From a virus: a stretch of DNA of 35,003 nt. The translations under genes were made by a program, and so were the position numbers. Below are positions 1 to 35,003 of the stretch, piece by piece (the stretch's first letter is position 1; each line of letters starts with the position of its first letter). The stretch is from positions 1 to 35,003 of the IMG/VR virus record IMGVR_UViG_3300025133_009203; one strand, given 5' to 3'. The notes beneath the pieces are model-generated. The model had not been told where the DNA came from. It worked only from the letters and a program-made list of their open reading frames with translations, and searched no databases.

Positions 1-25
1 ATGAGTTCGGATACGATAAGGTATG

Positions 26-62
26 TTGACAATGTACACACACCTCTATATTTGTTTATAAT
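26..62 (+). promoter_or_regulatory. Possible promoter of the tRNA-Thr gene
   Basis: A perfect TTGACA lies at 26-31. TATAAT occurs at 57-62 and again, overlapping, at 62-67, just before the tRNA. TTGACA is too far (25 bases) from the first TATAAT for a standard sigma-70 promoter. It could pair with a weak TATTTG at 49-54, or the -35 could be TACACA at 35-40 (16-base spacer). A promoter here is likely, but its exact boxes are uncertain. Confidence 0.4.
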
Positions 63-71
63 ATAATGTAT

Positions 72-147
72 GCCACCGTAGCTCAGTTGGCAGAGCAGCT
101 GATTTGTAATCAGCAGGTCGTAGGTTCGAATCCTATCGGTGGCTCCA
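72..147 (+). tRNA. tRNA-Thr (anticodon UGU)
   Basis: A full cloverleaf can be folded. The acceptor stem pairs GCCACCG (72-78) with CGGTGGC (137-143), followed by T and an encoded CCA (145-147). The anticodon stem GCTGA/TCAGC (98-102/110-114) encloses loop TTTGTAA with anticodon TGT at 105-107, which reads ACA threonine codons. The T-loop GGTTCGAATCC is canonical. ACA is a natural codon for an AT-rich phage, so the gene probably supplements the host tRNA pool. It is the only tRNA seen in the window. Confidence 0.97.
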
Positions 148-169
148 TACAAATCAAGATAAGATAAAG

Positions 170-331
170 ATGGGAATGATGTTTCAAACAAAAGATACTT
201 TAATTCGTCCAAGCTGGAAAGAAGTTGGAATTTGGATTGGTATGCTTTTAATTATTATTTCAACAATGGTATTAGTGTGGATAGGAGATTCAAACTTGTA
301 TATAGGTGCCCAGAGTGCGGAGCTCCCGTAA
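170..331 (+). CDS. Possible small single-pass membrane protein
   Basis: A 53-codon frame starts at ATG 170 (alternatives ATG 176 and 179) and ends at TAA 329-331. The product has a polar N-terminus followed by one strong hydrophobic stretch, roughly residues 19-38 (VGIWIGMLLIIISTMVLVWI), as expected of a transmembrane helix. It overlaps the start of the next gene in another frame. No good ribosome-binding site is visible; only the purine stretch AGATAAAG precedes ATG 170. It sits upstream of the endolysin, where small holin- or antiholin-like proteins are common, but it has no recognisable family. The clean hydrophobic segment is the main reason to think it is real. Confidence 0.35.
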   Translation: MGMMFQTKDTLIRPSWKEVGIWIGMLLIIISTMVLVWIGDSNLYIGAQSAELP

Positions 332-561
332 TTTGGTCGCTTAACAATCCTATAGCCGGAGCAACGTCTTCTACGCGATGTGCAAATAACATGACTGTGT
401 CTAGAATTGATTGGAAGTCAGAAGCTGCAACATTTTGCTACTGGGCAGGAATCGCTCGCAGAGAGAAAAATGGTGATGTCAAGCTTTTTTATAATGACGG
501 AATTACTCTTCTTAATCCCTTTTATAAATCTTTAGATATTTATAGTAAGAGGAAAAAGTAA
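232..561 (+). CDS. Zinc-ribbon-like hypothetical protein
   Basis: The product contains CPECGAPV followed by two further spaced cysteines (RCANN and TFCYW), a CxxC...C...C layout that suggests a small zinc-binding fold. The longest frame starts at TTG 232. GTG 277, just before the motif, would give a shorter protein (VDRRFKLVYRCPECG...) and a smaller overlap with the membrane ORF at 170-331, but neither start has a convincing Shine-Dalgarno sequence. The stop TAA overlaps the endolysin ATG by one base, so the two are probably translationally coupled. Function is unknown. Confidence 0.65.
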   Translation: MDWYAFNYYFNNGISVDRRFKLVYRCPECGAPVIWSLNNPIAGATSSTRCANNMTVSRIDWKSEAATFCYWAGIARREKNGDVKLFYNDGITLLNPFYKSLDIYSKRKK

Positions 562-1505
562 TGGATAAAGATTTTTATAATGAGGCATCTGCAAATAAAT
601 TAGGGTGGAAACCATCCTGGTTTGGATGTGACGAATTTGATGTAAGGCTTGTCAAAGCTGTTCAGAAATGGCAAAGAGCAAATGGTCTTACGGGTGACGG
701 TCTTGTTGGCCCAATGACGTATAGGAGAGTCTGGACAGATAGAGAAGCTAATATTTCTTCATATGTGCCCAGACCATCTGCCATTCAAGGTCAATCAGAC
801 AAACATATTGTTCATAATGGACAATTTTTTCCAATTGAGTGGGACAAAGTTATTCTTTGGGATGAACCCCTCGGGCTAAAATCTAAGAAGGGGTGCTATA
901 CGGACTATTCTGGCAAGCCAGATCGTAAGCCCACAATGTTTGTAAATCACTGGGATGTATGCCTTAGTGCAGAATCATGCTCACGAGTTCTTAATAGTAG
1001 GGGAATTTCAGTTCACTTTTGTTTAGATAACGATGGAACGATATACCAACTTCTAGATACACAGCACAAGGCATGGCATGCTGGAATCAGCAATAATGTT
1101 GGAGGAAATCCCAAAGGGATAGGAATTGAGATCTCAAATGCGTATTATCCAAAATACCAAGACTGGTATGTTAGAAACGGATTTGGAGAAAGACCGTTGC
1201 AAGAGAATGGGCTAGTTCATGGAAGAACTCTCGATCCATTTTTATGGTTCTATCCCGTTCAGATCGAAGCGCTAAAGGCTCTCTGGAAGGCAATTCATAT
1301 TGGTATTGGAATACCTCTATCATATCCAGAAAAATCTGATGGTAGTTTTTCTACAACAGTTCACAAAGACTGTGAACGTGGTACGTTTAATGGATTTTGC
1401 AATCATTATAATTTCACAAAAGGAAAGATTGATTGTGCAGGGCTGGATGTTCCCGAGCTGCTAGAAGAAATCAAACAATCACCGCTCTACTGTCTAGATA
1501 GATAG
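561..1505 (+). CDS. N-acetylmuramoyl-L-alanine amidase (endolysin)
   Basis: This is a cell-wall lytic enzyme that would cut the amide bond between muramic acid and the stem peptide at the end of infection. Residues about 10-58 resemble a peptidoglycan-binding domain (KAVQKWQRANGLTGDGLVG). Residues about 125-295 fit the amidase_2/T7-lysozyme fold: zinc ligands are likely His130 (VNHWD), His282 and Cys292 (TKGKIDCAG), with the conserved AWHAG at about 172-175 and GIGIEI after it. No signal peptide is present, so release probably depends on a holin. The start ATG overlaps the stop of the upstream zinc-ribbon gene by one base. The domain order (binding domain first) is typical of endolysins of phages of Gram-negative hosts. 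Confidence 0.92.
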   Translation: MDKDFYNEASANKLGWKPSWFGCDEFDVRLVKAVQKWQRANGLTGDGLVGPMTYRRVWTDREANISSYVPRPSAIQGQSDKHIVHNGQFFPIEWDKVILWDEPLGLKSKKGCYTDYSGKPDRKPTMFVNHWDVCLSAESCSRVLNSRGISVHFCLDNDGTIYQLLDTQHKAWHAGISNNVGGNPKGIGIEISNAYYPKYQDWYVRNGFGERPLQENGLVHGRTLDPFLWFYPVQIEALKALWKAIHIGIGIPLSYPEKSDGSFSTTVHKDCERGTFNGFCNHYNFTKGKIDCAGLDVPELLEEIKQSPLYCLDR

Positions 1506-1528
1506 AAGGGCTCTTAAAGGAGTTTAAA

Positions 1529-2530
1529 GTGAATTTACTCGAGTACGTGTGGCTTGATGGCAATAAAACACAGAGTGCGAGAAGCAAGATAAAGGTTTTA
1601 CAAGAATGGGACGGATCTTTAGATTCGATTCCAAAGTGGAATTTTGACGGATCATCAACCAATCAGGCACCGGGAGACGATTCAGAAAGACTACTACTGC
1701 CTGTTAGACATTACAAGTTTAGAAATAAGTTCATTGTTCTATGCGAGGTATTTAATCCAGATGGAACATCACATGAAAGCAATACAAGAGCAGAGCTGAG
1801 ATCATTTTTAAATTCTCACCCTGAGCAAGGTTCTTGGTGGGGATTTGAGCAAGAGTATTTCATAGTACAGGATGGAAACCCTATAGGATTTTCTAAGACA
1901 CCTGGGCCACAAGGCCCATACTACTGCAGTGTAGGCGGAGATAAAGCGATAGGCAGGCCGCTTGCTGAGCATCACATGCTTTCTTGCTTGGCAGCCGGCA
2001 TGGAAATAACTGGAATCAATGCCGAAGTTGCTCCATCTCAATGGGAATATCAGTGTTTTTCTAAAGATCCCCTTAAAGCATCTGATGATTTGATAGTATC
2101 AAGGTACATTTTATCTTCGCTAGCTGAAGAGAGGGGCTTAGATATTGACATATCTCCAAAGCCTGTAAAGGGTGATTGGAACGGTTCCGGCTGCCATGCC
2201 AATTTCAGCACCGCAAAGATGAGAGATGAGGGAACCGAGGCATATTTTAAAAAAGTCCTCAGTCGTATGGAGCTTCGTCATGATATTCACATAGAGGGCT
2301 ATGGCGAGCTTAATCATGAAAGGCTGACTGGCCTTCATGAAACACAGGATATCAAAATTTTTAGTTGGGGTGTAGCTGACAGGGGTGCGTCAATAAGAGT
2401 TCCCACTGATACATTTAAGGGTGGCTGGAAGGGGTATCTAGAAGATCGAAGGCCTGCATCCAACTGTGATCCATACACAGTAGTTAGATTAATTTCTGAA
2501 GCTATTGATATAGTTGATGAGAACTTTTAG
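1529..2530 (+). CDS. Glutamine synthetase, type II (eukaryote-like GSII)
   Basis: ATP-dependent ligation of ammonia to glutamate. The start is GTG 1529 behind a good AAGGAG. The 333-residue product matches GSII along its whole length: WNFDGSST (37-44), FEQEY (106-110), TPGPQGPYYC (124-133), NAEV (164-167), GDWNGSGCH (215-223), RLTG (265-268), ADRGASIR (283-290) and EDRRPASN (305-312). These cover the metal, glutamate and nucleotide sites, so it looks catalytically intact. It is a little shorter than typical GSII proteins, with small gaps in the first half. It is not the long GSI type most bacteria use, nor a Pup ligase. It follows the endolysin by 23 bases. A plausible role is nitrogen and glutamine supply for nucleotide synthesis during infection; a role in modifying a phage component cannot be excluded. 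Confidence 0.93.
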   Translation: MNLLEYVWLDGNKTQSARSKIKVLQEWDGSLDSIPKWNFDGSSTNQAPGDDSERLLLPVRHYKFRNKFIVLCEVFNPDGTSHESNTRAELRSFLNSHPEQGSWWGFEQEYFIVQDGNPIGFSKTPGPQGPYYCSVGGDKAIGRPLAEHHMLSCLAAGMEITGINAEVAPSQWEYQCFSKDPLKASDDLIVSRYILSSLAEERGLDIDISPKPVKGDWNGSGCHANFSTAKMRDEGTEAYFKKVLSRMELRHDIHIEGYGELNHERLTGLHETQDIKIFSWGVADRGASIRVPTDTFKGGWKGYLEDRRPASNCDPYTVVRLISEAIDIVDENF

Positions 2531-2540
2531 GAAGGTGTGA

Positions 2541-2591
2541 GTAAAATCTGAAATTTTACATCTCATTTGATTCGTAGTATTAACAAATGAG
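2541..2591 (+). other. Two adjacent perfect hairpins after the glutamine synthetase gene
   Basis: Hairpin 1 pairs GTAAAAT (2541-2547) with ATTTTAC (2553-2559) around a 5-base loop. Hairpin 2 pairs CTCATTTG (2562-2569) with CAAATGAG (2584-2591) around a 14-base loop. They lie in the 111-base gap after the glutamine synthetase stop. No T-run follows, so a classical terminator is unlikely. They may mark an mRNA end-stabilising or processing site. Confidence 0.4.
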
Positions 2592-2641
2592 GTAACATCA
2601 TCCACATTAGATTCATTGATGACGTTCGTGTATTTAAGTTT

Positions 2642-2944
2642 ATGCTTAAAGCTCTTCTAATCATGAATCTCATCGATGCATTCGCTACAATGATATGGGT
2701 AGAGATCGGAGTAGCAGAAGAGGCCAACCCTCTAATGTCGTGGGCGCTTGAAGATGATGTGGGATTTTTTATTCTATCGAAGGTATTTCTTGTAATATTT
2801 TCAGTTTTATTGCTGTGGAGAAGCAGAGAACATAGAATTGCAAGAATTTTAACTGCTCCGGTTTTTTTACTTTATGCATATATTATTAGCATTCATATCT
2901 TTATATTTTTTAGTTTAATTTTTCAAAAGGGATTGTGGCAATGA
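2642..2944 (+). CDS. Small polytopic membrane protein, DUF5658-like
   Basis: The product has about three hydrophobic helices. Its opening pattern NLIDAFATMIWVEIGVAEEANPLM resembles the DUF5658 type of small membrane protein (N-x-x-D...T...G...E-x-NP), whose function is not known. The start ATG 2642 has no clear Shine-Dalgarno sequence; ATG 2663 is an alternative. The reading frame is open back to a stop near 2588-2590, so a non-ATG start further upstream is possible. The stop overlaps the next gene's ATG in an ATGA arrangement, so the two are probably co-translated. Confidence 0.65.
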   Translation: MLKALLIMNLIDAFATMIWVEIGVAEEANPLMSWALEDDVGFFILSKVFLVIFSVLLLWRSREHRIARILTAPVFLLYAYIISIHIFIFFSLIFQKGLWQ

Positions 2945-3327
2945 TTACAATGAATTTTGCAATAACATTTTTTCTTTCAAGCGTGATAGCGTGTGTGTGC
3001 TTTTCACTTGGCAGGATTGTTGGAAAGCTTGATGCTGAACATCTGCAGAAAATAAAAGATCGCTCCAGTAAAGTCGATATAGATCTTTCAAACTTTAGCT
3101 TTAAAGAATATTATGATGATCATCCAGAACCAGACGTAATTGACGCAGAGTTTGAAGATGTAGTATATGATTTACAGGCGTATAAAAAAAAGAAAGACCG
3201 AGAGAGATCAAGTGAAATTAATGCAATTGCAAACTATGAAGTAATGTTTTCTAAAAGAGATGGGCAGTTTATTAAAATGCCCAAAGAAGTTGCAGATCTT
3301 ATAAGACATCTAAAACGAAAATCATAA
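2941..3327 (+). CDS. Membrane-anchored hypothetical protein
   Basis: A single hydrophobic N-terminal segment (about residues 4-24, ITFFLSSVIACVCFSLGRIVG) is followed by a charged cytoplasmic-type tail rich in Lys, Asp and Glu. This is a type seen in spanins and other phage membrane anchors, but no family can be assigned. ATG 2941 forms an ATGA overlap with the previous stop. GTG 2935, two codons earlier, is nearer to AAAAGG and is an equally possible start. Confidence 0.6.
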   Translation: MITMNFAITFFLSSVIACVCFSLGRIVGKLDAEHLQKIKDRSSKVDIDLSNFSFKEYYDDHPEPDVIDAEFEDVVYDLQAYKKKKDRERSSEINAIANYEVMFSKRDGQFIKMPKEVADLIRHLKRKS

Positions 3328-3344
3328 TTATTTGCTCTCTCTGT

Positions 3345-3353
3345 GATATTTAT
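3345..3353 (+). promoter_or_regulatory. ATATTTAT element upstream of gene 3369
   Basis: GATATTTAT lies 15 bases before the ATG at 3369. The identical 9-mer occurs at 23377-23385, also exactly 15 bases before an ATG, and close variants precede 20006 and 27305. It may be the -10-like element of a phage-specific (late) promoter, but AT-rich chance similarity is possible. Confidence 0.3.
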
Positions 3354-3368
3354 ACACGGTAACACACG

Positions 3369-3722
3369 ATGAAAATATCTAGATTAATTCTCAGAAAGCT
3401 TATTTTAAGTGAAGTCAAAAAAACTCTATCAAGAGATCATCTTGTTGAGGGACTAATGGACAAGCTCGCTGCAGTAGGAGCTGATGATCTTGATGATGCT
3501 ATTCAATCTGCTAAAGATGCAGCGGGATCTGACTTTCTTGATGACGTCATTAGAGACACAATAGAGACAGATACCTTTAAAGCTACAATAGAGGAAATGG
3601 ATGACGAAACTATCAAGTCAATTTTTGGAAAACTGAGAGGATCTCTTAGAGGAAGTGCATTGAGCAAGCTTAGGGATAAAATCATAGCAATCAAACCTGG
3701 TCTCAAAAATGAGCTTGAGTAG
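3369..3722 (+). CDS. Hypothetical protein with LRKLI-type N-terminal motif
   Basis: The 117-residue product begins MKISRLILRKLILSEVKK, a basic amphipathic helix ending in an acidic position. It is very similar in pattern to the N-termini of the proteins at 3784 and 4989 although the rest is unrelated. The remainder is acidic and probably helical (VGADDLDDAIQSAKDAAGSD...), with no recognisable domain. The shared N-terminus may be a targeting or assembly signal. The gene stands alone, with short gaps on both sides and a weak ribosome-binding site. Confidence 0.65.
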   Translation: MKISRLILRKLILSEVKKTLSRDHLVEGLMDKLAAVGADDLDDAIQSAKDAAGSDFLDDVIRDTIETDTFKATIEEMDDETIKSIFGKLRGSLRGSALSKLRDKIIAIKPGLKNELE

Positions 3723-3783
3723 AGAAGTTATGAGTAATCTTAGCTCATTGCTGAATAATTAAATAACAGGAGACATAGTCACC

Positions 3784-4266
3784 ATGAAGATAGGCAGAAA
3801 TCAACTTAGAAAAATAATAAAAGAAGAGATTAGAAGAATCATGCTTCATGAACAAACTCTGGATATTGATGCAGGTCCCCAGATACAACTCCCTGAGCCT
3901 ATGTCGGGAGAGCCTATAGTGCAGTCAGCTCAGGCTAAAAATATTCAAGGTAAGGCCCGAAAGCAGCTATCGAGCAAGATGCAGACGCGCTACTCCCAAT
4001 ACAAAAGTAATGAGAATCCGGATGCTAAGGGCAGGATTCAATTTACATTTGATGTAGAGGATAGGCCAGCAGGTGATAAAATATTTTCCCAGATGTCAAA
4101 CGTCAAGATAGATAGCAGTTCTCACGATGAGCTGCGACCCCTGATTGATGGATGGAAAGACGGTGTGGATGACTCTCTGAAGATGCTCTGGAGAGGAACA
4201 TCCCCTGGAGAGGCACCAGTTCCTGCTGGAAAGTATACCATTACACTAGTTTTTACACAGAGTTAA
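3784..4266 (+). CDS. Hypothetical protein with LRKIIKEEI-type N-terminal motif
   Basis: The 160-residue product begins MKIGRNQLRKIIKEEIRRIM, nearly the same as the start of the exonuclease at 4989. After a proline-rich linker (about residues 30-50) there is a mixed alpha/beta region with no recognised family, ending in a strand-like AGKYTITLVFTQ. GGAG at 3769-3772 is a good but slightly distant Shine-Dalgarno sequence. The AT-rich ATAATTAAATAA before it could be part of a late promoter. Function unknown. Confidence 0.7.
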   Translation: MKIGRNQLRKIIKEEIRRIMLHEQTLDIDAGPQIQLPEPMSGEPIVQSAQAKNIQGKARKQLSSKMQTRYSQYKSNENPDAKGRIQFTFDVEDRPAGDKIFSQMSNVKIDSSSHDELRPLIDGWKDGVDDSLKMLWRGTSPGEAPVPAGKYTITLVFTQS

Positions 4267-4278
4267 AAGTCGTACTTA

Positions 4279-4307
4279 GTGTAAAATAATCATTCCTATA
4301 GTATAAT
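4279..4307 (+). promoter_or_regulatory. Promoter: GTGTAAAATA box plus TATAAT
   Basis: GTGTAAAATA at 4279-4288 is followed by a perfect TATAAT at 4302-4307. The same 10-mer with the same start-to-start distance (23 bases) to a perfect TATAAT occurs at 11816/11839 before the DNA polymerase gene. Close variants lie at 8481/8504 and 10262/10285. Transcription would begin near 4314, a few bases before the lipoprotein start codon. Confidence 0.55.
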
Positions 4308-4328
4308 TTCATTATGAGTTATAGGAAT
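4292..4328 (+). promoter_or_regulatory. Hairpin that pairs with the ribosome-binding site of the lipoprotein gene
   Basis: ATTCCTATA (4292-4300) is perfectly complementary to TATAGGAAT (4320-4328), with a 19-base loop. The 3' arm contains the only Shine-Dalgarno-like AGGA before ATG 4330. A transcript reading through from upstream could therefore hide the ribosome-binding site. A transcript started at the TATAAT inside the loop (4302-4307) would lack the 5' arm. Confidence 0.5.
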
Positions 4329-4329
4329 A

Positions 4330-4656
4330 ATGATGATAAATAGAGAAGCTTTAATATCTTTGATTCTTCTAGCTGGATGCTCTGCTGAGAGCATCGAGGA
4401 TAGATTTGTAGAAGTCGATGAACCCATATCATATGGAATCTTCTGCGGACCAGCTGAAGAGGAAAATACAAATTTGAATGTAGAGTCTTTATTTCTTGAT
4501 GACACTATAGTTGATGCAGCACTGTTAGAGACTTATGAGGGTTCGTATCTTATTAATATGGACTCCACAGATGGAAGCGACGTTGAAGGTTTTATAAACA
4601 TTCCGTACTTTGATTGCTCGACATTTGTCGACGTAATATTTCTCTCAGAATATTAG
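4330..4656 (+). CDS. Small lipoprotein
   Basis: The N-terminus MMINREALISLILLAGCSAES is a short lipoprotein signal with lipobox LAGC (Cys at residue 17). The mature product would be an acidic protein of about 92 residues attached to the membrane. Phage lipoproteins of this size include outer-membrane spanins and superinfection-exclusion proteins, but the sequence is not recognisable as either. It has its own promoter and a hairpin over its ribosome-binding site, so it may be expressed at a separate time from its neighbours. ATG 4333 is an alternative start. Confidence 0.65.
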   Translation: MMINREALISLILLAGCSAESIEDRFVEVDEPISYGIFCGPAEEENTNLNVESLFLDDTIVDAALLETYEGSYLINMDSTDGSDVEGFINIPYFDCSTFVDVIFLSEY

Positions 4657-4662
4657 TCTAAT

Positions 4663-4942
4663 ATGAATACTGATTGGACTCCGCCAAGATCGCCCTACAA
4701 TTTAATTCAAGAGCATCTATGGGAAGATCCATGGAAGATATTTTAAAGAAGATGTGCAGATAATGATACAGCCCCTGGGACTGTCAGATAGATGATCTAG
4801 AGCACTTACAATGATGCATGATATAATAATCATGCATCATCGTAGAGACACACCAGAGCTGCTATATGGAATAGGAAAGTATGCTTCTGATGCCTATCGA
4901 ATATTTTGTTTGGGCGGAACAAACACTTCAGTTGAAAACTAA
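4663..4942 (+). pseudogene. Remnant of an MBD4-like DNA glycosylase
   Basis: Two fragments match the glycosylase domain of MBD4, a helix-hairpin-helix enzyme that removes T or U opposite G. Fragment 1 (4663-4746, its own ATG and TAA) reads WTPPRSPYNLIQEHLWEDPW, where MBD4 has [20 protein letters not shown]. Fragment 2, in another frame from about 4748, reads IQPLGLSDR, a stop codon (TGA 4793-4795), SRALTMM..., then LLYGIGKYASDAYRIFC, which matches the MBD4 hairpin LHGIGKYGNDSYRIFC. About 30-40 residues between the fragments are missing, the frame is shifted, and the frame ends at TAA 4940-4942 before the expected catalytic aspartate. The gene is therefore broken at several points. The MBD4 comparison is from memory of the family. 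The 27-residue first fragment might still be translated. Confidence 0.7.
4811..4840 (+). repeat. Perfect 12-bp inverted repeat inside the glycosylase remnant
   Basis: ATGATGCATGAT (4811-4822) pairs perfectly with ATCATGCATCAT (4829-4840) around the loop ATAATA. TATAAT can be read across the arm/loop border (4822-4827). It could be a mutational product of the decaying gene, a regulatory hairpin before the exonuclease gene, or a transcription-pausing site. No T-run follows, so it is not an ordinary terminator. Confidence 0.5.
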
Positions 4943-4988
4943 TAGAATATCACTCTCTTCCTAGATAATTACTATTGAAGGGTTAAGC

Positions 4989-5840
4989 ATGAAGATTACA
5001 AGAAGACAGCTGAGAAGCCTCATTAAAGAAGAAATTGTGAGAGAGTCTCGATATTTTGGAATGTCTGTTCCGCAAGTCCTGGCCTTCTTTGACACATTCA
5101 GTGATAATACATGGATCTTCTTTGACACTGAGACAATGGGATTTAAACCTCATGAGCAGCAGCTCACAGAAATAGGCGCCGTTGCAGTCAATCCTCGTGG
5201 ATGGACGGGAGACCCAGAGATCTTAGGGCAGTTTAATGAAAAGATAACACTGCAGCCAGATACTGTTGAACGGCTAAGGCAGGATAAAGCTCTATCTCCT
5301 GAGGAACGTGCTGCAAGAGGAAGAAGTCTCACGTCACCAGAGATATTATCTATGACAAGATATGGTGAGAGCGGCGGAACCTATAAGGATGAGCAAGAGG
5401 TTTTAGATGGGTTCCTAGCGTTTGTGGATTCATTTCCAAATCCTGTGCTTGTTGCACAAAATGCTTCGTTTGACATGAAGTACATATCTGTTAGATCTGG
5501 AGGAAGACTTGGAAGATATCCAGTTATAGATACTATGAGAATTATGCAGCTATTCCTAATACCAGCACTAAGAGCTATGAGAGATGACGATGGAGATGAA
5601 GAGGCGGGAGAGCTATTGTCTAAAATGAAGAGACGAGGAGGATATTCTGCATCTATGGGAGTTGTTTCTGGAGCATATGGTGTCTCCACAGATGAATGGC
5701 ACAACGCCTTAGCGGATGTAAAGATGCTAATGGCACTATTTCAGCATGTAATTGATTCACTAAGAAAGGGATCGGGTGCTAATATACGATCTGGTCAAGA
5801 GTATGCAATTAAACAAATCACTAGAAGAAACAGGCGATAA
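4989..5840 (+). CDS. DEDDh 3'-5' exonuclease (DnaQ-like) with N-terminal LRSLIKEEI motif
   Basis: DnaQ-fold exonuclease, possibly proofreading or processing DNA or RNA 3' ends. All motifs are visible: FFDTETMG (Asp46, Glu48), QNASFDMKYI (Asp162) and the histidine-type HNALADVKML (His238, Asp243). There is a basic or acidic insertion around 195-220. The first 20 residues (MKITRRQLRSLIKEEIVRES) are not part of the exonuclease fold and match the N-termini of the two upstream unknown proteins. The phage polymerase at 11868 carries no obvious exonuclease domain of its own, so this protein could proofread for it; that link is an inference. It ends two bases before the end of the convergent phosphoesterase gene. 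Confidence 0.88.
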   Translation: MKITRRQLRSLIKEEIVRESRYFGMSVPQVLAFFDTFSDNTWIFFDTETMGFKPHEQQLTEIGAVAVNPRGWTGDPEILGQFNEKITLQPDTVERLRQDKALSPEERAARGRSLTSPEILSMTRYGESGGTYKDEQEVLDGFLAFVDSFPNPVLVAQNASFDMKYISVRSGGRLGRYPVIDTMRIMQLFLIPALRAMRDDDGDEEAGELLSKMKRRGGYSASMGVVSGAYGVSTDEWHNALADVKMLMALFQHVIDSLRKGSGANIRSGQEYAIKQITRRNRR

Positions 5841-5842
5841 GT

Positions 5843-6499
5843 TTATTCGTACTTTCTAAGTCTCGCCACACCATCATTAATTTCAACGTATGTTTGATGT
5901 GTAATCCAATCACCTGAATTGATGTATGTTTTAATCTGTTGATCAGCATCGATCCATATCAATGCTTCAGGATTATGTGTGTGACCCATTACGAAGACAT
6001 CAACATCATCATTGTATTTTAAGATGTTGATTATTGTTCTGAGCTTGTGCTTTTGAATATATCGCTTTGTCCACCATGTTGTGAGATCAAAATCAAATAT
6101 TATTTCTAGAAGGCTTTGCATCATAGATATAAATTTCACAAAAAGCTTTTTGTGAAGCCATCCCTCATCATAAGAATCTCCATGCTCTACTCTAAATCTT
6201 CTTCCGCCTTCGTCAAATTCATATTTGTTGACAAACCTTATCCCCATAATCTTTTTTCCAACAAGGCCGACAAGACTTTCATCATGATTTCCAACAACAT
6301 ATACTACGTCTTTGCTTCGATCTACTGATGACAGTATTTCTATGCATCTTTCTGTAAAGACTGGAATTCTAATAAAGTCTATTATGTCACCAGCTAGAAT
6401 GATCTGATCGTACTCGATTGATTTTAAAAATTCAAGAAGCTGACCAGACCTATAAAATCTGCTGCCAATGTGCGTATCTGATATGATTACTCTTTTCAT
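5843..6499 (-). CDS. Calcineurin-like metallophosphoesterase (LpxH-like)
   Basis: This is the only convincing gene on the minus strand. The 218-residue product has the full two-metal signature: SDTHIGS (N-terminus), GDIIDF, GNHDES and GHTHNP, in the order and spacing of the calcineurin superfamily. The layout resembles UDP-2,3-diacylglucosamine hydrolase (LpxH) and its relatives more than the Mre11 group. The substrate cannot be told: a lipid A precursor, a nucleotide or a phosphoprotein are all possible. The gene converges on the exonuclease gene with only two bases between stops and diverges from the 6600 operon, with a regulatory region in between. Confidence 0.88.
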   Translation of the reverse strand: MKRVIISDTHIGSRFYRSGQLLEFLKSIEYDQIILAGDIIDFIRIPVFTERCIEILSSVDRSKDVVYVVGNHDESLVGLVGKKIMGIRFVNKYEFDEGGRRFRVEHGDSYDEGWLHKKLFVKFISMMQSLLEIIFDFDLTTWWTKRYIQKHKLRTIINILKYNDDVDVFVMGHTHNPEALIWIDADQQIKTYINSGDWITHQTYVEINDGVARLRKYE

Positions 6500-6527
6500 T
6501 GAACAATTCTTTCTATGATGTTATATT
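6499..6527 (+). promoter_or_regulatory. Sigma-70-like promoter of the 6600 operon
   Basis: TTGAAC (6499-6504) and TATATT (6522-6527) are separated by 17 bases. It lies in the divergent 100-base gap and points at the nucleotide-metabolism block. It starts at the first codon of the minus-strand gene. An 18-base palindrome lies downstream at 6561-6578. Confidence 0.4.
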
Positions 6528-6560
6528 ACATCTATAGGTAGGCTATGTATTATTCTAAGA

Positions 6561-6578
6561 GGAATTGAATTCAATTCC
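6561..6578. promoter_or_regulatory. Perfect 18-bp palindrome, possible operator
   Basis: GGAATTGAATTCAATTCC is its own reverse complement over all 18 bases. It lies between the divergent genes, about 33 bases downstream of the candidate -10 and 21 bases before the ATG at 6600. This is a typical place for a dimeric repressor site. As RNA it could only form a tight hairpin with an unstable loop, so a DNA operator is the better guess. Confidence 0.5.
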
Positions 6579-6599
6579 CAACAATAAGGAGAAAATATT

Positions 6600-6830
6600 A
6601 TGAGTTCTTATAAATTATCAGATGAGATTATATCTCAAATTGCAAAATTGACGCAACTAGCAATTCTTACGGGAACTGATGTTGTTGATAATATGCGAAC
6701 CATTAGAGTAGAAGTTTCTGATTCAGATGTCGATACTTTAGTTTTGACTTCCGAATACAGATCAGATGCAGAAGAACAAATTAATAAACTAATGAATGAA
6801 GCTAGCAGCTTAAATACAGAAAACAACTAG
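6600..6830 (+). CDS. Small hypothetical protein
   Basis: A 76-residue, mildly acidic protein preceded by an excellent AAGGAG (6586-6591). It has a helix-strand look (SDEIISQIAKLTQLAILTGTDVVDN... followed by IRVEVSDSDVDTLVLTSEY) and no recognisable family. It is first in a run of nucleotide-metabolism genes, 9 bases before the dUTPase-like gene, and directly downstream of the palindrome. Confidence 0.7.
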   Translation: MSSYKLSDEIISQIAKLTQLAILTGTDVVDNMRTIRVEVSDSDVDTLVLTSEYRSDAEEQINKLMNEASSLNTENN

Positions 6831-6839
6831 GACATCACT

Positions 6840-7349
6840 GTGGCAATAACAGTCAAGGGAAAACAAAAACACTCTTCAGACACTAATGTACGGCATGATG
6901 AGAGTCGATTGCCACCAGATATCTCAGTTACATTTAATGAGGTAGTCTTAAATACAGAAGAAGAATCTGATGAGTCATCAGATTCTTTAAAAGCTATGTT
7001 CGAGCTAAGGGAAGAATTTATGGTATCTCTTAGAGAAAAATACCCCATTGATAATCCTGCTTGGCCGCTAGATCTTTCTCAAAAACCTGAGCAGCAGTAT
7101 TGTAGAGATATCGCTCTAAGGGGTGTAGAAGAAATGTTTGAAGCTCTCCAGCATTTGAAAAATTGGAAACCTCATCGTACTACAGAAATAATAGAGTTTG
7201 ATAGAGCTGAATTTTTAGAAGAAGTCGTAGATGCATTTAATTACTTTTTCTCATTATTAATATTGACAGGTCATTCATATAGCGATCTGTATGAAGCATA
7301 TCTGAAAAAGGACAAGATTATTCATGAAAGACTCAAAGGAAATTATTGA
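6840..7349 (+). CDS. All-alpha dUTPase/MazG-like NTP pyrophosphatase
   Basis: The start is GTG 6840. After a disordered acidic N-terminus (about 60 residues), the C-terminal 105 residues match the dimeric all-alpha dUTPase/MazG group. Metal-binding acidic positions are visible in RGVEEMFEALQHLKNW and FLEEVVDAFNYFFSLLILTG, followed by YLKKDKIIHERLKGNY. It would hydrolyse dUTP (or a related dNTP) to the monophosphate, supplying dUMP to ThyX and keeping uracil out of DNA. The stop overlaps the next small gene by 26 bases. A shorter relative of the domain is found in the gene at 7559. Confidence 0.8.
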   Translation: MAITVKGKQKHSSDTNVRHDESRLPPDISVTFNEVVLNTEEESDESSDSLKAMFELREEFMVSLREKYPIDNPAWPLDLSQKPEQQYCRDIALRGVEEMFEALQHLKNWKPHRTTEIIEFDRAEFLEEVVDAFNYFFSLLILTGHSYSDLYEAYLKKDKIIHERLKGNY

Positions 7350-7572
7350 CTCTGGCGTGCTCTCACACAGAGAGCTAGAAAAGAGTTTTTCATTTAATTC
7401 TGTGTTACACCTGGTTGAAATCATTAAGAATATAGATCTAGAAGTTCAGTCTGGAGATATTGTGTTTAACAATGATTCATCATGTCTTTGCTTCAATTCG
7501 ACAAACAAGAAAGAACTTATAAAGACTTTAAAGAATATGAATAGATCGGAGATTTCAATTGACAAAGATTGA
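7324..7572 (+). CDS. Small hypothetical protein
   Basis: An 82-residue protein squeezed between the dUTPase-like gene (26-base overlap) and the HAD fusion gene (14-base overlap). It has the look of a small alpha/beta domain (VLHLVEIIKNIDLEVQSGDIVFNNDSSCLCF) with no recognisable motif. The overlaps suggest translational coupling and a role tied to its neighbours. Confidence 0.6.
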   Translation: MKDSKEIIDSGVLSHRELEKSFSFNSVLHLVEIIKNIDLEVQSGDIVFNNDSSCLCFNSTNKKELIKTLKNMNRSEISIDKD

Positions 7573-8476
7573 AGACCTTTTCTCATCACAGAAAAAATTT
7601 AATGATCTGTTTTATGATCTTAGTAATTTAGATGATTTAGAAAAAGAAGAGATAACGAAATCACTATCACTAGCATTACATTCAGAGGTTAGTTCTCTTA
7701 TTTCTGCAATTAATTTTAAAGATCACAGGCACAATAGAAAGGAAATTGATAAATCAAAAATTTTATTTGAATCAGTAGACTCTTTTCGATATCTTCTTGC
7801 CATATTGAATATTTGGGAAATTTCAAGCAATGAATTCTTACAGGCATTTGAAGACAAGGACATATTTTTAAATCTAAGGCATGAGCACGGAAAGAAGAAG
7901 TGGGAAGGCGAGCCCGTAGTAATTGTTGACTTAGATGATGTCATAGCGGATTTTAGAAGTAATTTCTCTTCTTGGGTTGAAAAGAAGCACAACATAGAAA
8001 TAGATGTAGAGTCACCAGAATATTATTTTATAAATGATCTAACTAAGCATGATATAAATCCCGAGGGAGTATTTTTAGAGTTTGTATCACAAGGTGGGTT
8101 TAGAGATCTAACACTAGTGGATGGTGCAAAAGAGTTTCTAAGCGAACTTAAAGAGAAGGGATACTGGATACACCTGCTTACAGCTCGTCCGTCTGATAAT
8201 ATAAGATGCTTCTATGATACACACGGATGGCTAGCAGATCATGATATCATATTTGATAAGCTATCCTTCAGCTCAGAAAAATTTAGATGGTGTGCTAATT
8301 CAGAGTATTATGATAGTAATTCAATTCAATTTGCAATAGATGACTCACCCAAGCACACAACAGAATACGTGAAGCACGGGATCAAGTGCTATGTACCAGT
8401 TAAAAGCTATAACAAAGAAGTTTGGGAAAAAGAAGGAGTTGTAACTTATGACTCATTTGACTCATTTTTTAAATAA
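7559..8476 (+). CDS. Fusion of a dUTPase/MazG-like domain and a 5'-nucleotidase-like HAD domain
   Basis: The start is TTG 7559 behind CGGAGA. Residues about 25-108 resemble the second half of the upstream dUTPase-like protein (HSEV..., ILFESVDSFRYLLAILNIWEI, KDIFLNLRH). Residues about 118-305 are a HAD phosphatase of the 5'(3')-deoxyribonucleotidase type: VDLDDVIADF (nucleophile Asp124, acid Asp126), LTARPSD, and AIDDSPKH. The combination would remove phosphates from nucleotides, perhaps clearing unwanted dNMPs. The N-terminal domain is partial and may bind rather than cleave. Assignment of the HAD domain is firm; the exact substrate is inferred. Confidence 0.75.
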   Translation: MTKIEDLFSSQKKFNDLFYDLSNLDDLEKEEITKSLSLALHSEVSSLISAINFKDHRHNRKEIDKSKILFESVDSFRYLLAILNIWEISSNEFLQAFEDKDIFLNLRHEHGKKKWEGEPVVIVDLDDVIADFRSNFSSWVEKKHNIEIDVESPEYYFINDLTKHDINPEGVFLEFVSQGGFRDLTLVDGAKEFLSELKEKGYWIHLLTARPSDNIRCFYDTHGWLADHDIIFDKLSFSSEKFRWCANSEYYDSNSIQFAIDDSPKHTTEYVKHGIKCYVPVKSYNKEVWEKEGVVTYDSFDSFFK

Positions 8477-8480
8477 ATCA

Positions 8481-8509
8481 ATATAAAATAACAGTCTACT
8501 GTGTATGAT
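8481..8509 (+). promoter_or_regulatory. Promoter: ATATAAAATA box plus TATGAT, before thyX
   Basis: ATATAAAATA (8481-8490) matches the 4279 and 11816 boxes at eight of ten positions. TATGAT at 8504-8509 lies at the same 23-base start-to-start distance. The -10 lies inside the 5' arm of the hairpin at 8500-8522. Confidence 0.45.
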
Positions 8510-8522
8510 TAGATCATACACA
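8500..8522 (+). promoter_or_regulatory. Perfect 10-bp hairpin next to the thyX ribosome-binding site
   Basis: TGTGTATGAT (8500-8509) pairs perfectly with ATCATACACA (8513-8522) across the three-base loop TAG. It ends two bases before TTGGAGA, the Shine-Dalgarno sequence of thyX. In read-through RNA the stem would abut or hinder the ribosome site. RNA started from the -10 at 8504-8509 would lack the 5' arm. It could also act as a protein-binding dyad. Confidence 0.55.
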
Positions 8523-8536
8523 ATTGGAGATATACC

Positions 8537-9514
8537 GTGCCACAAAATACTGACCTGCCACCAATCACGCTTCCTATGGATCTTAAATTTGATCAAGAGC
8601 CTGAGACAGAATTTTTTAATAATCTAGAAGCACTCAAGATCGAGCTAGTAGATTATCCTACTAGAGAGCAAGCTTTGAATGTTGCGTGGCAATATGTCAA
8701 GGCTACGTGGGCTGATGATCCAGAAGAGACGCGCCCGCAAGTATCTCAGAAAGAGCTCAGTAAAAATTTAGAAGATGTACTTTGCTTTCGAGCGTTACCA
8801 ACTCCCATGGAATGCATGGGCTTCACATTCAAGCTGAGCGGCCTGTCATTTCAAGAAGTAACGCATATCATTAGGCACAGGGCGGGATCTTTCGCAGCAC
8901 AGTGTACTGGTGATAGAGATCTTAGAAATGATCCTGCTGTTATTCCCGAAGCAGTACAGAATTCACCAGAGTATCTAGAGAGATGGAAGAAATTAGTAGT
9001 TGACTCGAAACAGCTTTACGCAGAAATGACAGATTCAAGAGATGTCTCTATGATGGACGCAAGAATGATTCTTCCTAAATGCATGACATCATTTTATTTT
9101 ATGCGAATGAATCTTAAAGATCTATTAGGCTTTATTAGACAAAGACAGGATCTTCAAATTCAACCAGCAGCAGATAATATTTTAGCTGCCTCAATGGCAA
9201 GAGAATTAATTAGGGTGCTTCCAGAAGCATCTGTTGCAATTGATTTCACAAAGCCGGACATGCACTATATTAAGACCTTTAGAGTAAAGGTAAATGATGA
9301 ATGGACGAGCCGAGGAACTAATCTATACTGGCCAGAGCCCAAAAATGATATATTCGACTATCATCCAAAAGATACAATTTATCAGGCAACGCGAGAAGAA
9401 ATTAATGGAACTGATAATCCGCATAGACCTACTGTATTCCAGAATATCTGGGAAGATCTAATGAGTGACATTAAAGAAATGTCCCTTAGATACAAGACCC
9501 TGTATGATATCTAG
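8537..9514 (+). CDS. thyX: Flavin-dependent thymidylate synthase
   Basis: Converts dUMP to dTMP using FAD and methylene-tetrahydrofolate. The start is GTG 8537 behind TTGGAGA. The ThyX signature is at residues 113-127, RHRAGSFAAQCTGDR. The family pattern is RHRxxSxxxxSxR; here Cys123 takes the place of the second Ser, and the following arginine is shifted. The rest (residues about 100-240, including MTSFYFMRMNLKDLLGFIRQRQD and ILAASMARELIRVLPEASVAID) is consistent with the ThyX core. At 325 residues it is longer than typical cellular ThyX, with N- and C-terminal extensions, as in several phage versions. It sits with dUTPase and dCMP-deaminase genes that make its substrate. Confidence 0.85.
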   Translation: MPQNTDLPPITLPMDLKFDQEPETEFFNNLEALKIELVDYPTREQALNVAWQYVKATWADDPEETRPQVSQKELSKNLEDVLCFRALPTPMECMGFTFKLSGLSFQEVTHIIRHRAGSFAAQCTGDRDLRNDPAVIPEAVQNSPEYLERWKKLVVDSKQLYAEMTDSRDVSMMDARMILPKCMTSFYFMRMNLKDLLGFIRQRQDLQIQPAADNILAASMARELIRVLPEASVAIDFTKPDMHYIKTFRVKVNDEWTSRGTNLYWPEPKNDIFDYHPKDTIYQATREEINGTDNPHRPTVFQNIWEDLMSDIKEMSLRYKTLYDI

Positions 9515-10265
9515 TTTGGCTAGAAAGACGCAAGATAGACGATTGCACTCACTAACTAATTCTATTACTCGATCGACCATGAGACTCATAAAGGGCATGA
9601 CAACACTATTGCCCTCTAGAAGAGTTGACAAGGATGAGCTTATAGTAGATCTTGAAACAGAGTCAAATGAATTATTTGAAATACTTCCTGGACAATTTCC
9701 GCTAAGGATAGATAAATCCACACTTCAGGAGGACTACATAGAGAATATTGATACAGAACTATCAGTTACAGTTGAAATAGACAGGTCTTCGGATAGATTT
9801 AATGTTAGTGCGTCAGACAAGCCGTTACTCGGAGCACATGATGTAGGAATGCATCTATTAATAGAGATTCCAGACAATCTTTGCAATCAAGACAGGAAGC
9901 TGCTAAGAGATGAAGTCTCTAATTCAGTTAGGCATGAGCTAGAGCATATTAGTCAAGGACAAAGATGCGATAATCCATTCTCAGTATTTGGAAGAGGATC
10001 TGAATATTACACATTTATTAATTCATCTGTTGATGTAGATAGTTCGATGGCAAAGTATCTACTAGGTCCCACAGAAATTCCTGCATTTGTCAGGGGCTAC
10101 TCACATAACTCTGACGACATGGATGCCTTGATATCCAAAATTGAAAATTTTTTAACACACTATACTGAAAAGGGATTTATAGATGATAGAGAAAAAGATA
10201 TTATCTTTAATACTTGGATTGACTGGTCTAGAAGATTTCTCAAACAAAAGAGATTTTTGAATTAA
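9465..10265 (+). CDS. Putative zinc metallopeptidase (HELEH motif)
   Basis: The product has VRHELEHISQGQR near residue 160, an HExxH zinc-binding motif. About 40 residues later comes GPTEIPAFVRGY, whose glutamate could be the third ligand. It resembles phage proteins annotated only as putative metallopeptidases. Target unknown. GTG 9465 has an acceptable purine-rich leader (GGGAAG) but lies 50 bases inside thyX. ATG 9504 or ATG 9579 are alternatives, and the basic N-terminal segment before residue 40 may not be translated. No signal peptide or membrane helix is seen, so it should act in the cytoplasm or virion. Confidence 0.6.
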   Translation: MTLKKCPLDTRPCMISSLARKTQDRRLHSLTNSITRSTMRLIKGMTTLLPSRRVDKDELIVDLETESNELFEILPGQFPLRIDKSTLQEDYIENIDTELSVTVEIDRSSDRFNVSASDKPLLGAHDVGMHLLIEIPDNLCNQDRKLLRDEVSNSVRHELEHISQGQRCDNPFSVFGRGSEYYTFINSSVDVDSSMAKYLLGPTEIPAFVRGYSHNSDDMDALISKIENFLTHYTEKGFIDDREKDIIFNTWIDWSRRFLKQKRFLN

Positions 10266-10290
10266 AAAATAAACTTTAATGATTTATAAT
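10262..10290 (+). promoter_or_regulatory. Possible promoter: TTAAAAAATA box plus TATAAT
   Basis: A perfect TATAAT at 10285-10290 has TTAAAAAATA exactly 23 bases upstream (10262-10271), in line with the pattern at 4279 and 11816 though the box is weaker. It would start RNA near 10297, just before the GGAGG of the next gene. Confidence 0.4.
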
Positions 10291-10315
10291 AAAACTGTCT
10301 TATTTGGAGGAAAAA

Positions 10316-10756
10316 ATGAAGGCATATATAGCAAGCTCCTGGTTTAATCCAGTAGCAAACCAGGAAGTAAATGATATTATTAGCGCACTTGAATCGAATG
10401 GATTTGAGGTGTTTTCACCAAGGGACTTCTTTGTTTGTCCCCCAACTGCCGACCTAGCTACACAAAAGTCAACCTATGAAGGAAATCTTCATCATCTACA
10501 TGAGTCTGATTTTATGATCTGTAACACTCATGGAAAAGATATGGGATCTATTTTTGAAGCTGGATACTTTAAGGCACTCGAAAAACCAATTGTGTATTTT
10601 TGTACGGGTCTTCCAGAGGGTGCGACGTTTAATCTTATGCTAGCTCAAAGCGGTATTAAGGTATGCACATCTAAGGAAGAGTTGAGTGACTATCTTTCTA
10701 GGTGTACTGACAACGAAGATCTTATATTTGAACCGTACTACGGCACCATTGAGTAA
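10316..10756 (+). CDS. Nucleoside 2-deoxyribosyltransferase-like protein
   Basis: The 146-residue product matches the nucleoside 2-deoxyribosyltransferase fold: KAYIASSWFNP at the N-terminus, the SDFMICNTHGKDMGSIFEAGY region (conserved D-x-G-x-x-x-E-x-G with the probable catalytic glutamate), and ALEKPIVYFC. Members swap bases on deoxynucleosides or hydrolyse deoxynucleotides to free base. In this context it may salvage or remove nucleotides. The start is ATG 10316 directly after TTGGAGGAAAAA; an in-frame TTG at 10304 lies in the Shine-Dalgarno sequence and is rejected. Confidence 0.75.
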   Translation: MKAYIASSWFNPVANQEVNDIISALESNGFEVFSPRDFFVCPPTADLATQKSTYEGNLHHLHESDFMICNTHGKDMGSIFEAGYFKALEKPIVYFCTGLPEGATFNLMLAQSGIKVCTSKEELSDYLSRCTDNEDLIFEPYYGTIE

Positions 10757-10765
10757 TGATAATAG

Positions 10766-11812
10766 ATGGCAAAAGACTATTACATAACTCTAGGAGTAAC
10801 TCAGGATTCTTCTGAAGATCAAATTAAAAAGGCTTACAGGAAGCTGGCATTAAAATATCACCCTGATAAAAATCCAGATGATCCCAGCGCTGAGAAGAAA
10901 TTTAAAGAAATTTCTGAAGCGTATGACTGCCTCTCAGACAAAGAGAAGAGAAATAATTATGATATGTTTCCAGAAGGAGGTGGATCAGGAGATTTCCGAG
11001 CATCTGGGATGGAGGATATCTTTAGTCACTTTAGCGAGATGTTTGGTAATGATTTTGGGTTTAGTCGATCTCGGTCTAGAGATCCTAGAAGGAGAATGTC
11101 AAAGGGAGAGTCTATTGTTCGAGAAATTAGTGTAACACTAGAAGAAGTATTAGAAGGAGCATCTCGTGAAATATCATATTCTAGAGGCCAGTCTTGCAGA
11201 GACTGTTCGGGAAAAGGGTATGCTAGTAATGATGACCTGGGAAGATGTAGGTCATGCCGAGGAAGCGGCCAGGTAGTTTCTGATTTCGGTGCAATGAGGG
11301 TTAGCACTTCTTGTAATAATTGCGGCGGGACCGGCAAGATAATTTTAAATCCTTGTAATGGTTGTGCTGGTGTAGGCGCCATGTTTAAGAATACGTCTAT
11401 CAATATAACGATTCCGCCCGGTATACTTGACGGAAATCAATTGAGAATAGAAGGACACGGTCATTTTTCTCCAGGATATCAAGTACCAGGAGATCTGTTA
11501 GTAAACATATCAGTAAGAAAACATAGAAAATTTGATAGAAAGGGACCTCATATTTACAGTGAAAAGAGAATCTCTTTTAAAGCTGCAGTCCTTGGAGCAT
11601 CTGTTGAAGTCGAACTAATAGATGGAAAGATCAATCTCAATGTGCCTTCAGGAACACAGTCTCAAACAGTTATGAGTGTCGGATCCCGTGGATTGCCAAT
11701 AGATGTGGGTGACCCAGAGCGCGGAAATCACTACGTAGTCATTATAGTTGATGTTCCTAACAAAATATCAGAAGCTGATAGAAAAATTATTGAACAGCTT
11801 GATTTATCATAG
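10766..11812 (+). CDS. dnaJ: DnaJ co-chaperone (type I)
   Basis: A full-length type I J-protein. The J domain is at residues 1-70 with the HPD motif (KYHPDKNP), followed by a Gly/Phe-rich linker (about 71-110). The zinc domain has four repeats: [24 protein letters not shown] and CNGCAGVG. The C-terminal substrate-binding domains carry [19 protein letters not shown]. It should stimulate an Hsp70 ATPase, most likely the host DnaK because none is seen here, perhaps for replication-complex remodelling or virion assembly. It lies between deoxynucleotide and polymerase genes, 9 bases after the previous stop. Confidence 0.95.
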
Positions 11813-11815
11813 CAC

Positions 11816-11844
11816 GTGTAAAATACATAATTTTGGTTTATAAT
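11816..11844 (+). promoter_or_regulatory. Promoter: GTGTAAAATA box plus TATAAT, before the polymerase gene
   Basis: GTGTAAAATA (11816-11825) and TATAAT (11839-11844) repeat exactly the box and the 23-base start-to-start distance of the 4279 promoter. RNA would start near 11851, beside the GAGGAGG of the polymerase gene. Confidence 0.55.
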
Positions 11845-11867
11845 AAGCTTAATTGAGGAGGCACTTT

Positions 11868-14800
11868 GTGTCAAAATTTAAGAATATTATAGTTCCTAAA
11901 CGATTTGTTGGGATACATGCTCATAGCGGAACTGGATCACCATACGATGGTCTAGGTTACCCTAATCAACATATTGATTTCGTTCTATCAAATGAAATGG
12001 ATGCTTGGGCACTTACTGATCACGGAAACGGAAACGGACTTGCTCATGCACATACACATGCTAAAAAGCTAAAAGCAAGAGGGCAAAAGTACAGACAGAT
12101 CTACGGTGTTGAATTTTACTTTGTTCCATCTCTAGGTGACTGGCGAGTCCAGTATGAGGATCATAGAGAGCAAGTTCGCCTCGCTAAATCTGAGAAAAAG
12201 TCAAAAGAAAAAACAGATATAAATTCTGAAGATGAAGTATCTGGCGGGCTCGTTATTGAAAATGAGGAAGAGACAAAGTCTGAATACGATCTCGATAAGA
12301 ATAGTTGGAAAAGACGATATCACTTAGTGGTTCTTGCAAAGAATCAGAAGGGCCTTGAGAATCTTTTCACACTAGTTAAGAAGTCATATACTGATGGGTT
12401 CTATAGATTTCCTAGAATTGATTATAATCTGCTTAAGCTTCATGGAGAGGGACTTATAGTTTCAACAGCTTGCGTGGGAGGACTTCCAGCATCAATAGCG
12501 ATTCGAGGCGAGGCAGCAGAAAAAAGCTTTGGTGATATCCAGCTAGAACTACAGAACATGGCAGACAGATTTGTTGATTCAGTAGGTTTTGAAAATTTTA
12601 ATCTAGAGCTTCAATTCAATAATTTGGGAATACAGCATACAACAAATAAGCACCTAATTGAACTATCAAAATCAACAGGACTACCCTTAGTAGCTACTGC
12701 TGATTCCCATTACTATGGAGCCGATCTTTGGGAAGCAAGAGAGCTTTATAGAAAATTGGGGAGAATGGGAGCAAGAGGAGGCGAGTTCAAACCTCTTCCA
12801 AAGTTTGAAGACTTAAAGTGCGAGCTATATCCTAAAAATGCTAGCCAGATGTGGGAAGAGTTTGGAGAGCATTATGACAAGCATGATTTCTATAAGGGGA
12901 ATGAAGAGCTTGTCAAGTCTGCAATTGAGCGATCATATGATATCGCGTGGGACCAGTGTGAAGAAGTGTGGTTTGATACGAGCGCAAAGCTTCCAAACTT
13001 TAGCACACCAGAACAGCCTGCATTTAAAAAGCTTGTCGGGCAAGTCAAGCAAGGAATTATCGACATGGGCTTGCAAGATAACAAGCCATATTTGGAGAGA
13101 GCTGCAGAGGAGTTAGACATAATCAAGCAGCTTGGATTTGAAAATTATTTCCTGACCCTGACATCTGTATTTGAAGAGTCTGGAAAGAGAACACTGATTG
13201 GCCCAGGGCGAGGCTCAGGCGGCGGATCTCTTGTGAACTATCTGCTTTCAATCACGCATATAGATCCCATTAAGTATAATTTACTGTTTGAGAGATTCTT
13301 GGGCCTTCACAAAGCATCCTGGCCAGACATAGACACAGATGTGGGGGACAGAGATGTCCTTATCGATGTATCTAGAGAGATGTTCGGTGAGGATTCAGTT
13401 GTCCCAGTATCTAACTTTAATACTCTCAAGCTTAAGTCTCTAATCAAGGACGTTGCTAAATTTTATGGAATACCATTCGGTGAAGTAAATACAATGACGA
13501 ACCCTCTAGAGAGGGATGTTATGCCCAGAGCAATGGGAGATCATGAAGAAAAGTCAACCTATGTTTTAACACATGAGGATTGTGAAAAATATAGCCCTGC
13601 ATATCGTGAGTTCATGGAAAAATATCCAAAGATAAAAGAACATGTTCAGAATCTCTTTATGGAAAGTCGATCAATTGGTAGACATGCTGGTGGAGTTTTA
13701 GTTTGCCCTAATCTTGAAAAATACATGCCACTCATTAAAGTCAGGGGAGAATTACAAACACCCTGGTCTGAGGGAATGAATGTTAGAAACCTTGAAGAAA
13801 ACGGATTTTTAAAGTTTGACTTTCTTGGTCTTGCCACGCTTAAGATGGTTGAAGACTGTATTAGACTCATTCTCAAGGAGGGAATGGTAGAGGCTGGAAA
13901 TTATGAAGAACCAACCTTTGATGAGATCAATGACTTTTTTGATGATAACTTGAACAGTCGGTATCATGAGATGGATGATCAAGATGTGTGGAAGCATGTC
14001 TATCACAAGGGCAGGTTCGTCCAGGTATTCCAGTTTACAAATACAGGAGCTCGTAATTTCTGCAAAGCTGCAAAGCCAACGTGTATCGAAGACCTTGCTG
14101 CCATTACTGCAATCTATAGACCTGGACCGCTCGCGGCAAATGTCCATAGAAAGTATGTCAAGGCTGGAAAGAATTTAGATGATATTGTATATGATCATCC
14201 GATTCTTGAAGAGCTTCTCACAGAAAGTAGAGGATTTGTTATCTATCAAGAGCAATTCATGCTTATTGCGCAGAAGCTTTGTGGGTTTGATAAGGGTGCA
14301 TCAGATAAGATGAGAAAGACTCTTGTTAAGAAGTCACTAGACCAAAACTACAAGAAAGTGAAAGAGCGCGAAGATCTAAGAAAAGCATTCATCGATGGAG
14401 CTGTAAACCTAAGCGGAATGGATCTCAAGAAAGCAACAGATCTATATGAGACCATCGAAGCATTCTCTGGATATGGATTCAATAAGAGTCACGCTGTAGC
14501 TTATGCTGTTGATTCTTATTATTCAGCGTGGCTACACACTCACTATGAAAAGCAGTGGCTTGCAACATGTCTTCAGACATGGAATGGATCTCCAAAGTTT
14601 GGAAAGATTATATCTGAGATTAAATCTTTTGGGTATAAAATCTTACAAGCTGATATCAATACGTCTTCTGAGGTGTGGGTATTCTCCGAAGAAAGAGGGG
14701 GATTCGTTCCTCCGCTTACAGCAATTAAGGGAGTGGGATCAGCAGCTGTACAGGAAATATTGGAAAGACGACCCTTTGATAACATCGATCAGCTGCTATT

Positions 14801-15446
14801 TACAGAAGACGGAAAGTGGAAACCTTCAAAGATGAATAAGACTTGTTTTGATTCATTGTGCAAGATTGAGGCATTTAGTTCGCTATCTGAAATGCTAGAT
14901 GGAACGATTGAAAATCACAGGCAGCTACACGAAGTTATTGTAGGAAACTATGACAAGCTTAAGAAGGGGAGGCATGGAATCACAAAGACAGCTGCAAAGA
15001 AATTAATGAAAGAGGCAGGATCAGTTCCTGACTTTATACCTGAAAAAATACGTGAAAATATTGATCTTCCAGACTGGAGTAGGGAGATAAAGATAGGCTT
15101 TAATGTTGATCTATTGTCTGGTGTAGATGAAGCCCTTGTCTTCCCACCAAAGATTATGGATAAGATTAATAAGGCAGAGCTCAAATCAATAATTACAATG
15201 GAAGGAAATGAAAAAGGAATAGTATGGTTTTGTATACAAGAGATGCACGAAAAACTTACTAAGAATGGAAAGAAATATTATCGCATGAGGGTAATGGATA
15301 ATAACTCTGAGAGCTGCTGGCTCCGTGTCTGGGGAGGCTTTAATAACCAGCCTGAATTGTATACAATGTGGCTAGCTGAAGTTGCTTCTACAGAGTCCTG
15401 GGGATGTTCAACATCATCGTATAAGATGAAAAAGATCGACGTTTAG
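11868..15446 (+). CDS. dnaE: DNA polymerase III alpha subunit (replicative polymerase)
   Basis: C-family replicative polymerase. The start is GTG 11868, seven bases after a strong GAGGAGG; the in-frame TTG 11853 inside that site is rejected. The N-terminal PHP domain shows GIHAHSG, ALTDHGN, GVEFYF and ATADSHYYG. The polymerase core has GPGRGSGGG and SWPDIDTD (catalytic Asp487, Asp489) and FLKFDFLGL (Asp651). Further on come SIGRHAGGVLVCP, a helix-hairpin-helix near GVGSAAVQEIL, and a C-terminal OB-fold. At 1192 residues it has normal bacterial DnaE length. There is no internal 3'-5' exonuclease, so proofreading would need the PHP domain or the DnaQ-like protein at 4989. A small charged insertion rich in Lys and Glu lies around residues 110-145. 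Confidence 0.96.
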   Translation: MSKFKNIIVPKRFVGIHAHSGTGSPYDGLGYPNQHIDFVLSNEMDAWALTDHGNGNGLAHAHTHAKKLKARGQKYRQIYGVEFYFVPSLGDWRVQYEDHREQVRLAKSEKKSKEKTDINSEDEVSGGLVIENEEETKSEYDLDKNSWKRRYHLVVLAKNQKGLENLFTLVKKSYTDGFYRFPRIDYNLLKLHGEGLIVSTACVGGLPASIAIRGEAAEKSFGDIQLELQNMADRFVDSVGFENFNLELQFNNLGIQHTTNKHLIELSKSTGLPLVATADSHYYGADLWEARELYRKLGRMGARGGEFKPLPKFEDLKCELYPKNASQMWEEFGEHYDKHDFYKGNEELVKSAIERSYDIAWDQCEEVWFDTSAKLPNFSTPEQPAFKKLVGQVKQGIIDMGLQDNKPYLERAAEELDIIKQLGFENYFLTLTSVFEESGKRTLIGPGRGSGGGSLVNYLLSITHIDPIKYNLLFERFLGLHKASWPDIDTDVGDRDVLIDVSREMFGEDSVVPVSNFNTLKLKSLIKDVAKFYGIPFGEVNTMTNPLERDVMPRAMGDHEEKSTYVLTHEDCEKYSPAYREFMEKYPKIKEHVQNLFMESRSIGRHAGGVLVCPNLEKYMPLIKVRGELQTPWSEGMNVRNLEENGFLKFDFLGLATLKMVEDCIRLILKEGMVEAGNYEEPTFDEINDFFDDNLNSRYHEMDDQDVWKHVYHKGRFVQVFQFTNTGARNFCKAAKPTCIEDLAAITAIYRPGPLAANVHRKYVKAGKNLDDIVYDHPILEELLTESRGFVIYQEQFMLIAQKLCGFDKGASDKMRKTLVKKSLDQNYKKVKEREDLRKAFIDGAVNLSGMDLKKATDLYETIEAFSGYGFNKSHAVAYAVDSYYSAWLHTHYEKQWLATCLQTWNGSPKFGKIISEIKSFGYKILQADINTSSEVWVFSEERGGFVPPLTAIKGVGSAAVQEILERRPFDNIDQLLFTEDGKWKPSKMNKTCFDSLCKIEAFSSLSEMLDGTIENHRQLHEVIVGNYDKLKKGRHGITKTAAKKLMKEAGSVPDFIPEKIRENIDLPDWSREIKIGFNVDLLSGVDEALVFPPKIMDKINKAELKSIITMEGNEKGIVWFCIQEMHEKLTKNGKKYYRMRVMDNNSESCWLRVWGGFNNQPELYTMWLAEVASTESWGCSTSSYKMKKIDV

Positions 15447-16342
15447 TGATAACTTTTCCAATTAAAAGTCTGTTTATAGAGGGTCCTGATTGCTCTGGCA
15501 AGACGACGCTTATAAGAAATATTCATACTCTAACTGGGTATAGATGGCATATCTTTGATAGATCTCAAATATCAAGGAGAATTTTTTGCAAGTTTTACGG
15601 AAGAAATATTGATAATCTAGACTATGACCTTCACGAAGAATTGTCAAACCTTAATAATAGATTTGTTATTTTGTTGCCAGAGTTTAATGTGATTGAAGAA
15701 AGATTTAATTCATGCGGAGATGATATACACGAAGATCTCTCTGCTATGCGGAAAGTCTATGATGCATTCTATGAAGAAAAAGACAATCTAAATAAGTTTC
15801 CAAATGTATCAGTCTATGAATCAGACGTGTCACTAGAGGGGATTGTTTTTAATTTAGGCAAATCTGAAATGTATTCGCTATCTGATATATCAGAGCTAGT
15901 CAATTCTTTCGTAGAATCTACGTCTCGCAAAGAATCATACCCGCTTTCTTTTACTCTGTATGATGATGGTAAGTTTGAAGAAGCTTCATCTGATATACTT
16001 GATCATGAGAATGAGAGGGAATACTATGATATGATTAGATCGTCTCTTTTAAGAAAGATTGATATGGAGCTAGCTGGAGATAATGAATATGCCAGAGTTG
16101 AAACAGAGGGTTCGCGAAGGTTCGTGTATACCGATTCTTCGTGCATATCATTTATTCAGGTAGCTATTAGAGATGAAGTTATGGATTTTAATTGTGTGAT
16201 TAGATCTACGGATGTTAAAAACATTTTTCCGTATGATATAAAATTCTTGTACTTCTTAGCAAGTGAGTGTTTTAATAAGCTTGGTTGTGCAAAAAAAGCT
16301 AGATTAAGATTTAACTTAAACTCTGCTCACGTTGTAGAGTAA
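15446..16342 (+). CDS. P-loop (deoxy)nucleotide kinase fused to a thymidylate synthase/dCMP hydroxymethylase-like domain
   Basis: The start GTG overlaps the polymerase stop by one base. Residues 1-135 are a P-loop kinase of the dNMP/thymidylate kinase type (Walker A IEGPDCSGKTT, residues 11-21). Residues about 195-298 match the C-terminal half of ThyA-type enzymes: GSRR (222-225), the cysteine of SSCISFIQ (Cys233), RSTD (253-256), FPYD (Asp264) and SAH (His295). The spacings equal those of E. coli ThyA residues 146, 166, 177 and 207 to within one. Asp264 replaces the ThyA Asn177, the change found in dCMP hydroxymethylases. The N-terminal half of the ThyA fold is missing, so activity is uncertain. 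It may bind a cytidine nucleotide as a regulatory domain or act with a partner. Confidence 0.65.
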   Translation: MITFPIKSLFIEGPDCSGKTTLIRNIHTLTGYRWHIFDRSQISRRIFCKFYGRNIDNLDYDLHEELSNLNNRFVILLPEFNVIEERFNSCGDDIHEDLSAMRKVYDAFYEEKDNLNKFPNVSVYESDVSLEGIVFNLGKSEMYSLSDISELVNSFVESTSRKESYPLSFTLYDDGKFEEASSDILDHENEREYYDMIRSSLLRKIDMELAGDNEYARVETEGSRRFVYTDSSCISFIQVAIRDEVMDFNCVIRSTDVKNIFPYDIKFLYFLASECFNKLGCAKKARLRFNLNSAHVVE

Positions 16343-16365
16343 AATTGACAGATAGGAGAGGGATA

Positions 16366-17382
16366 ATGAAAAGAGCTTTAGTTACAGGGGGATGTGGATT
16401 CATAGGATCTAATCTCACCCACAAACTTGTTAGTGATGGCTGGTCAGTAGATGTAGTCGATGATATGTCAAGCGGTCATTTAGAATTGCTTGAAGGGTTA
16501 AAGCTGAGGGTGGTTCCTGTAGATTTACTAAAGGCATTCTATGAGGCAAGACCGATATCAGAAAGAGATAGCGGAACCGTTCATGTAATCCAGGGAGACT
16601 TTTCTCATACAAATATCTTAGAGTCTATTCAGGCAAAAATGTATACACATGTCTTTCATCAAGCTGCCGTTCCTCGAGTTTCATACTCAGTTGAGCAGCC
16701 ATCGCATACGACTGATGTGAATATCTCTAGTACAGTTAGATTATTTCAAGCATGCATAGGCTCTGTTAAGAGAGTTGTGTGGGCATCTTCATCTTCAGTT
16801 TACGGAGGTGCAGAAAATATGCCAACGCATGAGGATACAGAAAAGAATCCTAAGTCACCATACGCATGGCAAAAAAGTGCAGTAGAGGATATAGCAAGCC
16901 TATTTTGTCATCTCTATGATATTGATATTATCTGTCTAAGATATTTTAATGTGTTCGGTCCCGGACAGTATGGAGACTCTCCCTATTCAACTGCAGTCTC
17001 TGCGTGGTGTCATGCTCTAAAGAATGGGCTTCCTATGAGAAGTGACGGTGATGGCTCACAGTCTAGAGATATGTGTTATGTTGATAATGCAGTTCACGCA
17101 AATATCTTAGCAGCAGAATCTGATCTACCCGGTGGTTTCAACGGAAGATGCTATAACATTTCGTGTGGAGATAGAACATCAAATTTAGAAATATTAGAGC
17201 ACTTTAAAGAGAGATATTCTCATGCAGTCGTTGTTGCCGCGGCATGGAGGCCCGGAGATGTGATGCACACACAGGCAGATATATCAAGAGCAAGGGATGA
17301 GTTGGGATATGAGCCGCTAGTAAGATTTTGGGAGGGGCTGGAAAAAACAATTGAATGGTGGAATATTGAAGATGGAGACTGA
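16366..17382 (+). CDS. NAD-dependent sugar-nucleotide epimerase/dehydratase
   Basis: Extended short-chain dehydrogenase of the UDP-glucose 4-epimerase type. The nucleotide-binding GGCGFIG is at residues 8-14, FHQAAVPRV follows, the active-site serine is in SSSSVYGG, and the catalytic tyrosine and lysine are in YAWQK. RYFNVFGPGQ and the C-terminal RPGDV are also typical. It would act on a UDP- or GDP-sugar; the exact sugar cannot be told. The start is ATG 16366 after AGGAGAGGG. It overlaps the downstream cupin gene, suggesting a joint role in sugar modification of the phage particle or of the host surface. Confidence 0.92.
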   Translation: MKRALVTGGCGFIGSNLTHKLVSDGWSVDVVDDMSSGHLELLEGLKLRVVPVDLLKAFYEARPISERDSGTVHVIQGDFSHTNILESIQAKMYTHVFHQAAVPRVSYSVEQPSHTTDVNISSTVRLFQACIGSVKRVVWASSSSVYGGAENMPTHEDTEKNPKSPYAWQKSAVEDIASLFCHLYDIDIICLRYFNVFGPGQYGDSPYSTAVSAWCHALKNGLPMRSDGDGSQSRDMCYVDNAVHANILAAESDLPGGFNGRCYNISCGDRTSNLEILEHFKERYSHAVVVAAAWRPGDVMHTQADISRARDELGYEPLVRFWEGLEKTIEWWNIEDGD

Positions 17383-17791
17383 TGAAATAAAGACAGCATG
17401 GGTTTCTAAGTCATGGACCAAGAAGGAAAAGCCCTGGGGTCATGAGATGTCATGGTCATCATTTACTTCTGGTCATGGAAAGCTGTTATTTATTCTTAAG
17501 GGAAATAGGACAAGCTTGAAATTTAATCCACAGAAAAATGAATCGCTTCTAGTTTTAAGCGGGAAGCTTCAAGTTACTTTTGGAGATGAGCTAAGTATTA
17601 AAAATCCAAATTCGCATCCAATGATAACAAAAGTCCTAGAGCCCGGTGGGTGCTTACATGTACAGTCGTGCTGTCCGTATCGGCTAGAGGCTCTAATGGA
17701 TTGTGAAATTATTGAAATTGGAAACTACTTACATGACTCTCCCGTAAGAATAGAGGATGACTATGGACGCTCAGATGAAAAGAATACCTGA
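17372..17791 (+). CDS. Cupin, mannose-6-phosphate isomerase (type II)-like
   Basis: A single cupin domain with the KPWGHE opening, then GKLLFILKGNRTSLKFN...NESLLVLSGKLQV and a C-terminal GCLHVQSCCPYRLEA. This is the pattern of the isomerase domain of mannose-1-phosphate guanylyltransferase/isomerase proteins. In typical members a metal histidine follows SLQ; here the equivalent position is Asn (SLKFN), so metal binding may be reduced. The start ATG 17372 overlaps the epimerase stop by 11 bases; TTG 17351 further upstream is less likely. The context suggests sugar-nucleotide metabolism, but it could be a binding-only cupin. Confidence 0.7.
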   Translation: METDEIKTAWVSKSWTKKEKPWGHEMSWSSFTSGHGKLLFILKGNRTSLKFNPQKNESLLVLSGKLQVTFGDELSIKNPNSHPMITKVLEPGGCLHVQSCCPYRLEALMDCEIIEIGNYLHDSPVRIEDDYGRSDEKNT

Positions 17792-18356
17792 GTTTATTAT
17801 CTTTGCTGGACCAATGTTTGGCTCCAAGACAACCAGACTGCTTGCAGCTGTAGATAGATTTAGATATCAGAATAGAAATGTTATAGCATTCAAGCCATCT
17901 CTTGATGAGCGATATTCAAGTGTCGAAATCTGCACGCATAATGGAGGAAAGTTACCTGCAAATGCTGTTAAGACTGGCGAAGATATAATTAGGACTATCG
18001 AGCTCAACGATGGAGACGTTGATGTTATTGCTGTCGATGAGGCATTTATGATAGAGGGAATATCAGATGTGCTTTTAAAGCTATTCAGAGAGGGGAAGAC
18101 GATTGTTGTATCTTCACTTCAGCTTTCTGCAACAGGCAATGTTTTTACTGAGGTTAGAGATATGATGCCTTGGGCGACAAAGATTGAAATATGCCCGGCC
18201 GTTTGTACGGTCACGGGTCTAGATGCATACTATACTCATAGAAAATTTAATGATATGAAAGAAATTACAGTTGGCGGTTCTGACTTATATGAGCCGAGAT
18301 GCTGGTTTTATCATAGTTATATGAACAACCTAAGCGATGAAGAGAAGGAACCATGA
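17757..18356 (+). CDS. tdk: Thymidine kinase (type II)
   Basis: Salvages thymidine to dTMP with ATP. The N-terminal P-loop GPMFGSKTT and the VDEAFM motif are those of type II thymidine kinases, and the GGSDLYEPRCWFYH tail corresponds to the substrate lasso and zinc region. In the first zinc pair the usual CxxC is altered (VCTVTG, with Thr where the second Cys is expected), so the zinc site may be incomplete. It overlaps the cupin gene by 35 bases; ATG 17763 is an alternative start. With ThyX it gives the phage two routes to dTMP. Confidence 0.9.
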   Translation: MTMDAQMKRIPEFIIFAGPMFGSKTTRLLAAVDRFRYQNRNVIAFKPSLDERYSSVEICTHNGGKLPANAVKTGEDIIRTIELNDGDVDVIAVDEAFMIEGISDVLLKLFREGKTIVVSSLQLSATGNVFTEVRDMMPWATKIEICPAVCTVTGLDAYYTHRKFNDMKEITVGGSDLYEPRCWFYHSYMNNLSDEEKEP

Positions 18357-19432
18357 TTGAACCAACTAGTGTTGATTTAGTTATTTATCACGCAAATTGC
18401 TCTGATGGTTTTGGAGCAGCTTACGCAGCGTGGAAGTGTCTTGGAAAGAAGGCAGTATATCATGCAGCAAAGCACGGATCAACTCCTCCAGATGTAACTG
18501 GCAAGAATGTTGCTATTCTTGATTTCTCATATGATAATGTTACCATAAAAGGAATGATTGAAGAAGCAAACGATCTAATTGTAATAGATCATCACAAGTC
18601 AGCAATGGTAGAGCTTCATGATATTAGTAATACAATTTTTGACATGAATCATTCTGGAACAATACTTTCATGGAACTTTTTTCATCGTGGAAAAGAGCCC
18701 CCAAAGTTTCTTCTTTACATAGAAGATAGAGATTTATGGAAGTGGGAGTTACCATATTCTAAGGAATTTGCTGCATCTTTTGACATGATTCCCTTTGAAT
18801 TTGAGGAATTTTTAAAGTTTGAAGATGATTCTGTATTTGATGACGCAGTAAAGAGAGGCTCGTATATTCTAGCCTATTCGAAGACAGTTGTGAAAAAGGT
18901 GTGTGAAAAAGCTAAGCCAAGAAAATATGATGGTCACGATGTCCTTGTAGTAAATTCATCTCACTGGATGTCTGAGATTGGCGCAAGACTATCTCCGGAC
19001 TGTGACTTTGCAGTAATATGGTACTACGATCATGAAGAAAGAAATATCAAGGTGAGCCTAAGAGCATTTCATGATCACGTAGATGTCTCTGAGGTGGCTA
19101 AGAAATTCAACGGAGGCGGTCACAAAAAAGCTGCAGGATTTACACTACCGGGTGAGACAATTCTAGATGATTTGTTTGATAGAATTATTGAACCTATTGT
19201 TGACACGACGCCTGCAAGAGAAGAGCTTAAGAAAATAAGAGAGGTTCTTGAGGAAAAGGGTGATCTCGATAAAGAGGAAGCCGTCGATCAAATGGAAGCT
19301 CTCTTAGACGAACTTGAATCAGAGGAAGAAGATGAATCAGGAAAATTGTGTGAAGATCCGGGAGAAGATACAGGAGGCGGGACTAAGACTACAGGGACAA
19401 TTACCCTCCTCACCTCGGCATCCCAAGGGTAG
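18353..19432 (+). CDS. DHH/DHHA1-family phosphoesterase
   Basis: Two-metal phosphoesterase of the NrnA/RecJ superfamily. The DHH domain shows YHANCSDGFGAAYAAW, AILDFSY and VIDHHKSA. The DHHA1 domain ends in FNGGGHKKAAGF. Relatives cut short oligonucleotides, cyclic dinucleotides or pAp, so here it may recycle nucleotides from degraded host nucleic acid or remove a signalling nucleotide; the sequence does not decide. The start ATG overlaps the thymidine kinase stop (ATGA). The last 70 residues are a charged Glu-rich tail followed by a Gly/Thr-rich end and overlap the next gene. Confidence 0.85.
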   Translation: MIEPTSVDLVIYHANCSDGFGAAYAAWKCLGKKAVYHAAKHGSTPPDVTGKNVAILDFSYDNVTIKGMIEEANDLIVIDHHKSAMVELHDISNTIFDMNHSGTILSWNFFHRGKEPPKFLLYIEDRDLWKWELPYSKEFAASFDMIPFEFEEFLKFEDDSVFDDAVKRGSYILAYSKTVVKKVCEKAKPRKYDGHDVLVVNSSHWMSEIGARLSPDCDFAVIWYYDHEERNIKVSLRAFHDHVDVSEVAKKFNGGGHKKAAGFTLPGETILDDLFDRIIEPIVDTTPAREELKKIREVLEEKGDLDKEEAVDQMEALLDELESEEEDESGKLCEDPGEDTGGGTKTTGTITLLTSASQG

Positions 19433-19559
19433 AAATGCATACGCTCACATTGCAAAAGTAATAAAATCAGTCTTTGGAAAATCATACAAAGACGTTGAAG
19501 ATGACAGATTTAAATCTGTCATGGGTGTTATTGAGTATTGTGAGAGGAATCCATTTTAG
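19332..19559 (+). CDS. Small hypothetical protein overlapping the DHH gene tail
   Basis: A 75-residue protein starting at ATG 19332 with AGAGGAAG just before it (an in-frame TTG at 19314 is less likely). The first 100 bases lie inside the end of the DHH gene in another frame, giving a basic, low-complexity start. The conserved-looking part is AHIAKVIKSVFGKSYKDVEDDRF, followed by a short helix. No family recognised. The large overlap could also reflect a lost stop in the DHH gene. Confidence 0.55.
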   Translation: MNQENCVKIREKIQEAGLRLQGQLPSSPRHPKGRNAYAHIAKVIKSVFGKSYKDVEDDRFKSVMGVIEYCERNPF

Positions 19560-19569
19560 GAATTAGATT

Positions 19570-19971
19570 ATGAGACCAAGCTGGAATACTGTGTGGATGA
19601 AATTTGCTCATCTAATTTCTAAAAGATCTTATGACCCAAGGTATCAAGTTGGAGCAATTGTTGTCACCGAAGACAATACTCAGGTTATGGCAGTCGGATA
19701 TAACGGAAATTATTCGGGCGGCCCTAATGAAGTTGAATCAGCGATACCAGGTGAGTCTGGAATGCTGCATGCAGAAATCAATGCTCTTTTAAAATGTGAC
19801 TATAACGACCCTCAGAGAAAGATAATGTATATCACACTTAGCCCATGCAGGATGTGCGCAAAAGCAATCATCAATGCAGGCATAGATGAAGTGATATATG
19901 ATGAACTCTATAGAGATGATTCTGGGTTAGAAATTTTAAAGTCTGCAGGCTTAGATGTAAGAAAAATTTAA
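19570..19971 (+). CDS. dCMP/cytidine deaminase family protein
   Basis: Zinc-dependent deaminase, most likely dCMP to dUMP. HAEINAL carries the first zinc ligand and the catalytic glutamate, and PCRMCAKAI supplies two cysteine ligands. YDPRYQVGAIVV and the final INAGIDEVIYDE are typical of the dCMP deaminase group. At 133 residues it is a minimal version without the extra allosteric regions of larger enzymes. The start ATG has GGAATTAG before it. It would feed dUMP to ThyX. Confidence 0.92.
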   Translation: MRPSWNTVWMKFAHLISKRSYDPRYQVGAIVVTEDNTQVMAVGYNGNYSGGPNEVESAIPGESGMLHAEINALLKCDYNDPQRKIMYITLSPCRMCAKAIINAGIDEVIYDELYRDDSGLEILKSAGLDVRKI

Positions 19972-20005
19972 CCCTCTCAACATCATATTTAATAACGAGG
20001 CCGAT

Positions 20006-20278
20006 GTGAAAGTATTCAGTAAAAGTGATATTTTAGATATTTCTGATAGAATACATCAGAAAAATGAAAATATTGATATATTTGCCGGATCTGGAGATGA
20101 TAAGAAAGTTATTCTTAAGAATGGATTCAAGATTAGACACATTCCGTCCGGCTTGATTTATACAGTTATAAAGGTAATACTGCCTAAAGATTCCGGAGAA
20201 GCAAAAATTTTATGTCAGAGACCGGGAAAGAAATTACTTATTCCAGCGGAAAGTCTGGCAGATTATGAGAGGCAATGA
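20006..20278 (+). CDS. Small hypothetical protein
   Basis: A 90-residue protein starting at GTG 20006 behind ACGAGG. The central part (GFKIRHIPSGLIYTVIKVILP...KILCQRPGKKLLIPAESL) looks like a small beta-barrel, but no family is recognised. An ATATTTAATA element lies 13 bases upstream. The stop overlaps the next ATG. Confidence 0.65.
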   Translation: MKVFSKSDILDISDRIHQKNENIDIFAGSGDDKKVILKNGFKIRHIPSGLIYTVIKVILPKDSGEAKILCQRPGKKLLIPAESLADYERQ

Positions 20279-20973
20279 TGTCACAGTTTACAAATAAAGA
20301 TCTTAAAAAGAATATAAGCGAGAGTTTAGGGCTCAATAGAAAAGATTCACTTAATGAATCCTATGTAGCCCAGCCAAAAACATTCAGTCTTCCAACAGAA
20401 CTATTGAGCTCTGCAAGCAAAAAGAGTCATCTAGAGCTATACGACAAGTACATAGAAGATTTTAATAGAATAAGTGCGGAGCTAGATACAGTAGATAGAC
20501 TTGATGTAAATTCTAATCACTCTAGATTTAGAGATTTAAAGATTGATGAAACTTGCAACATGAATGCTGTCTATTTGCATGATTTATATTTTGCCAATAT
20601 TAGTGATCTACATAGTGAGATTCCGATGGACTCTCTTTCATATATGAGACTTTCAAGAGACTTTGGATCATTTGATGAGTGGCAGAGAGATTTTATAGCT
20701 TGTTGTCTAGCATCAAGGTGCGGATGGGCAATTACATATCTTAATACGTTTACTCAAAGTTATATGAATTGTCCCATAGACCTTCATAGTTTAAACGTTC
20801 CCGTAGGGTCATATCCAGTCATAGTAATGGATATGTGGCAACATGCGTATTATAGAGATTACTTAAATGATGTCAAGACATATACTTATGGAATGATGAA
20901 ACAGCTGAACTGGAATATTATCGAAGATAGGTTCAGAAAAGCAGACAATGTTCAAAAGCAGCTAGGAGGATAG
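20275..20973 (+). CDS. Fe/Mn superoxide dismutase-like protein with N-terminal extension
   Basis: Residues about 35-225 follow the Fe/Mn-SOD fold. All four metal ligands can be placed: His52 (KSHLELY), His102 (YLHDLYF), Asp186 and His190 (VMDMWQHAYYRDYLND). The structural FGSFDEWQRDF and CGWAITYLN segments also match. The tail YTYGMMKQLNWNIIEDRF matches the family end. It would convert superoxide to peroxide and oxygen, though several flanking residues differ. Before the SOD part are about 28 extra residues ending in DSLNES, resembling the LxE sites cut by T4-type prohead proteases; this could allow packaging in the virion. ATG 20278 is an alternative start. Confidence 0.78.
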   Translation: MMSQFTNKDLKKNISESLGLNRKDSLNESYVAQPKTFSLPTELLSSASKKSHLELYDKYIEDFNRISAELDTVDRLDVNSNHSRFRDLKIDETCNMNAVYLHDLYFANISDLHSEIPMDSLSYMRLSRDFGSFDEWQRDFIACCLASRCGWAITYLNTFTQSYMNCPIDLHSLNVPVGSYPVIVMDMWQHAYYRDYLNDVKTYTYGMMKQLNWNIIEDRFRKADNVQKQLGG

Positions 20974-20974
20974 T

Positions 20975-21637
20975 ATGAAAAATTCTGATTTAAGATTTTT
21001 AAGATCTCTGATTATTGAACAAGTTGAGGAACTATTTTCTGAACCAACAGCAGACGAGGAAGTGACCAGGCTAGAAAAAGATTCTGCTGATGATCAAATA
21101 GATTCATTTATTTTAAAATTTGAAAAAGATTCAATATCTAGTGAAGATTCTGAAGCAGGCAGCCTAAATGAGTCTTTAATAAAGCTTTCGCTTAGAGCCC
21201 TCTTAATGGAGCAGGAAGATGAGGAAGATCCGCTTGCTGATGACGAAGGAGCTGGTGACGAAGGAGCTGGTGACGAAGGAGCTGGTGACGAAGCTGAACC
21301 AGTAGAAGATCCTCCCCCAGCTGATAGCGCTGATACAGATGCTGAGCCAATAGAGGCTATGCCGAAGCCTCCTCTAGACATTGACGCATTTACAAAGCGA
21401 GTTGCAAGGTTAGCTATGAATCATGAAACCCTCTTAGACATAAAGTCTGTTATTGTCAATAGGGCTATGAATTTTCTATTAGACAACTACGATCAAGAGC
21501 ATGCTGATGAGATGAGAGAAATTCTAGATTCACAATTTGACTTTGACTTAGACGGCGGAAGAGAAGAGCCTGAGGCACCATATGCGGCTGGAGCATTCCA
21601 CGGCGGCACTGGTCAAATGGGTGGCGGAGGTGCATAG
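20975..21637 (+). CDS. Acidic low-complexity protein, possible scaffold or internal virion protein
   Basis: The 220-residue product begins with a helix DLRFLRSLIIEQVEELF of the recurrent LRxLI type. A second copy lies near residues 65-80 (LNESLIKLSLRALLMEQ). Then come a Glu/Asp-rich stretch EEDPLADD, three GDEGA repeats, EPIEAMPKPPLDIDAF, and a helical domain (about 137-190) before a Gly-rich tail. EPIEA recurs in the protein at 23401 and DPLADD in the protein at 26319. Such acidic, modular proteins are common among head scaffold or core proteins, but that is inference. It is followed by a one-base stop/start overlap. Confidence 0.65.
   Translation: MKNSDLRFLRSLIIEQVEELFSEPTADEEVTRLEKDSADDQIDSFILKFEKDSISSEDSEAGSLNESLIKLSLRALLMEQEDEEDPLADDEGAGDEGAGDEGAGDEAEPVEDPPPADSADTDAEPIEAMPKPPLDIDAFTKRVARLAMNHETLLDIKSVIVNRAMNFLLDNYDQEHADEMREILDSQFDFDLDGGREEPEAPYAAGAFHGGTGQMGGGGA
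21242..21286 (+). repeat. Three tandem 15-bp repeats
   Basis: GACGAAGGAGCTGGT is repeated three times without change (21242-21256, 21257-21271, 21272-21286), with a partial fourth copy (GACGAAGCTG). In frame it encodes repeated Gly-Asp-Glu-Gly-Ala. The lack of silent differences suggests recent slippage. Confidence 0.9.
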
Positions 21638-21927
21638 TGAATAAGAAGACCTACACAGATTTTGAAACTAAGAAGACTATTCATTTCAATATTACTCGTG
21701 AAACACACAGTAGCTTAAGAATTCTATGTTTTAAGAATAGGCTTTCAATGCAAGAGGTGTATGAAGAGATATCTCAGAGAATAGCTGCAGAGTCACCTGA
21801 GATGATTCAGCTTCTTGAAAGCCTCGCGCAAGACAAAAGAGACAGAGTTATTAAAAAATTATCTGAAACAGATGCTGAATCAGTCTATAATATTATAGAA
21901 AAGGAAAATCCTCTAGCGAGAGAGTAA
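21637..21927 (+). CDS. Small protein with ribbon-helix-helix-like N-terminus
   Basis: A 96-residue protein starting at GTG 21637, which overlaps the previous stop by one base. KKTIHFNITRETHSSLRILCFKNRLSMQEVYEEISQRIA resembles a beta strand followed by two helices, the pattern of ribbon-helix-helix DNA-binding proteins (Arc/MetJ-type). It could be a regulator, for example of the palindrome at 6561, but no direct evidence links them. The C-terminal half is helical and charged. Confidence 0.55.
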   Translation: MNKKTYTDFETKKTIHFNITRETHSSLRILCFKNRLSMQEVYEEISQRIAAESPEMIQLLESLAQDKRDRVIKKLSETDAESVYNIIEKENPLARE

Positions 21928-22202
21928 TGTTTGCATGGTTCAAATCTTTATTTTTTAGAAACACAATCGACCCAATGGAAAGCGCAAGGGTCGAAGAAAG
22001 AATTGCTATTCTTGAAAATCAGATGTCTGAGGTATCAAACGTCATTCATAAGCAATCAGCTTTAACAACCATCATAGCAGGAATTCAATGTGATATCGTT
22101 ACTGTGCTAAACGATAATCCTCCCCCAAAGAAAATAACGTCATCTGATATTGAGGAAGTATTAATGAATTTCTCTATCGATGATGACGATTTTATAAATT
22201 AG
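21927..22202 (+). CDS. Small hypothetical protein, coiled-coil
   Basis: A 91-residue product whose N-terminus MFAWFKSLFF is amphipathic and may associate with membrane. Residues about 20-45 (VEERIAILENQMSEVSNVI) form a likely coiled coil. The remainder is acidic. The start overlaps the preceding stop by one base (TAATG). Function unknown; the position before the membrane proteins suggests a link to lysis or assembly. Confidence 0.6.
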   Translation: MFAWFKSLFFRNTIDPMESARVEERIAILENQMSEVSNVIHKQSALTTIIAGIQCDIVTVLNDNPPPKKITSSDIEEVLMNFSIDDDDFIN

Positions 22203-22260
22203 AGAATCGTTTCTAAACTTCTGGAATAATTAGAAGTATAGCCTTTAATTTGGAGGAGCT

Positions 22261-22449
22261 ATGCGAAAAGGTGTTCTAGATACGATTCTTGAAAAAGCGA
22301 TTTCTCGCAAGTTGTTAGTTTTTGTAACTGCAACAAGTTTAATGATGTGGTCTGATCTAACGTCAGAAACATGGGGTATGATAGCTATTGTGTATATTGG
22401 CGGTCAGACTGTTGTAGATACAATGAAAGCCTACAGACATAATGCTTAG
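22261..22449 (+). CDS. Holin-like small membrane protein
   Basis: A 62-residue protein with two hydrophobic segments (about 18-31, LLVFVTATSLMMWS, and 37-54, WGMIAIVYIGGQTVVDT) and a short basic C-terminus. This fits a two-helix holin or a similar phage membrane protein. A strong TTGGAGGAG precedes the ATG. It overlaps the next membrane protein by 8 bases, and a third membrane protein follows, together looking like a lysis group, though the endolysin itself is at 561. Function is inferred from size and topology only. Confidence 0.55.
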   Translation: MRKGVLDTILEKAISRKLLVFVTATSLMMWSDLTSETWGMIAIVYIGGQTVVDTMKAYRHNA

Positions 22450-22849
22450 TCTTATCAAGATAAAAGCATTCCTGAAGAGGGCCTGGGCGTGGTGCAAAAA
22501 GAATTGGAAACTTTTCCTCGGCGCTGCAATTCCAATACTAGTGCTTGTAATAACTGGGCGCTCGTCGGGTGCCCGCAAATTAATATCAAAAATAAGAGAA
22601 GACTACGATAAAGAAATAGAAGTCATTGATAAGGCGCATGAGAAAGAGCTAGCTGATAGAGAGATGGCTAAAAAGAGATACTTAGAGTCAATTGAAAAAA
22701 TAGAAAGTGAATTTTTAGAAAGAGATGCGGCATTATCTACAAAGAAAAAGAAAGAAATTGAAAAAGTAATTTCTGAAAATTCTGATGATCCAGATGAGAT
22801 AACTAGAAGAATATCTGAAATTACGGGATTTGATATTCATATGTCATAA
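22442..22849 (+). CDS. Membrane-anchored coiled-coil protein, spanin-like
   Basis: A 135-residue protein with a basic N-terminus, one transmembrane segment (about 24-40, LFLGAAIPILVLVITG) and a long, very charged coiled coil (about 50-120). This is the topology of an inner-membrane spanin. It overlaps the upstream holin-like gene and is followed by a secreted coiled-coil protein. No family match is recognised, so the spanin call is tentative. Confidence 0.55.
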   Translation: MLSLIKIKAFLKRAWAWCKKNWKLFLGAAIPILVLVITGRSSGARKLISKIREDYDKEIEVIDKAHEKELADREMAKKRYLESIEKIESEFLERDAALSTKKKKEIEKVISENSDDPDEITRRISEITGFDIHMS

Positions 22850-22889
22850 ACTACTTAATGAATATGTGTTATGATTCTGTGAGGTTATT

Positions 22890-23357
22890 ATGAATGATAC
22901 ATTTAAAATATTTGCAGGGAATTTAACTATCTTCTTTTTTCTTTGTGCGTCTTTAATTTCTCCAACCCTGGCCTACGCTGGAGAAGAGATAGCAACAGTT
23001 GAAGAAGGCCAGCCGGCACCATTTGACGGAACGTTATTTAATACTGAAGCCGCAGCGAGACTACTAGTTGATCTAGAGTTCTCTCAAGAGGCTTGTCAAA
23101 TCGAAACAACAAGACAGCTTCAGCTACAATCTGCGCAGTTTCACCTAGAGATTGATGTACTGCAAGCATCAAAAGATTCATTACAATTTAGATTTGATGA
23201 AACGCTTGCTATTAGAAATGATCATATTCTTTATTTAGAGAAGAAAATTACAAAGAAAAAGGTTCCGCCGGAAGCTGTATTTGCAATAGGCGTTCTTTCT
23301 GGTGTAGCTTTAACAATTGGCGCAGGATATGCAATAGGCCAGGCAGCAAATCCATAG
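22890..23357 (+). CDS. Secreted or membrane coiled-coil protein
   Basis: A 155-residue protein with an N-terminal signal peptide (hydrophobic about 9-28, likely cleavage after TLAYA). A conserved-looking GQPAPFDGTLFNTEAAARLL segment follows, then a coiled coil (about 75-120) and a C-terminal hydrophobic stretch (about 126-150, VFAIGVLSGVALTIGAGYAIG). It would sit in the envelope with its central part in the periplasm, consistent with a host-envelope or lysis role. Function unknown. Confidence 0.6.
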   Translation: MNDTFKIFAGNLTIFFFLCASLISPTLAYAGEEIATVEEGQPAPFDGTLFNTEAAARLLVDLEFSQEACQIETTRQLQLQSAQFHLEIDVLQASKDSLQFRFDETLAIRNDHILYLEKKITKKKVPPEAVFAIGVLSGVALTIGAGYAIGQAANP

Positions 23358-23376
23358 TACTTTTAATAAAGTATTT

Positions 23377-23385
23377 GATATTTAT
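23377..23385 (+). promoter_or_regulatory. ATATTTAT element upstream of gene 23401
   Basis: GATATTTAT is identical to the element at 3345-3353 and lies at the same 15-base distance from the ATG. It is a candidate -10 of a phage-specific promoter. Confidence 0.3.
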
Positions 23386-23400
23386 CTTCGAGGGATAGAA

Positions 23401-25341
23401 ATGAAAGTTGTTGTTAATGAAAAAGCTTTAATCGAAGCCATGGAATCTCTAGCAGCTGGCACAGAAGAAGTGGAGCAGGAAGAGCCCGATGGGGGCTGGG
23501 GCAACAGAGATGGTGAGCCAATAGAGGCATCCCCTGTTATGTCAACACAGCTAGCTGTCGATAGGCCGCCAGTAGGAGACCCAGACTTCATGCCCACATC
23601 TACACAGCAGCTCTCACGATCAGCATCAACCATATCAGAAGAAGTTCCGCAGGATCAAATAGATTTTTTCTATAGAAAGTTACACGACATTCTTGATCAA
23701 GCACTTGATAGACACGGCTCTTCAGAGTACGAAGACTCCGAAACAACAGAGGAACCCACTGAAGAGGAAGAAGAGGAAGAGTCACTAGAGGCCGCACAAG
23801 AAGATATACCAGATGAAGAAGATGCAATCCTTGAATCGGTCTTTAAAAAAGCCATATCTATGATACTTGAACAAGAGGACCAGGACGATGATGTCATCTT
23901 TGCTCAGACAGATGAAGAGGTCGCTGACATTAATTCTGCTACCGCTGATCTGCTAACCCACTTTCAAGAGCAGGAGATCGGCTATGAGGAAGAGGAGTAT
24001 GAATCTATAGTAATGAATCCTGGACAGAAATTTAGAAAGCCAATGAGACCAGAGAGGATGCGGCTAGATCTTGCTCGAGCACTTGTTGTCGATGATCTCG
24101 CAAAGCAGCTACTCGGCGGATTAACACCCGAGGGTAGAACAGAGGTGATAAGAAGGATACACCAAAAATATAAGTCAGACTGGCAAGATTTATTTGCATC
24201 ACCAGAGTTTATTGAGCAGCTTGAATTTAATAAAGAAGTTGACATGGAAGCTCGCAAGATGATGAAGGATCAGACTAACGAGGAAGTCTTAGCCTACCTA
24301 CTTGCAAAGGCAGAGTCTGAAACAGACCCTAGAAGAAAAGAAGCATATAAGACAATCGCAACACTTACAAAGCAGGGAGTTGTAGTAGATACACCAACTT
24401 GGGATCGAGAGATGCGAGAGATAGAGCTAACTCCCGAGCAACAGAGACTAGCAGACTTAGAAAAGGCAGAGAAAGATCTAAAGAAGCTCGATTCACTTTC
24501 GACATATTTTGGATTCAAGAATGCAAGCGGTATTAGACAGTGGAGAAGAAAATTTGCAGAACCTAAGTTTAAAGCACTAATAGGATCAATGACTGGGGTC
24601 TCTGCCTATGGAGACTATGCAAACAAGGTTATGGAGAATATGGCAGCACTGCTTGATGAATTTGTTTCAATAACTGAAAGGACGCTGGCATCTTTAGATG
24701 CAGATAAAAATCTATCTCCAGAAGAGGAAGATTTAAAAGAGGGTATATCCCACATCAACGATCAATTTCAAGCCATGCTAACTGCATCACACGACGATGA
24801 GCTGGGTCACATACCCGCAGATTTATTACAGGGAGGCGGAGGATACATATTAAGAATAGCATTCTCAGAAGCTTATTTTAATAAACAGTTTAGAGATTTC
24901 GCCAAGCTAATGAAAGATCACATCGTTGCATTTTTAGTATCTCAGGGGATAGATCCCAAAGCAGCCAATACTTTTTCTAAGATGTTTAACGGAGAGGTCG
25001 ATTTAGTTACTCTTGACGCTGATTCAGCACAAGCTAGAAAGCTTGTAGCTGGTGGAATCACTCCAGAAATTTATAAGGCTGCAGCAGCAGAAGAGCAGAA
25101 ATTTATCTCTAATTTCTTTACAGGAGATTATCAAAAGAAATCTGATCAGCAGTTTCTCCAGAGGCTTGGAGACAAAAAGTATCTTGTAAAGCTATTTGAA
25201 AAATCGATTGATGAAGCTTTAAGTACAATGGATATAGAGAAGAAGCTTGATCAGGCTCTTGAAGTTCCAGAAAAAGGTGACGAAGATGTTAATCTAGAAG
25301 AGAACCTTAAGAAAATGATCAATACTATCCTGAGGATGTGA
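23401..25341 (+). CDS. Large acidic protein of unknown function, possible virion or scaffold component
   Basis: A 646-residue product. Residues 1-180 are Glu/Asp-rich and disordered, with GEPIEASPV near 40 and a helical motif ILESVFKKAISMILEQEDQ near 150. This is the same type of helix-plus-acidic pattern found in the proteins at 20975 and 29799. Residues about 200-620 are predicted helical and charged (for example LTPEQQRLADLEKAEKDLKKL). It ends in ENLKKMINTILRM, another short basic helix. No domain is recognised. The length and composition fit a phage core, scaffold or tail component, but nothing proves it. Confidence 0.7.
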   Translation: MKVVVNEKALIEAMESLAAGTEEVEQEEPDGGWGNRDGEPIEASPVMSTQLAVDRPPVGDPDFMPTSTQQLSRSASTISEEVPQDQIDFFYRKLHDILDQALDRHGSSEYEDSETTEEPTEEEEEEESLEAAQEDIPDEEDAILESVFKKAISMILEQEDQDDDVIFAQTDEEVADINSATADLLTHFQEQEIGYEEEEYESIVMNPGQKFRKPMRPERMRLDLARALVVDDLAKQLLGGLTPEGRTEVIRRIHQKYKSDWQDLFASPEFIEQLEFNKEVDMEARKMMKDQTNEEVLAYLLAKAESETDPRRKEAYKTIATLTKQGVVVDTPTWDREMREIELTPEQQRLADLEKAEKDLKKLDSLSTYFGFKNASGIRQWRRKFAEPKFKALIGSMTGVSAYGDYANKVMENMAALLDEFVSITERTLASLDADKNLSPEEEDLKEGISHINDQFQAMLTASHDDELGHIPADLLQGGGGYILRIAFSEAYFNKQFRDFAKLMKDHIVAFLVSQGIDPKAANTFSKMFNGEVDLVTLDADSAQARKLVAGGITPEIYKAAAAEEQKFISNFFTGDYQKKSDQQFLQRLGDKKYLVKLFEKSIDEALSTMDIEKKLDQALEVPEKGDEDVNLEENLKKMINTILRM

Positions 25342-25751
25342 TGCCGCTCGTGAAGTACTTAGGTGAAAATCGAATCAGAGACGTTCAGTCATCGTGCAGT
25401 TCAGTATCAAGAATCCTTGAAGGGATATCTACAACCATACCTGACGGAGATTTGCCCGTTAGAGCCGAAACCTCAGACTGGCAGACCAGATCAGGTCCTG
25501 AAAGATTATTCAAAGTATTTGAATTTTTAAAATTTTCTCATTTAGATTATTTTGTAAATGAAACATTAAAATATCAAGAGTATAATCAGCACCATTGTAA
25601 GATGATCATTAGCCATAGATTAATTGAAATAGAAACATACACACTTGACATAAGCAGGATCACACAGCAGGACTTAAACTTGGCAAAATTTTGTGATGAG
25701 CTGTACGAAGATATCAAATATTTTGTTGCAACTAGTGAGGATGAAGAGTGA
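25341..25751 (+). CDS. Pterin-4a-carbinolamine dehydratase-like protein
   Basis: Residues about 47-130 match the pterin dehydratase (PCD/DCoH) fold: WQTR, RLFKVFEFLKFSHLDYFVNETLKYQE, NQHHCKMIISHRLIEIETYT, and RITQQDLNLAKFCDEL. The catalytic pair His84-His85 is kept. The following Pro of HHP is Cys, and the His of the usual THD is Leu (TLD), so the enzyme activity may be reduced or lost. In cells PCD recycles tetrahydropterin; on a phage it might act in folate/pterin chemistry or have a structural role. ATG 25341 overlaps the previous stop (TGATG); GTG 25338 is an alternative. Confidence 0.7.
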   Translation: MPLVKYLGENRIRDVQSSCSSVSRILEGISTTIPDGDLPVRAETSDWQTRSGPERLFKVFEFLKFSHLDYFVNETLKYQEYNQHHCKMIISHRLIEIETYTLDISRITQQDLNLAKFCDELYEDIKYFVATSEDEE

Positions 25752-26119
25752 AGGTTTTTGTTAGCGATGAAATAGCTGACAGCATAGATGTTAGTCAGTT
25801 TTATGAAGATGGAACAAGAATAGGCGGTATTTCTGTATTGCTAAAGGTGTCTGGCAGAGAAGTTAGTGCGCCATCAAGCAAGATGAAAGTTATTCACGAC
25901 GTCGCTTTCGACGCCGAAAGGGTCGAGATGAGCTTTGTTTGCGATGGAGAGCTTGCTTCTCTATTTATCTTGAATAATGTAGATTCGATATCGCTATACA
26001 CTGCTGACAAAACTTTAGTCAAAGAGTATGACAATTTTAAAACTTTGTCAAAATACTTTGAATTACTTGAAAATAGAAAGTATGAGTGCAGCATAATTGT
26101 TGAGCTATTAAATACATAA
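25748..26119 (+). CDS. Hypothetical protein
   Basis: A 123-residue protein starting at GTG 25748, overlapping the previous stop by 4 bases. Alternating hydrophobic strands (GGISVLLKVSG, VIHDVAFDAERVEMSFVCDG, SIIVELLNT) suggest a beta-rich domain. No family recognised. The overlap suggests coupled translation with the pterin dehydratase-like protein. Confidence 0.6.
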   Translation: MKVFVSDEIADSIDVSQFYEDGTRIGGISVLLKVSGREVSAPSSKMKVIHDVAFDAERVEMSFVCDGELASLFILNNVDSISLYTADKTLVKEYDNFKTLSKYFELLENRKYECSIIVELLNT

Positions 26120-26136
26120 TACTGTGGAGGATTAAG

Positions 26137-26322
26137 ATGTCAAGAAACACAAAACCCAGATTTGCTTTTGATAAATTTGTAAAAGATATTTGTAAAAGAG
26201 AGGATGATGGAAGAGAAAGAATTAAGAGCTTAGAAGAGGTCGAAGAGTCACCTCAGAGAAAGTATAATAGACTTCATACAGAAAACTGGCGTAATCGAAC
26301 TCGAATGGAGAAAGCAAAATGA
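26137..26322 (+). CDS. Small basic hypothetical protein
   Basis: A 61-residue, Lys/Arg-rich protein with a strong GGAGG before its ATG. It looks largely helical or disordered. The stop overlaps the next start by four bases (ATGA). A TATTAAATA stretch at 26106-26114 could be part of a promoter. Confidence 0.6.
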   Translation: MSRNTKPRFAFDKFVKDICKREDDGRERIKSLEEVEESPQRKYNRLHTENWRNRTRMEKAK

Positions 26323-26999
26323 GCACTATTAATCTTGAGACGTCAGAAGACATCAAAATATTTCTTAGATTGCTTGCAGAGGAGAGTATCAAGGATGCCA
26401 AAGCATCAATCCACGATGATTCAAAGCAAAAGAATATTGTTGATAGAATGAAATCAGATAGCAAGATTTTTAATAACATTTATGAACAAGACGAAGAGGG
26501 AGAAGCTGTTGAGGTCGAAGAGGAGGCTGAAGATGACGATGTCGAAGAGCCCGCTCCAGATAACAGTCCGTCATCTCTAGAGGTCTCACTGGACAGTATA
26601 AGCACTGCAGTTAAAGATCTTAGGAGCGGCAGGTCTGTAGATGATAGTAGTATGAAGTCTCAGCTTAGGGATTATTTTGATAGACTTGAGCCACTCGAGA
26701 GAGAGGCTCTATTAACATTTATGAAAGCATTTGCGGGAATCCTTACCGGACAAACTGATGGATCATCAGCTCCAGACCCCAGCGATCCACCATCAAGCAT
26801 AACAATGTCTAGTGATGATGAAGAAGTGAGTGCAGATATAGACGTTGAATCCGAAGAGGGGAAAGATCCTCTCGCCGATGATTCACCTGAAGAGGAGCCC
26901 GAAGAGGGAGAAGAGGATACTAAGCCCCCAATAAAGGCAGGATCTCCAGCAGATCTATCTGAAATAAGAAATCGGGTAAGAAATTTAATGAGATCTTAG
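26319..26999 (+). CDS. Acidic low-complexity protein with LRLLAEES-type N-terminal motif
   Basis: A 226-residue protein. It begins with a helix (EDIKIFLRLLAEESIKDAKAS) of the recurrent LRxL type and has long Glu/Asp-rich stretches. A central helical block (about 88-145, LEVSLDSISTAVKDLR... LREYF-like) separates them, and it ends in LSEIRNRVRNLMRS. KDPLADD recurs in the protein at 20975. It probably belongs to the same group of scaffold- or precursor-like proteins. No function can be assigned. The start overlaps the previous stop by four bases. Confidence 0.65.
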   Translation: MSTINLETSEDIKIFLRLLAEESIKDAKASIHDDSKQKNIVDRMKSDSKIFNNIYEQDEEGEAVEVEEEAEDDDVEEPAPDNSPSSLEVSLDSISTAVKDLRSGRSVDDSSMKSQLRDYFDRLEPLEREALLTFMKAFAGILTGQTDGSSAPDPSDPPSSITMSSDDEEVSADIDVESEEGKDPLADDSPEEEPEEGEEDTKPPIKAGSPADLSEIRNRVRNLMRS

Positions 27000-27041
27000 C
27001 TAATTTGTTGTAATTTTTTCTCCTGTGTGGTAAAATAATGT

Positions 27042-27233
27042 ATGGAAAAAAGAATAATAGCATTGCCCAAAGGCGGAGACTTAGAGGTCGATCTAACACC
27101 TGAGTTTTTGAATCTTATCAAATCTCATTTCAGCCTTAACAATATCGAAGATGTGACTGATGATCATATTAGAATGTTCATCTATGCAAGCACCAAGACT
27201 GCATTTGAGACTCCTGCGAGAAAACCATTCTAG
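27042..27233 (+). CDS. Small hypothetical protein
   Basis: A 63-residue protein (IALPKGGDLEVDLTPEFLNLI...) with no clear ribosome-binding site. The pattern suggests a strand pair followed by two helices, possibly a small DNA- or protein-binding domain. It stands alone between acidic gene 26319 and the nucleotidyltransferase at 27305. No family recognised. Confidence 0.55.
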   Translation: MEKRIIALPKGGDLEVDLTPEFLNLIKSHFSLNNIEDVTDDHIRMFIYASTKTAFETPARKPF

Positions 27234-27278
27234 ATGCAGCTGATAAAACATAATCAGTCAGAATTTAAACTCTAGATT

Positions 27279-27287
27279 CATATTTAT
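27279..27287 (+). promoter_or_regulatory. ATATTTAT element upstream of gene 27305
   Basis: CATATTTAT lies 17 bases before ATG 27305. It is a close variant of the elements at 3345 and 23377 and would be in the right place for a short-leader promoter opening the nucleotidyl-transfer island. Confidence 0.3.
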
Positions 27288-27304
27288 GATAGGGTTGGTT
27301 TCAA

Positions 27305-28357
27305 ATGTCATTAGTATCTCTTTTAAGGAAGTTAATTTTAGAAGAAGCATATCTGCGTGAGGGCGGTTTAAAACTTAGTCCTGAAAAAAGAGATATGCTA
27401 GCACAGCTGACACCAGCTGTTGTTAACGCTGCAGTTGAAATATATACGGCGCTAATAGATCAGTGGAACTTATATTTAGAATCTGTAGGCGAGAAGCCAG
27501 TTCGTGCAATGCGCCCTGTTGGATCTGTAAGTTATTATCAGCAAGACATGTCGCAAGGAAGCGATGCATCGTATGGAGATATTGACTATCTTGTATCATT
27601 CCCATCAGAGTTTGAGGGAGAAGAGTTCGATAGAAGAAGAGATGACAGAAGGGTTACATCTAAATATGAAAATTTATTTGTAAGATTTTTGAATGAAAGA
27701 AGGCCAGACACAGTTGATATAGATGAGACGCTGAGAGGCAGCACGCCACTCATGGTTATGCTTAGGCTTCCGAACGGACAGCTTGTTCAAGTAGACACCG
27801 TTGTAACTTTCCCAAGATATTCTGGGTGGATGGAGGGAAGATACACGCCTGAGCACGGGATTAAAGGGTATACAATTGGAAATCTTTATAAAGCATTGGG
27901 CGACTATCTGGTTATGTCAATTAGTACAGAGGGTGTGATAGTAAGATCCAAGATGGGTCAAAGAGTTCCAAGTAGATTCTCAAGAAGCAAGGGAGTTGAA
28001 ACAGAAAATATAAGCACTAGTATTCAAACCTTTCTTAGAGATATAGCAAAGTATATTATAGGCTCTGAAGAAATTAATGAAGATCCCCTCCTTAGAAATA
28101 ATCCCGGAGTTGATCCACAAAATGTTACAATTGCAGGGCTGGCTTCCGGAATAAAGGGGCTAGCCCTTACTCTTGGAAATCACGGTGTCTATAACTCTGA
28201 TGAAATGTTAAGGACGATATTGTCTAATTATGAAAGCGGGTTGAGAAAAAACGTGGAATCTAAAAGAAGTAGATTTATAGATGATGAATCATATCAAAAA
28301 CTTTTGAAGCTTAATGCTCTCGTTCTTCAAAAAGTAACTAATGAGTTCGGAGCTTAA
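27305..28357 (+). CDS. Pol-beta-type nucleotidyltransferase with LRKLILEEA N-terminal motif
   Basis: A 350-residue protein of the Pol-beta nucleotidyltransferase superfamily. PVGSVSYY (71-78) is the GS motif, GDIDYLV (91-97) gives Asp92 and Asp94, and VQVDTVV gives Asp164. The N-terminus VSLLRKLILEEAYLREG carries the motif shared with genes 3369, 3784 and 4989. The segment GQLVQVDTVVTFPRYSGW...GIKGY resembles the middle domain of the fusion at 29799 (GELVQVDV... GWM... GGVKG), so the two are likely paralogues. It would add nucleotides to RNA, DNA, a protein or a small molecule. It overlaps the phosphoesterase gene by 17 bases. Confidence 0.8.
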   Translation: MSLVSLLRKLILEEAYLREGGLKLSPEKRDMLAQLTPAVVNAAVEIYTALIDQWNLYLESVGEKPVRAMRPVGSVSYYQQDMSQGSDASYGDIDYLVSFPSEFEGEEFDRRRDDRRVTSKYENLFVRFLNERRPDTVDIDETLRGSTPLMVMLRLPNGQLVQVDTVVTFPRYSGWMEGRYTPEHGIKGYTIGNLYKALGDYLVMSISTEGVIVRSKMGQRVPSRFSRSKGVETENISTSIQTFLRDIAKYIIGSEEINEDPLLRNNPGVDPQNVTIAGLASGIKGLALTLGNHGVYNSDEMLRTILSNYESGLRKNVESKRSRFIDDESYQKLLKLNALVLQKVTNEFGA

Positions 28358-29009
28358 GTTGGATTATTTTACGTCAGACCTTCATTTCGGTCACAAGAAT
28401 GTCATACGGTTTTGTGATAGACCGTTTAAGACAGTTCATCAGATGAATGAAGAAATTATTACTAACTGGAATAGAATCATTTCAGATTGTGATAGGGTGT
28501 TTGTTTTGGGAGATGTGTTCTTGTGCCCACCTGAAGAAGCAAAAGAATATATTGAAAAATTAAACGGATATAAGATACTGGTAAAGGGAAATCATGATTA
28601 TAATGAAAAGAAGATGCTCTGGACTGGATTTGATGAATTTTATAAAAGTCTTGACTATAAAATGCCAGATGGAAGGCTCGCGCTGTTAGAGCACAGGCCG
28701 GTGCCTGACTGCATGATTGATGAAAAATATGATCTAATGATGCATGGTCACATTCATGTCGCAGAAAGGGTGAGAGGGAAAAAGATAAATGTCAGTACCG
28801 ATATCTGGGCATTTGAACCAATACCCATATCAACTATCCAGGCTCTAAACCTTGAATCTGCAGATGACAATGAGTTTTTAGATTATAGTATCTCAGAAGA
28901 CGGAGTTATTGAAATATCAGGAAAGTTTCAAATGGAAGATTTCGCCGGAGTTTCAGAAGCTGTGTTTAAGAAAATGAGTAAGCTGTGGCCCAACAGGAGA
29001 AAAAAATGA
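28341..29009 (+). CDS. Calcineurin-like metallophosphoesterase
   Basis: A 222-residue protein with the complete motif series: FTSDLHFGHKNVI (metal ligands), VLGDVFL, VKGNHDYNEK and MHGHIHVAE. The DLHFGHKN start is typical of a group of small phosphoesterases in bacteria and phages with poorly known substrates. Between a nucleotidyltransferase and a cytidylyltransferase-like gene, it might remove 3' or 2',3'-cyclic phosphates from nucleic-acid ends or hydrolyse nucleotides. A C-terminal extension of about 50 residues is not part of the core. It overlaps both neighbours. Confidence 0.88.
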   Translation: MSSELKLDYFTSDLHFGHKNVIRFCDRPFKTVHQMNEEIITNWNRIISDCDRVFVLGDVFLCPPEEAKEYIEKLNGYKILVKGNHDYNEKKMLWTGFDEFYKSLDYKMPDGRLALLEHRPVPDCMIDEKYDLMMHGHIHVAERVRGKKINVSTDIWAFEPIPISTIQALNLESADDNEFLDYSISEDGVIEISGKFQMEDFAGVSEAVFKKMSKLWPNRRKK

Positions 29010-29797
29010 AATTAGGATTATTTGGGGGAGGCTTCAAGCCGTTCACTACTGGACATTTTGCGAAACTAGCTCGCGCAATAGATGATAGTGACAAGGTTTA
29101 TCTATTTTATGGAATTCAGCAGAGAAAGCCGATAAAGATTGGAAAAAGAGGAAAACCGTTAAAGTCGGGACAAAAGTTTAGGCCAATAGGGAGTAGTGGA
29201 AGATTCTATACTCCGGAGGTATCTAAGCAAATTTTTGATATATATGAGGCAGCAATTGAAAGAGAGCTTCCAATGGTAGAGGTTGAATCTACACTGGGCA
29301 CTACGCCTATGAGAAGAGTGTTTGAAATTATTGAAGAGTTTGTAGAAGATCCAGAGATGTATGAGAAAGTTACAATCTATGGCGCCGAAGACACTATTAG
29401 AGATTATCTTAGAAAGCTGTCATATTTTGGAGACCTTATAGAGACAGGAAAAGTACAGCTAGGAGCAATATCTCCAGAGTCTGCAAATGACTATCTTGAT
29501 GAAGAGAGGCTGATGGATATCATAGGACAAAGCGAAGAAAGCTCAATAGTAGCATTAAGATCATACTATCCCGGTGCCTCTCAAGAAGACTTAGAAAGAA
29601 TGCAGAGAATAAGAGGGACTGAGGTTCGAGATATTGCATCAACAGAAGAGGGAATTGAAGAGGCAAAGAGATTTCTTCCGCCATTTTTAAATGATGATGA
29701 GAAGAGCAGGGTTATAGATCTAATGCTCGGAAGGGGAGAATCACCCATGACAGAGAATCACTTAAGATATTTTATTCAAGGAATAATAAGGGGATAG
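29006..29797 (+). CDS. Cytidylyltransferase-like (HxGH-superfamily) nucleotidyltransferase
   Basis: The product begins MKLGLFGGGFKPFTTGHF, the GxFxPxHxGH signature of the nucleotidylyltransferase alpha/beta phosphodiesterase superfamily, with Thr in place of the first His. RGTEVRD near residue 205 corresponds to the ISSTxIR motif. IYGAEDTIRDYL fits the central region. Members include NMN adenylyltransferases and pantetheine-phosphate adenylyltransferases. At 264 residues it is larger than those, with an unusual C-terminal part ending NHLRYFIQGIIRG. The ATG 29006 overlaps the upstream stop (ATGA) and follows CAGGAG; the in-frame GTG 28985 is rejected. The substrate is not clear. Confidence 0.72.
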   Translation: MKLGLFGGGFKPFTTGHFAKLARAIDDSDKVYLFYGIQQRKPIKIGKRGKPLKSGQKFRPIGSSGRFYTPEVSKQIFDIYEAAIERELPMVEVESTLGTTPMRRVFEIIEEFVEDPEMYEKVTIYGAEDTIRDYLRKLSYFGDLIETGKVQLGAISPESANDYLDEERLMDIIGQSEESSIVALRSYYPGASQEDLERMQRIRGTEVRDIASTEEGIEEAKRFLPPFLNDDEKSRVIDLMLGRGESPMTENHLRYFIQGIIRG

Positions 29798-29798
29798 C

Positions 29799-32700
29799 AT
29801 GGCAATACTTTTACCGCCGTCTGTTATTGAGAAGGCAGCATCAAGATTTAAAAAGGTAGCAACACTGTCTGAACAGGCAGAGCTCGAATCACATATATTA
29901 AATTTCTATGAAGATTTCAATATGCCCATGAGTGATCTCTACGAACTAATAGACACAATTCAAATGGGAGAATTGCAAGAGATTCAAGAGAAGATGGACG
30001 GCCAGAATATAACATTCACTGTTATGGACGGTTCTTTATTATTCTTTAGTAAGGGAGCGACATATAAGAGAGTATTATCTGGTGCCGGAATGGATAGGGC
30101 TGGAATCATAGAAAAATATTCATGGAATGACAGCGTCAGAAATGCATTTGTTAAAGCATACGATGCGCTGTCACCAGTTTCTTTGCAGTTTCAAGATTCG
30201 TTATTCCAGAATGGAAAGGTTCTAATTGAGTCAGCGCTGTTAACTCCAGAGAATCCAAATACAATAGTTTATGATGAACCATCAATACGGTTTATTCAGG
30301 CAGCCGCAGTAGCACCAGATACTGTCGTAGATGACGAGGCCTTCAATGAATTTGTATCTTCAGCAGAATCAGGAGCAAATCAGGACTTTCACATGGGATC
30401 TGTTCCATACCTCAGGCTTCTTCGAGCACTAGATATAACTGATGAGGAAACAGGTGAGATTAAATCTTCAATTGATTCTCTACTTAGCCAATATAATTTA
30501 AGTCAAGAAAATACTATGGGTGAATTAGTTCACTCAATGGTTCGTGAAAAATTAGGTGATAGTGTTCCAGAACAACTGCTAGATGCTGCTACTGCAAAGA
30601 TAGCTACGGGAAGAGGAAGCATTGCCAGAGCGTTTAAAAAGATTGATCCAGAAGGCTGGGACAGCTTTAATAATAATATTCTTAAGAGAAGGGCAACGTT
30701 TTTAGCAGATGCGATAATCCCTATTGAAAATATAGTTCAAAGAATTGGGATTCTTGTAATTAGAAATATTGATTTTACTCTCAAGGCAAGCAACAGAGAT
30801 GATCTTTCTAGATTTATTAGCTCTGCTCGCGTCGCATTTGATGGAAATCATATCATTGCAAATCCAAAGGAGCTGGAAGGAATAAGGGTAGCGCTTGCAA
30901 GAATCCAGGCCAATGAAGAATTATTTGAGAAAGCAACTGAGGGAATAGTATTTAAGTGGAAAGATGGCAAAACAAGAAAATTAACCGGAATGTTCACACC
31001 AATAAATAAGCTTAGAGGATTTTTCGCTTACGGTGGAGCTCAAATATCGGGAGGAGATGAGGTGATACAAACTGTCCAGGAAAGAGTTGAAAGTGCGTGG
31101 AGCAGGATGATTAATGAGGGAGGAAACGCATTTAAGGATGCCACAGGCAGAGTGATTACTCGAAGTGAAAGAATACCCAGAGAAGAAGTCTCACCAATCG
31201 TTGCTAGCTTTGTGAGAGATATTTTAGATCCTCTTGGGATGGATCACATTGGTGTTGGAACAACTGTTACAAACTTTCCCGATGTTGGAGATATAGATGT
31301 AGTAGTTGATGCTAAAGATGCCAAAGACGTTAAAGAGAAATTATCAGCCCATCCAGGCTTGCAGGTAGAGCTCGAAGAGGCCCCGGGAATAAACAGACTA
31401 TACATGCTGCCTGGCGGCAGCGGGATAGCAGTTCTATATAAGGTTCCACTTACAGGCGAATTAGTCCAAGTTGATGTGATGCCGAGCAAGGGAGTGGCAC
31501 TCGATGATGTTGGGTGGATGCTAGCTGGAGCACCTGAGGGGGGAGTTAAAGGGAGATATAGAAATATTCTTTTATCGTGGATAGCAAAGAATATGAGCGA
31601 AAGAGAATCGGCTGAGACAGGAGATGTTGTTAAGTACACATACGCACGAGGTCTTTTAAAGAAGGTTAATAATGTACCCATAGGGCCTAGAGAGACTGAC
31701 CCAGATGTCTTCCTCCCATCTCTTGGCATAAATACTCATAAGAAGGAGCTAAGATCATTTGAAGGGCTAGTGACAGCAATGAGAGCTAATCCAGAGCTAA
31801 GCGCAATACTACCGGGATTCAGAGAGTACATTAGTAATAGAAGCCACCTACTAAGTACAGATCCTGCTAGAGCCGCTGAGGCAAATGCTGCAGCAGACTA
31901 TATCGATGGAGTTCTCAATGAAGTTGTCAGGCTAAGCATCAGAAGGCTTTTAACTGAAGAAGATGAGGGAGATGATGATATCGCATTACATGCCAGCGGC
32001 CTTCCAACAGGAGATGAAACAGATTCGCCTTCAGATATGACCCATATCACAACTGACTGGCTTCGAAGAAACTCTGTCACAGCTGCAGATCATCCAGCAG
32101 CAGCGGCAATTTATAAGCCGGATACTAATTCATATTATGCAGATTCAATCCCGTATCTTCTTTTAGGATATGAAGATGCAGCTGAAGAGCGAGAGGGCGA
32201 ACAATTTGAAGCAGGCATAATAGATTACACAGCAGCTCAGTTTCCAGGCACAGCGAAAGCAACTAGAATCGGGGGAGAGGGAGAGGACTTGAGCTGGAAT
32301 GGAGTTAGGTATGAGTCAAAGAAATCAAAAACGAATTCTCCCACGCTTATGTTTAATTCAACATTTCCCAAAGCTTCAGACGATCTATACTATTTGTTTA
32401 CGACAAACGTTCCAAACAGAGCTCAGATAAAGGAGATATTGGGAGAGATACGAACTGCATCTGGAGACAGATTCATGGAGGACTGGAAAAATCTCGGTCC
32501 TGAGGATAGATCTGCAATGGCATCCATGTGGAGAGATGAGATGGAGTCATACGCATCTGAGCAGCTTAAAGTAGATAAGCATGTGAAAGAGCTGCAGGCC
32601 TCACTAGATACGTGGGATGACCCTTCTCGTCTAGCTGTACAGGGAGATCCGGTTGAAGATCTAAGCGACAGAGAGGAAGAGGTTAATTTAAAGAGAGAGA

Positions 32701-33170
32701 TTACGGGGCAAATAAAAGAAGCTAAAATTCGAGCAATGACTGTTAAGGATCATGATGGGAATGATATCACCTTTACTTCTAAGAAAAGTTTTAAGGACTA
32801 CATCTCAAGTAGAAAAGCATTAATTAGCTCTAGCTCTGACAGCTTCAAGAGATTAAAAAATCTCGGCTTCAATATGAAGGTGTATATTGTACCGAGCGCA
32901 GTATTGAGGAAGACAATAGTAGATTCAGCATTTCCTGGAATATTTGATTCTGTTACAGGAAAGCCAGATGCTGAAAAATTAGTCAAGCAGATTAAAGACT
33001 ATCTTGATAATTTTGGACTAGAGTACAAGATAGCCAACAAGATAGCTCCCCAGCTAGTTCAAGAGCTTGTATCTGGTCTAGAATCACCCCATGAAAAGGG
33101 CTGGTCAATGAACATGGGATTATTAAATGTCAGAGTAAAGATCTACATTGAACCCAAGAAGGCAGTATAA
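29799..33170 (+). CDS. Three-domain fusion: ligase-like, Pol-beta nucleotidyltransferase and PD-(D/E)XK nuclease-like
   Basis: A 1123-residue protein. Residues about 45-410 resemble an ATP-dependent ligase/nucleotidyltransferase core: EKMDGQN (Lys65 as probable AMP-accepting lysine), VLIESALL (Glu144), EGIVFKW (381-387) and RKLTG (393-397), with a large helical insertion at about 165-340. Residues about 475-600 are a Pol-beta nucleotidyltransferase: GVGTTVTNF, VGDIDVVVD (Asp498, Asp500) and LVQVDVM (Asp559). After the helical motif LNEVVRLSIRRLLTEED (706-722) comes a nuclease-like domain with GEDLSWNGVRYESKKS (Asp830, Glu839, Lys841), followed by SPTLMFNSTFPKASDDLYYLF. The helical motif matches the shared N-terminal signal of other proteins, marking a fusion point. 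The nuclease call is the weakest. Confidence 0.65.
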   Translation: MAILLPPSVIEKAASRFKKVATLSEQAELESHILNFYEDFNMPMSDLYELIDTIQMGELQEIQEKMDGQNITFTVMDGSLLFFSKGATYKRVLSGAGMDRAGIIEKYSWNDSVRNAFVKAYDALSPVSLQFQDSLFQNGKVLIESALLTPENPNTIVYDEPSIRFIQAAAVAPDTVVDDEAFNEFVSSAESGANQDFHMGSVPYLRLLRALDITDEETGEIKSSIDSLLSQYNLSQENTMGELVHSMVREKLGDSVPEQLLDAATAKIATGRGSIARAFKKIDPEGWDSFNNNILKRRATFLADAIIPIENIVQRIGILVIRNIDFTLKASNRDDLSRFISSARVAFDGNHIIANPKELEGIRVALARIQANEELFEKATEGIVFKWKDGKTRKLTGMFTPINKLRGFFAYGGAQISGGDEVIQTVQERVESAWSRMINEGGNAFKDATGRVITRSERIPREEVSPIVASFVRDILDPLGMDHIGVGTTVTNFPDVGDIDVVVDAKDAKDVKEKLSAHPGLQVELEEAPGINRLYMLPGGSGIAVLYKVPLTGELVQVDVMPSKGVALDDVGWMLAGAPEGGVKGRYRNILLSWIAKNMSERESAETGDVVKYTYARGLLKKVNNVPIGPRETDPDVFLPSLGINTHKKELRSFEGLVTAMRANPELSAILPGFREYISNRSHLLSTDPARAAEANAAADYIDGVLNEVVRLSIRRLLTEEDEGDDDIALHASGLPTGDETDSPSDMTHITTDWLRRNSVTAADHPAAAAIYKPDTNSYYADSIPYLLLGYEDAAEEREGEQFEAGIIDYTAAQFPGTAKATRIGGEGEDLSWNGVRYESKKSKTNSPTLMFNSTFPKASDDLYYLFTTNVPNRAQIKEILGEIRTASGDRFMEDWKNLGPEDRSAMASMWRDEMESYASEQLKVDKHVKELQASLDTWDDPSRLAVQGDPVEDLSDREEEVNLKREITGQIKEAKIRAMTVKDHDGNDITFTSKKSFKDYISSRKALISSSSDSFKRLKNLGFNMKVYIVPSAVLRKTIVDSAFPGIFDSVTGKPDAEKLVKQIKDYLDNFGLEYKIANKIAPQLVQELVSGLESPHEKGWSMNMGLLNVRVKIYIEPKKAV

Positions 33171-33454
33171 TGCCCGCAGTCAGCGTTCAGGATATGGAGG
33201 CCATATTAGATAAGTTAGGCTTTGTTTCAGAGTATGTTGGCGACTGCGACGACTGGGTTACTGTGAAGAAACAGGTGCTTTTAAATCTCCCGCCCGCAGC
33301 TAGAAAGAATTTTTCCACTAGAGATTCTAAAACTAAAGAGCAATGGCTGAATGATTTTGAGAAAGATCTGATTATTTATTATAAAGAACTTACGGGCGTA
33401 GATCTAGTTCTTAGAAGTCTAGATGAGAGAAGGGAGATGTTTGATGTCTTATGA
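33170..33454 (+). CDS. Small hypothetical protein
   Basis: A 94-residue protein whose ATG overlaps the previous stop by one base (TAATG). It is mostly helical and acidic, for example DMEAILDKLGFVSEYVGDCDDW and SKTKEQWLNDFEKDLIIYYKELTG. No family recognised. Coupling to the fusion protein suggests a partner role. It overlaps the next gene by 11 bases. Confidence 0.65.
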   Translation: MPAVSVQDMEAILDKLGFVSEYVGDCDDWVTVKKQVLLNLPPAARKNFSTRDSKTKEQWLNDFEKDLIIYYKELTGVDLVLRSLDERREMFDVL

Positions 33455-34355
33455 TGAAAAACTTTTAAGAGAATTTGTTAAACACTCGCTTGGCTCTGTG
33501 AGAATCGATGAGGTCCTCACTTCCGACGCTTCGGCCAAAGGTGGGCGAGGTGAGGGATCAGCAGCCGGATCACCAGCACCCCTGTCCTACAGTGAGCGGT
33601 GGGGATACGGAAGACATACAGCTGTTCAAGCAAAGGGAATATGGGGAAAGGTTTTTGGCTTGCCACAGTCATTTTTTGATTTGAAGGATGCTCTTTTCGG
33701 AAACTATACTGGCGGCTGGTGTGAAGAAGGGAGGACTTGTCCAGGACTTTTTCCAGCAATAGTAGATGTCGCAACACAGTGGGGAAAGAAACTAATAGAC
33801 ATTCTTTTTAATACAGCAAATCCCCCTCCCACAAATGCCGGCGCAGAAGCTATGGGTGCCGGTCTCTTTCCAAAACTAAAATCATACTATACAAACCCAA
33901 CTGCAGCTAGATCTCCAACAACTCTCAATCTTACAGAGTCAATGACATGGAACGATGTCTCTATTATTCTTGAACAATCAGAGGGTGCTGATTTAATTTC
34001 TGCTGTAATTGGAGATCTTCAAGGCATTGAAGACTTAGTCAAAATGATAAGTAACGCATCTGATCTTGTAGATCTTATGAAAATGTGGCAGAATCTAACC
34101 GGAGACACAGGAGGAACTCAGGAGTTATCAGCTGTGATGTCTGATGCAAATGATGGTGCTGGTATAAGTGATGCAGATTTCGGAGCTGGCGGAATACCAA
34201 GTGTTATAAGCGAATTTATTAATTCAATAGCAAGGCCAATGATTTCAGGAGTTGTGGCAGATACACGTGATGAATTGATTAACATAGGCTTACCCCCTGA
34301 TGTAGAATCTGCTATCAAAGGTGCATTTGATAGCACAATTAGAAAAATCTCTTAA
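33444..34355 (+). CDS. Hypothetical protein with LLREFV N-terminal motif
   Basis: A 303-residue protein. The start is ATG 33444 behind GGGAGA; an in-frame ATG at 33423 lies inside the previous gene without a good ribosome site. The N-terminus YDEKLLREFVKHSLGSVRIDEVL is again of the recurrent helical type and is followed by a Gly/Ser/Ala-rich linker (about 30-52). The centre (GRHTAVQAKGIWGKVFGLPQSFF... FPAIVDVATQWGKKLIDILFN) and the C-terminus (helical, with moderately hydrophobic segments) are not recognised. It may be a virion or internal head protein. Confidence 0.6.
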   Translation: MSYDEKLLREFVKHSLGSVRIDEVLTSDASAKGGRGEGSAAGSPAPLSYSERWGYGRHTAVQAKGIWGKVFGLPQSFFDLKDALFGNYTGGWCEEGRTCPGLFPAIVDVATQWGKKLIDILFNTANPPPTNAGAEAMGAGLFPKLKSYYTNPTAARSPTTLNLTESMTWNDVSIILEQSEGADLISAVIGDLQGIEDLVKMISNASDLVDLMKMWQNLTGDTGGTQELSAVMSDANDGAGISDADFGAGGIPSVISEFINSIARPMISGVVADTRDELINIGLPPDVESAIKGAFDSTIRKIS

Positions 34356-34417
34356 CCTTGTTATAAACTTAGTTAAATTTTTGTGTTATTCTTATCGTGT
34401 ATCGATGGAGGTAATAT

Positions 34418-34768
34418 ATGTCAGAAAACAATTGGGTTCCAGAAATAATGTATGAGGAAGGACTAGATGGTGTAAGCTCTCACATCCCCTTTATACAAGT
34501 GCCTACAGAGGAAGATATGCCACGGATTCTATTTATTTTTGAAAGTAGGGACTCTGGTGAATTTGAGCCTGGAATGGATGGCGAAGAAGTTCCCGTGGTA
34601 GATTTAGATTTACATCAATATGCAGATATGGCAATCCTTAAGTCAGGACTCGACCCGCTTACGTTTGACCTTGTAAGATCTGCACTTGGTTTAGAGCCAC
34701 TTCTATCTGCCGCAGTCAAGGGAAAAGAGATTACTAATACAGTTAGACAAAAGATAGGTGGCGATTAG
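34418..34768 (+). CDS. Hypothetical acidic protein
   Basis: A 116-residue acidic protein with a strong TGGAGG before ATG 34418. The segment MPRILFIFESRDSGEFEPGMDGEEVPVVDLDLHQYADMAIL suggests strands followed by a helix. A weak relative of the phage promoter box may precede it (near 34361). No family recognised. Confidence 0.65.
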   Translation: MSENNWVPEIMYEEGLDGVSSHIPFIQVPTEEDMPRILFIFESRDSGEFEPGMDGEEVPVVDLDLHQYADMAILKSGLDPLTFDLVRSALGLEPLLSAAVKGKEITNTVRQKIGGD

Positions 34769-34819
34769 ATGTTTCTATGGCTACCGCATATTTAAATACT
34801 GTACGGAGGTTTTTACATT

Positions 34820-35003
34820 ATGCTTTTTGATGCAGATAGATTATCACGATTAGCTGGTCTCAGCACCGGGTCATCTAGACTTTTAAGTGAGGCTGGAAAC
34901 AGAAGCCAGCGAGAAGATCCAGGTGAGCCAGATGATGCAGATTATCGCTGGGGAAAGAATCAAATCTCAGAGAGGCAAGGACCTGCAGGAGAAGACGAGG
35001 ACA
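34820..35003 (+). CDS. Hypothetical protein, truncated by the window end
   Basis: An open frame from ATG 34820 (ACGGAGG upstream) runs off the window after 61 codons. It begins MLFDADRLSRLAGLSTGSSRLLSEA and continues with an acidic, Gly-rich region. The N-terminal helix followed by LLSEAG again resembles a short helical signal with an LxE-type site. TATTTAAATA at 34789-34798 may be a promoter element. Confidence 0.6.
   Translation, partial: MLFDADRLSRLAGLSTGSSRLLSEAGNRSQREDPGEPDDADYRWGKNQISERQGPAGEDED

Follow-up and report, generated by a model that had tools for sequence, protein, structure and literature searches.

A phage end-processing gene island encoding a putative ligase and nucleotidyltransferase polyprotein with candidate prohead-protease sites

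Gene content of the locus

The window analysed here is a 35,003-nucleotide stretch of virus DNA (IMG/VR record IMGVR_UViG_3300025133_009203). Its sequence confirms open frames for all genes of an island at 27305-33454 (+). The genes of the island and the gene after it are as follows:

27305..28357, +, Pol-beta-type nucleotidyltransferase, 350 aa (invariant GS, GDxD, QVD)
28341..29009, +, calcineurin-like metallophosphoesterase, 222 aa (PF00149, phrog_547)
29006..29797, +, HxGH nucleotidylyltransferase (GGFKPFTTGH ... RGTEVR); frame opens at 28985
29799..33170, +, 1123-aa putative polyprotein: ligase, PolX-like nucleotidyltransferase and possible PD-(D/E)XK nuclease
33170..33454, +, 94-aa protein, conserved next gene
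33423..34355, +, 310-aa protein with N-terminal LREFVKHSL tag, in a tag-bearing block

The first-pass annotation described four consecutive overlapping genes for Pol-beta-type, calcineurin-like, HxGH and fusion proteins. All four are present, and the overlaps between genes 1 and 2 and between genes 2 and 3 exist; genes 3 and 4 are separated by a one-base gap. The small gene placed downstream does overlap the fusion by one base, with a 94-aa frame starting at 33170. The fusion motifs lie where they had been reported: KMDG at 65-68, EGIVF at 381-385, KLTG at 394-397, GDIDVVVD at 497-504, VQVD at 556-559 and D830-x8-E839-x-K841. The likely start of the HxGH gene is the ATG at 29006, because homologues begin there (MKLGLFGGGFKPFTTGH).

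Homologues of the 94-aa protein occupy the same place in L005, L006, L008, L011 and L012, and family searches, Pfam and PHROGs among them, gave no match to it. The fusion has no match above the curated cut-off in Pfam, PHROGs, NCBIfam or PADLOC. As a whole single-sequence query against viral contigs it gave zero matches, and its relatives there were recovered only through an alignment-based search. Sequence-profile search of the PDB returned spurious repeat-protein and low-score matches only; therefore, the fold assignments rest on predicted models.

Enzymatic domains of the island

The fusion was divided into the following domains:

29880..31040, +, ligase domain, residues 28-414 (motif I EKMDG at 29988-30002, motif IV EGIVF, motif V KLTG)
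31119..31958, +, polymerase-X-like nucleotidyltransferase, residues 441-720 (fold match, viral PolX)
32043..33167, +, C-terminal region, residues 749-1123, possible PD-(D/E)XK nuclease (D830, E839, K841 at 32286-32321)

Across the 80 full-length homologue rows, the residues E64, K65, D67 and G68 are invariant and form motif I (K-x-D-G) of covalent-nucleotidyltransferase ligases. E381 and G382 of motif IV and K394 of motif V are also invariant, as are F385, T396, G397, F399, P401 and N403. The second lysine of motif V is Thr396 throughout these rows, and the motif III glutamate is displaced or missing in the window's clade. For these two reasons, ligase activity is not certain. Using a predicted model of the domain (pLDDT 88.9), we found that the best 41 VIA-align rows are all polynucleotide ligases, in agreement with the ligase core that had been proposed around Lys65. 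RNA ligases head the list (Z about 7-8.5), and DNA ligases score 5.6-6.6. Pfam RNA_ligase (PF09414) gives 20.1 bits against the fusion, under its gathering cut-off of 27. Stand-alone ligase relatives stop at motif V, with no space for an OB domain. Motifs and model support a ligase of predicted RNA-ligase fold in the fusion, and the predicted chemistry of the island enzymes is well supported.

The nucleotidyltransferase announced earlier within the fusion is also borne out. Residues G497-D498-x-D500 and D559 are invariant in homologues. Foldseek with the domain model gave Pol lambda (E 3.9e-5), and VIA-align recovered the PolX palm and thumb fold with Z 10.2 over 191 residues (model 1-233); the best fold matches are Pol beta, Pol lambda and PolX, at Z about 10. 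The PolX thumb family PF14791 has no match to the nucleotidyltransferase sequence at E 10. The RlaP family PF10127 has none at E 10 in the window and six relatives, while controls were detected. In the 350-aa protein, G73-S74, G91-D92-x-D94 and Q162-V-D164 are invariant across six homologues. Its hhalign comparison with the internal nucleotidyltransferase gave a probability of 88.5 (E 2.7e-6), and the gene at 27305 is, as judged from sequence, a paralogue of that domain. The nucleotidyltransferase alignment was too divergent to serve for the contig scan.

In the C-terminal region, GExFE ... GxDL ... YExKK is kept in the window, L005 and L008, which gives a D...(D/E)xK motif in three homologues only. 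The ExK part falls on a strand in a moderate-confidence model (pLDDT about 60-80 there). From these residues, the region may be a PD-(D/E)XK nuclease.

Such a combination could belong to a DNA repair or end-joining machine of the LigD or PolX-plus-ligase kind, which would close gaps or breaks in the phage genome as it enters. In bacterial LigD, ligase, polymerase and nuclease are in one chain, as may be the case in the fusion; the polymerase and nuclease types are unrelated. This possibility is consistent with the DNA polymerases that best match the nucleotidyltransferase, with the nuclease-like motif in the same chain and with the weak resemblance of the phosphoesterase to ligase-associated PdeM (23.2 bits, cut-off 150). 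However, the ligase is closer to RNA ligases than to DNA ligases, its stand-alone relatives have no room for the OB domain, and the PolX thumb family is unmatched by sequence. We consider DNA end joining improbable.

The 222-aa protein matches PF00149 (28.3 bits, cut-off 21.5, E 2.8e-6) and phrog_547 (E 4.5e-44), and a calcineurin-like phosphoesterase lies at the same place in L005, L007, L008 and L012. In the HxGH protein, G-x-F-x-P and H are invariant. Its homologues include the HxGH domains that relatives carry on the ligase protein, and in those relatives CTP_transf_like scores above or near its cut-off. Matches to NMN and pantetheine-phosphate adenylyltransferases are weak. They would suit a nucleotide- or NAD-centred role, with NAD or an NDP-ligand as the product of the HxGH enzyme and with proteins or small molecules as nucleotidylation targets of the ligase fold, for instance during virion assembly; T4 Rnl1, by its PHROG name, doubles as a tail-fibre attachment factor. 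All of these matches are far under their cut-offs, and two Pol-beta nucleotidyltransferases with HAD phosphatase or kinase partners suit polynucleotide ends better, which makes an NAD-centred role very unlikely.

Candidate cleavage sites and tags

The sites and the tag below were located in the window (a slash marks the candidate cut):

29750..29794, +, C-terminal LRxxI tag of the HxGH protein (TENHLRYFIQGIIRG), PSSM score 25.2
29862..29870, +, candidate cut site LSE/Q before the ligase, residues 22-24, aligned with relatives' sites
31110..31124, +, candidate cut site INE/GG at the ligase/nucleotidyltransferase junction, residues 438-442
31932..31958, +, tag and candidate cut site LSIRRLLTE/E before the C-terminal region, residues 712-720

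The ligase and both nucleotidyltransferases begin after [LI]-x-E/G-G, or with Met-Gly-Gly when unfused. Among 53 distinct ligase starts, P3 is L or I in 51 and P1 is E in 49, with GG at P1'P2'; P2 is free (entropy 2.94 bits), and the entropy at P5-P10 is 3.2-3.7. LxE is mostly absent only where the gene begins M-GG. The LSE/Q position corresponds to ITE/Q in L005 and LVTE/G in L006, and 65 of the 84 family members have [LIVMF]xE/GG; the ligase's own site is without GG in the window's clade. At the INE/GG junction, [LI]xE followed by GG or SG occurs in the window and in each of the five fused relatives, and the unfused homologues L007, L009 and L010 start there with M-GG. At the LSIRRLLTE/E junction, L005, L008, L011 and L012 have LR/IR..L.E motifs, and L006 terminates there. 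In the models, pLDDT is under 50 at residues 10-26 around LSE/Q, at the residues flanking INE/GG and at the LSIRRLLTE/E junction. Residues 1-19 of the 350-aa protein resemble a propeptide ending LRE/GGLK, and its relatives begin at [LI]xE/GG or M-GG. Short N-terminal propeptides ending [LI]xE are found in many members.

The [LI]xE sites with Glu at P1 that lie at domain starts in this family agree with the pattern of head-packaged proteins processed by a prohead protease. It is also possible that the enzymes carry out ordinary RNA repair in the cytoplasm, like T4 Pnkp/Rnl1 or RlaP plus ligase, and that LxEGG is a conserved N-terminal domain cap. RNA ligases are indeed the best fold matches, HAD and kinase fusions occur in relatives, and phages often couple RNA ligases with Pol-beta nucleotidyltransferases and phosphatases, including calcineurin-like ones (PMC7824862). 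Nevertheless, a domain cap fits poorly with near-fixed P3 and P1 around a free P2, with the loss of LxE mostly at M-GG starts and with the propeptide-like N-termini, and the RlaP family is unmatched.

An N-terminal [LI]xE at residues 7-26 is present in 62% of these enzymes versus 23% in shuffles. It is not specific to them, because other genes are also enriched (38% versus 19%). As a general signal for all proteins at these loci, LxEGG was rejected (5 seen elsewhere versus 9 expected). A double-glycine bacteriocin-type leader was set aside, since unfused copies retain Gly-Gly.

Termini and junctions repeatedly carry a helical LRxxIRxx[LI] tag, with a density in the clade of up to 8 per 29 proteins versus about 0.15 expected. 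The strict pattern has zero matches in the window itself; a trained PSSM found three window proteins. The C-terminal tag of the HxGH protein scores above all shuffles with a PSSM trained on other contigs, and the closest relative's homologue of the 310-aa protein gave p = 0.0004.

Family distribution and head genes

The ligase family is present in at least 461 viral contigs, and the HxGH nucleotidylyltransferase is fused to or adjoins the ligase in 63 of 66 testable loci (downstream fusions in L013, L017 and L033). The HxGH-ligase protein carries a fused HAD phosphatase in L016, L024 and L026 and a P-loop kinase in L023, L050, L079 and L081; these fusions fit end healing and sealing. The Pnkp-type pathway named in the first-pass annotation was too specific, since no 5'-OH kinase domain is among the family matches in the window island. 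That annotation would have been refuted by homologues in which the genes are never linked; on the contrary, they are linked in relatives. The end-processing island is real and exceeds chance, as confirmed by the invariant ligase residues and by the gene order retained in relatives. Some family members contain zincin-like or ParB-like parts, as phage polyvalent proteins do. The sole named, isolated member is Microcystis phage Mel-JY01, and the family is almost unannotated despite hundreds of virus contigs. Five related proteins lie on short MAG contigs in genome_contigs.

Of the 72 loci whose sequence reaches far enough, 56 carry a same-strand terL 0.5-6.5 kb downstream. Most copies are a short way upstream of the terminase and portal genes, whereas the window's clade has the island elsewhere. 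This vicinity of terL and portal in most relatives again argues against purely intracellular RNA repair, which we regard as unlikely. The closest relative is collinear over the whole window and encodes gp23 and an S77 (T4 gp21-type) protease (PF03420, E 2.6e-26); its island and its head genes are about 70 kb apart. The 35-kb window is a fragment, and no protease gene turned up in it. The CTS and Glu-specific prohead cleavage of T4 have been described (PMC9026906, PMC10052503). Searches of the open literature yielded no account of an RNA ligase packaged in the head.

Discussion

The best reading, to which we assign a probability of about 0.55, is that these are end-repair enzymes packaged in the head, processed by the prohead protease and ejected with the genome. 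Against it speak the missing GG at the ligase site of the window's clade, the distance between island and head genes in the relative, the lack of a protease gene in the window fragment, the raised [LI]xE frequency in other genes, the absence of [LI]xEGG enrichment in other proteins of these loci and the uncertain ligase activity. The RNA-ligase-fold enzyme, the polymerase-X-like nucleotidyltransferase and the possible nuclease would be made as one chain, and neighbouring genes would supply the phosphoesterase, the HxGH nucleotidylyltransferase and another nucleotidyltransferase. Capsid targeting may be the role of the short propeptides at the N-termini and of the LRxxIRxx[LI] helices. In the prohead, an S77 protease of the T4 gp21 type would cut after [LI]xE, mostly before Gly-Gly, and release the enzymes. 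Once ejected with the DNA, they could act early in infection on broken ends, which they would trim, fill and reseal. We infer packaging, cutting of the pattern, ejection, activity and substrate; as the substrate, RNA such as host-cleaved tRNA is somewhat favoured over DNA. Whether they represent a widespread class of phage polyproteins, with repair enzymes cut free at [LI]xE/GG in the head and injected before phage gene expression, is in our estimate evenly balanced.

The earlier interpretation as an end-processing set is partly supported: its ligase, nucleotidyltransferase and gene linkage stand, the nuclease and the anti-defence use that it proposed are possible, and the putative processing sites, head-packaging signals and family size were absent from it. 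If the packaging reading is true, pre-loaded enzymes would let such phages mend broken RNA or DNA as soon as infection begins, before tRNA- or DNA-cutting host defences halt translation. The reading would also account in one way for the [LI]xE and LRxxIRxx[LI] peptides that recur in proteins of these phages. Because the family is large and Mel-JY01 has been isolated, the claim lends itself to direct testing.

With T4 RNA ligase 1 (gp63), Rnl2 and the ligase domain of fungal Trl1, the window ligase has in common the predicted core fold, K-x-D-G, EG and the first motif V lysine. It differs from them in the sub-threshold PF09414 score, the Thr in motif V, a large helical insertion, the multi-enzyme chain and the processing-like junctions. 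The T4 internal head proteins and Alt, which are capsid-targeted, cut by gp21 and ejected, share the [LI]xE propeptide, the S77 protease and, in most relatives, the vicinity of head genes. In contrast to these single proteins, the window cargo would be putative repair enzymes in a multi-site chain. Among the cargo known to be packaged in the T4 head are an ADP-ribosyltransferase and an inhibitor of restriction. The RlaP and RNA ligase modules of jumbo phages also couple a Pol-beta nucleotidyltransferase with an RNA ligase and phosphatases (PMC7824862), but the window family has a PolX-like fold, an HxGH partner and putative head packaging, and PF10127 is unmatched in the window and six relatives. 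In those passages of PMC5512222 that mention ligase, none of the polyvalent proteins described has a ligase domain. Phage polyvalent proteins, as presented in parts of that paper, are likewise multi-enzyme chains near packaging genes, whereas the domains of the window protein appear separable by the prohead protease.

Island Genes and Their Predicted Activities

All the genes and motifs of the candidate repair-enzyme island named by the first-pass annotation were found at their positions. Four consecutive overlapping genes had been described; this does not hold for the HxGH gene and the fusion, which lie one base apart, and the only other correction concerns the HxGH gene start.

27305-28357: first nucleotidyltransferase, a paralogue of the nucleotidyltransferase inside the fusion
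From 29006 (most likely start): HxGH nucleotidylyltransferase
29799-33170: fusion of 1123 residues (ligase, PolX-like nucleotidyltransferase, C-terminal region), a putative polyprotein

Using an alignment of the window ligase and three relatives as the query, a scan of viral contigs yielded at least 461 ligase relatives, and 80 were retained. The adenylylation lysine K65, E381 (motif IV) and K394 (motif V) are invariant in 80 full-length rows; in all of these the second lysine of motif V is replaced by threonine. In the window's clade, the glutamate that marks motif III across the wider family is either out of place or missing. Within fusion residues 136-154, it is shifted by two residues in the window (E144) and missing in loci L008 and L011. 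Judging from sequence, the changes in motifs III and V could impair the predicted ligase activity. The structure model of the ligase (44 sequences, pLDDT 88.9) matches T4 RNA ligase 1, fungal Trl1, Naegleria RNA ligase and T4 RNA ligase 2 with Z of 7.8-8.5, compared with about 7 for archaeal RNA ligases and 5.6-6.6 for DNA ligases. A ligase core around Lys65, as had been proposed, is supported by both the predicted fold and the conservation. Stand-alone ligase relatives carry no domain beyond motif V. In huge phage LR756500 (L004:9238-11199), a 653-residue HxGH protein adjoins the ligase, and its N-terminal ENLDGS resembles a decayed second ligase motif I, with no significant sequence match.

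Fusion residues 441-720 contain the metal-binding GDxD and D559. Their model (pLDDT mostly 80-92) matches polymerases beta and lambda and bacterial PolX across palm and thumb (Z about 10, Foldseek E 3.9e-5), as well as viral PolX proteins. Sequence families, including RlaP and the PolX thumb, gave no match to these residues. Taken together, independent evidence from predicted folds and conservation supports the ligase and nucleotidyltransferase chemistry well.

Both relatives that share the C-terminal region conserve D830, E839 and K841. A conserved GExFE helix precedes the motif, and the structure model places a strand over ExK. This fits a putative PD-(D/E)XK nuclease. Other relatives have a different C-terminus, and a contig scan with the region matched only the contigs of the two relatives already known.

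Gene Linkage across the Family

The expected linkage of the genes was confirmed. The order in the window's clade is phosphoesterase (often), HxGH, ligase and nucleotidyltransferase; the last three form a single 933-residue protein in L006 and separate genes in L007, L009 and L010. In the wider family, HxGH is linked to the ligase in 63 of the 66 cases uncut by a contig end, the metagenomic contigs being fragments (fused before it in 43, fused after it in 10, adjacent in 10). Additional parts appear in some members: a HAD phosphatase carrying DFDDTL (L016, L024, L026), a kinase resembling zeta-toxin/AAA_33 (L023 plus three others like it), or zincin-like or ParB-like segments. Because of the RNA ligase fold and the HAD and kinase partners, we somewhat favour RNA as the putative substrate. 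DNA is also possible, since the PolX-like fold and the nuclease motif leave room for it.

Of the 72 loci whose sequence extends far enough, 56 have terL on the same strand, 523-6446 bases downstream; portal usually follows, as does a prohead protease where the sequence covers it. Head genes do not adjoin the island in the window's clade. In huge phage LR756508 (L002:20374-24534), inserts resembling inteins divide the portal gene into three blocks homologous to portal.

The Phage and Its Closest Relative

The window record is a fragment of 35,003 bases whose genes include DNA polymerase, thymidylate synthase, dCMP deaminase, thymidine kinase and endolysin. Other genes were also observed.

1529-2530: 333-residue protein with a glutamine-synthetase catalytic domain (PF00120, E 2.4e-16), unusual for a phage
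3784-4266: 160-residue protein of no clear family with LRKIIKEEI, a tag (see below), at its N-terminus
7559-8476: fusion of dUTPase_2-like and NT5C/HAD domains; phrog_415, a polynucleotide kinase family, matches it as well
10766-11812: full DnaJ-like chaperone (J, zinc-finger and C-terminal domains)

Along its entire length, the window is collinear with part of its closest relative, the 118-kb contig G001 (locus L005), at 62.9-103.6 kb. G001 codes for a prohead protease (PF03420, S77, T4 gp21-type) and the major capsid protein gp23 (PF07068), adjoined by terminase- and portal-like genes. Given the collinearity and these two head proteins, the window phage is most likely a relative within the T4 superfamily.

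Candidate Processing Sites and Proposed Head Packaging

The ligase and both nucleotidyltransferases mostly start with Gly-Gly after [LI]xE if an upstream part exists, and with Met-Gly-Gly if nothing is upstream. Among 53 distinct ligase sites, which as homologous sequences are not independent samples, 51 have Leu or Ile at P3 and 49 have Glu at P1; the residue at P2 is open, and those at P5-P10 show free variation. Being related, the two nucleotidyltransferases provide a single case, and the ligase provides a second, independent case. In the fusion, the candidate sites LSE24, INE440 and LTE720 lie in segments of model pLDDT below 50. Many HxGH fusions carry putative propeptides N-terminal to the HxGH domain (e.g., MSLLSNYLAESLLKE, MNKLANYLVEQLLQE and MDRLVKQLITPFITE), and others start directly.

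A helical tag, LRxxIRxx[LI], occurs at termini and junctions in the window's clade far more often than in shuffles. A tag PSSM whose training set left out both the window and G001 matched the C-terminal end of the window HxGH protein and the start of the window exonuclease; in G001, four of the five best matches fall inside 12 kb around the island. In L006:6959-8263 and L008:6254-7555, the first nucleotidyltransferase has about 80 extra N-terminal residues, with the tag at the start and then an EGGLK site. The DnaQ-type exonuclease at 4989-5840 (PF00929, E 1.1e-7) opens with TRRQLRSLIKEEI; since it shares this tag with the island proteins, it might be packaged into the head too.

The sequence pattern, the genome position and the protease of the collinear relative suggest that the enzymes may be packaged into the head and released by proteolysis, a reading to which we assign a probability of about 60%. 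In T4, capsid-targeting sequences are propeptides of 10-19 residues cut by gp21, cleavage by the head proteases follows a Glu, and a foreign protein fused to such a sequence is packed and delivered (PMC9026906). The protease of giant phage SPN3US cleaves after A-x-E (PMC10052503).
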